Under the pieces are notes generated by a model, which was not told the DNA's origin, did not search any database, and saw only the letters and a program-made list of their open reading frames with translations. A program made the position numbers and the translations under genes. From Paragonimus westermani (Eukaryota; Platyhelminthes; Trematoda; Plagiorchiida; Troglotrematidae), in assembly GCA_008508345.1 (NCBI GenBank), contig QNGE01002674.1, positions 1 through 64,000 on the forward strand: DNA of 64,000 bases. Direction: 5' to 3'. Shown here in pieces: positions 1-64,000 of the stretch. How positions within the stretch are numbered: the first letter of the stretch is position 1; each line of letters begins with the position of its first letter.

Positions 1-590
1 GGAAACCGTTCAGTCGCGGTGGGCCATGTGTTACATGGGTACAAGTTTTTCAGCGTTATGCAGCTGCTTGCGTTCTACAACTTACCACGCGCCTTCCTGA
101 TATACTACTGAGACATTTTCTAATGAGCAAACCGTACCACACGAGACAACGCGAAACAATTATCTCCTTGTCTTTTAGACAATTCGATGATTTGTCAGTC
201 AAATATGACTGTTCACTTGACAGATGACAATTCAATCTGATTTCTTCCACTCTTGTGTTTGCCATGACCTTTAAGAACCACAATCACTACGCACGTAATA
301 CTCACCGTCGTTCTTGAAACTTACTGGGGTCGTTTCAAAAATGATTTCATATTTGAACCACACTGTGTCCCTTCAACAACATTTACAAAGAATAACAATT
401 TTTTGACCATAATAATTTAAAACTGTTCTAGAATAATTCAGCGGGACCTCAAAATAAAAAAATAACCAGAAATCGAAACATGCACATTGAAATGCTACAC
501 CAACTACAAACGTGCATTGACGTTAGTGTAACACATGCGTTAAAACAAGTACCCATGTAGCACATTGCCCACTGCGACTGCACGGTATCC
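1..590. repeat. Inverted repeat pair (1-49 and 542-590)
   Basis: The first 49 bases match the reverse complement of 542-590 with about eight mismatches; both arms share the block ATGGGTAC and a GTGGGC core. The arms enclose about 490 bp with no recognised coding sequence. This could be a small non-autonomous element with terminal inverted repeats or two opposed repeat copies. The left arm starts at the window edge, so its true boundary is unknown. Confidence 0.6.
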
Positions 591-1319
591 TGCGGGTTTC
601 GGTGCGCCATGAGAAAAATCATCGAAACAAGCATCCCATGGAATAATCCTCCTAAAGGTAAATGTTTATGAACATCACCTTGAAATATGCATTCATCTTT
701 TTAGCCAAATTAGTTATATTTGTTTAAATCACCCCGTAAAGTCAGACATCTTTAATCGCTAGACTTTCGAGCTCGCTCAGATAAGAGTTGTGCAAGTTGA
801 ACGGTTTTGCTCTTCTACAGAAGTACGTGAGAAATTAGCCGCTGTTGTTCATTCTCATATGTCACTTACAGAGAGTGCCTTCTGATGGTTATTTCATAAT
901 TGTTCTTTGTTAAATATTAACTGAGAAGTTGAATTTCAAACACATCCATGAAACTTGTATTATTATGGTTCATGTTCGAATATTGCACAAGTGTCTGTAG
1001 TGGTATTGCAATGCCCAGAAGGAATGCTGCGTTATTGTTATGCTTCATGTTTGCTCCATCTCCGTTATTTCCGGAGATATGGAATTTCAAACACCCGTAA
1101 AATTGGTAATGATATGGTTTACATTCGTTCACAATACATTTCACTTGCATTCCTCTGCAGGTTTCTCCAGTGTGCATCGAAGTGTGGTACAGTTGCTAAA
1201 ACGTATATGGCGACATTTCCTGAACACGTGCATAACGAACTGTATGTTCCCGATGAACTTGTGTAAACTACACAATAAACTTTCCATGTTTACGGATATT
1301 TTGCAATATTCTTCATGTG
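591..1319. other. Unassigned stretch
   Basis: No recognisable gene. A phrase near 930 (GAATTTCAAACAC) recurs near 1,082, so a small diverged internal duplication is possible. The open frames here show no family motif. Confidence 0.5.
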
Positions 1320-1560
1320 CGGCGGCAGTAAGCCTGGGGCGCGCAACAAAAATGGAGGGGAATCCGTTTTTAAAAAATCGAATTTTGCGGACCGCGTTGA
1401 AAGCTCCGCTCGCGGTGTTCTTTTTATGGCCCGCCGTGGCCCGCGCGGAGCCCATGTGGGGCCCTAGTCTCACTGCCCGCCATTTGGCCGCCGTAACCAG
1501 CGAGGGGTCCGTGCGGGCCCCGCAACGTTTTGCTACTTGGGTAGACATCGAGTAAGTATT
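1320..1560 (-). promoter_or_regulatory. GC-rich, possible LTR with TATA-like box
   Basis: A GC- and CpG-rich block lies in otherwise AT-leaning DNA. Read on the minus strand it contains CATAAAAAG near 1,430, a TATA-like motif. It sits directly downstream of the minus-strand Gypsy integrase tail ending at about 1,580, where a 3' LTR would be expected. No second copy was found in the window, so LTR identity is an inference from position and composition only. Confidence 0.3.
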
Positions 1561-1579
1561 CACTTAATAGTGACCAAAC

Positions 1580-2077
1580 TCAGCAGTCGAGTTTGTCTTC
1601 GTTATTATCGCCAGAAAAACGTGATAATGGACGAAACTGACCGTGCCCATACTTTGTTGTCCACCTGTGGAGCCGGCGCGTCTGGAGCTCCTTTATCATA
1701 GTTTCGGTTTTGGCTTGGCGTTCGTTGCGCACCTCGGCTTCCTTCAGCAATTGAGGCTTTAGCAGTTCTGTTCGTATCGGTAGATGAGCTGAACTATGGG
1801 ACATATTTTTGTCAAGAGTACCTCGTTTCCCCAGTAACATTCAGTTTGGATCATTTCCGAATAATTGGGCCAGTTGCAACAGTCGCTGTAACAATCTGAC
1901 TGCATCTTTGGTCATGTCGTTCGAATGATTGTGGTGCGGGCTACTCATAGGGCGCTGGAATCTCCACTCTTTGGGAAGCATATTAAAGTCTGCGCCAATG
2001 AACTGTGATCCGTTATCTGAAAGGACCTCAGTTGTGTCATATTGTGCAAACTGTGCTCGAAGTTTATTAACCATCAC
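1580..2077 (-). pseudogene. Ty3/Gypsy integrase core and C-terminus (relic)
   Basis: On the minus strand the frame from 2,077 carries the retroviral-type integrase signature VLSDNGSQFIGADF, followed by SSPHHNHSND, the usual 'SSPxHxxSNG' region before the catalytic glutamate. The next segment (1,840 to 1,580) has the typical Gypsy C-terminal phrase LLKPQLLKEAEVR. The frame shifts between the two parts and the last catalytic region is degraded. It would have inserted element cDNA into chromosomes. It continues the RNase H relic upstream. Clearly Gypsy; clade uncertain (K02A2.6-like resemblance). Confidence 0.85.
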
Positions 2078-2660
2078 ACTAGAAGTAGTGTAACTTAACC
2101 ACTCTAAACCGTAGAAATCGTTGAAGTGGTCTATTTTGACAGGGATTGCTTACTGCTTAATGAGATGTCCGTAGATAATATTTGCCAGGTACATCAAAGG
2201 AATGGACGCATCAACATCGTTTCGTTAGTTTGCTACAACTCAATAGTCCGACAAGCACTACAGCTTTGTATGCAGTCCCTTATGGAACTCGACAGCTGTA
2301 GTCAATAGAAGAGTGTCCTTGCCCTCCAGATAAAACTGTTCATCCCCGTATGTGCCAGATGAATGTTCTCCAACATCCTCCTGTGAAGTGTTCTCACAGT
2401 TACAGGTCTTTCTCTTATGTATACTGAACCATCATTCTGAATAAGCTGAATACGGGCACTAAAGAAAACAGCCAGTTCTTCGGATAATATTTTTCCTACC
2501 TTGTGACAATTCGTTTCTGATTGTTTCAGCCAAAGATTGGAACGTAGCGTCTTGTGGTGTTGATTCTTTAAGTTTATTTATTTGTGCGGTTTCCGTCATT
2601 CTCTGATCCGTAACTGCAATAGTGTCGAACTGAAGCTGTCTGAAAGAAGAACCTTTCACA
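2078..2660 (-). pseudogene. Ty3/Gypsy linker and integrase zinc-binding region
   Basis: Minus-strand translation at about 2,375-2,235 shows HLAHTGMNSFIWRARTLFYW followed by a CSAC pair, which is the HHCC zinc-binding layout of Gypsy integrases (His-His, a YW, then Cys-x2-Cys). The frame at 2,659-2,459 resembles the tether between RNase H and integrase (RMTETAQINKLKESTPQDA). Stops and frame changes show it is inactive. Confidence 0.7.
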
Positions 2661-2721
2661 CACTTCTATACAAAGTGTTAGCTATGTACAACCGAGTCCT
2701 GACGGATGGATCGATCCGACG

Positions 2722-2946
2722 TCATATCTTTGCATTATAATTAGTATTCCCCATAATCTTTCTCGATGTCGTGTATAACACTTTCCTCACCACTGAAATC
2801 AACGGTTTGTGGTCGTTGTGACCTACCGTTTTCTGACCAAAGGCATAAATGATAGAACGTTTGAGGAAGAATACCGCGGCTGGCATTTCCTTCTGAATTT
2901 GCGCATATTTACTAGTATCCCCCCAAGCAATTTTTACTGTTATCAC
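2722..2946 (-). pseudogene. Ty3/Gypsy RNase H fragment
   Basis: The frame has KYAQIQKEMPAAVFFLKR and then HNDHKPLISVV, matching the Gypsy RNase H phrases 'YAQIEKELLA' and 'TDHKPL'. The second matches except that Thr is replaced by Asn. The RNA strand of the RNA-DNA hybrid would be its substrate. It lies immediately upstream, in reading direction, of the integrase relic. The reverse transcriptase that should precede it is not recognisable beyond 2,950, so the element is 5' truncated or eroded. Confidence 0.85.
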
Positions 2947-2949
2947 ATT

Positions 2950-3589
2950 GAATGACCAGAGGTAGTGCTGGATTGTGTTAGTTCAGTATAGGGTCCCGGG
3001 CAATAACTAGTTAGTCTGGCAGTCTGATATCCTGTGGTGTTCAGAGGGTTCATTACAGGTAGATCAATTCCGTATTTTGGATCACAATGACGGTGAATTA
3101 TGGATACAGTTTTAGGAGGATATTCAAGGCTAAGTGCCCAACATTTGAGGAGTACTCAGATGAAGTACACAAATTTCAACAAGGAACTTGCCCAAGATTT
3201 CTCTTTAACTCTGCAGACAGCTGCAATTGTTAAAAAAGACGAAAGTGGAACAACCGCCATGCTGTCCATATGGAAGTGTAGCGTACACTTGCCTCCACTG
3301 CACACACCGAGAAAGAAGCTTCCAAACGGTTGTCAGAAATGTTTTCAGAAGGGAACCCCTGGATTTGGATGAAGACATGGTGCAGTAGGCACGGTACTAA
3401 CAATGCGTCGATTGATACCACCATTCATGTGCCAACCACAGAGGATCTCATTTAAAAGAACCCACGGCCCTTTCCATGGCAATCCACAAAATGTTCTCAC
3501 GAGCTAAGCTTATTTTTTTGCTGTTAGTCAAACGAGGTTCACTGGGTCTTCTCCTAGTGGTTTATCTATGGACATCCCAGACAGCTAAT
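2950..3589. other. Unassigned stretch
   Basis: This is where the RT of the minus-strand Gypsy relic should lie, but no RT motif could be read. A 90-residue plus-strand frame (3,100-3,372) shows no family motif. Confidence 0.5.
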
Positions 3590-4210
3590 TGCGTGCGTTG
3601 ATTTGCATGTAAATACATATGTATGAGCGCATATTTCTGTCCACACATGTATGTACACACACAAATAAGTATACGCATTTGTGAATACGTATGTATGTGA
3701 GAATGTGAATATATGTGAATGTACCACAATTGTTCCAAATGAAACAAGATTATCTATATATGTGCATATATATGAATACGCATATCCATATACTTTCCAC
3801 CTGCATTCATACATATTTGTATACTTATTTGAATATGTATACATACGTTGGAGATACATGAATATATATATATATACGGGGATATGATATTACACACATC
3901 GTACGCACATAATACATATTGCATCTTATATTCATAGCATACTTAATATTTTATACATATACTTGTGTGTATACCTCTAAGACGCACAAATATTCATAAA
4001 CATATATGTATATATATATTCATATATATATATACAAATATATACACAATGGGATGCCTCCTGCCTATATAGGTACATTATGTGTATATGTGCATTTAAA
4101 TACAGTCATGACGTGATTTCACGTATGGAAATTTATTTTCTGTACATATATTTATGCGTAAGTGTATACACGAAAATTACACTGTTTTATGTTCAGCTTA
4201 TGTGTGTATG
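3590..4210. repeat. AT-rich alternating purine-pyrimidine tract
   Basis: About 600 bp dominated by ATAC, ATAT and GTAT steps, for example the run TATATATATATAC near 3,863 and repeated CATATATGTATATATAT near 4,000. It is low-complexity DNA, best described as a degenerate microsatellite. The short open frames on both strands are Tyr/Ile/His-rich artefacts of the repeat. Confidence 0.85.
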
Positions 4211-4249
4211 CATCTTTGAATGCATCAGCAGTGAGGTGTAGTAGATGGT

Positions 4250-4896
4250 GCTTGATAAATGTGGATGTCCGGGTAATTTCGTCAAGTTGATTTGAATGTT
4301 GAATGTGGGCGTGAAGGCAAACATACGATTAGGGGGTCGGTCTCTGATGATTCTGACATCGCTACTGGTGTGAAGCAGGGTTATGCCCTAGCCTCAACCC
4401 TATTTAGTTTACATATGGCTGCAATGCTAGCAGTCTCACTTCACGACCAGGTGCAGAACAACGTTCGGATTCAGTATCAGACGGATATCCGCCTACTGAA
4501 TACTCGGTGTGTTGGCACCCCATGTCGATCACATGTCTTGACTGTGGGTAGGCTTCTGTTCGAAGGTGACAGTGCACTGTTTGCTTACTGTGCAGACAGG
4601 TCACAGCAACCAGCCACGACCTTTGCGATGGCCGCTTCCAAAATCGGACATTTTCTTTCAGTCTTCTTTAGGTGAAGGTGTTCATCCTGCACTTGCACGT
4701 GAAATTCGCCCCGATAAAGATGCTTTCGAAAGTTTCACAGTCTTGCTACTTGGATGTTAGTTTGTCGACAGATCTTCCCGGGAGATCTGCCACCGCGAGT
4801 CACAGGCTCGCGTGGCAAAGGCTGCAGCCTGAATGTGAGAAACTTCGAATTTTCGTTATGCGGTCACCCAGTTTTCGGAGACTAGTTAGGGTATGA
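4250..4896 (+). pseudogene. Non-LTR retrotransposon RT core (relic)
   Basis: The frame reads LDKCGCPGNFVKLI (one frame upstream), then GVKQGYALASTLFSLHMAAM, the RT box usually seen as 'GVKQGCVLAPTLFSLMFSAML' in flatworm non-LTR elements. LLFEGDSALFAYC follows as a damaged form of the catalytic 'LLFADDCAL' box: both catalytic Asp positions are altered (EGD), so it is inactive. A frame change leads to the segment at 4,672-4,896 (SCYLDVSLST), resembling the later 'YLGS' box. Its C-terminal half is probably the separate piece at 5,590-6,170. Confidence 0.8.
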
Positions 4897-5589
4897 TTCT
4901 ATTGCTCAGCATACTATTCTCGTCAAATCCATTAGAGTGATGTATGGTCGTACTTCTATAGAGGACTGGTACGTTTCTGTCTAGAATCGTGCCTATTCTC
5001 CACAATAATTAAATCAGAAAAACTGATTATAGGACAACGACGTTTATTGCAAAGAGACCGGGAAAGCGAGCTGTAAGCAAAACACAACAGAAGCAAAGCG
5101 CAACAGACCAGTAGCTAGCGTCCGGAAGGTGCAAGTGTAATTGTAATTGTGACCTTGGGCGGTCGAACCTACGAGAAAACCCAGACATGCAACCAAACAA
5201 TATCAATAGTGTCAACGGTCAAAATAAACAGCAAAATAGTTGGAATACGTGGCAAAACAAGAATGTCTCTACGCTTCCCATATTAACTGAGATATCCCAC
5301 TTTTCTCAGATGTCCGGATGTCCGGAAAACTTAAAAATTGCATACAGAACCGGAGAACGATTGTGGCAAAAAGTGTTAGAAACGAAGTAAGCCGTGCGAA
5401 TAATTTCCCCTTCGACCGTCTTTTAAGTGACTTAAAGATGTTCAGTTAAGGCTCTAGGAAGACACTCAAAAGACGGTCAAAAGGCACTCAAAAGGCGATC
5501 AAAAGACACTCAAAAGAAGGTCGTGCTACATGGGTGGTGTACATTTGTACGTCTTGAAAGATGCACCTGGAAGAACCATAGCCCAAAGT
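4897..5589. repeat. Unassigned stretch with CAAAAG tandem repeat
   Basis: Mostly featureless sequence between two RT fragments. At about 5,462-5,520 there are roughly three copies of a 21-22-bp unit built from CACTCAAAAG and a second CAAAAG half. This small minisatellite may have separated the RT halves together with other inserted DNA. Confidence 0.5.
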
Positions 5590-6170
5590 TGGCACTAAGC
5601 TGTTTGTTAATCGCTCAGTGAAGTTGTCTATCCTGCAATACGGCGGTGAAACTTACACATTTTATCAGCAGAACGAACGCCTTCTGAGTGGTTTCCATTT
5701 GCAATATCTGAGATGCGTTTGCGATTTTCGGTGGCGGGACTCGGTTCAAGACACTGTTACCGTGGCCAGCGGACATAGACGGGATGGAAGCCATGCTGAT
5801 GCTGGATCAGCTTTGTTGGCTAGACGACGTCCGTCGAATAGGCAATGACTTTATTCCAAGGCAGCTGCTGTACGGGCAGGTGAAGTCAGGTAAGAGAGAC
5901 CCGGGCAAGTCTTTTGCGTTAAAACGCTGACTTTGGGTATTGGGAACACAGCACTGAATAGGACGGTCTGGAGGAAATATGTTGAGGATGCACGTCTGCA
6001 AGCTGGGTGAGCGGTTACTGTATGGCTGAGAGCGGAATTGTGCGGTCTGCATGGAAACCATCGGCACCATGGCTCGTGGTGACATGGTTGTGTGGCGTTG
6101 TAATGTTGTAATGTTGTAATGAGCTGGACACCTTGGATAAGTCGGTGATCAACGCACTCATGGTCAGCCC
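5590..6170 (+). pseudogene. Non-LTR RT C-terminal half (relic)
   Basis: The frame at 5,618 reads LSILQYGGETYTFY, matching 'LPTLLYGAETWTVY', then FHLQYLRCVCDFRWRDSVQD, matching 'FHLSCLRRILKLRWQDRIPD' of the same non-LTR family as 4,250-4,896. In a second frame LLYGQVKSGKRDPGK follows, corresponding to the usual 'LFYGDVxxGxRxxGG' segment. At least two frameshifts and several stops are present. Together the two blocks are one eroded element split by about 700 bp. Confidence 0.75.
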
Positions 6171-6414
6171 ACAACCAACGAGTGCGTTGGGCTGGAGTAG
6201 ACTGTATTAGTTTTGTCCACTTTTTTCCCCTTCTTTTCGATGAACGACCACCGTCAGTTAGCAACTCATCCGTTCCTTCTTTCTGAAACCTGGGTGCCTG
6301 CAACATTCCATTGTGTGTATTTTTCAGTTACTCCAGTACATTTTCCCTGTTCATTCCTGCTATGTTTTACTTTGAGTGTTATATGGTAGGTTCTCGGTGG
6401 ATTACACGGTTTCG

Positions 6415-6610
6415 GGCTATATTCGGGGTTAAATCGGGTTCAACTAGAGGGGAATTCGGTGAAATTTGATGAATTCAGGAGTGACATTGGGGGTGAATTC
6501 GGGTAATTTAGGGTGAAATCGGGTTATTTTAAGGTCAAATTCGGGCAAATTAGAGTGGAATCGAGTTAATTTAGGGTGAATTCGGGTTAATTTAGGGGTG
6601 ATTTGGGGCA
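6415..6610 (+). repeat. Degenerate tandem repeat, about 19-21-bp unit
   Basis: Successive units vary around GGGTGAATTCGGGTTAATTT; about eight to nine can be counted. Units differ by substitutions and small indels, so the array is old. Confidence 0.8.
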
Positions 6611-6977
6611 CAGGTAATGGACCAGTCAGGAAATTGCTACGCTATGCATATTAGGGATTCTCTGGGGATTTTGTCCTAAATCCCTAACAAATCCCTGGAT
6701 TGTCTCCGGATTGGTTTATCAGACGAAAGTAGGGATTTTCCCTAATTCACCAATAATGGTGTTAGTAGGGACCTTATACCTATGTTTTTCAAGCTTCTTT
6801 GGCGTAATGTATGGTGAAGGTTCTATCTGTTTCCTTCCGCTCCAACATAGTAGTTCGTTCCTCTTTCTATCCTCTGTAGAGTGCCCTAGCTTTTACTCCC
6901 ACAGTTCCATCGTTCTTCCTCACAATTTGAATCTTACCATTGGAGTTCCTCGAGGAATAGTAGTTTCAGTTTCGCAT
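6611..6977. other. Unassigned stretch
   Basis: A 93-residue plus-strand open frame (6,711-6,992) is hydrophobic and Ser-rich but shows no domain. Its position just before repeat family D mirrors the integrase tail that precedes the other D copy at 31,745, so it could be an eroded Gypsy pol end. This is positional inference only. Confidence 0.35.
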
Positions 6978-6980
6978 CAG

Positions 6981-7190
6981 CCTATTAAGTGACTAACCAT
7001 GATTGACCGGCTAGAATCAGAGGCCTGACCCAAACACCACCTGATTTTTCTCCCTCGGGTTTCCACTGGGTACGCAGGGCGTGACTGGAACCACAGACGA
7101 TTCAGCGCAAAATACTTGTCGTGGTGACCTTTGGCTTTAGTCACTGTGGCGCGCTAATTGCAAACAGATGCCGTTAACCAAGTAAATATA
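6981..7190 (+). repeat. Interspersed repeat family D, copy 1
   Basis: Aligns with 31,745-31,970 along its length: shared phrases include a GTGGCTAACCA-like start, GGTTTACACTGG-like middle, an AGCGCAA block and TCACTGTGRC near the end. The second copy follows a Gypsy integrase directly, so the family may be LTR or 3' untranslated sequence of that element. Confidence 0.6.
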
Positions 7191-8428
7191 TTATACATGC
7201 ATATCTATATAGTAGTATGCAATAATTATACATCGATAGAAAAAAGAACACAATCGAAGTCTTGCCGATTCCCTAAAATGAGTGATTTTTAGTTATCGGC
7301 CCATTAAAACAAACAGGTATGTAAACACGGATTTCAATTATATGTTTATGCACCAGCTCTCAAGGAAAGAGGAGGAATTTTAGTTTACATACCAGTTCAT
7401 ATGCGTCACCCTGAAGAAACTACGGTTCACGTATAAGATCCTTCGGGGTGTCCTCTAAGAATTATCCGTAGTTGATAAAAAATAGGGAATAAGGTTTAAC
7501 AGAAGGCGCAACGCCACCACGAATATGTGGGTTTAACTGATCATCGTCCAAAACTCCAAGGGCAGAGAAGTATTTGAAGGTCTAGTGGCGAATTGCTGAT
7601 ACGGACGAACGGGGTCAGCCGCGACAACATGATAATTATCACGACCGCTAGCAGTTTGAGCAGTGTTCCAGTTCGTCATTGTCAGACAGAAACACGTGTA
7701 TAAACGCACGCTTTGTAGGAGGAGGTTCTCTGGTGCAAACATTGAGTGACTTCGAGTATTACTGAATAGTTTGTCAAAGATTCAAGTCCACTCCAGGTAA
7801 CGCGTAATCTGCTGACCCGATGACTGCCTTTCCCAATATCCAACATCAGGGGAGATGATTTATCTTTGAGACGGTCAATGACAGAGCACCCTTAGAAACA
7901 AAGTTTATACGGTACTAGTAGAATAAATGCGCAAGACAATTAGATTCTTCACAGTGAATATGTAAACTCTCTAGTGACTGGACAAAAAGTGTGCCTGTAC
8001 AAAAAAATGGACACCCAGGCAACGCTCGGTAATGGGAGACGATAAACCAGATATGAGCTCACTCAAACAGATGGCCATTGGTTGGAACGGAACAAAATGA
8101 CTGTTCGCGCATCAAGAAATAGTGAAAATTTTAGGTTTCTGCATTTAAAAAGTTACGGGGGTCAGAGTGAATAACATTAAGGGAGACGATGTAAGAGTGA
8201 AGACGACGAACACAATTTTTTTGAAAGGTAAACATTCAAACTACCCTTCAGCATTAGCAGAACGAAGCTCATTACTGACAAAAATAATGCGAAACTTCTC
8301 ACAGAAATCTACACTGGGTCCCGAAAACCGGCTGATATGCCAAATTCAGGGAGGCGGTAGGTTCGACGGCAGTTGAGCAATTCACTACAGGGTAATGTAA
8401 CTTTCGCTTCACCCACGTTAACCTGGTT
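7191..8428. other. Unassigned stretch
   Basis: No recognisable gene or repeat. Frames at 7,533-7,742 (minus) and 8,167-8,376 (plus) lack family motifs. The part next to 8,430 may be the 3' flank or LTR of the BEL/Pao relic. Confidence 0.4.
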
Positions 8429-8870
8429 TTACTCTGCAGATGCATCTGGAGAACGAAGCGATTTGATGTCCCGTCCCGCAGTGCCATCTGGGGTTTTTAC
8501 TGGCAATTGACGCATGTGTCCGTCGTCACCAGGAAGTACGTCGGTGATTACATCACATGACTAAACACCCTTAGTGATCTGTGACCCAGGTAGACGTTCA
8601 TGCCACCATCTTCCTCAAAACACATATGATAAATGGTGTGCTTGTCTCCAGTCCTTGATGTAACGTTTACACAACGTCATGCCATCTGTAACCAAGCATA
8701 TATTTGGGCGCGACGAGAGCAAGTCACCGAGATGAAGCTCCCGGAAACTATCTGGGTAGTCATACGCAGGTACGAATGGCTTATCGTTGAAGATTCGGTC
8801 GAACTCAACCACGTAGTTGTTGAGTGTCTTTCACTTTTTTCAAGGTGCTGATTGTCAGATATCCCCAAAT
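8429..8870 (-). pseudogene. BEL/Pao integrase C-terminal region (relic)
   Basis: Read on the minus strand: VVEFDRIFNDKPFVPAYDYP, then RYIKDWRQAHHLSYVF followed after a stop by GRWWHERLPG, then VLPGDDGHMRQLPVKTPDG. These are, in order, the 'E..LNSRPLvPvYD', 'RYxxRWRQxQHLxxxFWxRW..EYLP' and 'GxDGxVRxxxVRTxxG' blocks that end BEL/Pao pol polyproteins. Internal stops make it non-functional. Integrase core, RT and protease are not recognisable upstream (above 8,870), so only the tail survives. Confidence 0.85.
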
Positions 8871-9560
8871 AACGTAACCAAATGGTAGGGAACGATTTCA
8901 CCTCAGAGGAGAAACTAAATGAAGTTCGAATCTAGCAAAATCTACCACAACGTGCATCAAAGATTGGTTTAGAAAAAGGACGCTTGTTTGTGCAACAGTT
9001 GGTTTATTATAGACAATAAATACTCTTCAGGATACCTGTGTAACCACATTCACGCAGATCTTCCCACAGCATTGCCCCCAGATGCGCTTATGTTAGTTTG
9101 TCGTTGGTCATGAGAACGCAGACCTATATCATCTTAAGATTCATGTAATTCATCCTCTTATTGTACACCAATCAAATTCCAAACGTATTTCATTCCTGCA
9201 CTGACAAAAGCACACCCCTGAAAAATCTATAGGGCACTGTACATATTTTGCTTTATTTTCATGTACAATCTACATCAGTTGTCATTGCGTAAAATGAACA
9301 CCACTTGTTTGAATTGATATGACTTGCCAATACATTTTTAGCACGCACGTCCCATCACCTCGGTGCTCCGTCTAGTTCGAGATTACCTACTGCAAGTTAA
9401 CCAGCGACTGCTCCTTCAACTGACTGCCTGTGTTCATACCTCTGCATAGGGAAAATCTCTGCGAATTGTTGCACATATTGATGAAGTTCTGTTTGTTCTG
9501 CATTTTTTCCCCTATAGTTCTCCCCAAAACCTGAGTATTTTTTGCTCTCGTCCATTTTTT
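8871..9560. other. Unassigned stretch
   Basis: Lies between the minus-strand BEL/Pao relic and the plus-strand Gypsy gag. It may include the 5' LTR and leader of the Gypsy element, but no direct-repeat partner was identified. Confidence 0.4.
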
Positions 9561-10095
9561 GTGCTAATTAATAGACCTTCTGATGCAGAACAGGAAACAA
9601 CCCTCTCAGAAAATACTGTCGTGATTAAGCTGCGTGAGTGTGGCAGTAGAGACTCTAGACTGTGGTACACACATATTTCAGTTATTCTCGACTTCCCGAG
9701 AAACCACTCACAATGCACCATATACAGTTACGCCATCTCAGATTTGCTGAGTCCATGGCCTCGAACGTTATGGATGTAATTTGTGGGTGTCCGGCCGAGA
9801 AACCTTACAATGTCATCAAATCGGCCATTATTAACAGGATGGCGGTTTCTGATGTGGGAAACCTCCACAGGCTTCTGGCGGTTGTTGGATCGGGAGATCT
9901 CACCACCTCACAGTTAATTCGTCACATGACTCAACTGTCAAGCAAGCAGACTGTTAATGAGACGGTGTGGCGTGAGTTGTGACTCCACTGCCTCTCACGC
10001 GAGCCGCGTCACACATTGGTCGCTTTAGAGAAGGAGACTGTTGACTAACTTAGTAGAGTTTCAGCGATTCGGCGATTGATACACGGATTCGAGGC
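9561..10095 (+). pseudogene. gag: CsRn1-like Ty3/Gypsy gag, first part
   Basis: Two overlapping frames joined by a frameshift near 9,690 cover the capsid-like region. The first has SRDSRLWYTHIS, corresponding to 'xxDPxLWFAQxE' of flatworm CsRn1-type gag. The second reads PAEKPYNVIKSAIINRMAVS, matching 'PAENPYxxLKExLIxRTxxS', and then LLAVVGSGDLTTSQLIRHM, matching 'LLxxEELGDRxPSQLLRRM'. Gag would form the retrotransposon particle. The coding match fades after about 10,095, just before a minus-strand RT fragment, and gag resumes at about 10,730. Confidence 0.85.
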
Positions 10096-10159
10096 AGCGG
10101 CCCAAGGTTCCCGGATCCAGTCGGTTTTCCCTGCTTAATGTCAGCAAGCGTCTTTTGAT

Positions 10160-10725
10160 CTGAAAGGCGATCATTGAAAACAGGGTGTAGCACCGCTCTT
10201 GGGGATTAAAGTGAATGCCAAGGAAAAAGTAAGATTACTCGTTTAATGCAATTTTAGGTAATCGAGAATCAAGCAAAGCTTCGAAGCGATACCCAGAAGT
10301 GCTGCCGACGACCTCAGGTGGAAGGCTGTTCCAATAGTTAATAACCCTGTAAGAAAAGAACTGCCGCCTAAGAAATGTCCTCGTCGGCCATCACCATTCG
10401 CTACAGTGAAGAACTGTTCTATGAGACCTACTCTAAAGAAGAGGTGAGTATTAAATCACCAAGGAGTCTTCGAAATTCAAGTGGGTACAGGTCAAGAATT
10501 TCAAGTCGAGGCTCGTAAGTAACATTAATCAGGCCCACGACCACCTTGGTAGCCGCGCGCTGGATACGCTCAACAGCTAATATGTCTTTCTTCAGGCGGC
10601 TATACACGACTGACTAGTGGCATAGCAGTTGTGCTCCTCAGTGAATAACTTAATTGCAAAAGTCTTATAGCTGTGAAACCCTCTAACAGGATTTTTCAAA
10701 CCTGAAAGAGCGGTTCTTACAAATG
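10160..10725 (-). pseudogene. CR1-like RT C-terminus nested in Gypsy gag
   Basis: Minus-strand translation gives [19 protein letters not shown], then [11 protein letters not shown] and, after frameshifts, FFTVANGDGRRGHF. These are the 'xRRLRGDLI' and 'RRxxxF' blocks near the end of CR1/Jockey-type RTs. The segment is strongly similar to the plus-strand RT tail at 35,100-35,470, so both come from one family. It lies between two pieces of one plus-strand gag, so it appears to have inserted there, 5' truncated as is usual for such elements. Confidence 0.8.
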
Positions 10726-10930
10726 TCCTGGCAGCCAGCCACTTTACCAAAACTGCTCTCAGACAATCCGCTACCAGTGCGTTCGAAGTCTAGCTCACCA
10801 AGTTGGTCGTGCACACGACAGTTCAACAGTAGTATGTGCTGTTACCATCGTCGATTTGGTACGTGTCTCCGTCGTCACAACCAGTCTTGTTCCTTTCGAA
10901 ATGGTCGGACTCACACGGGAAACGACTAAG
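10726..10930 (+). pseudogene. gag: CsRn1-like gag zinc-knuckle region
   Basis: The frame contains CCYHRRFGTCLRRHNQSCSF followed by RNGR. This corresponds to the Cys-Tyr-His-Arg-x-Phe-Gly...Cys motif with which CsRn1-type gag proteins end. One Cys is replaced by His (RRH). It is separated from the first gag part by the minus-strand RT fragment and flows into protease downstream. Confidence 0.75.
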
Positions 10931-10940
10931 CTAGTCAGTA

Positions 10941-11252
10941 ATGGTGACAGCTGCCACTGCTTGTACATATGCTGCCTGTTTTACGTATTCAATTGCTCGA
11001 AGTCCCTCAACTTTCTTACAGATACCGGTACCAGGGTTGGAGTTATCCCACTTATTGGGGACAAACAACCTCACACTGGTCGCGCGCACCCTGAAGGCCG
11101 ATGACCACAATGCCATACAAAGCTACGGAGAGAAACCACTCCTCCTTGGCTTCAGTCTTCGTCAGCAAATCCACTGGACTTTTACCGTTGCAGATGTACA
11201 GCACACAATTGTTGGTGTTGAATTTCTGACCCCCTTCGGACTCATGGTTTAG
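10941..11252 (+). pseudogene. pol: CsRn1-like Gypsy aspartic protease region
   Basis: One frame has FLTDTGTRVGVIP, the retropepsin active-site motif (normally 'FLVDTGAEVSVIP') with the catalytic Asp kept. In the neighbouring frame YGEKPLLLGFSLRQQIHW and then ADVQHTIVGVEFLTPFGL follow, matching the flap and C-terminal 'ADVxxPILGADFLxxFGLLVD' part. The shift between frames and the stop at 11,250 make it inactive. Confidence 0.85.
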
Positions 11253-12090
11253 GTGACGAGTTGGAAACTACTGGACGGCACAACAGCTCTGTGTGTACAC
11301 GGGAAGTCCACATTCACCAACCCAATGGGATTACTCTTGGCCTTACCGGGCAACAGGTTCGCAACACTACTTCGACAGTTCCCACGACTTGCCAATCCAT
11401 TAGACCATCTTTCACATATAAGACGCGATGTTTTCTACCACATTACTACCAAGGGACTACCCACTACTACATGCCGCCGTCCGTTACCGCCCTAAAACCC
11501 AGAATCGCCAAAGCCGAGTTCAAGACTCTTCTACGACTGGGCATCATCCAGACCTCCAGTAGTCTTCGATCCTCACCGTTGCGCACGCTACCTGAAACCT
11601 CGCCTGGTAGCTGACGTCCGTTTGGTGACAGTCAAGCTTTAAACAACACCACCGTATACGACAGGTGCCCAAATCCCAAACGTCGCGAGTTTTTCATCGG
11701 TTTGAGTGATACGACCATTTTCTCAAGGTTTTATTTGGTTCGGGCATATCACAAGATCCTTGTGGCACCGGAAGACGCAGGGAAGACAACAGTCATCAAA
11801 CGATTGAGACGGTATGAATTCGTCTGCATGCCCCTTGGCTTGCGAACTGCAGCGCAAACATTTTGGAGATTCATGGACGAGGTCCTCCGTGGTCTATAAT
11901 TTTTGTTGGTCTATATTGACGATATTCTTGTCGGAAGCAAGGGGATATATCAACACATGTCATGCCTCCGTGAAGTTCTGAAACGTCTCGAACAGTATGA
12001 CATGACCATAAATCCGATGAAGCGTGTTCTTTTGGGCACACCCCACAGTATTTTTGGGGAACCGAATCGCTCATGACAGTATTGAACATT
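11253..12090 (+). pseudogene. pol: CsRn1-like Gypsy reverse transcriptase
   Basis: In order: HITTKGLPTTTCRRPLPP and LKPRIAKAEFKTLLRLGII (RT N-terminus, 'HxIxTxGPPVxxRxRRLxPxxLxxAKxEF'), then DTTIFSRFYLVRAYHKI, RYEFVCMPLGLRTAAQTF and VYIDDILVGS. The last is the catalytic YIDD box, intact. Between blocks there are frameshifts, and a stop follows the EVLRGL segment at about 11,899. It would copy element RNA to DNA. RNase H follows at 12,240. Confidence 0.9.
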
Positions 12091-12239
12091 TACCGGAAGG
12101 AACTGCCGCCATTAAAAAATTATCCCACACCGCAATCCCGAAGAGGCCAGCGTCAGTTTTCGCGTACTCTTAGTGATTCAAATCGTCTCATCTCGCATTG
12201 TCCGTAGTTGGTGAAACCCATCACGGATTTTTAAGGAAT

Positions 12240-12565
12240 GGCCCCAGGTATTTTGTCTTGACCGCCTCCGACTAACACTGAATTCCTCAGTGCAAAAGAC
12301 GCGTCACTGCAATTGATGACGCTTGTAAACTCGCATGTAAACGAAGATTTGGTTCTCATTTTGCGGACCAATGCATTCCAGTCGGCATGTTCCTGTAGAA
12401 TGTCGTGAACGATAAAGTCCAACATTTTTCGCTTTTCTCCCGCAAGCTTCAGCATGTGCAAAAGCGCCACTTTACCTTCGGTAGCGGGTTGCCGGTTATC
12501 TTTCTTCCGATCAACCACCTTCGTTACGTGTTGGAAGGCATCAGGAGGCTCATCTTCTAACGAAG
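12240..12565 (+). pseudogene. pol: CsRn1-like Gypsy RNase H
   Basis: In one frame LVNSHVNEDLVLILRTNA is read near 12,320-12,375, and in another FSRKLQHVQKRHFTFGS and then NHLRYVLEGIRRLIF, the usual 'FSRKLxxxQxxYSTFxRELLAIYxAIKHFRHxLEGR' series. The catalytic Asp of the first block ('xTDAS') is lost in this copy. No integrase is visible after 12,565, where repeat family F begins, so the element is truncated. Confidence 0.75.
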
Positions 12566-12644
12566 CAGTCAGGGTGCTTCATGTCACTTTGATCGGGTGA
12601 CCCGGCTGGGATGTTAAGGTCGTAGGTTGTGGTATGGTTTCGTT

Positions 12645-12855
12645 CAGCCAATCAGGCTGCAGCCATGCAGTCGAAAGACTGTACGCTATCTGGACTGTGT
12701 TTTCCCACTTTGCTTTCTGACGACTTGGGTGACCTGGTTTGTTCTGACGCCGTGGCTGCCATATATGACCGATTTATTTGATTCGCTCTGTGTCTGTCGA
12801 CTATACATAGCAGCCGTTTCGTCCAGTAAATTTAGAGCCTCTAGGACCTAGTTTT
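12645..12855 (+). repeat. Interspersed repeat family F, copy 1
   Basis: Aligns with 51,308-51,555: both contain CCAATCAG, TATCTGGACTGTTTT-like, TGCTTTCTGA and GGCTGCCATATATGA blocks in the same order and end with AGAGCCTCT. It abuts a truncated Gypsy pol, so it may be that element's LTR joined by an internal deletion, or an independent short element. Confidence 0.7.
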
Positions 12856-13084
12856 TCCGGAACGAGATGGATTGATCAGCCCAACCGCATATCTTGAGGG
12901 TAGACGTACTGAGGCTGTAAATACGTGAACGCTGGGATAGCATTTTTCCCATTTTGTAGGAGTTCGAGGTCCTATTGCAGATTTCTTATCCGATTGTTCC
13001 TTTGAAGTTTTTTAGTCACAAGCAAGACTCGGATGTATTCAAACTGGTAGGTCCATCGAGGTTCACCAGCATGGCACTGAATGT

Positions 13085-13375
13085 GATAGCATGCTAGCCG
13101 ACTATCACGGTAGAGTTTTCACGCCATCATTTCTGGTACCGGACACCTTCACAGCCGTTGTCCTCCCTGATGATATATGCACAGCAGACACACCTCCGCT
13201 GGTTCCATTAAATAAGTTGCATAATCTCATGGATGGCCACGCAGCAAGCGATGGGATTTCTCTTCTTTTCCATTTTGGTGTTAACGAGAAGCTTTCTGAA
13301 CACTCCCATGTTCTCGTCAATCCGTCGCCATAACAAGGTTTTGTTCCCAGTAGTTGGAAAGTGGTTAACCTAACT
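13085..13375 (+). pseudogene. Short CR1/Jockey-type RT N-terminal fragment
   Basis: The frame 13,091-13,333 reads LADYHGRVFTPSF (compare 'LAxxFxSVFT') and later ASDGISLLFHF and LSEHSHVLVNPS, then after a stop VPSSWKVVNLT (compare 'vPxxWKxAxVxP'). Spacing matches the start of the RT in CR1-type elements. No other domain is attached. Identification is moderate because the sequence is diverged. Confidence 0.55.
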
Positions 13376-13387
13376 CTCGGAATAATA

Positions 13388-13448
13388 GTTATGGTATATT
13401 TCTCGACACATTTGTGAGAAACATAATCAGAAGAGCGTGATCAGTGTA
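13388..13448 (+). repeat. Short repeat C, copy 1
   Basis: About 60 bp nearly identical to 18,125-18,185, sharing TATTTCTCGACRCATTTGTG and CAGAAGAGCGTGATCA. Each copy contains a 6-bp hairpin (TTTCTC / GAGAAA). The first copy lies after an RT fragment and the second before an unrecognised decaying frame. Confidence 0.8.
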
Positions 13449-13449
13449 A

Positions 13450-14600
13450 TGAATTTCAAGCATACATATTAGAATACCAAAATTTGAAAATTGTACAACG
13501 AGTCGGCCATGTGAGTAGAGCAACAAAACAGACAGAAACAGACATTATATGAATGGAAAATTCAAGTTCAGGCAGGAAACTTCGAGCTTCATATTTCTGT
13601 TACGATAGTACTTAGGGTCTGCTCAGTTCGATGAAATAATTGATTTGTTACATCAATTGGGACTCCACAAGGTGATCGCTGGCCTGATGCTCAAGGTCGT
13701 GCCAAAAAACAGTAGCTGGAGGATGGACAGGGGGTACTGGCGGAGAATTTGACCATTATTCCATGTAGATAATCCTGAAAAAATGTGCAGAAAAGTTTTC
13801 ATGATGTGGGCGGGGTGGGGACGCATATACTTTCGCGGGGATCGCATGGCCCTCTCGACCGAACGTCATTCTTCGCTCAAACTACTAAGAATTTTGAGGA
13901 GCTCGCGATATGCCCAACCATTGCGGAATTTTAAGTGTCCGGGCGGGGTGTGGTGTTTTATCGCGCGGGATATATCAGTGAAACCAGGACTGGAGAGCGA
14001 AATCATGAGATAAAAGGGATAACGTGAAACTGACTATGTGAGCAATGACGAACAATGGAACAAGTGATATTCTTGCATAACCTTCTATGTGGCGTTAATA
14101 GCGTTGTGTTGATTGATAAAATATATACCACATGCGAACACCTGCTATTGAATACCGCGAAAGGAGGTCGATTATAAGCAATTCCTAGTATACGATTATT
14201 GCCGAATTTAGAGGGCAGTTATCTTTGTACAGACGGTATATAGAATGAGAAGAATGTTTGACATTACCGAGAGGTTTTTAGGTGGTCTATCAGGGAAAAA
14301 AAAGGAAGAGTTTCGACTCGAGGTTATTATGCAGTCATGAGACGAACAAGTTGTTTTTTAAACGATTTAAACATGTCCAGCTTTTGAATGGTGGTTTACA
14401 ACTCAGACACACAAGCTATCAATAATTATGGGGTAAGGGTTCACCAGGATGAATGGGTTGTTACTAACGGGCATGTATATTGACACTTATACGTGTTGAC
14501 TATAGACACGTTTTCTTGTTCGCTAGCAAGTCTGAAGGTAAAACATCTATCCTGAGAGCGGTAATTTTGATCGGTTCGAGAGGTGCGTGACTTAACATAC
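13450..14600. other. Unassigned stretch
   Basis: Open frames near 13,653-14,013 have no recognised domain. No repeat with a partner in the window was found. Confidence 0.45.
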
Positions 14601-14619
14601 GCAAAAACGGGGTTTTTTG

Positions 14620-15300
14620 TCAGATGTTATTGGGTCCGTTTTCAAAGATAACGTCCTCAGACAAGTAGAGTTCAAAACTGGACATGGAGCTCGTCATTGC
14701 TAGGAAAGCTTCTAGGTTTCGTTTGAATTGGCGTATATCCTTACTGGACCTAGTTGCATGCGGGAGTTTGTTCCAAATGTAGGAATATTTTACTAGAAAA
14801 AAAATTGAGTGCAGTTTCGTCAGGGATTTAAGAGATGCCAAGGTGAAGTCCTCGTTTCTGAGGTTATACTTCGGCCTGTGTTGTAGGCTAGTCACGAAGC
14901 TAACGGTGAATTTATTGCCATAGACCAGATTATACGTGAGTGAAAGGTTGAGGTTGAGTCGCCGTAACTAGAGAGGATCGAGTGCAAGCGTCCAGTAGCG
15001 TTCTCTGTAGCTCAGAGAGAATGGATAACCCAATAAGCTTTTCTTGAATGCACGTTGGAGGCTTTCCAGAGTTAGCATTTCAGACTTGCGCAGGTGGCCA
15101 TATATGAACATGCCGTACTCAAACTGGGATCGTACAAATAGTTTGTAAAGTTGTAATTGTGCAGCAGGTAGGAAGAACGAGTGTTTAATGTAGCCTATCG
15201 TCCGTCTGGTTTCAGCGACTATGAAAGATATGTTCTGCGAAGTTGAATGAATTTGAGTAGCGCAAACCCAGGTCACGTACTGAGTTGGCGGTTAATATGC
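14620..15300 (-). pseudogene. CR1-like non-LTR RT, C-terminal part
   Basis: Minus-strand frame 15,276-14,968 shows LQLYKLFVRSQFEYGMFIYG, LESLQRAFKKSLLGYPFS and LSYRERYWTLALDPL, matching 'LYKxxVRPxLEYxxxxW', 'LExVQRxxTK' and 'SYxERLxxLxLxxL'. The next frame (14,895-14,620) has YSYIWNKLPHATRSSKDI and FKRNLEAFL, the terminal 'YxxxWNxLP...FKxxLxxxL' block. These blocks place it in the CR1/Jockey group. Frames are broken but order and spacing are preserved. Confidence 0.9.
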
Positions 15301-16100
15301 TGTGACCGTCCAGCTTTATAGAGCCATCCGGTACGTGACAACCATGCACAACGATAGTGGATTTATTGGTTGAAAATTTCATCAGCCAAGTTTGACATCA
15401 AGTCTCTAATGACGAGATCCTTCCGTATATTTTCTAAACATGGATTTAGATTGCCAGGAGGAAAGCTGTAAACAAGTTTGGTATCGTCAGCGAATAGGAA
15501 TAGTTTGCCAAGCTTGATCACTTGACATATCGTTTATATATATGAGAAAGAGTAGCGGCCCCAGAACACTTTCTTGTATCACCCCACTAGTAACTGGTCT
15601 GGGCGTTGAGTTATTGTCTCCTATTTTTAATGTTTGTGTGCGCCTGTAAGTTATTACGAATACCAGCTAAGCAGTGGATCACGTATACCAAAAGATGCTA
15701 TTTTGAGAAGACGCTTATGGGGCACACGATCGAAAGCCTTTGCCATGTCCAACAGCATAATTGTAATCGCCTCATCGGCGTCGGTAGATTCTGTCACATG
15801 GTCAAGAAACTCTAGCTGGCATGTCATGCAAGAACGCTCGTTGAGAAACCCCTGCTAGGGGTGGTTTATAAAGTTTCCTGATAATAAGAATTCCATCTTG
15901 CGACATTTTATTATCCTTTCGAACGCCCTAGAACAAATTTAAGTATGGTTAATGGGACGATAATTGCTGAGGAAAGCAGCAAAATATGAATTAAAGACCT
16001 CACAGATTGTAATAGGATCCTCTACGGTAGTTTTGTCCTGTAGTTTCACTACTGTGATGGCAGGGTCTCTCCCACTTCTCGTAAGCCGCATCAACTACGA
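15301..16100 (-). pseudogene. CR1-like non-LTR RT core
   Basis: On the minus strand: FLNERSCMTCQLEFLDHVTE, then LLDMAKAFDRVPHKRLL, then SGVIQESVLGPLLFLIYIND, then FADDTKLVYSFPPGN. These are the RT thumb-to-palm boxes, with AFD and FADD catalytic residues intact. 'SGVIQES' is a damaged 'SGVPQGS'. It joins directly to the C-terminal part below 15,300 and the endonuclease above 16,130. Several frameshifts and stops make it inactive. Confidence 0.9.
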
Positions 16101-16129
16101 GCTCTTATCTGTGCTGTTAAGCGCACGTT

Positions 16130-17450
16130 CTTATTCATTTATGTGGAGCATTTTAATTCTACATTCAGTTGCATTGAACATTTTATGCATTTGCATGATA
16201 ACAGAGAAGCCGCGTGTTTTCCGATGCCGTGATTTAAGATTTTTGAGCTCATCTTGCAACTTTGGAGTGAGAATTATGCCGTTACCATACAAGTGACGAT
16301 GTTTTGATCTTTGCGGGGCTAGGTTGTTCATGCAATACTAGAATCGGAGGTAAGAAAAATGTGTTCCACTCCAGAGATTTCAACAGTGTGGTGAACACGT
16401 TCCAGTCGACAAATTTAGTTCGGTGGTAGTGTGCGACGGTCGACTCTTTGACAGATTTTAGGTCGAACATAAAGTTAACTATGGTATGATCACTTCCTGA
16501 AAAATTGTTCTAAGACAGACACAGGGGCAGAAGGGATGCCTGTGGTAAAGATGAGGTCTGAAGTGTGGTCTTGTTTAGTAGGTGCTAAAACAAGTTGGCG
16601 TCATCCGTTTATTTGGACACGTGCGTAGAACTCAGCTTGATACGCTAGGACTGTGAAAGAGGTCCAGGAGATATTAGGCATGTTGGGATATCTGCCAACT
16701 CTTTCGCACTGTTAAGGTAAGATTGGTGCATGGTTCAGTCTATTGTTCAAGTTTCTTCATGTCGTCCCAAGTGGCGTTAGGTGGTCTGGAGACCTATCCT
16801 AAGAATGATTCACGGGATGCAGTCTACACTAACAGTCACATGGAGTCATTTATCACACCAAGACATCGAGTAGGGTTGCAGACTACTGCTCCCTTAGGTG
16901 AATTGAACATCCGCCACCACGCCCTACACTAAGATTCCTGTGGCACACATGATAACCTATAACGTTTAGTTGTGTCTGGAGTTTCGGGAGTGCACCAAGC
17001 TTCAGTGATTGGAACAGTATAAGAATTATATAAAAAGATAAAAGATCTAGAAATATGCATCTTATTGATTAGTGAGCGTCTAATAAAAAGCGATAAACCA
17101 AATGCATTTTTCTTTTCCGACATCAATTGTAGACCTTCAAAAATGTCTGTTACAGAGGAATCCTTGTGATTTGAAGATTCTGGTGACGTCGCTTGGTTTG
17201 ATGTGCTTATGGTGAGCTCATTAGAGAATGATTGGGTGTAACCTGCGTTTGAGTCCATGACAAGAAGTTTTGGAAAAGTGCCAGTAAGATATGGTGGGGT
17301 AGTGGAACTGTGGGGGACGGCGTTAGTAGGGCTGTTTGAAAGGTGTGTCCCGTTTAAAATGGGTAAGGCTGAGGTGATTTTCAATGCTTACAGGCGCGTT
17401 GTCAACAAAGAGATCACAGATTGTTTTTATGTGCTGAACTTAAGGTGAAG
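16130..17450 (-). pseudogene. CR1-like non-LTR endonuclease and linker
   Basis: The minus-strand frame 17,384-16,929 includes DIFEGLQLMSEKKNAFGLSL and ITEAWCTPETPDT, the latter like the AP-endonuclease 'ITETWLTPxIxDS' box with the catalytic Glu kept. A GRGGGCSI-like phrase follows in a shifted frame near 16,900. Further on, SDHTIVNF near 16,480 matches the 'SDHxxV' box. Frames at 16,470 and 16,331 resemble the endonuclease-to-RT linker. Together with the RT this makes an almost complete but dead element of about 2.8 kb. Confidence 0.75.
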
Positions 17451-18124
17451 AACTTCAGGGGGCGCTGGTTTGGTCTTACATGAATGAATGTCACGCGAGA
17501 GGCTGCCATTACTAGGCAAAGGCCTAGAATTAAGGATTAGGAAGAGATGCATCTTTATATTCCCTGTGTATGGATCTGCGTTTTCTTGCCGTTTGTTTGC
17601 TTACGATGCCAACGAGGAAGCCTCGAGCTGCCCAAAGAGTAGTGATTCGAAGAGGGTTTATCATCACGGATACCCACTGGTGGTCGATTACTGGTCTCCT
17701 ATGGGACTGGTTCAAATACGAGACACTCACGTGTCGTTGACTAATAGACTGCCGAAGTCTCACCTTATTTGAGCCAGTTTCCGCGCAGATGGGTTGCGGT
17801 CTAGTCAATCCATTGATGTCAATATGGGAACAGTAATTTGCATACCCTCGTTTACTGGTTGATTCCTCGACCGAGGTCCCCCCCTACGCCAGACACGCCG
17901 TTGGAACTGTCAAGGTCTACTGTTATACCAATCACGCCGCAGAATTTGTTCTCTCTGGTGACGTTAGCATTATCGGCAGGATCGCTGGTGCATTTGGGTG
18001 TGCTACGATAAAAAGAAGCTGCGCGATCGTTGGGACACAATTCATCCTTTTTGGATATCGCTGTGCCTTGCGTCGATGCGCCCTGGATCGCATGCTTTGA
18101 GATGGAGGCTCCGCTCAATGGTAA
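17451..18124. other. Unassigned; possible ORF1 of the CR1-like relic
   Basis: Upstream, in minus-strand direction, of the endonuclease. Minus frames at 17,808-17,530 (92 residues, basic) and 18,163-17,852 (103 residues) show no domain I recognise. Their position would suit an ORF1, but no zinc finger, PHD or esterase motif is visible. Confidence 0.3.
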
Positions 18125-18185
18125 TAATAATGGTATATTTCTCGACGCATTTGTGAGAAACACACTCAGAAGAGCGTGATCAACA
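18125..18185 (+). repeat. Short repeat C, copy 2
   Basis: Partner of 13,388-13,448 with the same internal 6-bp hairpin. Both copies end in GCGTGATCA before unrelated sequence. Confidence 0.8.
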
Positions 18186-18661
18186 TGAGGAGAGCGTGTT
18201 CAACATTCCGTTCCAAACGGCGTTCTGTCCTCCATAATATTTTTTATCAATTCAAGCAAGGTTTCGGACGTGATAAGGTTCTGGCGTTGAATAAACTGTT
18301 TTGCGATCGTTTCCTTACCGAATTTGAGCAGCAGTGGGTAGCAGAACTGTCGTGTCTTCTCACGAAGACGGATACAGGTATATAATATTCGGTCTATTTT
18401 GGTAACCTTCGAGAGTATCTCTTTAAACTTTCTAAGTGTAGCTTATCTGGTACATTTGATAGGACTGCGTTGTTTGAGCAGTGTATCCGTTCCGTGATTT
18501 CTCAGTAATGTTTTGATGAAGAGGCCTGCGCTTCCAATACCATTCATCTCGGGACTTTTGAGCACTTTGAAAATGTATGTAGCGACCTGGAGACTTTACT
18601 GGCCTGCCTGCAGAATGATGTGTAGAATCGTGCCAAAACTAGTAGTTTCATAGCATACCTA
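18176..18661 (+). pseudogene. Unrecognised decaying coding frame
   Basis: One reading frame stays open for about 160 codons with only three in-frame stops before the terminal one, at about 18,386, 18,507 and 18,624. The first 69 residues are rich in charged and aromatic residues (FYQFKQGFGRDKVLALNKLF), and after the stop it continues as YFGNLREYLFKLSKCSLSG and later FEHFENVCSDLETLLACLQN. The composition looks like a real helical protein, not noise. I do not recognise the family; a retroelement ORF or a host exon relic are both possible. Confidence 0.4.
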
Positions 18662-18699
18662 GGCTAGTAAGAAGGTTCGCGTGATATATGCTGTCAGAT

Positions 18700-20780
18700 T
18701 GTTTCCATGCATGTTATTTTACTGTGGTGCGGACCCGAAGCACGCGTGTGTCACACTCTTCCCGTTTACTCGCTCGTCGACAGCCGGTCTCCAGCCTCTC
18801 TAACTAATTCCCATGTCGGTGGAATTCATAGCGCTTTCAGAGACAACTTTTACATTCCGTCGAATAGAGATTCGGTTTCCGTCCTCAACGGCCTTTTGCT
18901 TTCCGCATTTGATATTTGTGTACCTGGAGAAGAAGCGACTTAGTGCAACGAACATCAAATTTGAGGCAGAGGAACAGGCTTCTGTTTTAAATAGTCAAGT
19001 GCAGCATAGCTTATCCTTAATTGAGCGAGCGCTGCCTCCAGATTAGATACGTTGCAAGATAAATCCGCCAATACACTATCCACAGAAACGGGACAGTTTT
19101 CAGTTTGATAGGGGAGAACCACCAGCTTATCTTCTACCCTTCGAAGGCGGCAGCATTGAGAGAGCCTGCATAGGTTTCAGACCTAGAGCCTTTGCATTCA
19201 GAACGATCACTATCGACTCTAAGGCCTGATATTGTGGTTTTTGCACCAGCGGATCTTGCATAACGAGTGATTTTTTCATCATGATTCGTGAATATAATCG
19301 TTTTCGGACAGGCGTGGACGTGAATATATAGAACAAAATTATCACCGATAACAACCACACAGTGGTTGTTTGCCATTTTTAAAACGCACGCCTCGTAACT
19401 GTTACATCAATTTGTTCTACCCTGCGAGTGGAGCGGTAAAGCACACCAAGCATGAAGGAAGAAAATCAATGAAAACGAACGCGCACAAAATGAGGTAGGC
19501 ATTACCTATCTTGAGTCTGTGTAACTAGGTTTATACTACCTGTGTTTTTTCAGTGGATAATGTGAGCGTTGTTTTGTATGAGTCTGTGTTATTGTTGCGA
19601 AAAATAGAATCCATTTTTGGGGCAAATCCTCCTTCACATCGTTCGGCAGATCCCGTAGCCGCATGATAACTCCGTATGCATCTCTGGTGAACTCATTTAT
19701 TTCAGTCTTATCCAAAAGAAAATCGCCTCAGGTGATATTGAATCGCGCTTTTTTAGGCTCGTATGCAAGAGGCTGGTTGTCCGCGGACCGGTCTGGGTCT
19801 ATATCCATGGTGATGGTTGTGCAGAACCTCTTTTTCGTAATCACTGGAGGAGTGGAAACAATGGCTGAAGTAGAAGGAACTGACAAATTTGTGATTTTAA
19901 AAAGTGATTACTGTAGAATCAATCTCCCTGCATTCAGTCTTTGAGTTCGTCTGCTCAGATGCTTTTGGACAAGTTGACTGCCGAACGTTGTCAGCCGGTG
20001 AAGATTGTTCCTGACGTAATCAGAGCCAGCAACTTCACAGCGACTGCTCCCGTATGCGGTTCGTACCTTGAACCCTCGTATTGGCCACTGTCTGTGGGTC
20101 CATATCTTCTGGACGGCAGTGGCTGTGCAGTCCTCCAGGTACGTCCACTTCTTCAACCGTCAGCTGGCATTCCTCAAACTATTATTCGTGCGATCACCCA
20201 GGTGGACAATGACACAACAGATAGTTCATAAACTTTCTATCCGTTTAGCCGATGACATCCGAGTCACGTTGGAATCTACGGTATACGATGCAATGATACA
20301 ACTTACTCTCGCCTATTGTCTGTCTTTGTCATTCGCTTAAAGCGACACCGGCTGCGTAGGGAAGTTGCCCCTTAGCGAACACGACAAACAAATTTCATCC
20401 GCTCATATGAATAAAAACGGCGTTACGTAGCTGAAACCAACATGGCATGACGTCGCAGCTGAACACTGCAAAGGATGCCATCATTTACGCGGCCTGTTGC
20501 CAATTACATACGTCTTTGCCGCCCACCCATCGTTTCTCAAAAATCTCCAGACAGCTTACGCGATGAAGCATGTTTCTGACTTTGAATAAATTCGTGCATC
20601 ACGGGTGGGTCGTGTCCCATGCCATCTGTAGCTAAAAATTTGCATAACTTCCAGCTTCAGAAGCCTCAGAAAATGTTTCATGGCATATTCGCGCTCGAGT
20701 GTCCCGTGGGTAGCATCCATTTTCAGGACATGCGGAAACGTCCAAATAGTTCAACTTGTGTTCGCTGTGCAAAGCGAATG
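18700..20780. other. Unassigned stretch
   Basis: Several frames of 77-96 residues occur (18,707-19,046, 19,663-19,944 and 19,941-20,231 plus; 19,376-19,127 and 20,156-19,908 minus). None shows a motif I can name. Confidence 0.4.
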
Positions 20781-20787
20781 TGTCTGT

Positions 20788-20995
20788 AAGATATCCGCAC
20801 TAAATGTAGTACGAATGAAGTTGAATAGTTTGGGTGTCGTGTTTAACATGTTATTGATAAACTGGTTGGGAATAACACAACGTTACGAGCAAGTCGTAAT
20901 ACTCTACTCCTGAGGAAGGCCACCCGAGGTGGTTGAAACGTAGAGTATTACAACTTGCTCGTAATGTTGTGTTATTCCCAATTTGTTTATCGAAT
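20788..20995 (+). repeat. Penelope-like element terminus with 40-bp hairpin
   Basis: From GTAAGATATCCGCA at 20,788 to the hairpin this matches the reverse complement of the PLE end at 55,081-55,192. Arms 20,868-20,907 and 20,940-20,979 are exact-length inverted repeats with 38 of 40 pairs. The 32-nt centre holds CTGAGGA, a CCACC/GGTGG stem and GAAAC, a hammerhead-like core. The sequence after the hairpin follows the opposite PLE strand for about 15 more bases. It is a solo terminal piece; no PLE coding sequence flanks it. Confidence 0.75.
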
Positions 20996-20999
20996 GTGC

Positions 21000-22480
21000 C
21001 TGTATTTTTCGCCTTTATCCTGTAAAGTACGCACAACACCTATCGCACTGTTCACCACAGCACTTCACGGAGGTTCTCAATGTTCAATTACAAATCTTAC
21101 ACAACAAACTCCCTTGATATTACAGGCTTCCATTTAGGTTTACTGTTTGCAGTATCTACGGTTGTGATAAACCTCTCACAAACATCCTCAACATACTGTT
21201 TTAACAGCAGCAGTTGACGAATTGTAATCGGACAGGCATTTGGAAATATTCACTTCACTGACAGTAAGTGTGCGAATTGTAGGATGAGACTCATACCAGA
21301 CAATCACGCGGGTGGTTGTGCTCTACCTTGAAAAAGCCGACAACAAGACGTGCATTTATTCGGATCACACAAAGTCGTGATTTGCAGCGTGTCGTGAGAA
21401 TTGAATTGTTGAAACCAGTGGGAATTAACCCACCAGATATTTTGGACACTCCTATATACAATCTTACGTCTTTTATATCTCGTACAGCAGTTATAAATCT
21501 CAGCGCTTCCCAGGGAATCAGGTTATTTTACCTTACCGCATTCCGAAACTATTCTCGACCCACGGCTTATACTACGAACGTAGAGAGCGCAGACACGCAC
21601 CTCCGCAGGAACTGTCGGAACCGTAAGAAAGTGTGAAATTCACGACTGTAAAACGCTGTTTTGCCCGATTGCTAACAGCGCAGATAGATTACATCATCAT
21701 ATATACCTTATTTTGGCTTCCATATTAACGCACAACTACTGTCACACGCAAGTGACCGAAACAGCAGCCCTACTGAATTTTGAACACAACATGCAAGGTC
21801 ATCTGCATTTGGCAGGCAGTTAAAACAAACAGATGTGTCAATATCGTGGATTTCGGTGGTTCCATTTTCTGCACTTGGTACCGAGGTAAGAAAACGCAAT
21901 GTGCGGCGAAATATTTTCTCAATCTATGGTAACTGACGAACTCACCACCTACGACCAACATTCTTTCCTACCACCTTGGTGGCGCACGCAGGCCGCTACA
22001 GAACCCGATGACCATTTGAGTAAGTTGCACATCAATAGGTAAACTGAACCAACTCTGCTGGTCTCACTGCAACAGACCTGGAAAATGGGTAATCTGCAGG
22101 GTGGTTTTCCTCAAAATTTGTCTAGTCACAGAGTAAGTTGCGTTGGCTGGATACTAATGGGATGGCCGTCAATAGGATTGGATAAAATTTCAGACGTTGA
22201 GTAGAGTCTACACGGCTATCAGGTGTTAAGACTTATTGACCGCATCAAACTAAGATAAAATGTTGAGGATTATGCCGTTAACGTATACACAACAAGCGGG
22301 AGACCAAGTGATTGCGTGTACATCAAGAAAAATGAAAAATGATCGAGCACGTAAATTTCTGAACTCACCAATACATGATCAAGTATTGAAAAGAAACGTT
22401 CAAAACTTACAGGCTAACCAACTGTTGAAACCAGCTACTGCCTGTCAGAAACCGACCAACAAGGAAAAGCAAGGACTAAA
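21000..22480. other. Unassigned stretch
   Basis: A 106-residue plus-strand frame (21,316-21,636) and a 116-residue one starting at 22,260 have no clear domain. The latter ends near a CGGGCALS phrase that could be the 'RGGGxAL' endonuclease box of the element that follows; this is weak. Confidence 0.35.
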
Positions 22481-22639
22481 CACGTTCATCCCCGTGCATT
22501 GGTGCCGACCCTACAAAACCGAAGGCACAGGAGAACACGTCATGCCAGCGAGGTGCGGAGGGGGCTGCGCATTAAGCTCCGAGCCGGATATTGCAGAATG
22601 CATGGGTTGACTGAATCAATCTTAGGTAGAAAACACAGT

Positions 22640-23000
22640 CAGCAGAAGTGTACAGTTGACTGCGACTACCAAAATATTATTTTGCTTAGTCGTTCCAGAT
22701 GGTATACTTGCCATGTTCTGCCGCGGTCGTGCTACCTGTTCACCATCGAGAATCTCATGGTTGATAAACACTTCAACCGCTGCACCGGTCAGACTTATCG
22801 ATCACGCAGTTTTATTACTTGACTTCATCTGTAACACTAACCCGACCCACTCAACGTTCAATAGTCTCGAAACCCCCGGCAAAAAATACGGAGGAACTAC
22901 GTGGCTATCTGGTAATGCAGCCATTGGTGAACTCCATCCGCATTCACCGTGTTGATGGTCATTGTGAGAATCCTAACATCGTTATTCTGCAGTTGTTTGC
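22640..23000 (+). pseudogene. CR1-like endonuclease C-terminus
   Basis: The frame has YLFTIENLMVDKHFNR, matching the 'DLxLTxxxxxVDxVxxxxPLGxSDH' neighbourhood of CR1 endonucleases, and in the next frame DFICNTNPTHSTFN, which resembles the segment after the SDH box. The SDH triplet itself is lost (YRSR). RT motifs follow from 23,200. Confidence 0.6.
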
Positions 23001-23199
23001 GATTTTATACCATTATTAGGCGCCAAATAGAACAAGCCTCCATGTAAACTGTGCTCTCGCACTCTCAAACCCTTTATGAAGAAGCAAGCGTTCATACTTG
23101 GTGTCGAATAGCAGGATTTTAATCTGATCAAAACGTACACGCCGCCTTGTGGAATCGGTGCACAACCCCCGATTCGAAATGAGCATCTTCATTATCAAC

Positions 23200-24745
23200 A
23201 ACGTCGCACGAAAAGTTTTATAAGTGATACAAACAGCCTCTTTCGATTTGTGACATCAAGCCGCGAGATGAAACGTGGCGTTTCAGAACATCATGACTCA
23301 TATGGCCTTACTAACTGTGATACGGATGCTGCAGATGTTATTGCCATTTCACAGCAGTATTACTGCTCAGTAACCGCCGGCCCCTCATGTTCGCCTCAAA
23401 GTTGAAATTGGTGGCAATTGCACTGTGGATACTTCCTCCAGGGTGGCGTTGACCAAACTCAGTGTCTTGACAGTTTCCCTCCTGATCCCGAAGGTATACC
23501 TCCTAGGGCCTTGAGTGGACCGGCTGAACGGCCCTCTTATCCACTTAGCTCACTGCTTAGGCAATCAGTCTCCAAGGGAACGGTACCCAGCGCCTGGAAA
23601 CTCAAGCGAACTACATCCGGCTTCAAGGGTGGTAAGTGTGACTGTCCCAGTGATTGAAGACCAGGGGCTTTGTTAACGAGCGTCTCCAAAATAACAGGAC
23701 GCTATTATGCAGTTTGCTTAATAAGCGCCTCACATTTCTTGGATTCTCCAAAGTATAACGGGAGTTTTTCAATGTTTGTTCTTGTATAAAATCTGCCGCT
23801 ATCCACCTATCAGTGAGCAAAAACAGTTGATGAGAGGCAACGGGTTCGACGTCGTATATGTCAATTTTTCCACGGCGCTTGACCAAGTGGACCCTGTTTT
23901 CTTGATCGGCAAAATTCACCACCGTGAGGTATAAAGCGATCTTCTTCAGTGGTTTGGGCCATATATTTCTAATCGCCGATCCAGGGAGTGTACCCTTAAT
24001 CTCCAAACCTAGTCTCAGTAGGGTACGCAAGGGTCAGTTATCGGGCCAATTCTATCTCTGATACTCATACTGTTTGCTGGCGACGTTCGAACTCTGTCTG
24101 TCACTGACGCTACCAGCGATTCTCTTTTATTACAGAAGATCACTAAGATCCTTTTCCATCGGTCTGGAGTGACAGACTTGACCTTACTGCTGGCGAGCTC
24201 AAGGTTGTGTACGTTGGGGACTCTCTGAACGTCAAGCATTACCTCGAAGGTTGCCATCTTCGGATAGTCTTTATCGAGAAGGATCTAGGACCCATTGCTT
24301 ATCACACACCGCCGCCTCCCCCGAACGCTGAAGCAAGCACAAAATGGCTAGCAAAAACTGGCGTTATTGCAACGTCGTTTACGCTTTTCTTAAGCCTAGT
24401 CTTTTTCAGCTTATTTGTAGCACTTTCGTTCGACAGCACCTTGAGAATGGAGCGGTGATCAAGCTAGCATATTTGCAAAAGGACGAGATGCTTTTGGAGA
24501 CTACGCAACGTTGTACCACCAAGGCAACCCGAAGCCAGAAAATCCAGCCGTATAACGAAAGACTGATATCTCCAGACATTTTCTCTTTAGAGCGTCATCG
24601 GCTTGGAGGTGACTTGATATTAACCACCCCAAAGGAAAAAGACGACAATGCAGTAGTCTATGAGAGCCAACCACCGAAAGAGAGGGTGGCGCGCATCAAT
24701 CTTGTACACATCCCCATACCCGGAAATCAAACTTAGTCCCCGGAG
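23200..24745 (+). pseudogene. CR1-like non-LTR RT (relic)
   Basis: Blocks in order: GIPPRALSGPAERPSYPLSS and SVSKGTVPSAWKL ('GIPPxxL... GxxPxxWK'), FKGGKCD, then NFSTALDQVDPVFL (damaged 'FxKAFDxVxHxxL'), then LEGCHLRIVFIEKDLGPIAY ('xxKDLGV') and in the next frame RQHLENGAVIKLAYLQKDEM, TTQRCTTKA and RHRLGGDLILT, the 'RRLRGDLI' box. At least four frameshifts occur. It belongs to the same broad group as 33,500-35,480 and 14,620-17,450. Confidence 0.9.
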
Positions 24746-25220
24746 GAAACCTCTGACAGATTGGATGCGACCAAACTGCTGAGTGATCAGAAAGCCATAT
24801 TGCCGGAGCTGAACAGCGTGCCAGCGAATGTATGCGGTCTGGCTACTCAGTGACCAGCTGCAAGTAATGGTTCACTCATAGATATTTGCTTGTTCGCAGA
24901 GAAGCGGCTTATCGTGGAAACAGAGTTGGGGGATTGAGCACGTTAACCTCAAAGTTTTCGCATTGACCGTGGCGATGCCGAAAATTTCAAGGCTTGGACG
25001 AGTAATCCTAATTTGGTTCAGTTTTTCTAGCTGTCATTTTCTAATTACATTTCTCACTTATTGGTGCCAAATAAAAAGTGCATGCGGTTCCAGTTATTTG
25101 TTACCTACTGAATTATATGGGTTACACGATGTCTCGTTTTTCCGCTAATTCATGTTCGTTTATTTTGAAGTTCTGGAAACTAACCGCTTTATTTTGTTTA
25201 TTGCTGTTTCCTATCGAAAA
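24746..25220. other. Unassigned spacer between two CR1-like elements
   Basis: Nothing recognisable. It would hold the 3' end of the upstream element and the 5' leader of the next. Confidence 0.4.
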
Positions 25221-25224
25221 TGAC

Positions 25225-26230
25225 TCGTGTTATACCCAGAAGTGCTGCACTCAGTGAACGTTGTCTTAGGCAGCGAGCATTTGCGGCCGTTTCGGGTGAA
25301 AGATGTCCGAAGAAAACAGCATGCAGTGTCAGGAGTGGTATCACTTCAAATGCACTGGCTTAAACGAACACCAGTACAAGGTGCTAGCCTCCTCATGTCT
25401 CAGTTTTATCCACATGATCCGCAGGTTTGAAGAAAACCAAGGTGCCCCTCCGCCGCTGACTGGTCACACGCACACCGTGAAAAGTGTGGTTGCACAGAAA
25501 ACCTGTGACTGCAAATGTTGGGCTGTTCTCCGCACCGCACCTCCTCTTATTTCTCCCATGGGGAATGGGATGAATGGATACCAGCCCACTCTGTCTGAAA
25601 TGAAATTGGAACCACAGTCTCTAAATGAGTACATAGCGCTTGTCCTCCCTGGTGTTGCAGTCACCAAGAAAACGTTTGTCCTGTCAACTGCACACATGGA
25701 GGAGGCGGAAATAAAAATAAAGAAAAAAGCTCTCCTAGCGAGGTGAACTTTTGGGGTCGCTTCCTACCAACATCTCTAAACGAGCTAGCTAAATCAGCCA
25801 GTGTCTCCATTCTCCCCGGACGTCACAAACATGCTACTCGCGAACAGGCTACATGCAAAGAAAACAAGAAAGTCACTTGGTTTCTCGGTAAACTTGCCAG
25901 CCATGCTCATCCCGGAGACTATGATGGGAAAAACAGTGGCTTTGAAGTCCGCCAGCGCTCATCTGAAAGGCGTCTCTTGATTGCTCTCGGCAAGAGCGGA
26001 TGAGGCGCGAGCAGCGGGCTAAAACAAAGCAATGAACATTAGCAGCCCAAATGCTACGACGTACATTAAGGTCGTAAATTCTGCTTCCAAATTTTCCCTT
26101 CGGACTCTTGTGCCTGTTCTAGAAAATAACTGCATGTTTCATATAGTCATTCCGATGATCAACACATTAGGCACAGGCACGAGAGCTGGGGACACTGAAA
26201 CCACGGTTAAACCGTCTTCATAGTTACCTA
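25225..26230 (+). pseudogene. CR1-like ORF1 with PHD-like zinc finger
   Basis: The frame 25,303-25,746 starts with MQCQEWYHFKCTGLNEHQY, the second half of a PHD finger ('xQCxxWxHxxCxGLxxxQY') with Cys, His and Cys ligands in place; the first half is in a disrupted frame. Pro-rich and basic segments follow, including KIKKKALLAR and in the next frame WGRFLPTSLNELAKSASVS. CR1-type ORF1 proteins of flatworms commonly carry such a PHD-like finger. The endonuclease follows at 26,420, supporting ORF1 identity. Confidence 0.6.
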
Positions 26231-26419
26231 CCTCAGAACACACCAAACGGCCTCGCAGAAAATTCCTCTGTTCAAGAATCCGGAACGGAATTAGCCTACC
26301 GGGGCCTCCTCATGCGAATCGGCAAGCACTTGGACCGCCCTCCTATGTATTTCCAACAGTAGCTCCATACACCGTGCACACTGGCGTCTCTCAAACCCAG
26401 CGCCCAGCAGAAGTCAAGA

Positions 26420-27000
26420 ATGGAAAATCCCGAACGCCATTTCAAGAAGCGAGATTCGACCGCCTCCACAGCTTCGAAGGAAAACCGTCAAAGCAACTCG
26501 GAAGAACAAACCGAGTCCATCTTCAACGACATCCTCACTTCTAGGCCTTCTCCATTTCCTTGCTTGCAACCTCCTTCCCCTTTTCTTGTGAATTACAATG
26601 ACGAAGTAGCTTTTAAGGGAGTGTATGAGGTCCATCTGAGTCTGTTCGCTGAATTACTAAAAGTCAGAGGGCTAGTAATTCATACCCAACCACATACGTT
26701 TTCTCCACGGAGACCTGGCTTACAGGTGACATCATTGACAGTAGACGGAGTCTCCCTGGGTATCCAGTTTACGGAGCTGACTCCGCCAGAGGGTGAACGG
26801 AGAGTTCTGAACATTTTCTTCAACAGCCCTCTGATAAATGTGGTGCTCCGTGGCTTCGACCAGTACTGTGTGGTTCAGCCTTACTCCTAGTGGGGGTTAT
26901 TTATCTTACTCCCTTTAGTGAACCTACAGAAATTCTTAAGGCTATAACATTCTACCCATCTGCTTATCGTGGGTGACTTTACTGCCCTCAGTTTGTGTTT
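26420..27000 (+). pseudogene. Probable CR1-like endonuclease (relic)
   Basis: The 156-residue frame starting at 26,420 is the longest open stretch of this element but its motif matches are weak. After its stop HLLIVGDFTAL is read near 26,960, matching the 'HxIIVGDFNAP' box of AP-type endonucleases (Asn lost). Position between a PHD-type ORF1 and an RT tail supports the call. An alternative is that the first half is an ORF1 remainder. Confidence 0.5.
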
Positions 27001-27109
27001 TTAAGTGGCGGAAAATAAAATAACAATAGGCTGTATGAAGAAGACGTTCGGTCCAGCGGCTGCGAGGCTGACGCTTCACGAAATGTGTCCGGCCGCAACT
27101 TGAATAGTG

Positions 27110-27620
27110 CACGATCATCTACTACCATCTATGCAAGTCTGATAGGCTAATGTTAGAAAACCTCCAGCGATCATTTATCAAAAGCTTATCAAGATATTCT
27201 TCTTCATACATCCATAGGCAACGCTGTCAAAAAACGTGGTGTTGACCCCACTTTGGTTGTATAAAATAAATCGGAACCTGACACTCCTTTATAAACTCAT
27301 ACATTCGGACGCCATTACCACAGCGTTCACCGCCCACTTACAACATAACTCTCAATAAGGTATGGAAGATAAAGGCTTCACTTTGCCAACTCTGCTATCT
27401 CGGGGAAAGATACGCACAAACTCCATTATTATAAAGTACTCCTACTTTTAGAATAAAATTCCGAATGAAGTCAGAGCAAGTAACAGCATTCGGTGTTTTA
27501 AAAAAGGGTTTGACAGCTATCTCACGATATCAGATACAGTGTCTATCTTCATACTCTGTGTATCCTTCGATGACCTTTCTGAGTGTGGTCTGGGAAACAT
27601 ACCCGTCAGCTGCGTATAAC
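27110..27620 (+). pseudogene. CR1-like RT C-terminal tail
   Basis: Shows LENLQRSFIKSLSRYSSSY ('LExxQRxFTK...SY'), then in another frame NLTLLYKLIHSDA and YSYFXNKIPNEVRASNS followed by CFKKGFDSYL ('YxxxWNxIPxxVxxSxS...FKxxLxxxL'; X is a stop in place of Trp). The RT palm is absent: the endonuclease box at 26,960 is followed within 150 bp by this tail, so about 1 kb of RT is deleted. Confidence 0.7.
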
Positions 27621-28047
27621 ATTGATATCAGCCCCGCTGCTTAATTCTGCTCGAATACAGCTTATTTGAAACGGTTCGTTATATCACTTACTGACACCAC
27701 CATTTAGCGTTTGGTCCAATGCATCTTCAGTAAACCGTTCGCAACTCAAACCTACTTGATGTATACGTATTTTATTCATGTGAACACATTACACAGATTG
27801 TTGGTAAATGTCAAATTGGCGAATAATAAATAATGTAGCAGAGTGACATCATATAAGTTTTGCTTAGAACACACGCAGTTTATGCGGCCTTCCGAATCGT
27901 CGACCATCTTGCTTAACTAAACGTCAAGTAAACTGCAGTATACCATACCGAATGGTTGACGGCGTTATATGTTTCAATAACCACAGCGAAAATAATAGTA
28001 CCTCGTGAAGTCACTGTGCGACGAATATCAATGAGCATATGATTTCA
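27621..28047. other. Unassigned stretch
   Basis: No motif seen. It may include the outer part of the 5' LTR of the following Gypsy element. Confidence 0.4.
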
Positions 28048-28203
28048 CGTCAATTATTGAAGTTCAGGTTGCACCCTTTTTTGATACAGCACGTGAGTCT
28101 AACACATGTTTGTGGTTATCGTTCATTCGCTGTGTTCCACTCAATTCAGGTATACGGGATACTGGTCTCGCGTTGAGTTCTATCTATGCGGGGAACATCA
28201 CAT
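28048..28203 (+). repeat. 5' LTR-like direct repeat of Gypsy element
   Basis: Aligns with 32,583-32,745 along about 160 bp with substitutions and small indels; shared blocks include TTATTGAAGTTCA, CATTCGCTGT and GATACTGGT. The copies bracket a gag-pol relic in the same orientation, as expected of LTRs or the shared part of LTR and leader. The identity is well below that of a recent insertion. Exact LTR ends (TG...CA) could not be fixed. Confidence 0.55.
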
Positions 28204-28205
28204 TG

Positions 28206-29000
28206 ATGTCGCGGCAGTCTTCAGTAACAATGAGTACTATGCCTCTCGAAACTTCGGACATTCATTCATCCCATCGTGATGTTGAGGTATATTTTGAACG
28301 ACCTAAACTATGGTGTAAGACCGCATCCAGCCTAAATGAGGAGACGAAATCTGCCTTTATCCTCTCAAGAATAGGGAGTGAGGCCTATTGTCTTCCGGGG
28401 AATCTATCTTATCCAAATTCGTTGATGGATCTCCCATATAAGCGCATAAAATATATATTACTTGTTCATGTCACCCCTGTAAATTTTGAGGTCGGCGAAC
28501 GAGCCGAATCCAATATCACGCAGCGCCAGCCGAAGCAATCAGTCTGTGACGTTATTCTCCAAATCCAAAGTCAGACAGGATGATGTGGTTGTGGTGATCA
28601 TTTGGAGGACCAACTTCGTGACCGACTCATCGTCGGCAATAATGCTCCGGATCTACGTATACAACTACCGCTAGTCCCGGAACCTATGTATCAAGATGCT
28701 AAAGTCATCTGTGAACACTACGAAAACCCTAATAATACAGTTCAGAGTGGAAGTTCTAGTAAGTCCACAGTTCTGTTTGGATTGACGAAAAGGCGACCTA
28801 CAGAGCGCAGTACTCTGCGGCTATTCAGTTCATCTCCTGAATACGGTTCTCGAGCAGTTTATCAGAATTCTTCCTGTCAAACGACACATGTCACTAGCAA
28901 ATTCGAAAAGGTTCTCGCATGTGGAAAGATACACATGCACTCACCGCAGCTCTATATGCCACAAGTGCGGAAAACGTGGTCATTCAAAAAGTGTCTGTAA
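28206..29000 (+). pseudogene. gag: Ty3/Gypsy gag with CCHC zinc knuckle
   Basis: The first frame has VEVYFERPKLWCKTASSLNE and FILSRIGSEAYCLPGNLSYP, matching the gag core of flatworm Gypsy elements ('xxYLERFxxWCxTxxxLN', 'FLSHIGxEAYxLLxxLxYP'), then HVTPVNFEVGERA. After a frameshift at about 28,585 LEDQLRDRLIVGNNAPDLR continues it. The zinc knuckle CHKCGKRGHSKSVC (C-x2-C-x4-H-x4-C) is intact, in a third frame. Protease follows. Confidence 0.9.
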
Positions 29001-29039
29001 GTCAAACAGGATTTGTCAATTTGTAGGAGCTTACTGGAA

Positions 29040-29400
29040 AAAATTCGACGTTACACGTGACAAGATGGAGTCCTTTACTTTGGCAGTTGAATCATTCACT
29101 TTAGAGCACCCATTTCACACCATTTTCACAGCACTTGGCACGATGCGTTGCTTTACTATCGGCAATGGCAGTGTAGAGTCAGTTGTATCACAAGGACATT
29201 TATCATAGTTCTATCCAAATTACACACTACATCCTTTTTCTGTGACCATACGAGGTATAACTGGTCATTCCAATTCTGTTTTGGGTATAGTTGCTATTCC
29301 GCTCTCCAACGAACAACTCAAGTCACTTGATTGCAACTTTGTTGATACTCATCACGACCCACCCATTTTGTTGTTGAAGGTTTAAAAATTCTTCATATCT
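29040..29400 (+). pseudogene. pol: Ty3/Gypsy protease region
   Basis: Contains FTIGNGSVESVVSQGHL, an altered retropepsin site: relatives read 'xxDTGSVESxVS', so the catalytic Asp-Thr-Gly is now Gly-Asn-Gly and the protease would be dead. In the next frame VTIRGITGHSNSVLGIV follows, the expected flap-side segment. Confidence 0.7.
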
Positions 29401-29529
29401 AGTTTGTCTTGCTCGTACCACCGAGTGGCTTCACAAGATTGGATGACTTAATTCACAAGTGTTCGAAGGCCACGAGCGTGACTGGCGTGAACCGGTGCTC
29501 AACAAGCTAGTAGAAAAGTGTCATTAAGC

Positions 29530-30140
29530 CTGTTGATTCATTCTCTTGGGCCGCGTTGATTTTGACACCCTTGAAGTCTGATAGAAAAATCCACGTATAT
29601 GTGGCAATTATCGACTAACTGAGAATCGATGCCTTAAGAAACATACATGTACTGCTGCCGAACCTGAGGTCATTCTGAAAAAGCTTATAGGACCCGAAGT
29701 TTTCTCCAAGATTGACTTGGAGTTACACATCTACAAATTCCTTTGGATGAGGCATCAACGCCGATAACAACGATCGATACACCTGATGGACGTTTTGAGT
29801 ACCGATTTTTGCCGTTTGGACTTAATAATTCTCCTGCTAGCTTTCAGCAGGTAATGAGTAATATTGTGAACGGCGTATATGGGGTTGAGGGTTATCGAGA
29901 TGATGTTATCGTACATCCTTCAGACAAGTAAACTCACATTTCTCATCTTCTGAAACTACTCCAACAGTTTTTTGACAATACCATTGCTGTTACTCCGAAC
30001 AATTGCGCTTTTACTGTAAGCAGTTTCGAGTGTCTCGGTTACTTGGTTGGCGGTAATGGATTCAAACCTGATGCCAAACGTCCAAACGCATTAGTCAAGC
30101 AACTTCAACCCAAAACCTATTCGGAATGCGTTCTCCGTTA
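29530..30140 (+). pseudogene. pol: Ty3/Gypsy reverse transcriptase
   Basis: The frame 29,743-29,931 reads TIDTPDGRFEYRFLPFGLNN, then PASFQQVMSNIVNGV and GYRDDVIVHPSDK, matching 'TPxGLFxxxRLPFGxxxxPAxFQ' and the catalytic box (normally 'YLDDIIV', here YRDDVIV with both Asp kept). Upstream KFSPRLTWS and PVDSFSWAALIL match earlier boxes in shifted frames. Stops separate the blocks. Confidence 0.9.
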
Positions 30141-30670
30141 TGTGCTTCGCAGTACCATTCCCTTTTTACTTTAAATTTTTCTCACATTGCTGGATGTTTA
30201 TTCCAGTTGCTTTCCAAGAAGCAGATTACTTGGATTATAACTCATGAACGGCGCGTGCGTTCACTGTTAATTTTTTTGTCACGCGATATCAAACTTTGTC
30301 CATTTCCCCCTAGAACTATGCCTGCGTTGATTACTGACGCTTCTCCAGTTGGAATCAGAACTGTGCTTAAGCAGGACGACAAACCAGTTGTGTGTACATC
30401 ACGCTGACCTAATCCAGATGCGCCGTGAAGCTCCGGCGGTATACTAGGCGCTAAAATGGCTTCATTAATATATGTTTTGGATACCATTCAAAACTGTGTA
30501 GGCTCATGAAGCGCTGAAATTTATCTATAATCCGGACAAGCCATTGGCACGTTCGTCAGCAGCCATGGTTCAACGATGGAGCATAGCACTAAGTGCATAT
30601 GACTATACAATACTGCACAAATCAGCCAACCACATCAAACATGTGGACTACTTGTCATATGTTCCATATA
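30141..30670 (+). pseudogene. pol: Ty3/Gypsy RNase H
   Basis: PALITDASPVGIRTVLKQDD (the 'xxTDASxxGxGAVLxQ' box with catalytic Asp) is followed by KPVVCTSR and later LARSSAAMVQRWSIALSAYD and IKHVDYLSYVPY, the usual end of the domain. These are split over two frames by a stop after TSR. Confidence 0.9.
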
Positions 30671-30799
30671 CATCCGAGCAAACTTCTAGTAAGGATTGCC
30701 CCCTATTCCGGACACTGCCGGTTAGCCAAACAGAGTTAATTCGCGATGCTTAGGGTTACTTTTCATCCATCCTCAGCGCGCTAAGACGTAGTTGGATCC

Positions 30800-31744
30800 C
30801 ACAAGTCGGACGAAAATTCCCTATATTTTATTTGTGTCAGGAAGAAATATCACTCAATCCAGATGGGTTATCGTGCTCGAAAGACAGGATTGTTATTCCT
30901 CCAACTCTTCGTGAAGCTGTTCTGGACGGTCTACATTCCGAAAATCTCGGAGTTCAAAGGATGTAGTCTCTGACCAGATCAACGTGCTAGTTTCCAGAGG
31001 TTGACGCTGATATTTGTCGTCTGGCTAAAAGTTGTTCATCTTGCCATCACAATTTCCACAATTCACCGTCTATCTGGACCCCATGGCCGATGTCAACTGG
31101 GGCGTGGCAACGGGTTCATGTGGATTAGTGTGGTCCTTTTCTTGACAGGTATTGTGCGCTAGTACCGACTGATTCCTCTTTGAAGTGGCCGGAAGTGGCA
31201 TTCACAACAACGTTTACTGCAGAATTCACCATGTACGCCCTCAGAAGAAAGTTCAGCAGAGATGGTATCCCTCTTGTGTTAGTGACGGACAGTGGAACCC
31301 ATTTCACTGCCGATATTCTCACCACTTGGCTCAACGGAATTCGGATGTGAGCATCCGTTTAACGCTGCTCGCCATCCATGCTTTAACGGTCAGGCTAAAA
31401 ACTTTGTTGGAACACTCAAAAATGCTACAGCCTCTATTAAACGTAGTATATTCAGAGACCTTGATAAAGGTGTTGACAACTTCTTGCTAAAGTATCGCAA
31501 TGCCTGTCATTCAACTGCACATGAAAGTCCCGCCAAACCTTTTGAAGGACGGTCATTGAGATCAAACTTGTTGTGTATTCAACTCTCTAAAGTTACCTTC
31601 CATCGTGGTTGCACTAACCTGCACTTGTGTACTGCAACGCTTCCTGTATTACACTTCAAAAATCTTTCTTCTCAGTGTAGATCTCGTCATTGTGGCCTCT
31701 CTCTGTTTAGTTCCCGAGAGCTAAGAGTTTCCTTTCCTTGTTAG
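30800..31744 (+). pseudogene. pol: Ty3/Gypsy integrase
   Basis: Zinc-binding region residues occur near 30,900-31,060 in broken frames. The core shows a damaged DSG box (WNPFHCRYSHHLA region read in another frame as relatives' 'TDSGTHFTADIL'), then EHPFNAARHPCFNGQAKNFV, in which the catalytic Glu of 'SNGQAENFV' is Lys. HSTAHESPAKPFEGRSLRS and VTFHRGCTN form the C-terminus. Same element and order as the RT upstream. Confidence 0.85.
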
Positions 31745-31970
31745 CCAATCAAGTGGCTAACCAGCATTAGCCAGCTAGACACAAAGGCCTCACTGGCACA
31801 CATCCCGGTCTTGTTTCTTCGGGTTTACACTGGATATGTGGGGTGTTGGTGGGACTGCAATTAGTGCAGCGCAAGCCAACGGCAGTGATGGCTAAGCACA
31901 TGCGTCCTTTAGCTTCGGTCACTGTGACAGGCTAATCTGAATCGGATGCCGCCAACCGGTTACGACTCAA
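31745..31970 (+). repeat. Interspersed repeat family D, copy 2
   Basis: Aligns with 6,981-7,190. It begins within 10 bases of the integrase frame end, so it probably is the 3' non-coding part of the Gypsy element, and copy 1 is then a remnant of a related element. Confidence 0.6.
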
Positions 31971-32434
31971 AAACGTCATCTGGTTGACTTCCGAAGAATC
32001 TTGGTTATATTTTACTTATATCGAATTCTAGATGATGATTTATCTGTATATAATCGACAAGTATAACAGACACGTTTTGAGGATACAGATCAGTTCGTTT
32101 CAAATTATGGTGTGACTTCAGATAATGTTGAGTTCGTTCTAAATTTGAACTTGAACCAAGAGATTACAAGCCTCATTCGGAGGTCTTCAAGGCTGCAAAT
32201 CAAACCCAGAAAGATGCTCAAGATCCCGTAGTGCCATTCAACGTGTGGCGGACGTGATGAATGCCACTGAACACACGTTCTACGCTCAGCATTGGCGTTG
32301 GTGGGTTCCAGAGTGAACTATTTGAGAAATCCTTTCGGGTCAGTCGATATCCTGAATTATTTGGTGTTTCCATATAGGACAGTGGGACAGGTGGCTAACA
32401 GAGTCCGAATTTGAAATTTCCGAGCTCCCGATGT
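31971..32434. other. Unassigned 3' part of Gypsy element
   Basis: Between repeat D and the tRNA-like sequence. No motif seen. Confidence 0.4.
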
Positions 32435-32514
32435 GGCTTCGTAGCTCAGATGGTAGAGCGCTTGCCGCGTTGTGGCATGCTGTACCTGTCGCTGATTCGA
32501 ATCCAGCCGAAGCC
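32435..32514 (+). repeat. tRNA-like sequence (SINE head), family 2
   Basis: GGCTTCG at the start pairs perfectly over 7 bp with CGAAGCC at the end, as an acceptor stem. GCTC/GAGC form a D stem with A-box TAGCTCAGATGG; TGCC/GGCA form a 4-bp anticodon-like stem with loop GCGTTGT; GCTG/CAGC form the T stem around the B-box GATTCGAATCC. The 80-nt length, an unusual stretch between anticodon and T arms, and a C before the supposed anticodon argue for a tRNA-derived repeat over a working tRNA. A diverged relative lies at 58,902-58,966. Confidence 0.65.
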
Positions 32515-32582
32515 CTGACTTTTCACAGTTGAGTCTCATCTGAAATCATAAATCTGCCACACTGCTTACTAGTAATATACGT

Positions 32583-32745
32583 TCATGTCATTTATTGAAG
32601 TTCAAGCTGTACACTTTTTGATAAGGCGCGTAAGTGTAATATGAACGTGTGGTCATCCATCATTCGCTGTATTCTGCTCAATTCGTGTGTACGAGATACT
32701 GGTCCAACGTTAAGTTCTGTCTACTCAGGAAATATCATACATTTT
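32583..32745 (+). repeat. 3' LTR-like direct repeat of Gypsy element
   Basis: Partner of 28,048-28,203 in the same orientation, about 4.5 kb downstream. Together with gag-pol this frames a Gypsy element of plausible full length. Confidence 0.55.
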
Positions 32746-32759
32746 CTGGGCATGTTGCA

Positions 32760-33490
32760 CGCACACTATTCGTCATAATAAATGTAATCACCCTACACTT
32801 CCTCATGTAGATTATGGGATTGAGTTTTTTTCTTGAACCCATAGATACCCCCGGGCGCGGAAATTTTCCGCCAAGAATGGATGCACAAAACCTCTTCCTG
32901 GCTTAATAAGTAGCGAGATTCGCAACTTCTTGACGGTTTACAGCAATCAACGAAGTCCTGTGCTGGAATCTGCCTGGTCGTTCTCCGGATTTTGGAGTTT
33001 TCCGTCTTGCCTCACGAAAGCCGGCGAACTTTTACATTTTCACTGCGTTAGCTATATCACGTAATGGCGAGACACTGAAGATATATTAGAGCGTTCTCCT
33101 TACATAACCTTGTAGAAGGTTAATTAGTGTAGCATGACATTTTCCAGATTGAATCTGTGAGGCAAGCGGACTATGCATTTTCCTGCTGGTGCATCGGAAT
33201 TTCGCAGACTTGTCATTTTTTTCATCACGCCGTATTTGGGGGCAGTTTACACGTCTGTGCTGCTGTTTAATTATTCGTTTTTTTATCACCGATATTTATC
33301 TGCAATGATCTCGCCCGTTCCATCATACTTCTTATATTTGCGTTGGAAAATATACATAATTATTTTTATTGTTTCTGATATTAGTTTATGCCGAGTATCA
33401 ATCCCCCATCAGGACTGCGAAAGAGCATTCTGAATTTTCTTATCGACGCTGATACGACGGGGATCGTGGACACAGCACGTCAACGTCCCG
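32760..33490. other. Unassigned stretch
   Basis: No motif seen. An 86-residue hydrophobic frame at 33,173-33,433 could encode membrane-like helices but has no supporting context. Confidence 0.4.
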
Positions 33491-33499
33491 ACGCGGCAC

Positions 33500-35480
33500 C
33501 ACTTTAGTCAGATTCTTCTTTGCTCAACTCAGTAACACGCTTCAGAAGGCGGACGAATTATCCCTACCGCACAAACTGTGCACGTTCTTTTCTCAGCCAC
33601 TGTCCGCGCAGAATACTCCGTTTCCTCGATGACCGCTTCCATTTATTCGCAAAGCGTAAGGTCACGGGAAACTTGGAGTACCTAAGCGCGTTTCACAGTG
33701 TTTGAACCAGGTACAGGTAGAAAATACTCGAACATACCAAACTCATACAAGAATAGGTTCTCCTCAGGGCCTGCGGGAGCAAACGCTCCCTACTTAGGCA
33801 TACACGACGTCTAAGAAAGATAAAACCTTCATCTCTCTTTGCGACTTCCCGAGGGAGAGAATCTGTTTGACTCCCCACTTGTGGCTGAATCGTCCAATGA
33901 GTACTACTCGCAGTCTATGACGTTGCACCACCGAACTGGCATCTTATCCAATCGACGCAAGACATCCGGCAGCCACTCGTTACCGCTTAGTTTTCTGTGC
34001 TAGATGTTGAAGACCTTCTGTTCAAGGTTACCTGATACAGTGCAATGGGTCCTGACAAGATTCCTCTCACAATTCTCAGAGAATCAGTTGCTCATCTAGC
34101 ATGATCCCTCCCCACCTGTTTAAGCAGATACTCCAGACTGGCGTTCTCCCCATCGCACTGGGAAAGGTGACGAGCACACCCATATTTACGGCAGGCGACT
34201 GGCACTCTCCAGCCAGCATACGGTCAATCGGCCTCACCAGCGTTCCGTTCAAGAAGAAGCAGCGCCTATTTAAGTGTGCCATTCTCAATCACTTCTTATC
34301 AACTCGTTTTCTATTCCACCCAGCACGACTTCTCTCCTAACAGGTTGTGCATAACAAACATGCTTAATTTCATGGATGATCAGACGGAGGATCAAAACAG
34401 TGACCTCATATCAGGAGCTATCTTCTTCGATTTCGCCAAGTCATCTGACCATATCTCACACAGCCACCTAAAATACAACCTGGGAGCCTATGGTATCCAA
34501 GGAGAGGTTCTTCGCAAGAGTGCCTATGTTCCTAATAAAAAAACTTTCTGGGCTAAAACCGGATCGGACCTCTCGTCTCTCGGTTTCGCATCTGTGTGAC
34601 TTCCTCAACAGCCAGTGCTAGGTCCTCTGTGATTTCTGATCTACATCAACGACCTCCCAGACATTATTTCTAGTAGCGCCTTTCTGTGCGCCGACAATCT
34701 AAAAATTTGGGGTGCAACCGGTCCCAACGCACTACTTATTAATCTTGAGGCGGGTAGGCACTGTTATAAGATTGGGATCTCCCACTAAACGACAACGGGT
34801 GTGCTCACATGTCACCCGGTGAAGATTCTGACAGTACCTTCGTGATTCATAGTGCGTTTGGCACAGTAGATATGAAAATCGATCTGAGGGATAACCTGGG
34901 CACCTGGTTGCCATCTGACTTATCTTTCGCGTATCACCATGAGATGGCCGCGGAGAAGAGATCCACCGCTCAGGATGATTGAGCACATTTCCCCGCAGAG
35001 ACAAGAAGGTGCTTCAAAACTTCACTTGGTTTTACGTAAGACCGCTCCCAGAGTATGCTACTCAGGTGGTGTGTGCTTGCCTGGAGAAGACATTAAATGT
35101 GGAGCGTGTTCAGCCGCGACTACCAAGCTAGTCACCGATCTGAGAAATGTCGCGTACGAGCCCCGACTTGAAATTTTTGATTTGTATCTAATCGGCTATC
35201 GACGTCTTCGTGGTGATTTAATTCTTACACACCTTTTTCTCAGAGTAGACCTCGTAGAACAGATCTTCACTGTACCAAATGATGAAGGCCGGCGAAGGTA
35301 TATTAGGGAGCTTTTCAAGCTGTATCCCCGGATATTACCTGGGCAACAGTTCTTTTCTTATAGGGTTATTTATCACTGGAACAACCTCCTTTCTGATATC
35401 TTCGACAACTCTTCTACTAGGTATTTTGGAATCCTGGTTAATTCTCCTTCACCTAAAAATTTAATAAGTAAGTGATGCTA
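33500..35480 (+). pseudogene. CR1-like non-LTR RT (relic)
   Basis: Starts with linker-like frames at 33,520-33,700, then MGPDKIPLTILRESVAHLA near 34,045 ('xGPDxIPxxxLK'), ISGAIFFDFAKSSDHISHSH ('xxxxxFFDFAKAFDxVxHxxL', Phe-Asp partly kept), PVLGPLXFLIYINDLP and SAFLCADNLKIW (damaged 'FADDxKxW'). The 178-residue frame at 34,939-35,475 carries RRLRGDLILTHLFL, EGRRRYIRELFK and FFSYRVIYHWNNLLSD, the standard C-terminus. It is related to the nested fragment at 10,160-10,725 (shared YEPRLEI and RR-L-GDLILT). Confidence 0.9.
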
Positions 35481-35489
35481 TTCTCTGGT

Positions 35490-37055
35490 CCTCAAATGTG
35501 GTGCTACGTCCTGTTTTCAACGATTATCTTCCGAATCAACAGATGCCCGTTGACATCCAGCAAGAGTAATCGGCCAGATCCGGAAATCTCCGGCCCCGCC
35601 CTCAAAATCGTGTCTCAACCTCTGAATCACCGAAACATGTCAAATCCCACCGATGGTTTGTCAATATGTAAAATTACGGGTGGTCCAACAGAGGGGTAAG
35701 AAGAATTGCTAAACTCACTACAGTCGGTTTGCCAATCAGACTGTGGTCTGTTGGTGCATAAAACTAACACACACACAAATGTGGAACTAACCGTTCCCTC
35801 ACTTTGTGTTATCTGTAGCATAATGGTGATTTTGCTGATCATAGAAACCACGTTATGTCACTGTTTATCTTTTACCCCTACTATAGAGCCAGTTACCCTT
35901 TTGCTTACCCGTTACGCGCTATTCTCCATGCCTGTTGTGTTCATTGTACATATAGACTATTTGTCTGTTGCTTGAATCAGTACTCACTCCGACCCCGAGC
36001 GTTTTGCCTTCTGATTTCACGCGATCGTGGTTATCAGGGGTTAATCGTAGTAACGTTCCTTTAGCACATCGGAGGAACCGTGTTCACTGAAATCTCGTCA
36101 TCACTGAGAAAAGATGAATTCTTCTCAACAAACACAGATCCATTGTGAGGAATACTTTGTGGACAGCTACGTGAGTAATCGCTTTTGCCTTGCAGCATTG
36201 TGGAGTGAGCTCTCCGCTCCACTACATTACACTTCAACAATTACTGAACGCACTTGCATCAACAGAAAAAGCAGTCTGGTCAATTTCCAGATGACGTCAA
36301 TTAGGAATCAAGATGTTACCGAAAGTAAAGCTTCGTCGTCCCCGCATTTGAAATTGAAGAATTTTTGATGATGAAGCCCATTTATCACTCGTGCCAGTTG
36401 ATGCACAACAGGGGAGACAATGAGGGATCGTCCGTTGAAACTGGGGTTTCAACCTAGCAGACCGGAATGCAGACTTAGATTTCTGTCATCGAGTGTTTGC
36501 AAGACTTGAAATAATACATCCGACTAGGGTGTTTCTGTTACCTCTGTGGCAATTTCTAGTCTCGAATCGATCAGTATCTATGACATTAGTGTGGTTACCG
36601 ATATTTCCCCCTTATATCGGCTCATTCATACAGATTTCGAAGTCTTAAGCATCGACATAGGAAATTTAAGAGGCTGAAATTATATACACCTGTCTCCATC
36701 ACAGCGAACTTGTGAAAGTGAAATCGAAATTGCAATTGAACCAGTGGACCATTTATTAGTTGACCTTGGTTTGGCGCGTGGAACGGTTTTCGTTGGTGGG
36801 TATCGCTTACATTTTTTGTGCATCTCAAAGAAAAGTAAGTTTTTATGCTGTCTTTACTGATGAGTAACATGTTCGTTTTTTATCCGTAGCAGCTACACAT
36901 CCTATGGCGTTGTGCCCCAGCGGTGCCCCTCGTAAAGTATGCGCAACCCCAGTGGACGTTGCTACAATGCTTTCATTGGTTGACATTCAGCTCAACTAAA
37001 GACTGCTGGATACCATCATATGGTGGTAGTCAGCGGACGCAGTAAGCCACCAGAA
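35490..37055. other. Unassigned stretch
   Basis: No recognised gene or repeat. Frames at 35,706-35,975 and 36,114-36,368 (plus) and 36,870-36,622 (minus) lack motifs. Confidence 0.4.
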
Positions 37056-37119
37056 ATTTATGACGTCAGTTACACATATACAGGGTTAACCCCGTATATG
37101 TATAACTGACGTCATAAAT
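37056..37119. repeat. 64-bp near-perfect palindrome
   Basis: Each base from 37,056 pairs with its partner to 37,119 around the centre GGGTTAACCC, with only two mismatched pairs of 32. Both arms contain TGACGTCA, itself a palindrome and a known CRE/ATF site. It would form a 32-bp hairpin without a loop. No transposase or second copy is visible. Confidence 0.85.
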
Positions 37120-37129
37120 CATTCGTTCT

Positions 37130-40100
37130 GATTAAATGCCGCTGCTTACTGTACCATTTAAATTGTTGGTTTCACACGTTTTATTCCATCGTGGACAGAT
37201 ATCTCAACTCCATGGCCTTGCATCTTTGCGAAATGCAAAAATGTGTTTTGAAAATTGTGCATCCATGTTGGGTTACTAAGAGGTCTCGTAGGGTCTTTAC
37301 TAAAGAGGGCTGCGCATGAATTCATGATTTGTTTTTGACAGTCTCGATAAGAACAGGGTACCTGCGTAAACCTGATGAATGCCATACTTCGGATGGGGCT
37401 GAAGGCGACGCCCCATATGAGAGCGTATACTTGAGCCACTTGGTTCATAGGTTGATTGGTTGGGCTTTCAGCGCGTTCATCCTGAAGCCATGAGTACTAC
37501 TTGGTGCGGTTCAAATGAATTATCATTTCACACTGCCATCCGTATAGCAATCCATAAAACGCGAATTGTGTGTACGATTGTTAGAAATGAGATGTGCAGT
37601 TTTGGGAAAACACCACCGGTCGTGATTATAGCTAAATGCAATAGAATACAATGTACATTATACATAATGTAAGTGATTTTGCTGCAATCGGTACTCTCTT
37701 TTTAAACCCATAGACCGCGTGCTTATACGCGCGATGTACTACGTTCACAGATTACAACCATGTGATTATAATGAACCTTCCCTATGAGTGCGTACGCAAT
37801 TAGTTATCTTGTGCCTTGCCTCTCCGAAGCGTTTCCACACCCACAGTGAAGGCAGTGACTAGGACGGATGGTTTCAGAAATACGCTAAAACAATAGTTGC
37901 TCTGATTCCTTCCGCTTCGAAAATCCGATTCATCCGTTACCGTGTGAGTGGACTGGAAACCAACGGGTCGCAACTTACAAAAATGTATTATTATCAGTTT
38001 GTTCTAGACACCAGTGTAAAAATAATAAAATTTATAGAGTGGAAATGCTTAGCAAACTCTAGTGAGCTAAGCGCTTCCGAATATCCTAGGGGTTGTTTAC
38101 TTTTCAGTATTACATTGAAGTCAAGGCTAGAAAATCTACTTCCACAGTCATCTGTGTGAAGCTTTTTCACGCTCCCAAATTGGTGCTCAACCATCAGTCA
38201 CGATTTTTTAATAGAACACGAGCTGTTCCGTGCGTCCACTCATGGACTTCGTGCGACGGTCATGGACTGATGCAATGTTGCCGAACGCCACGCTAAATTT
38301 ACGATAGCTAATCGACTTGGTTAGTATAGTTCCTCTCACATGCCTTCATGAATGTATACTGAATGAATATATACTGGTGCTTGTGGGTGCAAGTAATGTG
38401 GCTTTAACAAGACCACTTTGTAACAGTTCATCTGCCCTGTGTATATGCGTTCGCATGGACACAAGTTCGTCGAGTACCTGTTTCCTCCTTTCCGTTTGAC
38501 CAATTCTGTTTGGCTGCATGTGTGGCAGACTGTAACGTGCAGATGCTTGGTGTGCTCTCCATTCAGTGCTTATTCACAGACATTTCCTTTCCTTCTCTCT
38601 CTACTCTGTTTGTTCTAGTGAGCTGGATATTGACAGCTCAAAAATGTTTTCTCATATACGCTCAAACATTATGCACGGGGCCTGCAATATCTCTTTAGTA
38701 ACCACTAACCAAGCGTGTCTTTTTTCGGGTAAACCTGATAATAATGGACGTCTTTATAACCATACCGTCTTGATGTGCAGTTTTCTGTTCTGAAAGACTT
38801 CTTTTTCATCCTTTTTTCTGCTACCTCTGAAGCAGTGCAATCATAGCAGTTAGCCGTCTCCAATGATGTTGCTTGCTGTCTTTTATGTCAAATTTAAACC
38901 TACGTTTCGACGATTTAAGAAAAACTTGAGATCGCAGATTCATCGCTGTCATTTGGTTTCTTTAACAGAGGTAGGCCTAAACAAAATTGTGACGCAGTGT
39001 GGTGTAAAAGGGTAGGATTGATACTGTAAGGACTGCGTCTTGGAATATAATGGAAAAATTGAAAGATGGTAGTCGATTCCAAGTAGATGCAAATGGATTT
39101 CAAACATGAATTAGGACGGCATCAGTCGCGCCGATGAACTACCACCGAAATTCTGACTGAGTAAACAAAACCTCAGGCGCATAGTATGCCGATGACAACC
39201 GGGAAGTGAAACGAACATTTGTCGAAGTTAAATCTGTGAATGAAGGTAGTCATGGACAGATGTGTAACCGAATGCGGATTGAAAAGTAGAAAACCACTAT
39301 ATGGATGATACGCTATCGTCATTACATTTTAGGGTGCTATACGAATAAATGCAACCTACTCTATTGATCGTAATAACCAAAGTAATCTGACTGTACTCGT
39401 ATGATGTAAATGACACTAGCTACACCACTGAACCGGTGCCAAACGCCTGATCCGGTCTAAAAATACCGCTCGGGAACAGTTTTCAGTTGCTATAATCTTT
39501 TTATGAACATCGAACGAACGAACGATTGAGCAGAGATTGACTACTTTAGTTTGATGGCAAAAAGAGAAGACAGAGAACGTACCAAAGCTACCGTCTGTGT
39601 ATTAGCAAACAGACGTCTACGGTCTCCGCTTGTTTTGTCGGTTTCTTTACAGAAGATGTTTTTGATATCGACACAAAATGTTAATGGTGATGCTTAGAAA
39701 AGTCTCCTATGAAAACTTTAAAACATAACGCATCACGAGTAGGACGTTCAAAAAGCACCTTACGGACAACGTTTTCAGAATTACGTACGAAGAGTGCTAC
39801 CATGCTTCTCTGTTTCTAGAATTATGTGGACACGTTGGCTGCGCTTTTTCTAACAGTGACGTTGCACCTGGTCCGTTCTTGCTTCCTGGGGACGCCCAAA
39901 TGGAAGTCGAACAGTTGACTGCTGGTCGAATGGTACTGGTTTTTACTTCGCTTATAAAATGAGTTTCAAGCTGATTCATTTTCAATGAGCCTGTAAGAGA
40001 GCCAGAATTCGTTTCCCTTGCAACAGATGTCACGGCATTACTGCGGAGCTGTTTCTTCCAGAAGCAGGTGACAAGTGACCGCCGTCTTTTTGTTCTCAGG

Positions 40101-41575
40101 ATATGAGCATACTTGCCATCGTATTTCACCAACGTTTGGGATCATTTGAGGAACCCTGATTGGCATCTCGTCGAGGCTGGTTCCGGAATGATGAGACAAC
40201 TTGATAGAGGCGCGTAAAGTTGACTTCAGTTTATGAGTAACTTACCGTTAGCATGAGTTTGTGTTCGAGAGGGACGAATATTGAACCTACTGTTGAAGGT
40301 CAGTCGTCCGACACTAATTCCCAATGAATGCAGGATACACTTCTTGACTTGAGAGTGTGATATACCGCTAATCGAAACGCATTTTTAGGTTTCTTGATCT
40401 GCCCGTTTGGATGTAAGTTGTGGTCCGTGAGTTTACTGGGTCGTTATTTTTCTCCGTGATGGAAACTCTTCAGACACGATGGTTCTACTTTTACTTGAGT
40501 GGACATAAACGGGGTTTGTTGGACGTCAATTACAGCTGAAAGACACTCTTGACAGCCATAGATGTCATACCTGGTCGAGTAAAGGACAACGGGGATCTTG
40601 AGTATTCGTTAAACCATTATCGGCAACGGGAAGGTGTTTTTTGAAAACTGCCTTCATTATATCAAAAGTCATAACCGCTTTAATGAAGGTTACGTGTGAC
40701 AGGTTGAATAAACTTGGCTTCAACTCTGTGAATACTGAACAATGCTCAGTGATAGGTTTCGCTTCTTCGGAATAGTAAGATGAGTTTTTGGACAGTATGG
40801 AATGTGACATCCGAAAAAACGTCCTGGTAACAACGAACCATATAGCCTTTCGGAATCATATTTTAGGTTGGGGAAACTTAATGCTCATAACGTTAATAGC
40901 CCGGTTTTCCCCTGTGCGATGCGTGACGCCAAGGCTGTTCTACAAAAGTTTGAGACTCCGCCCCTTCTATAATGGGCATCACTGCACCTAAAAACGTCAC
41001 AACTCCGACCAGTAATCGGTTGTTAATGGGTGCTCCGTAAGTAGCAACTCCACTTTGATAGCTCTGATTATGGTGTAGGCTTACTTTCCGGCAGAAGATT
41101 ATTGTCTTTTCCTCGGTGTAAAGGTCATAGCGTAAACTACAGCAGGCCTTCCATTCTGTACTGAGGTGTCAGAGGTAGTATAACCCCAGTCTAAATGTGA
41201 CTCAAGGTGGTTGGCAGCGACTTCACGTAGATTGTCTTCAATAACTCAGTTGCTACGTGAACATTATTTAATACGGAAATGGTTGTAGTTCTCACAAGCG
41301 AATAAATTTGATCAGAAAAGTGAGATCCACGAGGAATGTTAGGCGGATGGGCCCACTACGCTTCGTTGTGATTTATTGTCTTGGTCACTATCACAACGAC
41401 TTTGAGTCTGATCAGAAGGTACTGTGGTTGGGACCGCCGCATGGCTTGGAATATCATAGCAGGAAACGTTACTGAAAGGCTTAAGATTGATATGAAATAA
41501 AACAAAACACTGAAAATAGTATGAATGCATTTCCGCCATTGACTGAAGCACGCTGTTATTTCGAATAGCATTTCT
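37130..41575. other. Long unassigned region
   Basis: About 4.4 kb without a recognisable gene or internal repeat. The longest frames (37,448-37,158 minus, 96 residues; 40,132-39,797 minus, 111 residues, basic) have no motif I can name. Part of it may be intron or very old repeats. Confidence 0.4.
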
Positions 41576-41579
41576 AGTC

Positions 41580-41930
41580 AGCAATTTGAGTGATCACGTG
41601 GAATACATCCAAGCAGGCGACATCTACCCACTGCACTCAATGGAACAGTCAGGTCCTTCATATTTCGTTACCACGTTGTTGCTTGACCACCATGTGATTT
41701 TACCTAACTTTTGGTGGTATTATTATTTAATGCCCAGTGCAGAAACCGTTAAGGTGACACGGAGTACCTGACCCAACCAGCACAGTACATACAACGCGAT
41801 TACTTGACCAATTGGTCACGCATCCTGAATGTTACGGAATGCGTACCGGCGGCCGACCAAGTTACGCATGCAATCAGTCCACTTGATGTGGGTTAATTGG
41901 CGGAGACACTGATGGTCAAATACAGCAAGT
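41580..41930 (+). repeat. Interspersed repeat family B, copy 1
   Basis: Aligns with 52,478-52,830: shared order of TTATATTTCGTKAYC-like, TTGCYTGACCACCAYG, CCAATTGGTC, GCATCCTG and TTGGCGGAGACA blocks. About 350 bp, same orientation, 10.9 kb apart. No coding content. Possibly LTR or SINE-like. Confidence 0.7.
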
Positions 41931-43800
41931 CTGCTTACATCTTCGTTGTGAACAGACCATTTTTCCGAGCCACAGCTCGTGCACAAGCTTTATATATTTT
42001 TCTTTTTGGTGTCAACCGAACGTCCCTTCGACGCTAAAATGACTTGGTGACGATAAATCACCGAGCGGCTGAGGTTTTTTTTTTTGGGAGGGGGGGGGTG
42101 GCTGCCTCGCTCAGCTGTTACGAAGATTCGTACCATAACAGCAGTAGTTCTGGGGCAACTTTGACGTCTGTAATTTTGAATATCAAATCACACCAGTCAT
42201 TTCGAAGAGATTTTTGGGTTCTTAACAATATCTTCGGTTTGTAAGCCGCATACGTTAGTTGTAAGATGATGTGGCATGAAACCTTTTGTCCTTAGAAAAT
42301 TTGTCCATTACCATCTGAAAATATAACGCCGTTGGTCACTACAAGCGGTTTTAGGACCAGATTGGTGGAGGCTTTAAAGGCTTCAAGAGTGTAGCGTGTT
42401 TTTCTGTTCATTAGTATGTATCTGGTTGTAGGCGTCCTATAAAGCCGGGACACTTAGAATAGTGTGCCCAGGTGTCCTCTTGATCGTTTCATTGATATTC
42501 GGTAGTGGTCGACACTGTCGATTAATAGTTTGAGTGCAATTTAATACCACTCGTTTTCATACGTCCATTTGCTGTCCTTGACACTGTATATGCATCTGTA
42601 ACATCTATTTTATTTGTTCGACTTTATTCCCGTTTAGTTTTCTGCTTCCTTTTCGGCAACACTTGTCAGAAATTTCTAGTGTACCCGTAACTGTTGTCGT
42701 TAGCGGCGGCTGGAACCGTAATGGCGTTTGATCGGGTTGAAGATCGATATAAATGAATGACTGCATGACAGTCTGAGTGTGGTGTTAGTCTAGAGCAATA
42801 AAAGGGATAATTAATAAGAAGCAATGAACGAACGAAAACGGAGAATGCGTATTTTCAGGAGCACAGCGTTATCAGGGGAGAACATTTTTGTCAGTACCAC
42901 GCTGCACGCGATGTTTTTGCACTCTTCTGCTGTTTGAATTTTTTAAAGCTTTCCCTTCGGAAATCGGTGTGAATGGTAACTAATAAAGATGGCCGTAACA
43001 CTGCGCACTGAATCTGGTTCTTGGTTGGGTCTTTCTGTGTTATTAACATTTAGCATTTTTTGAACTTCCACCGAATAGCCAAGTAGGACCAGCAGTGGCC
43101 TAACTTGTCAACTTATTCATACCCGCACGTCACGTCTTCGACTGTCCCACGTGCTTTTCTAGGCACTTTTCAAGCGCTTGATGTGGGAGCAAAATCAGCG
43201 CGAAGCGGTCTGGTTTTTCAGCGGCAGAGCATTATCTCTCGCGCAGTCAGGTGTTTCCTTGTGCACCTAGGTGAGGCGATCATCACCTCTGTGTTTGTGA
43301 CATCTCGAATTGAAAAATGCCATCTGGACTTTATCGACACACTGACGTCGCTGTCAACTCTAATGGACCTTTGATAAAAAATAATCTACTCACCCCATAC
43401 TTTCACCGTACAGACTGGGTACAAACGCAAACGACTGTTGGTCTTGGGGAACCATTCTGTACCCAGGTAACACCAAGCATTTATTGGATCATGATGCTTC
43501 AATCACGAAGCGTTTTAACGTGCGTTAGTAAGATCGTATCTTCTCACTATACAAGGTCCAGGTCAAGTTTTACATTGTTTTCTGGACACATTTACACGCC
43601 ACCGTTAGTGAAAATATGTAGAACTTTGTGTAACCTCATTATTCAGAAAGTTGAACAGAAAGTCGGAGACAGAACAGCCTAAATGCACTCCGCCGTGAAC
43701 GTGAAGATTTAGCGATAGTCTGGCATAACTTCAAGCTCTCGCTGAGGCCTGACTTTGTAACGCTTTTAGACTGGATACATATCTATCGGATACCCTTAAT
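41931..43800. other. Unassigned region with homopolymer tract
   Basis: At about 42,075-42,100 a run of T is followed directly by a run of mostly G, which could affect sequencing accuracy. The frames 43,105-43,374 and 43,317-43,682 (121 residues) have no known motif. Confidence 0.4.
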
Positions 43801-43804
43801 GCCC

Positions 43805-44000
43805 ACAGGCGATGCCATAGTCTAGCGAATAAGTGTTTGGACTGCAATCTGCTGCTTATTCGCAGATAGTGGGTTCGATTCACTGGGGTGCATGGTGCTA
43901 ATGTTATCCAGCTGGACCGAAACAGCTGTCCACCATTTTGCTTGTGGTCACTGAGACCAATTGTCTACAAAAACCTTTGTTTACCGTCACGATGAGACTG
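43805..44000 (+). repeat. tRNA-derived repeat with eroded hammerhead (family 1, copy B)
   Basis: The head (about 43,812-43,890) has an A-box-like TAGTCTAGCG, a small variable-arm hairpin CTGC/GCAG and B-box GGGTTCGATTC, resembling a class II tRNA. Directly after it, ATGGTG (43,892-43,897) pairs with CACCAT (43,931-43,936). Between them are CTAATGT in place of CTGATGA, GAAA at 43,919-43,922, and CAGCTGT then C, giving the GUC cleavage triplet. The changed core (the essential G and final A lost) predicts no cleavage. The copy at 50,690 is homologous along its length. Confidence 0.7.
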
Positions 44001-44745
44001 GACCTTGACGCGGTGTGACGGCTTGCGCATCTCAGTGACCTATTGACCTAAACTGGACGGTATGGTGATTACAGCAACAGAGTTAGTCATACCAGGCAAG
44101 CCATTGGGTAGGGATCTTACAAACCACAGCCTCCTAGTTCTCCAGGTTGAGGGTCAGAAGAAGGTTGGCATCGTTTTTCGAATAATCTACCAGTTCTGGC
44201 CTTGCCTCCCACCCACTGCCTCGTTGGGAACCCCAGGTCCAGGTCTAGGCATTCTGACAGTAGCTCAGCCTACATACAACCATGAATATTCACAACACCA
44301 GTAATTCCATATTGCATCGGCCGTCTTGCAGTATAAACCAAGTCGCCCTGTCTGCCACATACAACATGGTGATTAAGCGAAAACATGCTACTGCTCACCC
44401 CTTCCTCACTATTCTATCAAACCTAATTCTCAGACCCCTCCTGACTTCCGTTTTTAATAATTACTGTACAATTCCCATATATATATATACCTAGATAACA
44501 CTGGCCGGTAAACTTTATTTCTTGCCATTCAGCTTTAGGCCTCTCTCGTCCCGTGCTTAAACCTGGAATGTGAAATAATATAGGTGCATTCAACGTTCTC
44601 ACTCTAAAACAGACACGTCAACAGGCAACTCTCACACGAACGTTAGTCTCGTTGCATGTCTATGTTTGGCATATCTCGGAGACTAGAATCCAGGGCAGTA
44701 GTCAATGTATGGAACTAACAGCACCCGTATTGTCTACCCAATAAT
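44001..44745. other. Unassigned stretch
   Basis: Nothing recognisable; contains a short TATATATATATA run near 44,480. Confidence 0.4.
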
Positions 44746-44749
44746 GCTT

Positions 44750-46117
44750 ATGCATTTCGGGTGATTCCACGGCCGGTACTGTCGGTCAGGCTGGAGTAGG
44801 TATAGTTTTCAGCACAACGGGCCCAGCCGCATTGGTAGACGGGATTCCTGTTGAGGGTAGACGTTGTGTTGTCTATTTGGCGGGTTCTGTTAAAGCCAGC
44901 TCTATATACAAGACTTTCAGAAACCCTTCCGTTGTGTCTGCTTACGCACCAGTTGACTGTAGTGACGTTGGTATCAAGGATTCCTTTCATTCGGTTATAG
45001 CCGCTCTCCTTCAGTCAAAGCATGGTTCTGATATAGCTATTCTGGCCGGAATTATGAATGCCTAGGTCGGCCGTCTTGGTGAGACCGAGTCTTGCTTAGT
45101 GGCAGATTGTGGATAAAATCACATCGGTTGGATAATGGTGGGCGTTTGTTGCAGCTTTGCGCTGATCACGAGCTATTTTTAGCCAGCGCTGGTTTTAGGC
45201 ATCGTGCGCGTCACTGTTGTACTTGGCCCCCTCTTCTGTCAATCAGGCCTGGTCTCAGAGAGATCACATAGCTGTTAGTTATAGGCGAAGAGGCTGCATT
45301 CAGGGCAGTCGTTCTCACTGGACCACATACTTGGACTAAGATAATGTGTTGGTGCGCTGTGGTTTTTATCTTGCTTTGGCTGGGCAACGATCCCGTCGAC
45401 AACAACGACTGGCTTTTGAGAAACTGACCATGCCATCAGTAAGCCATAGGTACCAAGCTAGCCTAGAATGCACGCCTAGCTGTTCTCACTTCAACGATCG
45501 TCGTGGCTTTTGGACCCAAATCTCACGTCATCCATGAGGCTGGTACTGTATCATGTGATGCGGGGATTCGTGAGGCAAACAAACACTGAATTTCAGAGAA
45601 ATCCCTGGAGTTGTTAGGTGCCAGATGGAACATTCCTCCTGCCTCGGGTAGATATCCGTAAGACGGTGAAACGTACCCTAAACGCTGATCATGAGACTTA
45701 GTTAATGGGGAGAGTTGAAGAACTGGAAACTGCGCTTTTGCTCCAGGGAATTTATCCGTGACTGCCTCTCGTTGACGCCGTCCGCAAGGCAGATGACACA
45801 CGTGTTTAATAATTCTAGAAGAGTAGAGCGGCGGGCGGAACACTGAGAATATATTTGGCTGGCCTCCTGTCTCTACTGTGTTGCCGCCACAAACTTGTAA
45901 TGTAGCACCCTGGTCGGTGGATTTTGAACCAACCACTGAGACTAAGGTCCGCAATTACATCTTGGCTCTTAAACGTAATAGGGCTGCTAGTCCAGATTGT
46001 CTCGTGCCGGCAGTTTCTCAAAAAGGTGAAGAGGTGTTAGTAGAGGCTTTGACACAGTTGTTTCAACTTGTGTGGACGACTGAGACCATCCCTCTGCGCT
46101 GGGTCAAACGACAATAG
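44750..46117 (+). pseudogene. RTE-like non-LTR endonuclease and RT start
   Basis: Frame 44,832-45,065 has GIPVEGRRCVVYLAGSVKAS, then VVSAYAPVDCSDVGIKDSF and DIAILAGIMNA (the 'GDMNAxVGRLG' box, Asp lost). Later frames give FRHRARHCCTWPPL, ARWNIPPASG and the RT start at 45,878-46,117: NYILALKRNRAASPDCLVPA and LFQLVWTTETIPLRWVK. These blocks occur in this order in flatworm RTE-like elements. The frame ends at a direct repeat that marks insertion of a minus-strand PLE, and RT resumes at 46,860. Confidence 0.85.
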
Positions 46118-46118
46118 G
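46111..46118 (+). repeat. Candidate target-site duplication, left
   Basis: ACAATAGG occurs here and again at 46,851-46,858, immediately flanking the PLE fragment. It is short, so chance cannot be excluded. Confidence 0.45.
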
Positions 46119-46850
46119 TCCTATATTCTCGTAAGAATTTCCAGCACCGTCATGAAAAATAATGTGTAGCGAAAAAGCTCTTTTTCAGTGATTCATCATC
46201 AGGCTAAATACATCACATTTATATCACACATTTTACAGGGGAGTCGTTGGGGGAGTAAACGGGAAACGGGTGGTTAATATGGTCAATCAGTTCGAAGTCA
46301 CACTGCGATAAAGCGATCACTTGAACAATGGGTCTTGACAGGCTAACGAGGTGGGGGGTTGGCTAAGGCAGATCCAAAGCCCGAACAAAACGTTTCTGGG
46401 CGCACAAGGGTGGGTTATACATACCAGTCCCAATAGCCTCTGCCATAGACAGAATCCTACTCCTCATTGCTCTCGACTGGATGACCTCAACTCGGTAGAT
46501 TAGGCAAAATGCATCCGTTACGTTGACAGCGTGATTTGAATCCACCAGGTGTGATAGTATGGTACTGCTGACAGGTTTCGTTATTCCACTATTGAGCCAA
46601 GCTGGGTGGTGCTTCCGGATACGTTCCGATAAACGTCTATTCGTGTGGCCAACATAACTGGTCCCACAGGAACAAGTAAATGAGCATACATAAAACGAAG
46701 CTGCAGAACTAGGCACTTTATCTTTTAGGCGTGGGCACAGAGGTATCAGGGTCTCTTGCGAAAACCACAGGAGACTTAGTTTAGCGTTAGTAATTGCTGG
46801 GGTTCTGACATCCGTTGTACTTCGTCGACTTACTGCAGTTCGGGAGGTAA
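46119..46850 (-). mobile_element. 5'-truncated Penelope-like element
   Basis: Minus-strand frame from 46,854 is open for 163 residues. It begins after the RT core (NAKLSLLWFSQETLIPL, KDKVPSSAAS) and contains the GIY-YIG endonuclease: CSFTCSCGTSYVGHTNRRLS with the conserved S-Y-V-G and R-R-L-S, then RIRKHHPAWL and AMRSRILSMAEAIGTG, including the E of the helix. After the stop, the minus strand has CTGATGATGAA near 46,188, where related elements carry hammerhead-like cores. The plus-strand RTE-like element flanks it on both sides. Confidence 0.85.
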
Positions 46851-46858
46851 ACAATAGG
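46851..46858 (+). repeat. Candidate target-site duplication, right
   Basis: Second copy of ACAATAGG; RTE-like coding resumes directly after it. Confidence 0.45.
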
Positions 46859-46859
46859 G

Positions 46860-48079
46860 GATAGCAGGCAGGGTTTCACCCTGGACGAGGATATATAGAT
46901 CACATTTTTACTCTTCGTTAAATTCTGGAGCAGTGTCATGTGTACTGCCGGCCAACAATCGCCGTATTTTTTTACTATGAAGGTGCGTTTGATTCGGTGA
47001 ATCGACCTACGCTTTTACATTCAAACACAAGGGTGTACCGGTCAAACATTTGAAAGTGCTGTTGGCGCTTTATTCCCATACTTCAACTCTGGTTAGGGTT
47101 TACGGTGGACTATCTAACGGTTTCAGCATATGAAGCGGTATTCGCCAAAGCTATCCGTTTTCACCATTTTTGTTCGATTGTTTTATAGGCGAAATAATGG
47201 AGCATCCTGATATGAACCTTCTGCATAGTGGAAGACTGACTGATCTTGATTATGTTAACGACAGTGTGGCTACTTGACAACTTTCAAACTGTAGAGGCAA
47301 TGGTGGGCACTATTTCGCGTTCTGCCCAATAACTTTGGAACGCGCTCTGAAGCCTCGAAATACAAAGTTCTTCCGTCAGGTGGTTGTGATTAGGTAGATT
47401 TAATGTTGGGCAATGAAGTCATGGGGGTTGTTGATCGGTTTGTATGCATGGTAAACTGCCTGAGTGACGATGGAGGTGTAGGGAATGAAACAGAAGCGCG
47501 CATCTTCAAGGCTAAGGCGGCGTTTGCTAATCTGGGACACCTATGACGACAGAGAGGTATCTCTCTAAAGCTTAGGGGTTGCATGTATCATACAACAGTG
47601 AGGACAGTATTGCTTTTTTGCATCGGAAAATGGCTGTTAAGGGTAGAATACGTGAGCCACCTACAGGTAGTTGACCACTAATGTCTGCGTTTACTCACTG
47701 GTATAAGATGGCACCAGCTAGTAACCAACAAAGAGATTGAGAAGCGGGTGCTTGGTTCTGATTGTCACATGTGTTTATTGCCCATTCCTTACATTTGCAC
47801 AGACTTGGATGGTTAAGTCATATTTTAAGGATGCCAGTTAGTCGTCTGCCACACCGAACACTCTTTGTCTACGCTGCGGCCGACTAGTGTGTCGATAATC
47901 TAGCATATAAAAATAAAGTCGTTCACCAATGGGTTGTCTGCTGTAGGCGGGTTCGTCTCCCGGGTTGAGGTCCTTGCGACTCACATAGTCGTTGGTTTGA
48001 GACGTTGGATGGGATAGCGGCTAACCAAGCTCAGTGGCGTGAATTTTGTCGTTGCTTGACCGAATTGTCTATCAAATGA
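46860..48079 (+). pseudogene. RTE-like non-LTR RT, continued
   Basis: QAGFHPGRGYIDHIFTLR, GAFDSVNRPTLLH, then a heavily damaged palm, then ARIFKAKAAFANLGHL, GISLKLRGCMYHTTVRTVLL, HILRMPVSRLPHRTLF and finally RWFETLDGIAANQAQWREFC ending with a stop at about 48,077. These correspond to 'QAGFRPGRGCIDQIFTLRQ', 'GAFDSVxRxxL', 'ARIxKARAAFxNLRHLW', 'HVLRMPxxRLPxRxLF' and 'WLETLxxMAxNRxQWR'. About 50 residues expected between the two parts are missing, either lost before or during the PLE insertion. Confidence 0.85.
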
Positions 48080-48650
48080 GTGCGCCGAATAACGCGGGCA
48101 GTAAAAACTGTCTTACTAATGATTCCTTACTTTCACATACAGCCTGGCTGTTTGTTTGTAGGGTGCAGACACCTTGATGTTGAATGTTTGAATATAGACA
48201 TAGCTATTTTTTAGGTAGCTAAGCTCCTTTCTCTCCCCTTCTTTTTGTTTTTCTCTCTTCCTCTGCGGGGTTTGCTTTTTATCGTGGTCGTATGGTAGTT
48301 AGGTATCAGTGTGAATCACTGATGTATTGCTGTCTGGTGATGAATGTCAGAATGACTTTCTAAACGATCAACCTTGGCCCTATTCATGCAAAATCTGTCA
48401 GCAAATTCATAAAGCCCTAATAGCAAAACCGAGGGATTGTCGTCCGGATAACTGCTTACACTCTTACAACCGGTACAAGCTATGCTGTATGGGTTGATTT
48501 GGCATGGTTGGCGGACTGTGTTTAAGAGACCGTCTATCGGAACAGACCGGTAAATAATATTCGCAAATTTGACTTCCCTGCTCATCCTTCGTTCTGTTAA
48601 ACCTTTCGTTTTTAACGGTACAGCCATTTTATTTTACCACTTCCCTCATT
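48080..48650. repeat. RTE-like 3' tail and unassigned sequence
   Basis: A T/C-rich stretch at about 48,172-48,285 resembles 51,718-51,835 (shared GAATGTT...ATAG-TATTT start and CCCTTCTTTTTGTTTTTC-like run), suggesting a common 3' tail. The minus-strand frame 48,627-48,316 (103 residues) has no recognised motif. Confidence 0.45.
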
Positions 48651-48889
48651 GCCCATGTCTGCTTTTATTTCCGATCTTGGCTTTCTTAACAGTTCATCAT
48701 CAGTAGACATCTTCGCCGCGAGTTGGATTCGAACTATTGTCCAGGTTCTCATGAAGCATCTCTGATCTCTTTTCACCTCGCGGTGAGCATTGCTTACGAG
48801 CGAGAGATTACAGATGATAATTCCGTCGCATTTTATGTAAGCTCAATGGCGCATTGTTCTACGTGGTTGCTTCATAAAAGCGCGCACCA

Positions 48890-49041
48890 CAGTTCATTTC
48901 ATCAGGACAGCAAGAAGACATACATTGCGAGATGCAAGCCTTTCGTTTATTCTCATCAGTCGGTTACATAAAACATTCGGTTATTTAGATTAAGCGCGTA
49001 TCGTCAAAACAATAAAATGAACGAACTTCAATTGGTTGCAT
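48890..49041 (-). repeat. PLE terminal repeat, left inverted arm
   Basis: Reverse complement of 49,701-49,840 with few differences, flanking the plus-strand PLE frame. On the minus strand it holds CTGATGAG, AATAAAC, GAAAGGC and TTGCATC, the same hammerhead-like core as the right arm but with T changed to G in the short stem III, which breaks one pair. Confidence 0.8.
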
Positions 49042-49696
49042 GACCGACAGCCTACAGCCTGAGGAGGAGCTCTTAAAGAGTGTTCTGTTTGCGAATGGGT
49101 ACCCGGCCAAATTTATTGAAATTTATTGCAAGGAACGAGTGACTGCCTCCCAACCACAGTTTGTACCGAAAAAACAGGTTTTTATCAACCTTCCTTACAC
49201 AGGTGACCACAACGTTACCGATGTAAGTCGAAAGTTGAAATCGGTCATTGATCGCACATATCCCGCGGCGGAATTGCGCTTGTTACTCTCCACCCGTAGG
49301 ATGAGCCTTCACTGCCCCGATCGTTCTTCTTCGGAAAACTCTGCCTCTCACGTTATCTACCAGTTCACCTGCAGTTGCGGTGATTCATACATCGGCAGAA
49401 CGGACCGAAATTTACGACAGAGGAAGGCGGAGCACATTCCCAAGTGGCTAGTGCAAACAATGTTTCAAGGCGGGTCAGCACACCAAAACTCAAACAGAAA
49501 TCCGGCGTCTTCGATCGCCAAACCCCTAATCGCAACAAGTCATGTGGTTGACGCCGACACTTCGTTCACGGTCCTATTGCGCAATCGCGACCCTAGATTG
49601 TTAGCGTTCTCCGAGGCAATGTTGATCAAGCGTCACGCACTGGCCCTTTATTGGCAAAAGGTGTTGACGCAATCAATTTCGTTGCCATGGCAGTGA
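49040..49696 (+). mobile_element. Penelope-like element, RT tail and GIY-YIG endonuclease
   Basis: A 218-residue frame, open and unbroken. The N-terminal half (LLKSVLFANGYPAKFIEIYC, then VFINLPYTGDHNVTDVSRKL) is the region between RT thumb and endonuclease of PLEs. The GIY-YIG domain follows: FTCSCGDSYIGRTDRNLRQR with S-Y-I-G, the Arg at +6 and a second Arg, then KAEHIPKWL, HVVDADTSF and AFSEAMLIKR with the catalytic Glu. The RT palm is absent, so it is a 5'-truncated copy. It is flanked by inverted terminal repeats (48,890-49,041 and 49,701-49,840). Confidence 0.9.
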
Positions 49697-49700
49697 AACC

Positions 49701-49840
49701 TGATTGCAACCAAGTGAAGTTCGTTCAGTTCATTGTTTTGATGCTACGCGTTACCGAATGTTTTATGTAACCGACTGATGAGAATAAACGAAATGCTTGC
49801 ATCTCGCAATGTATGTCTTCTTGCTGTCCTGATGAACTGG
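49701..49840 (+). repeat. PLE terminal repeat, right inverted arm, with hammerhead-like core
   Basis: Pairs with 48,890-49,041. Contains CTGATGA (49,775-49,781), G...C flanking AATAAA, GAAA (49,790-49,793) and ATG-CTTG-CAT as a short stem III whose A-U closing pair is followed by C (49,803), the expected cleavage base. Next to it CGA/TCG can form the base of stem I. Stem II has only the single G-C pair, which is unusual and may mean a decayed ribozyme. A second CTGATGA lies at 49,829. Confidence 0.65.
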
Positions 49841-49849
49841 ATAAAGGGA

Positions 49850-50190
49850 ACTCAGTGTTTCAAACTTCGCTTGTCGGTCTTCTTGAGGACGTTCCGTATG
49901 GATGTGACCTCATAAGAGCGCCGCCTAATTGTAGTGGTTCTTTTCTGAACAGGCCGGCGGAAAAGTGTTTCAAGTGATGTTCATGCACTCTATCCGACAG
50001 CCGCCTGGTAGTAAGAGCAAACAAATGAGTACACACAATAATTGGTTGTAAAACGTGATGGTTTGCCTTTGAGTTGTCACATGATAACGGGTTTTGAACG
50101 GGAACTGACGCACAGTTGGGCGGTAAGGTAGGCTGTTTCGACTGACTTTCTCAGGTTTCTTGAGGTAATTTCAGTCATGAGATCTCCATT
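49850..50190 (-). pseudogene. Second Penelope-like endonuclease fragment, opposite strand
   Basis: Minus-strand translation gives RSKPVI, QLKGKPSRFTTNYCVYSFVC, then after a frameshift TTRRLSDRVHEHHLKHFSAG, the GIY-YIG domain's first strand and 'TTRRLSxRVxEHxxxHF' helix. The tyrosine-glycine part lies at the frameshift. It is tail to tail with the plus-strand PLE at 49,040-49,696. Confidence 0.7.
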
Positions 50191-50689
50191 GAAAAGAAGA
50201 CTAACAAGCGCAAGTATTTTATTCACAGAGGGTGTAATAAGAAACTTGCATTTATTAGTCTTCGATCTGTTTAGTGATAGCAGTCTCCTTATAGTTGGTT
50301 AATATGGTAAACCCTCAACTTCAGTGTGCCTAATGTTTGTTATGCTATTGTCAATGCAGTATTCCAACTAGATCCTATTTCCATCCAAAAGAAAGGCATA
50401 TTTGAGTGTTGCTGCTAAATAAAGGCTAAACGGACAGCATCGCCTCATCAGTAATAACACAAAAATCGTTGGTGGTCAATCCATACGACTGTGTTCATCT
50501 ATGTGTGCCTGCGTAAAACGACATCCCCAGTACACGTTTCGCAGAGCCAAACGCCTTATGATTTGCCTACGAAGGATATGCAACATTTGTTAAGTTTAGG
50601 GTGTTTCTCTACACAAAACGAGTGACAAACGCTTTGTCACGTGTACTGCGACCGGTAAGAAGATTAAAGGGCTTTCCATTTGTGTGGCC
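50191..50689. other. Unassigned stretch
   Basis: May hold the rest of the minus-strand PLE, but no RT motif was read. Confidence 0.4.
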
Positions 50690-50890
50690 CTTCCACATTT
50701 CTTTTGATACCTTGGCAAGCAGTTGGACTACAATCTGTAGCTTATTTACGGGTCATGGGTTCGACTCACCAGCGTGCATGGTGCTGATGAGACCCAACTA
50801 GGTCGAAACGGCTGTTGACCATTTCACTGGTGGTTACTAGAATCAGCTCTTTTCAAAAATCCTTTCTGTGGCCGTTGTCTGCGCATTTGC
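50690..50890 (+). repeat. tRNA-derived repeat with hammerhead (family 1, copy C)
   Basis: tRNA-like head with B-box GGGTTCGACTC at about 50,757-50,768. The hammerhead-like part is 50,778-50,822: ATGGT (stem I), CTGATGA (50,784-50,790), GACC/GGTC stem II with loop CAACTA, GAAA (50,805-50,808), stem III AC/GT with loop GGCT, U at the cleavage position, and ACCAT closing stem I. One pair next to the core is mismatched (G-G). Core bases are intact, unlike copy B. Homology to copy B continues beyond (GACCATTTCACTGGTGGT versus CACCATTTTGCTTGTGGT). Confidence 0.75.
50778..50822 (+). ncRNA. Hammerhead ribozyme, type I, slightly degenerate
   Basis: Has CUGAUGA, a 4-bp stem II, GAAA and a minimal stem III. 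The cleavage triplet reads G-U-U; the hammerhead rule is N-U-H, so U is allowed but weak. A G-G mismatch at the base of stem I probably lowers activity. Prediction by eye only. Confidence 0.6.
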
Positions 50891-51307
50891 AGACCAACCA
50901 TAAAACGATCGATCAGTTTCATTCTACAAGCGAAAGGAAGCGTAACGGCTGGGAAAACTAAGTTGTGATATTATTTTCTCTCCTTACCCGCATCTCGGCG
51001 AGCAGATGATGGTGATCACTTTGTGATGAATTTAAATCATGTCACTCTCCTCATCGGATTTCGTTGACGTTATTACTTCGTTCGCTTGAATCATAACGTC
51101 TATGAGGTTGATCAGAAGGTACTGTAGCTTGGGTGGCCGCTTACCGCAACAGTGACAAAACACCATAGAAGTAGAAATAAAGGAGAATTGGTAAAAACAT
51201 GGTTAGGTGTAAAAAAAATGTTAGAAGGCGCATCTCATAAGGAAACAGCCGGGACGCAACACGCCATATTGATCGATCGACCCAGTCCGGATTTCGTGGT
51301 CCCACTC
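50891..51307. other. Unassigned stretch
   Basis: The phrase TGATCAGAAGGTACTGT near 51,110 also occurs near 41,410, so a further short shared repeat lies here, but its extent is unclear. Confidence 0.4.
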
Positions 51308-51555
51308 ATCCAATCAGATTGCAACCGTGCCGTCGAACGGCTATGACCTATCTGGACTGTTTTCTCGCGTTGCTTTCTGATGCCCCCTGTAACGTGATTT
51401 GTTCTAACGGCCTGGCTGCCATATATGATCGTTTCATCGGATTCGCTGTGTCTGGCTGACATGGAATCGTCTCATTTGATTTGCTTCGCATCTTGACGGC
51501 CATGTATGGCACTCCTTTCGTCTTATAAGTTAAGAGCCTCTGCGGCCTGGTTTTG
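51308..51555 (+). repeat. Interspersed repeat family F, copy 2
   Basis: Partner of 12,645-12,855. Here it is not next to any Gypsy pol, so it can stand alone (solo LTR or short element). The T/C-rich tail at 51,718-51,835 follows within 170 bp. Confidence 0.7.
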
Positions 51556-51952
51556 ATTCGTTCTCCCAATAAACGGTGTTGCCACGCCTGTCCTCTTTCT
51601 CGCTTTTTTGCCATTTGATTGAGAGCGTAACAAAAGGAACGACTCAATAAACTGGAAATGATATGAATGCACATAAGGCTCACTTTCACTTGTAGCCCGC
51701 TTGTTTTTTTCAAGGTCCACACACTTCCATGTAGAATGTTGATGTATTGACGTAGTTATTTGTGGTCCGGTCCCGTCTTCTCCCTTTCTTTTCTTCTCCT
51801 TTTTCTTGATCGGGGCTTGCTTCTTTTCTCATGATTGTGCAACATTTAAGCGTCAGCAAGGATTACCGATGTTTTCAAGTTGACCATCACTCACATTTGA
51901 TCGCAGCGTTCGCATTCAGATAGACTTTCCAGCTAGCCTCTTTCGAAAAGAA

Positions 51953-51997
51953 GCACTAGACTCGAGTTTCGCTCTCATTAGAGCTCGTCAGTAGTGC
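51953..51997 (-). ncRNA. Hammerhead ribozyme, type I, complete core
   Basis: Minus-strand order: GCACTA, CTGACGA, GCTCT-AATG-AGAGC, GAAA, CTCGAGT, C, TAGTGC. Stem I GCACTA/TAGTGC is 6 of 6 paired; stem II GCTCT/AGAGC is 5 of 5; the core C-U-G-A-N-G-A and G-A-A-A are exact (variable position is C); A15.1 pairs with U16.1, stem III is minimal (AC/GU around UCGA, or three pairs), and the cleavage triplet is GUC. Minimal stem III is typical of retroelement-borne hammerheads and often implies dimeric cleavage. It self-cleaves RNA, probably processing multimeric transcripts. Confidence 0.9.
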
Positions 51998-52001
51998 ATA
52001 T

Positions 52002-52078
52002 CCTTGCCACGGCCGGGATTTGAACTCCGGACATTCCAATCATGAGGCAACCGTGTTAACCACTGCGCCATTGACCTC
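52002..52078 (-). promoter_or_regulatory. tRNA-like pol III promoter of hammerhead repeat
   Basis: Minus strand: A-box TGGCGCAGTGG at 52,060-52,070 and B-box GGAGTTCAAATCC at 52,016-52,028, about 32 bp apart, as in tRNA genes. CCGG/CCGG flank the B-box as a T-stem. It ends five bases before the hammerhead, so a transcript from this internal promoter would contain the ribozyme. The overall cloverleaf is imperfect, so a working tRNA is unlikely. Confidence 0.8.
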
Positions 52079-52273
52079 ACATTAGGCACGACCGAATCAT
52101 CAAATCTGAACGCTCAACCACTCTCGCTTGTGAGCAATGATCAGGTTGCCCGATCGTCTCGAGAGGAGACACAGTTACTGCCTGTTAACTCCAATCGATA
52201 ACCCCGCGATTAGGACTTCCGAGACAGGTCGAGATCACAGAACTCATTAAACCTGCAAGGCGATATTTTAGAT

Positions 52274-52380
52274 TACTGATGAGTAGTCGGGGATTTGGTT
52301 TATTTTCAAGTTGACCATCACTCACATATGATCGCAGCGTTCGTATTCAGATAAACCAAATCCTCGACTACTCATCAGTG
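52274..52380. repeat. 29-bp inverted repeat around monomer tail copy
   Basis: 52,274-52,302 and 52,352-52,380 pair over 29 bp with two mismatches (ACTGATGAGTAGTCG...). The 49-bp spacer is the second copy of the family A tail (compare 51,872-51,923). The arms include CTGATGAG but no GAAA follows, so they are not a ribozyme as they stand. Confidence 0.8.
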
Positions 52381-52477
52381 ATTACCTATGTGTTTGTCTT
52401 CGTTGCTGTTGATTATACTGGTGAGGTACGCTGTTGTCTGCAACACACTGTCATTGCGAACAGTGTTTCTCAGCGGC

Positions 52478-52830
52478 GATTTGAGCAATCGAGAATACTC
52501 CAATCGATTAAGCAACGTCCACACATTTGACTCAAGGGAATAGTTAGTGTCTTTATATTTCGTGATCCCTTTGTTGCCTGACCACCACGCGGTTTTATCC
52601 GTGTGTTATTGGTCTCAGTGAACAGCACAACAGGTGACATGCGGACTACGCGGTCCGACCATCACAGGTTGTGCAGCGTGATTAGGTGTCCAATTGGTCG
52701 GGCATCCTGGGCGTTCCGTAATACCCGTTGGCATATGGCCATATGGTTCACGCGACTAACCCCCTTGTTGTGGGCCAATTGGCGGAGACAGTGTTTGATG
52801 CACTGCGTGAGTGACACGTGTTAGACAGAC
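52478..52830 (+). repeat. Interspersed repeat family B, copy 2
   Basis: Partner of 41,580-41,930. Its head lies 100 bp downstream of the inverted repeat that ends the hammerhead monomer region. Confidence 0.7.
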
Positions 52831-53410
52831 GATCACATTTCCCAACCTAGCGTAAATCTGTTTGAGTTTTGACCTAGGGCTTTATAACTTGACAATGAAA
52901 TAACGGTGAGATGTTTACTCCCAGAGTAATCCAAAGGGTCATTTCAATTAGTGTGCAAATGAGAATATCCGACTCACTAGCAGAGTAAGCTCGGGCTCTG
53001 TGTTGCCCACGTGCAACGCAAACAAGTTGATCGTCACAGTCAAAACGTTATAAAGCAGATCCGGCTTAACGGCTGTTTTACGCCGAAACATGCAGGTAAT
53101 GGGCGTTTGCGATATTTTGAAGGTCAATGGAGTCTGCAGTATTCTATAGACTTTCGTTACGGTTGTCAGAACTGTAATGTGTAAGTTGATACCTAATTCA
53201 AGTGGTCTAATAAGTCAGTCTACTCGTGGACTAAGCTCGCGGCTCGGCCATCTGTTCAACTCTGGTTACCGTTTGCCGCAACACAGCACAAGAAAATCTT
53301 TAGTTTCATCGGTTATAATGGTTATTTTCATATCACTGACTTAATGGGATTCTCACTTCTCCAGCTGATTGTGAACAAAAAAGTTCACAGAGTGTAGCTT
53401 CGCGAAAGCG
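52831..53410. other. Unassigned stretch
   Basis: Left flank of the PLE insertion. No motif recognised. Confidence 0.4.
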
Positions 53411-53422
53411 TACACTAGTTTT
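53411..53422 (+). repeat. Target-site duplication of PLE, left copy
   Basis: TACACTAGTTTT occurs here and at 55,193-55,204, exactly outside the two ends of the inverted-repeat PLE. Confidence 0.7.
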
Positions 53423-53535
53423 TGATAAACAGATTGAGAGTAAAAACGTTACGAGCAAGTTGTATTACTCTACGTTTCAACCACCTCGGGTGGCCTTCCT
53501 CACGAGTGTTGTAATCAAAATCACAATGACAGAGG

Positions 53536-54051
53536 TCACATGAGATTTGCCGTGGTTAGGTCAGTTTGTGCTGCACCTGACCGGATTGGTCTAATCCTTT
53601 GCCCATTAAGTGGGGGCGAGACAGATGTAGATAAGACCCGTCCGTGTCTGGTGCTGTTTATCCATCCACGTAACACAGCAGACAGGGGTTTGCTATCATT
53701 GCGATTAACACGAGCGTGCTGTGTGTAAATGATGAGAGCTTCAGCACAGCACCGCTCCGCATAAGAAGTTAGACCCTTGTGAATCACTCGAGCTTGATCA
53801 AAACCTACGTTTTGATCCTCTGACAGTGCATGTAGTGCAATGTCCGAATCCTTCTCTAGCTTCTAAAGTTGATAGGCATGTTTAGGAGGAAACCTTGTGC
53901 GCCTCTTGTGTTCGGCAACACGTACTTTCAGTTGTCTACTTGTCTCTCCAATGTAGCTGACATTGCAGTCACCTCATTTGATTTCGTGAACGCAGTCTGT
54001 CTGGTCGCCCATAGAAATTGGATCCTTAGGATGTGTTACCAGTCATTCTAA
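53536..54051 (-). pseudogene. PLE GIY-YIG endonuclease, inverted arm copy
   Basis: Minus-strand copy of the endonuclease half read at 54,500-55,013. The GIY-YIG start (CNVSYIGETSRQLKVRVAEH) and the downstream AEALIIYTQHARVNRN lie in the same order. It lacks the upstream RT-tail region that the plus-strand copy has in the spacer, so it cannot make a full domain. Confidence 0.8.
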
Positions 54052-54179
54052 GGTATCGTCTAACCGAAATACAGTCCGGATAGCGTACTCAGATAGAGTG
54101 GAGCGGATTTTTTCAAATGTTTGTTCACGATACGGTATTTGCACAATAGACTGAGATAATCCATTCTGGCCGTTATCTC

Positions 54180-55013
54180 AACTTCAACTCGACCCATCCA
54201 ATCGGTATGAAGAGAGCATTCATCAAATCACTCGTCAACAGAGCTAATGAGATCTGCATCATTGAGCTCTCCATAACGACAGAGATTTCTCATATCAAAG
54301 AAATGCTAGCGGCTAATCACCATCCGAACGCATTTACTGAGAAAACAATTAAGCGCGTGTCCACTTTGGAAGAAACCAAAACGACCAGAACTTTCAAGTC
54401 TACTGTGCAAATACCGTATCGTGAACAAACATTTGAAAAAATCCGCTCCACTCTATCTGAGTACGCTATCCGGACTGTATTTCGGTTAGACGATACCTTA
54501 GAATGACTGGTAACACATCCTAAGGATCCAATTTCTATGGGCGACCAGACAGACTGCGTTCACGAAATCAAATGAGGTGACTGCAATGTCAGCTACATTG
54601 GAGAGACAAGTAGACAACTGAAAGTACGTGTTGCCGAACACAAGAGGCGCACAAGGTTTCCTCCTAAACATGCCTATCAACTTTAGAAGCTAGAGAAGGA
54701 TTCGGACATTGCACTACATGCACTGTCAGAGGATCAAAACGTAGGTTTTGATCAAGCTCGAGTGATTCACAAGGGTCTAACTTCTTATGCGGAGCGGTGC
54801 TGTGCTGAAGCTCTCATCATTTACACACAGCACGCTCGTGTTAATCGCAATGATAGCAAACCCCTGTCTGCTGTGTTACGTGGATGGATAAACAGCACCA
54901 GACACGGACGGGTCTTATCTACATCTGTCTCGCCCCCACTTAATGGGCAAAGGATTAGACCAATCCGGTCAGGTGCAGCACAAACTGACCTAACCACGGC
55001 AAATCTCATGTGA
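54180..55013 (+). pseudogene. PLE RT tail and GIY-YIG endonuclease
   Basis: The frame 54,207-54,506 carries the RT tail (FIKSLVNRANEICII, IKEMLAANHHPNAFTEKTIK, and FKSTVQIPYREQTFEKIRST), ending at a stop near 54,504. Past it the GIY-YIG domain continues: GDCNVSYIGETSRQLKVRVA, then AEHKRR, HALSEDQNVGFDQARVIHKG and YAERCCAEALIIYTQH with the conserved Glu in the late helix. A few stops interrupt it. An RT palm is absent. The domain would nick DNA for target-primed reverse transcription. Confidence 0.9.
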
Positions 55014-55046
55014 CCTCTGTCATTGTGATTTTGATTACAACACTCG

Positions 55047-55125
55047 TGAGGAAGGCCACCCGAGGTGGTTGAAACGTAGAGTAATACAACTTGCTCGTAA
55101 CGTTTTTACTCTCAATCTGTTCATC
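55047..55125 (+). repeat. PLE terminus with hammerhead-like core
   Basis: TGAGGA, CCACC-CGA-GGTGG and GAAAC lie in the order seen at 20,908-20,939, but the base before TGAGGA is G here, so the essential C of the core is lost in this copy. After GAAAC, GTAGAG...CTCGTAACG could fold back on itself. The mirror copy is at 53,424-53,502 on the minus strand. Confidence 0.6.
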
Positions 55126-55192
55126 GATAACATGTTAACCACGACGCCCAAACTGTTCAATTTCGTTCGTACTAAATGTGGTGCGGATATCT

Positions 55193-55204
55193 TACACTAG
55201 TTTT
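55193..55204 (+). repeat. Target-site duplication of PLE, right copy
   Basis: Second copy of TACACTAGTTTT. Confidence 0.7.
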
Positions 55205-55640
55205 GTCTCAACAGATGTTATTTCGACGCCTGTTACACCAGCTAGTTGGTCTGATCAGGTTAGGAAGTGGATGCTTGCTAGTAAGTCAGGCACATTTGTA
55301 TGCCCACTCTTTAATGATGCATGGAGTTAAGCAATGTGGTTTCGTACTAAGGATGTCAGCCATTCATCTGCCACACCGGGGATTCGTTGTTTATTCTCCA
55401 GTCGAGCGACTTAATGTACAAGGTAGACAGCTTTCGATTTAGCTGGAAGAAATGAGAAGTAACTGCAGGTTAGTCACTTCAGGTCGTGTCCATACAGCGG
55501 ATTTGGGCCCTCGTGTCTAACGGTCTGTGTTTAGAGATGTTTGGGCAGATGACAGTTAATTAGGCCGATTGGCACAATTGTTGTTTTTTAGTCGAGTTGT
55601 GTGCGAAATGAGTATGTTTCCTAATGCGTAGCAGTCAGAG
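55205..55640 (+). pseudogene. RTE-like non-LTR RT C-terminus
   Basis: Frames read GFVLRMSAIHLPHRGFVVYS, like 'xxVLRMxxxRLPxRxLFxx', and then NVQGRQLSI followed after a stop by LEEMRSNCRLVTSGR, like 'RGGQxMTWxxxMKxxxxxLASVG'. It resembles 47,800-48,079. It starts immediately beside the PLE insertion, but the sequence left of the PLE did not show the upstream part. Confidence 0.55.
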
Positions 55641-55982
55641 CCACACGGAGATTGTCGTACGCTACGTGCTTTACGCTCACCGGCAACTTTGTTTTGCATT
55701 TACTGTTTGAGTGTTTGAGTTTGTGCACAAAGACCTTGTTAGAAGTCAGATCCCATCATTGTTCCCCCCCTTTGTTCCTAAATTAGGGATTGTTCTCCTA
55801 ATGGTTCCATCAGTTGACGATCCTTGTCAACAACTGACCTATCGCTGTTGGTGTTGGTACTATTGCTTTCATCTCTTGAAACAGTAAGATGCAATTGGAC
55901 ATTTTGAACAGATTAATCAAATTTCGTCAACAATATCCATAAGCTGCCGCGATCAGTCTCAGTAATACCAATTTCCACTTAC
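55641..55982. other. Unassigned stretch
   Basis: Would be intron if the zinc-finger exon at 55,983-56,141 is real; the donor reads GTAAGTGG on the minus strand. Confidence 0.35.
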
Positions 55983-56141
55983 TGTGACACCGAATATCTG
56001 TGATAGGTCGAGTCGTTCAGGACCACCACACCGATTACATTTTTCCAGCTCCCATTGGTTAAGGTTTTCACATTTCCGGCACACTATTAATGATGCTAAC
56101 ACCACCGTTTTTTTCTTATGTAGTAAGATTACCGCGTACAA
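55983..56141 (-). CDS. Candidate exon with RanBP2-type zinc finger
   Basis: The minus-strand frame contains VCRKCENLNQWELEKCNRCG. This fits C-x2-C-x3-N-x6-C-x2-C, the RanBP2-type (NZF) zinc-finger spacing, including the Asn. The usual Trp two residues before the first Cys is Ile. PERLDLSQIFGVT follows and then a consensus donor (ACA|GTAAGT) at 55,982/55,983. A good acceptor upstream could not be fixed (GTTAG near 56,100 or ATAAG near 56,118), so the 5' limit is approximate. Such fingers bind ubiquitin or RNA. The host gene is not recognised. It might also be chance. Confidence 0.45.
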
Positions 56142-57766
56142 TTGATCGGCAATAAAAGATAAAATGGAACGTCTTGAGCACAGTAGGTTTGGTGGTCAAA
56201 GCATTCGTGAAATTTCGAAGAAATAACGGGTAGCTTCGAGGCCATAGTGCTGGCATATCATTATCGTGACCCCTTTAGCTATCATGCCGACTAGATACCG
56301 TGTGGTTGGGCATAAAAACGGATTACTGTACCAGCTCGACTGTTACCATTTATCATCGGTCGATCGTGGAAATCGCCATCCAGACGAAATTGGGTGATCG
56401 TGCACCCACAAGGTGTGTACTTTTGCACACCCTATAGTGGCAACTGGGCTTCTCGGTGATAGGTTGTTGTTGAATTTTTGGCCGACTTGAGCGCTGTTCA
56501 ACCGGCGTGATCATTTGGATCATTTTCGTTCCTCTGGGGTAATCATTTTTTTTACACTTAACAGATCCTGATTAATTTGGTCCAGTCATCCCGTACCCGG
56601 CCAGTATAATGTGGAGCGCATTATATCTGGAAATGTCAGGAAGAATCAAAGCCTTGATGTTAAGAAAAGATGGCAATGTTGTTATCGGGAAAAATCAGTT
56701 TAATTTTTCGTTTTGTTATCAATTCTACTTCGGTCCGTCTTTCATCTCTTAACTGGTCCTGTTTTCCTCATGACTATGCAGGAGGTAGGCTTCAATATCA
56801 ACCCCTGATATGCCATTATTGTCATCATTGGTGAGGGTGACGTCGACCAAAAATTGCGTGGTCATGTGTTGCAGTCCTGTTTACCGCGATTGCTCTTATC
56901 TGGGTTTGTACAACCTGAAAATATCCAGTTCTTCATATTCACCCCAGCATGTCCATTGACAATACACACTGTGGTGTAAAAGCTATATGCCGCACGTAAT
57001 TTACTGATACTGCCGTTGATGTTAACAAAATCCATCTCGACATTGTCTACGGAACATACCGAATGTACGTTGTGCAGCGTTATGTTCTATCTGACTCGTC
57101 CATTTTCACTGCTACACCAAGGCAACTGAGTTCGAACGGTGAATTCATATTCGAATCATACAAGAAGCTACTGACGTGATCACCTAAATCATGTACCCAT
57201 AGGTTTCATTACACTTAGCCCATTAAGACACAACAATCGTGTTGAATCGCAGAAAGGTTGTCGTCTATACGCGTATTACCAGTTCTGTTCATAATCTGAT
57301 GGCACAATGCCTGAGGTTGCGGTAGCCTGCACACCTAAGGAAAACATCAAATGATTAAAGAAACGAAAACTACTATTGCGAGCACTGTACTAATCGAACA
57401 CCGAACGCATTGCCCGACATTGTTAATGTCTAACATTAGAACACTGGTTTCCATGTCTCCATTGTTATGTATGTGACACTAGGCTACTTTGTCCAGCGTT
57501 ACTTTAGTCATGGTCCGTTGATTCCACACCCATCTCATCGTCTGATGTATCTTGGATTTTCCTATAACCCTCGACGATCCCGTTGGCGAAGGTTTGCCGT
57601 GACCAATGTTTAAGCAGCACGCGTGGTAAATGGCTCGACTGAAAGAAAGGTTTTCTCTTAACTGATGCTTTAGAAATGAAGATTATTCAGCTCCACTGTA
57701 CTGTTGATTTTTTTATAGTTAAATATTATTATGTAACATTACCTCTGCTTGCTATTTTATTTGTAG
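56142..57766. other. Unassigned; upstream region or intron of carrier gene
   Basis: No recognised motif. If the exon at 57,767 is internal, this is intron with acceptor CTATTTTATTTGTAG; a pyrimidine-rich tract precedes it. Confidence 0.4.
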
Positions 57767-57903
57767 GCACTCAAGAGCCAGGATCTGACTTACACTGACA
57801 CCGTCTACAGTTATCTTTCAAATTTCTTTCGCATTCCCATGGGTGAAGTTAAACAAACCGTCATTCCTAATTATATGAAGTTTGTTCTTGGGGGATGTGC
57901 GGG
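57767..57903 (+). CDS. First recognisable exon of mitochondrial 2-oxoglutarate/malate carrier-like protein
   Basis: A 137-nt exon with acceptor TTTATTTGTAG and donor GG|GTAAGTT, phase 2. Its end encodes IPNYMKFVLGGCAG, matching the start of SLC25A11-type carriers ('xIPNYxKFxFGGxAGMGATxxVQPLDLVKxR') at the first transmembrane helix; the next exon should start by completing Gly and then Met-Gly-Ala. The family swaps 2-oxoglutarate and malate across the inner mitochondrial membrane. A Met at 57,839 (ATGGGTGAAGTTAAAC) is a likely start; the frame upstream of it stays open to the acceptor. Later exons were not found in the remaining 6 kb. Confidence 0.75.
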
Positions 57904-58170
57904 GTAAGTTTTAGTTGTTTCGGATCGCCACATTTAATTTAATGGCATGTCATGTTGTTACCCTCCACCAGCATATTATTCTCACTAGACGCTAAGGGTC
58001 AGCCAGCAGTCCTTAATTGTTGTTTGTCAGGTTGAGAATCTCGTTACCACTGCTGATAGTACAGGAAAAGTCGTTCTTGGTCTTCTTTCTCTGTGGGACA
58101 GATGGGTACTCTTAGTCGATCAGCCACCATTTATCTCATGGACATTAGCTCATAACCTTCTTTCTGTTTG
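57904..58170. other. Intron, first part
   Basis: Follows the donor at 57,904. Nothing recognisable. Confidence 0.5.
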
Positions 58171-58285
58171 TTTCAAGTTGCACATCGCTGACGTTTGACT
58201 GCAACTCCTTTATGTGGATAAACGTTTTCGATAGACTTGAATTCCATTTTCTCATTAGGGCACAGCAGTCATATATTTGTCCCTA
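58171..58285 (-). repeat. Eroded family A hammerhead repeat in intron
   Basis: TTTCAAGTTG-ACATC-CTGACGTTTGA-TGCA aligns with the family A tail at 51,872. Further on TTTTCTCATTAG-GC-CAGCAGT-ATAT aligns with the hammerhead section around 51,967-52,000. Core positions are lost. It shows that the family has inserted beside a gene. Confidence 0.55.
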
Positions 58286-58289
58286 CCAT

Positions 58290-58655
58290 TTGTTGACCTC
58301 TAGTTATTATATTTATGAGACGTACATGTCTATGACTGCACCACTGAGCGTGACCAAATTTTCTCATATAGACGTTCAGCGGTGATCTCCATTGAATACG
58401 GTGCTCGACTGTGTTTTCAGCTTTACTGACAACTTCCGGTTCATGAAAACTTCGTCACTTTTACCGTATTTGACAACAAACATGAGAACCACCTGCACCA
58501 AGTTCACGCTCGTGATGCGCCCAAAGTTACATGCGCTGCCTGGTGGGTTTGTTTTCTCCACCCCGACCTTCCTCTGTATGCACACGGGTATATATACGCC
58601 CACGGCATGTGGAAAGCATTAAATGATTACGTTCTGTAACGGGATTGCGTTGAAT
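58290..58655. other. Intronic, unassigned
   Basis: Two overlapping opposite frames of 75-76 residues (58,376-58,622) without motifs. Confidence 0.4.
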
Positions 58656-58656
58656 C

Positions 58657-58925
58657 AGCATCCTCATTAGAGAACTTGCAGGTAGTCAACATCCACGTTA
58701 AGCTGTTGAGGGTAGAACAGTACGCCACCATCACCAGTCAGTCAGAAGAGCGACCGGTTTCGGCATCCCGCTTGCTTGTAAAAGATTGTTGACTATAGTT
58801 TGTTTGAACGCGTGTCGGACATGATCAATCGAACTGACTGATTTTGGAGCACAGTAACAAACTGGCCAACCCAAACGAACATCATGGTAGTCCAATGGCA
58901 ATTGGCAGTGTAACTATGGTAGAAC
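58657..58925 (+). repeat. Interspersed repeat family E, copy 1
   Basis: Aligns with 62,004-62,280: same order of CAGCATCCTCAYTAGAGAA, AAGAGCG, TGAACRCGTGTCG and CCAATGG blocks. The copies are in direct orientation 3.3 kb apart. Its head (CTCATTAGAG...CAG-TAGT) also resembles the family A hammerhead section weakly. Confidence 0.65.
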
Positions 58926-58966
58926 ACTTACCGTGTCTGGGCTGGTTCGAATCTAGCCAAATTCCA
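58902..58966 (+). repeat. tRNA-like remnant (SINE head), family 2
   Basis: Contains CTATGGTAGAACACTTACCG and B-box GGTTCGAATCTAGCC, aligning with 32,440-32,510. The acceptor stem is not preserved. Confidence 0.5.
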
Positions 58967-58989
58967 GATTTCTTGCAATTGGCTCTTTC

Positions 58990-59734
58990 CTGAATGCAGT
59001 GTTATTTTCTATCAAACGGGCGTTCCTTTTCCAGCAGACTGAGATTGCGCTTTGTCGCTCAAACTGTCATTCTTCTGATTTTTCGACGCATTCGTTAAGT
59101 GCGCGTATCGTGTCAGGGCACAAGAAGAAGCATGCTGGTCGAATCCAGACCAGCTTACTGGACACGACTGCAATTTTTCTCCCCGGGACGCTGGATATGG
59201 GGAGCAGCGTCCGATTTACCGAGGCATGATGTATGTGAAGGCAAAATTTCGATAGCTTCGCTGTTGCTGAGCAGTTTATCACGAGGATCGAAATAGTACC
59301 ACCTGTCGTTGTTCCGGTGTTTCGTTGAAGACAGAGACGAACACATCCTGAGGAAGTTGACCTTTCTTGGACCTGAAGGTAAGTATGGTCTGAGTACGCT
59401 GTTGATCATACTATCTTGGTGAATCAAATCACTTTTTTGATTGTTTTATGAAGCGAACCGTCACCCAGCGAAGCTTGTCCACCAGAACATGATTACTTTG
59501 AAAATGTCGGGGAATACTTACAGCGTATACAGATGTTTAAATTGCAGTCTCACTCATGACTCAATGGTCTCCAGTTTTCAGAATTTGGCAGTGACGAATT
59601 GACAGCCAACGCTCACCAAATGCATTGATATTCACGATTGTTAAGCGTCGATAAAGCAAAAGATGATAGATGATGAAAACAGAAACAAACGGAATTCACT
59701 GCAATCGGCCAAGCACGTGCCGGGCTCGCAATAG
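58990..59734. other. Unassigned stretch
   Basis: Overlapping frames on both strands at 58,999-59,427 have no motif. Confidence 0.4.
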
Positions 59735-60090
59735 TTTGGTGGCTAATCAGACCGGAGGTGTGGGCATTCCAACACTAGGCGGAATACCTCGGTGTAGAGG
59801 GGGAGACGTCCAAAACCCCACAACGAACCGATCGGGGACGGCGGGGTCGACCGGATGAGTCATCGCCTGAGTGGATCGGACGAACGGATAAGACATGGAA
59901 GGCAAAAGAGAATGGACGACAAAATCGGAGGTGTGATTATTCCAACCTTCGCAGGAATATCTCGACGCGGTCGTAGAATATGATCAGAGGCCAGTGTAGT
60001 TAGATGGAGGGAACAAGAGGGACCGGACGAGCCATCGTCCAACGAAATCAAACCAACGGACGAAGAATGGCAGGCAGAAAACCCCCGATA
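59735..60090 (+). repeat. Imperfect tandem duplication, about 176-bp unit
   Basis: Unit 1 (from about 59,735) and unit 2 (from about 59,915) share CGGAGGTGTG-NATTCCAAC, GGAATAYCTCG, GACCGGAYGAGYCATCG and an ending with AAGGCAAAA/CAGGCAGAAAA. GC- and purine-rich compared with surroundings. Followed at 60,108 by ATATAAAGCGAG, a TATA-like box, so it may be the enhancer part of an LTR or of another promoter. Confidence 0.65.
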
Positions 60091-60105
60091 GACGGCGCCG
60101 ATCAC

Positions 60106-60116
60106 GCATATAAAGC
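60106..60116 (+). promoter_or_regulatory. TATA-like box after tandem repeat
   Basis: CATATAAAGCG lies shortly after the tandem duplication; GC-rich sequence follows. No transcript start can be assigned. Confidence 0.3.
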
Positions 60117-60139
60117 GAGCAGAAGTGCACACGACGCGC

Positions 60140-62003
60140 GAGTGGAAACCTGGGGGTGTTGTGGTCCGGAATGATGACTCATAAACGCGAGCGCACGCGT
60201 AACATACTAACTAGCCTGTTGGACAATAGAGATTGTAATTCATTGGACGCCTTTTCGCTACAATAGCACTCTGTCACTATTGCGGTAGGAAACGTGAGAT
60301 CGACAGCCTAAAAATGTTAGGCGTTTAGAAAATATGGAAAGAAGCAAAAAATTTCTCTTATGCAACGCAAATCACCATCCATCGAATTTGGTAGATGAGA
60401 CTTTTGAAGCAGGGTGGTGTTCGTGTCATCCTTTGAGCAGGAGAGATTTACATCGAGCTTCTTGATGCGGGCAGTCAACAACGATGCCTAGTAGACTTAT
60501 GAGACGCATCTACCAATGTTGGGCTAGTGAACTTTTCTTCACACGTCGATTGTAAATCTCCCAGCTTTTCAACTACGAGTGTGAAACGAAGCAAAAACGT
60601 CTGTGTTGTAGAGAACAAGGCCGCCACTTTGGACTTCAAGAACTGCTGACATAATATGATGGGGCTTTCGTAATGGGTGGATATTCAACACTCATCCAGT
60701 GTTTGGATACCATCCAGACCATGGATTTCGTATTTTCTAATTATTTCATTGTCACCAATGTGCCAAGAAAGTCGAATGTTTTGTACTAACCGCTTCTCTT
60801 TGTTCGTATCCTTGTTGGATTATTCGCCGGATACTGTCACCTTAGACGTAGCCCAGAATGCCATACCGTTTGCTTTGCTTACTAGAGGGGTTCTTCTAAC
60901 CATTCAGGAAAGCTTTAAAAGTGAATTGAGTCGATTACTCTAGGCGAACACAATATTAACGGTAGTTGGTTCAGTCAAGTCATAGCAACTTCGAGATTAT
61001 CAAGTGATTCGCATGCGGTTTGACCGTAGGTTGCCGAAATGTACGCTTCGCAAGGAACAGTGCATATTGTTGATTTCAAGTGAAATCTTGCACAAGTTAA
61101 TTCGGGGAAGATTTTTTGCCACACACAGACTTTTGGTCTTAGACGGAGAATCTGATTGTTTGCTCGTTCTTGTTACACTTTTTGTTCGTGTCCGGTGACT
61201 ACGTTTACCTTTCGGATTGAAAGCGTCAGGCGAGATCTATCAGAGGCCTTTGGACAAATTTATTCGGTACACCCTGGGGGTAAACAGAAGGCTAAGTAAC
61301 TTTACTGCTGGGAGTGCATTACCAGCAATACAAGAGACTACACGACAAGATGTTATCTTCTAGGAAAACATGTCCATGAACGAGTTTTCCTGGTATGGAA
61401 TACAAGAGTTATTGTTCTCCGATAATACGCATCAATATGTGTACACGAAACTGAAGATGTTTTCATGAAAATCTGAGTATGACCATTGAACAAGCAACCT
61501 GTCCTATAGCTATTCAACCTGGAGGACGCAATCAAGATTATTAAAATACTGCTACAAATTTTTCAAAGGTTGTGAGGAAATTTCTGCCCGACGTTCTCAG
61601 AAGGAAAAACTGTACTAGGTTGGTCAGATGGTTACAGTGCACTGTACCGAATGGCTGAGAGAAGGACGTGTATAAAATTGTCGATGATAACTAAGGCATT
61701 CCGCTCTGACACATTCGACAGATATGCTATTCAGTAGACTCCGCAACAACGCAGATTGCCACACAAAACGCATTATGCCTGCAGGTCTCGGATGCGTTGG
61801 AGCTACATAATGTCTCGTGGTTTAGGATTTGGAAATCGGAGACGTCACGGTGTTGATCTTGAGGGAGTATAGAAAAGAAATCGTGCATATCTGAGACGGT
61901 TGCCTTCGCCTGAAAGGAATCACATGTCACACGTGCTGGAAGACTATCCGAAACGAGAAGCTCACAAGCGTACTAGAAAGCGAATGATGTGATGCTCTTG
62001 CAG
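60140..62003. other. Unassigned stretch
   Basis: No recognised gene. Frames at 60,677-60,943 and 61,004-61,198 (plus) and 61,930-61,727 (minus) have no motif. Would be intronic if the carrier gene extends through it. Confidence 0.4.
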
Positions 62004-62280
62004 CAGCATCCTCACTAGAGAATATGCAGCCGATCAAAACCCACTGAAAGCCGTTGCTAGCATAATGGAGGTCAGCTACAGCCAGCCATTCACAAGAGCG
62101 GTCAGTTTATTGGTTGATTTTACTTATGCGACACTGATAGCTCAAAGAGATTGTCTGAACACGTGTCGAACTTAAATGGCCGACTTCATTGAGTCAAGGC
62201 CGTGGAATACAATGACATACTGACTAACCCGAATCGATATTAACGCAGACCAATGACCAATGGTAATGTAAATATTCTAT
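62004..62280 (+). repeat. Interspersed repeat family E, copy 2
   Basis: Partner of 58,657-58,925. The tRNA-like part following copy 1 is reduced here to an AT-rich remnant. Confidence 0.65.
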
Positions 62281-62289
62281 TAAGCAAGT

Positions 62290-63649
62290 ATTATTTTTCC
62301 ACTAAACTGAGGTAGCTTTGTATCTTCCAAATTCTCAACCGTTCGATTTTACGATGTGTTGTTCATTCACGCGACACACCCCGATTTTTTTTGGTTTGTT
62401 GGCTTGTGGTGTTTACTCAACCGACTGTTTCGCGCTGGTGATCGCCGAATGGAGAACCTCTTTGATGTTAGCTACCCGGGCTTGTGAAGTTACCCATGAT
62501 CGATCTGTGCATTGCTCCGACAGATGTCCGAATTGTTCTCACTTTCTAGGTTGGGACCTCAGAGAGCTTCGGCTATGGTTGACCGGTAGTTGCAAGCAAT
62601 TGAGAATGATGGAAACGGTCACATGTGCAACTGAGCGCCAGGCCCATCTTATTTGATGAGGGGGCAGCCAAGCGGGATTACATCTCCTCTTTCCAAGCGT
62701 GGCCTGAACGTTGTCGTGGTGACGGAGGTGTTTTTTGCCCGACATAAAAAGCAAATGCGCATTGCCCCGTGTTTTCTGGCCACAAAAGACGTCCAGTCCG
62801 GGAAGTTGCTAATTGTACGAAATTTATTTCAAAGTATATGAAACCCTAGAACAACGAACTCGACTACTAATTTAACATGGCTTACGTGCATCCGCGCCCG
62901 TAAGTAGCAGTGCGTCGTCACTTTCTTTAGTGACATATCCTGTGACATGTTGGGATCTGTCTTGCAGTTCCCACGTGTACAAGTCGTGCTACGCTACTCA
63001 CCAACGAAGTCGCTTTTTATGCAACACTGCTCTCCCTCCTCCGCATCTGCTTAAGGACTCCCTCCTAGCGATACAGTTTTGTCTCCCGGCTCACTGACCT
63101 CCTGGTTTCCTAAGTTGGCGTATTGTGCCACTACTATCTCACTGCCGTGCACTCGTTTTGTCTTGTCGTTCTTTTCAATCATGTATAACGGGATCTCTCT
63201 GAAAGTACAAAACGCGGACCTTTTCGCTTAGGCAAAAGTTTTCGTGGGCATGGGCAGCTGGTGCCTGTGTTCCGATAAGCTCGACATCCCATCATCCCTT
63301 CTAGATTGAGCATCTGAGTCTTGCCGAGTCGTTGGGCTGCAGATTGCTCCTCTGTGTGTGTCTGCGGTGCCCCCAGGTTTCGTTTAGCCCTTCCTCATTC
63401 GGTGACCAATTCTTTGGTGGAATCGCTGCACTATGGCTATAGTCCGGTGTCGCGACCCACTGGAAGTCGAGGGGCTCTACTGTGCGTCAACTGAAATGGG
63501 GATTTCTTCGTGGCTGCTTGAGCAGATACACGATGGGACAATAACAACAGTGGCAATGCCGACTCACACTTGCCTCCTGCATGCGTCGGCCGGTTGGAAA
63601 CAACCAGTTGATGCAATTGGAAGCGGTACCAGATGTTTAGGCTAGCTTG
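62290..63649. other. Unassigned; may hold LTR and leader of Gypsy element
   Basis: A 112-residue Cys-rich plus-strand frame (62,318-62,656) has no ordered finger spacing. 62,940-63,430 is T/C-rich and precedes the gag frame, so an LTR and leader are plausible but no repeat partner is in the window. Confidence 0.4.
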
Positions 63650-63929
63650 ACGTTTGGTGAGTGGTTGAGACGGTACAAGGACCTGTTCTATGTCGATTTC
63701 AGTACGCAGAATGTACCGTGAAAGGTCCGTCCCATCCTAACTAAACTCGATACTGTTAAGCACGGTAAGTGTGTCAGCTTCATTATTCGAAAGAACCCGT
63801 GCAACAGCTCTTTTGAAGGAACAGTTGGGACGCTGCGATCCATCTTTGGTGATCAGCCTTTCCCATTCAACATAAGTTATCGGTGTCCGACGATGACGAC
63901 TGCATCACCTATGCCGCACACGCAGTAAG
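63650..63929 (+). pseudogene. gag: Ty3/Gypsy gag, start of element at window edge
   Basis: TFGEWLRRYKDLFYVDFS followed after a stop by KVRPILTKLDTVKHGKCVSF and FEGTVGTLRSIFGDQPFPFN. This matches 'TFxxWYxRYEDLFxVDxxxxxDxxKVRLLLRKLxxxEHxxYxxFILPxxPxxxxFxETVxxLxxIFGxxxSLFNxRYxCL' of Gypsy gag proteins. It has at least one in-frame stop (63,713) and ends at a stop; downstream parts lie beyond the window. Same broad class as the relic at 1,580-2,946. Confidence 0.8.
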
Positions 63930-64000
63930 TTCTAGCCTGTTCATACACTTTTCGGGCAGTGGTGCACGAACCTATGATCTCCCACGGGTTTCCGGCTCTG

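Follow-up and report, generated by a model that had tools for sequence, protein, structure and literature searches.

What is an intact hammerhead ribozyme doing directly behind a tRNA-like unit at this locus: is it a single ribozyme kept in place, or one copy of a mobile family, and if the latter, what moves it? The window, that is, the whole stretch of 64,000 nucleotides of Paragonimus westermani DNA that was analysed (contig QNGE01002674.1), carries the two features on its minus strand:

51953 to 51997, minus strand: type I hammerhead ribozyme (Rfam RF00163, 34.7 bits, and strict motif search)
52003 to 52078, minus strand: tRNA-like unit (A box and B box; alignment to tRNAs)

The initial annotation had proposed a complete hammerhead at this position, to be checked against the Rfam covariance models, and both the proposal and the check were borne out: RF00163 matches 51953–51997 on the minus strand with 34.7 bits against a gathering score of 34 (E = 6e-5 for the window), and RF02275 (HH9), which covers a longer stretch, scores 35.3 bits, far below its own cut-off of 52. 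Read from 51997 to 51953, the motif contains CUGACGA, GAAA and a GUC site, with all core bases present; stem I has 6 bp (GCACUA/UAGUGC), stem II has 5 bp with a 4-nt loop, and stem III is short and palindromic. Cleavage is predicted after the C at 51959, between GUC and UAG. A strict pattern-and-pairing search found one complete hammerhead motif in the window, and one in 600 first-order Markov windows.

The hammerhead starts five bases 3' of the tRNA-like unit, whose A box (TGGCGCAGTGG) lies at 52070–52060 and whose B box (GAGTTCAAATCC) lies at 52027–52016, both on the minus strand. These positions confirm the order of A and B boxes followed by a ribozyme that had been likened to the schistosome Sm-alpha repeat. 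A strict B-box pattern occurs three times in the window, in the element around this hammerhead (E1) and in two further elements described below (E2 and E3), each time directly upstream of a hammerhead or of a hammerhead remnant. Among the tRNA sequences compared, the unit aligns best with Gln (z 9.7), closely followed by Arg-ACG (z 9.2); neither ARAGORN nor the Rfam tRNA model RF00005 calls a tRNA in it, and ARAGORN calls none at 26 family loci. Boxes and alignment thus justify the term 'tRNA-like', whereas the fold does not, no cloverleaf being recognised. Elsewhere in the window, ARAGORN calls a tRNA-Asn gene at 32435–32515 (plus strand), to which the Rfam tRNA model gives 40.8 bits.

With at most three mismatches allowed, the E1 core of 33 nt matches at 10,368 places (5171 + 5197) in the 823,446,929-base genome, and the reversed pattern, used as a control, at none. 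All 100 of the core matches listed, out of the 10,368, are exact, and among the matches listed at least four same-strand pairs are spaced by exactly 431 bp. When 12 further E1-family loci were compared with RF00163, nine scored 34.7 bits and three had no match at the gathering score. The feature therefore belongs to a large family in which identical cores are numerous. A chance hammerhead, or one selected for a function at this single locus, for example in the regulation of a host gene, could account for the exact core preserved here, but it is hardly credible in view of 10,368 near-identical cores genome-wide and of a locus that is an ordinary insertion with a target duplication (TSD). Because the core is identical in all 100 matches listed, its exactness at E1 is not special; a young, abundant family explains the preservation, so that nothing here indicates selection on the E1 locus. 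The suggestion of a 'recent or selected copy' in the initial annotation therefore survives in its first half, since E1 is probably of recent origin and not a fossil, and lacks support in its second.

Two things escaped that annotation: a second, higher-scoring hammerhead at 50778–50822 on the plus strand, and the 507-bp insertion that contains the feature, the parts of which are the following:

51873 to 52379, minus strand: whole insertion E1, 507 bp, from mapping on the 431-nt unit
51861 to 51872: TSD copy 1, GATTACCGATGT, 11/12 identical to copy 2
52380 to 52391: TSD copy 2, GATTACCTATGT, pairing with copy 1
51872 to 51925, minus strand: 54-nt repeat at the end of the direct arm, at the putative reverse-transcription start site i (unit position 87)
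52303 to 52356, minus strand: second copy of the 54-nt repeat (partial tandem), 94% identical, 431 bp away
52272 to 52302, minus strand: optional 31-nt tail between sites i and ii, unit 88–118, from the unit mapping
52351 to 52382, plus strand: inverted second arm ending at site ii, with tail (inverted repeat; unit 87–118)

E1 is composed of a 32-nt inverted arm, one full 431-nt unit and a 54-nt partial second unit, and its flanks read GATTACC[G/T]ATGT (12 bp, 11/12 identical). No decayed tandem dimer was found at the locus beyond the 54-nt overlap. A pair of interspersed repeats, 66% identical, lies at 52434–52793 and 41539–41911, one copy adjoining E1.

With position 1 set at the base after the cleavage site, the tRNA-like unit occupies positions 312–387 of the 431-nt unit and the 5' part of the hammerhead positions 393–431, so that the order is tail, tRNA-like box unit, hammerhead. 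The GC content of the unit is 0.476. Its longest reading frame has 53 codons and other frames have up to 51; there is no reverse transcriptase or GIY-YIG frame among them, and Pfam returned nothing for ten translated frames. The unit can thus be at most a non-autonomous client of a Penelope-like element. The 53-codon frame runs across both start sites, and a coding origin of the tail module was considered and dropped because other frames reach 51 codons. Folding of the unit, also as a circle, was not clearly above that of shuffled sequences (z -1.7; 9 of 100).

How copies of this unit enter the genome was read from a mapped sample: 92 of the 100 listed places were fetched, and 85 loci were mapped once five overlapping ones had been dropped, or 86 with the copy in the window. 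These loci were picked for an exact core, which biases their 5' ends. They gave 104 clusters, from which 12 with no segment at 82% identity were dropped; 62 one-arm outward and 30 two-arm head-to-head clusters were kept. Two classes of ends were defined, site i at unit 82–96 and site ii at unit 104–125. The 3' ends of the one-arm clusters fall at these two sites in 56 of 62 cases (35 at site i, 21 at site ii), with six elsewhere; the sites are 31 nt apart and an AC-rich 31-nt stretch (unit 88–118) lies between them. The points of 5' truncation are scattered. Tandems are a minority among the mapped copies, and eight of the 62 one-arm clusters are longer than one unit, reaching 859 nt as partial tandems. 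Clean flanks, together with a segment of at least 90% identity, were found at 73 insertions. TSDs scoring at least 9 flank 30 of these, the mean with permuted flanks being 0.95, and the other 43 score below 9; the duplications have a median length of 12 bp and are 72% AT. At the 3' ends of three loci (L003, L008 and L024), short runs of A or TA follow GAAAA at site i, as though the primer had slipped or the target consisted of short repeats. Tandem 431-bp dimers would also suit a satellite-like repeat, with the hammerhead as a passenger, that multiplied through extrachromosomal circular DNA or recombination; the TSDs at 30 of 73 clean insertions, the two preferred 3' ends and the 5' truncation make such an origin very improbable.

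The two-arm inserts add an asymmetry. Both outer ends fall in one of the classes in 20 of the 30, and 19 of these combine site i on one arm with site ii on the other; one is ii/ii and none is i/i. From the one-arm frequencies, the i/ii combination would be expected in 47%, and the probability of at least 19 of 20 with independent ends is 6e-6 (18 of 19 and 1.3e-5 without the window's own copy). The one-site-per-arm pattern was noticed in these same data and not predicted beforehand, and 10 of the 30 two-arm inserts have at least one outer end in neither class.

These ends bear on whether the family is a tRNA-derived SINE with a hammerhead, of the Sm-alpha kind, which pol III would transcribe from the element's internal boxes and a LINE would insert by target-primed reverse transcription, the arms being twin-priming inversions. 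LINEs also yield 5' truncation, inversion and TSDs, and the truncation and the TSDs of about 12 bp in our sample would suit such an origin, as would the A and B boxes that precede the ribozyme and the tRNA-like score against known tRNAs. Sm-alpha itself is filed as SINE-like with boxes A and B in the literature (PMC2770079, PMC2576457). However, the inserts begin further upstream than pol III could start within the unit, continue beyond the TTTT that follows the core, and may exceed one unit, and they terminate 3' at either of two sites within a longer unit. Twin priming would place the outer end of the inverted arm variably, whereas both outer ends lie at the two sites in 20 of 30 two-arm inserts. 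Moreover, a tRNA-derived SINE begins with its tRNA-related promoter, and the copies mapped here extend upstream of it with scattered 5' ends. We therefore consider a SINE of this kind, mobilised by a LINE, unlikely.

As for the RNA template, inserts of up to 859 nt cross the cleavage point without interruption. Of the 29 segments of two-arm inserts in which the exact core is missing, 15 cross this point and one starts no more than 3 nt from it; over the cleavage site, the template was therefore frequently uninterrupted, as either a ligated circle or an uncut multimer. None of the 62 one-arm clusters has its 5' end at the cleavage point, although this is weak evidence because the loci were selected for an exact core. 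Copies also reach upstream of the tRNA-like unit and even round the unit again, and 88 of 93 exact cores are followed by TTTT within 20 nt. Since pol III transcripts tend to stop at TTTT, a plain pol III SINE transcript is an unlikely template for the mapped insertions, and the A and B boxes may not be the source of the inserted RNA. Hammerhead mutants of the Anolis Penelope element still insert in vitro (PMC11167929), so that cleavage may not be a requirement.

The window also contains relatives of E1:

50723 to 50865, plus strand: E2, a second tRNA-like/hammerhead family (hammerhead at 50778–50822; RF00163, 40.7 bits)
43837 to 43978, plus strand: E3, a decayed relative of E2, with the core destroyed and the GUC site and stem I intact
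48784 to 48875, plus strand: E4, head and upstream region of a decayed element related to E1, from alignment
49886 to 49971, plus strand: hammerhead-plus-tail part of E4, core lost, 55/86 identical to E1 without gaps

The E2 hammerhead departs twice from the expected sequence at the scissile site, with U17 and a G.G at the first pair of stem I. The exact patterns of the E1 and E2 hammerheads had no match, 0 and 0, in viral contigs. Judged by the relationships of E1 to E4 and of E2 to E3, the window holds two families of this layout, and the two parts of E4 were apparently split by a Penelope-like insertion. A separate 64-nt stretch at 37056–37119 is 94% identical to its own reverse complement.

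Penelope-like elements are themselves present in the window, two of them as two-arm insertions:

53423 to 55193: Penelope-like two-arm insertion, inverted arms of 735 bp, 99.5% identical
20789 to 20990 (about): a second, older insertion with two arms, assigned to the family of the first by nucleotide similarity and ending at the same two points

In the first, the left arm ends in ...TTTATCA and the right arm extends about 62 nt further; an exact 11-bp TSD (ACACTAGTTTT) at 53412–53422 and 55194–55204 encloses it, and the whole of 53412–55204 is a recent two-arm event. The older insertion has a TSD of about 14 bp, 13/14 identical, the TSD and the boundaries having been read by eye. This family thus shares with the 431-nt unit both unequal arm ends and TSDs, although the tail is about 62 nt instead of 31. 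A third Penelope piece, at 48895–49839, has inverted ends whose arms stop at about the same site; its reading frame has 16 homologous hits, two of them named from Paragonimus (65% and 42% identical). An ATG lies inside CTGATGAG at 49775 in this piece, as described for Anolis Penelope, and GAGAATAAACGAAAT, also within it, was spotted by eye to resemble GAAAATAAACCAAAT, the retrozyme's sequence at start site i (13/15).

Our sample shows the match to the hammerhead model, the number of copies, the unit of 431 nt, the pair of end sites, the asymmetry of the arms and the TSDs. Their probable explanation is that E1 is a copy of a 431-nt non-autonomous retrozyme with a layout like that of Sm-alpha, mobilised in trans by a Penelope-like element. 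Transcripts would run through one or more units from a candidate promoter and would be cut by the hammerhead, the products probably being ligated into circles, or else the RNA might stay an uncut multimer. A Penelope-like reverse transcriptase/GIY-YIG endonuclease would bind the tail module and nick both strands of AT-rich DNA, and reverse transcription would begin internally on the RNA, the start lying at unit 87 for one DNA end and at about unit 118 for the other. Copying would extend over a variable distance, at times over more than one round, giving truncated, partly tandem or head-to-head inserts, and insertion would often leave target duplications of about 12 bp. Catalysis, the circular template and Penelope as the partner are the parts of this model that we infer. 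We are, by a modest degree, inclined to generalise it: animal hammerhead retrozymes would be clients of Penelope-like reverse transcriptases, with a start inside a circular or multimeric ribozyme RNA and one of two sites 31 nt apart used at each DNA end of a given break, and 'SINEs' of the Sm-alpha kind would then be mobilised by Penelope and not by LINEs.

Penelope-like elements are a strong candidate partner of animal retrozymes on the grounds of co-occurrence, shared hammerheads and tandem copies, according to one report (PMC7229834), and another describes no conserved motif in retrozyme repeats that would reveal the partner (PMC7761336). A search of the open-licence literature, covering titles and the starts of abstracts and therefore no proof of absence, found no report of Penelope start sites in retrozyme insertions. 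To this the present analysis adds insertion traits described for Penelope in a retrozyme family, at 86 mapped loci of one genome. Because these traits are of the Penelope kind, a partnership so far only suspected can now be tested with one protein and one RNA. If the one-site-per-arm rule applies genome-wide, it would also give a mechanistic handle on the odd inverted ends of Penelope.

How does the 431-nt unit compare with the systems already described? Boxes A and B are coupled to a type I hammerhead in Sm-alpha and Sj-alpha of schistosomes (PMC2770079, PMC2576457), and Sm-alpha-like SINEs have been assigned to tRNA-Gln-TTG (PMC8490949). The 431-nt unit shares with them the combination of pol III boxes and a type I hammerhead, a very high copy number and a tRNA-Gln-like head. 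It differs in that its tRNA-like unit lies inside a permutable unit and that its head is nearly as Arg-like; the likeness considered here is that of the layout.

In animals, retrozymes consist of short hammerhead repeats in tandem and are expressed as circles. Cervera and de la Pena (2020, PMC7229834) ascribe to the metazoan non-LTR kind a type I hammerhead in repeats of 150–450 bp, dimers, a GC content below 50%, TSDs longer than 4 bp and no reverse transcriptase of their own. These latter traits recur in the unit described here, a short type I hammerhead repeat with a period of 431 nt, inserts of up to 859 nt and a GC content of 0.476. In contrast to them, it carries A and B boxes and Penelope-type start sites, and in the mapped sample its single, 5'-truncated and head-to-head copies outnumber tandems.

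For Penelope elements, PMC3846280 describes an optional 31-bp tail on one inverted pLTR, partial tandems, an adjacent inverted pLTR and TSDs of 8–10 bp, and discusses self-priming as the origin of head-to-head arrangements. In Anolis Penelope, two adjacent internal sites of the RNA serve as starts of reverse transcription and are separated by a tail of 30–40 bp, both DNA strands are cut and extended, and the targets are AT-rich; an internal start lacking homology to the target sets Penelope elements apart from all others (PMC11167929). The 431-nt family likewise shows a tail of 31 bp on one inverted arm, partial tandems, an inverted end piece and short TSDs at AT-rich targets. Unlike Penelope, it has no reading frame of its own, its hammerhead is matched by the ordinary type I model, and it contains a tRNA-like unit. 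The arms also differ, since site i is used on one and site ii on the other in the 431-nt unit, whereas the start sites of Anolis Penelope in vitro are alike on both strands (PMC11167929). The distance from the start to the hammerhead cut, by contrast, is closely similar: 85–92 nt in Anolis Penelope, from the numbers given in PMC11167929, and 87 nt for site i of the 431-nt unit.
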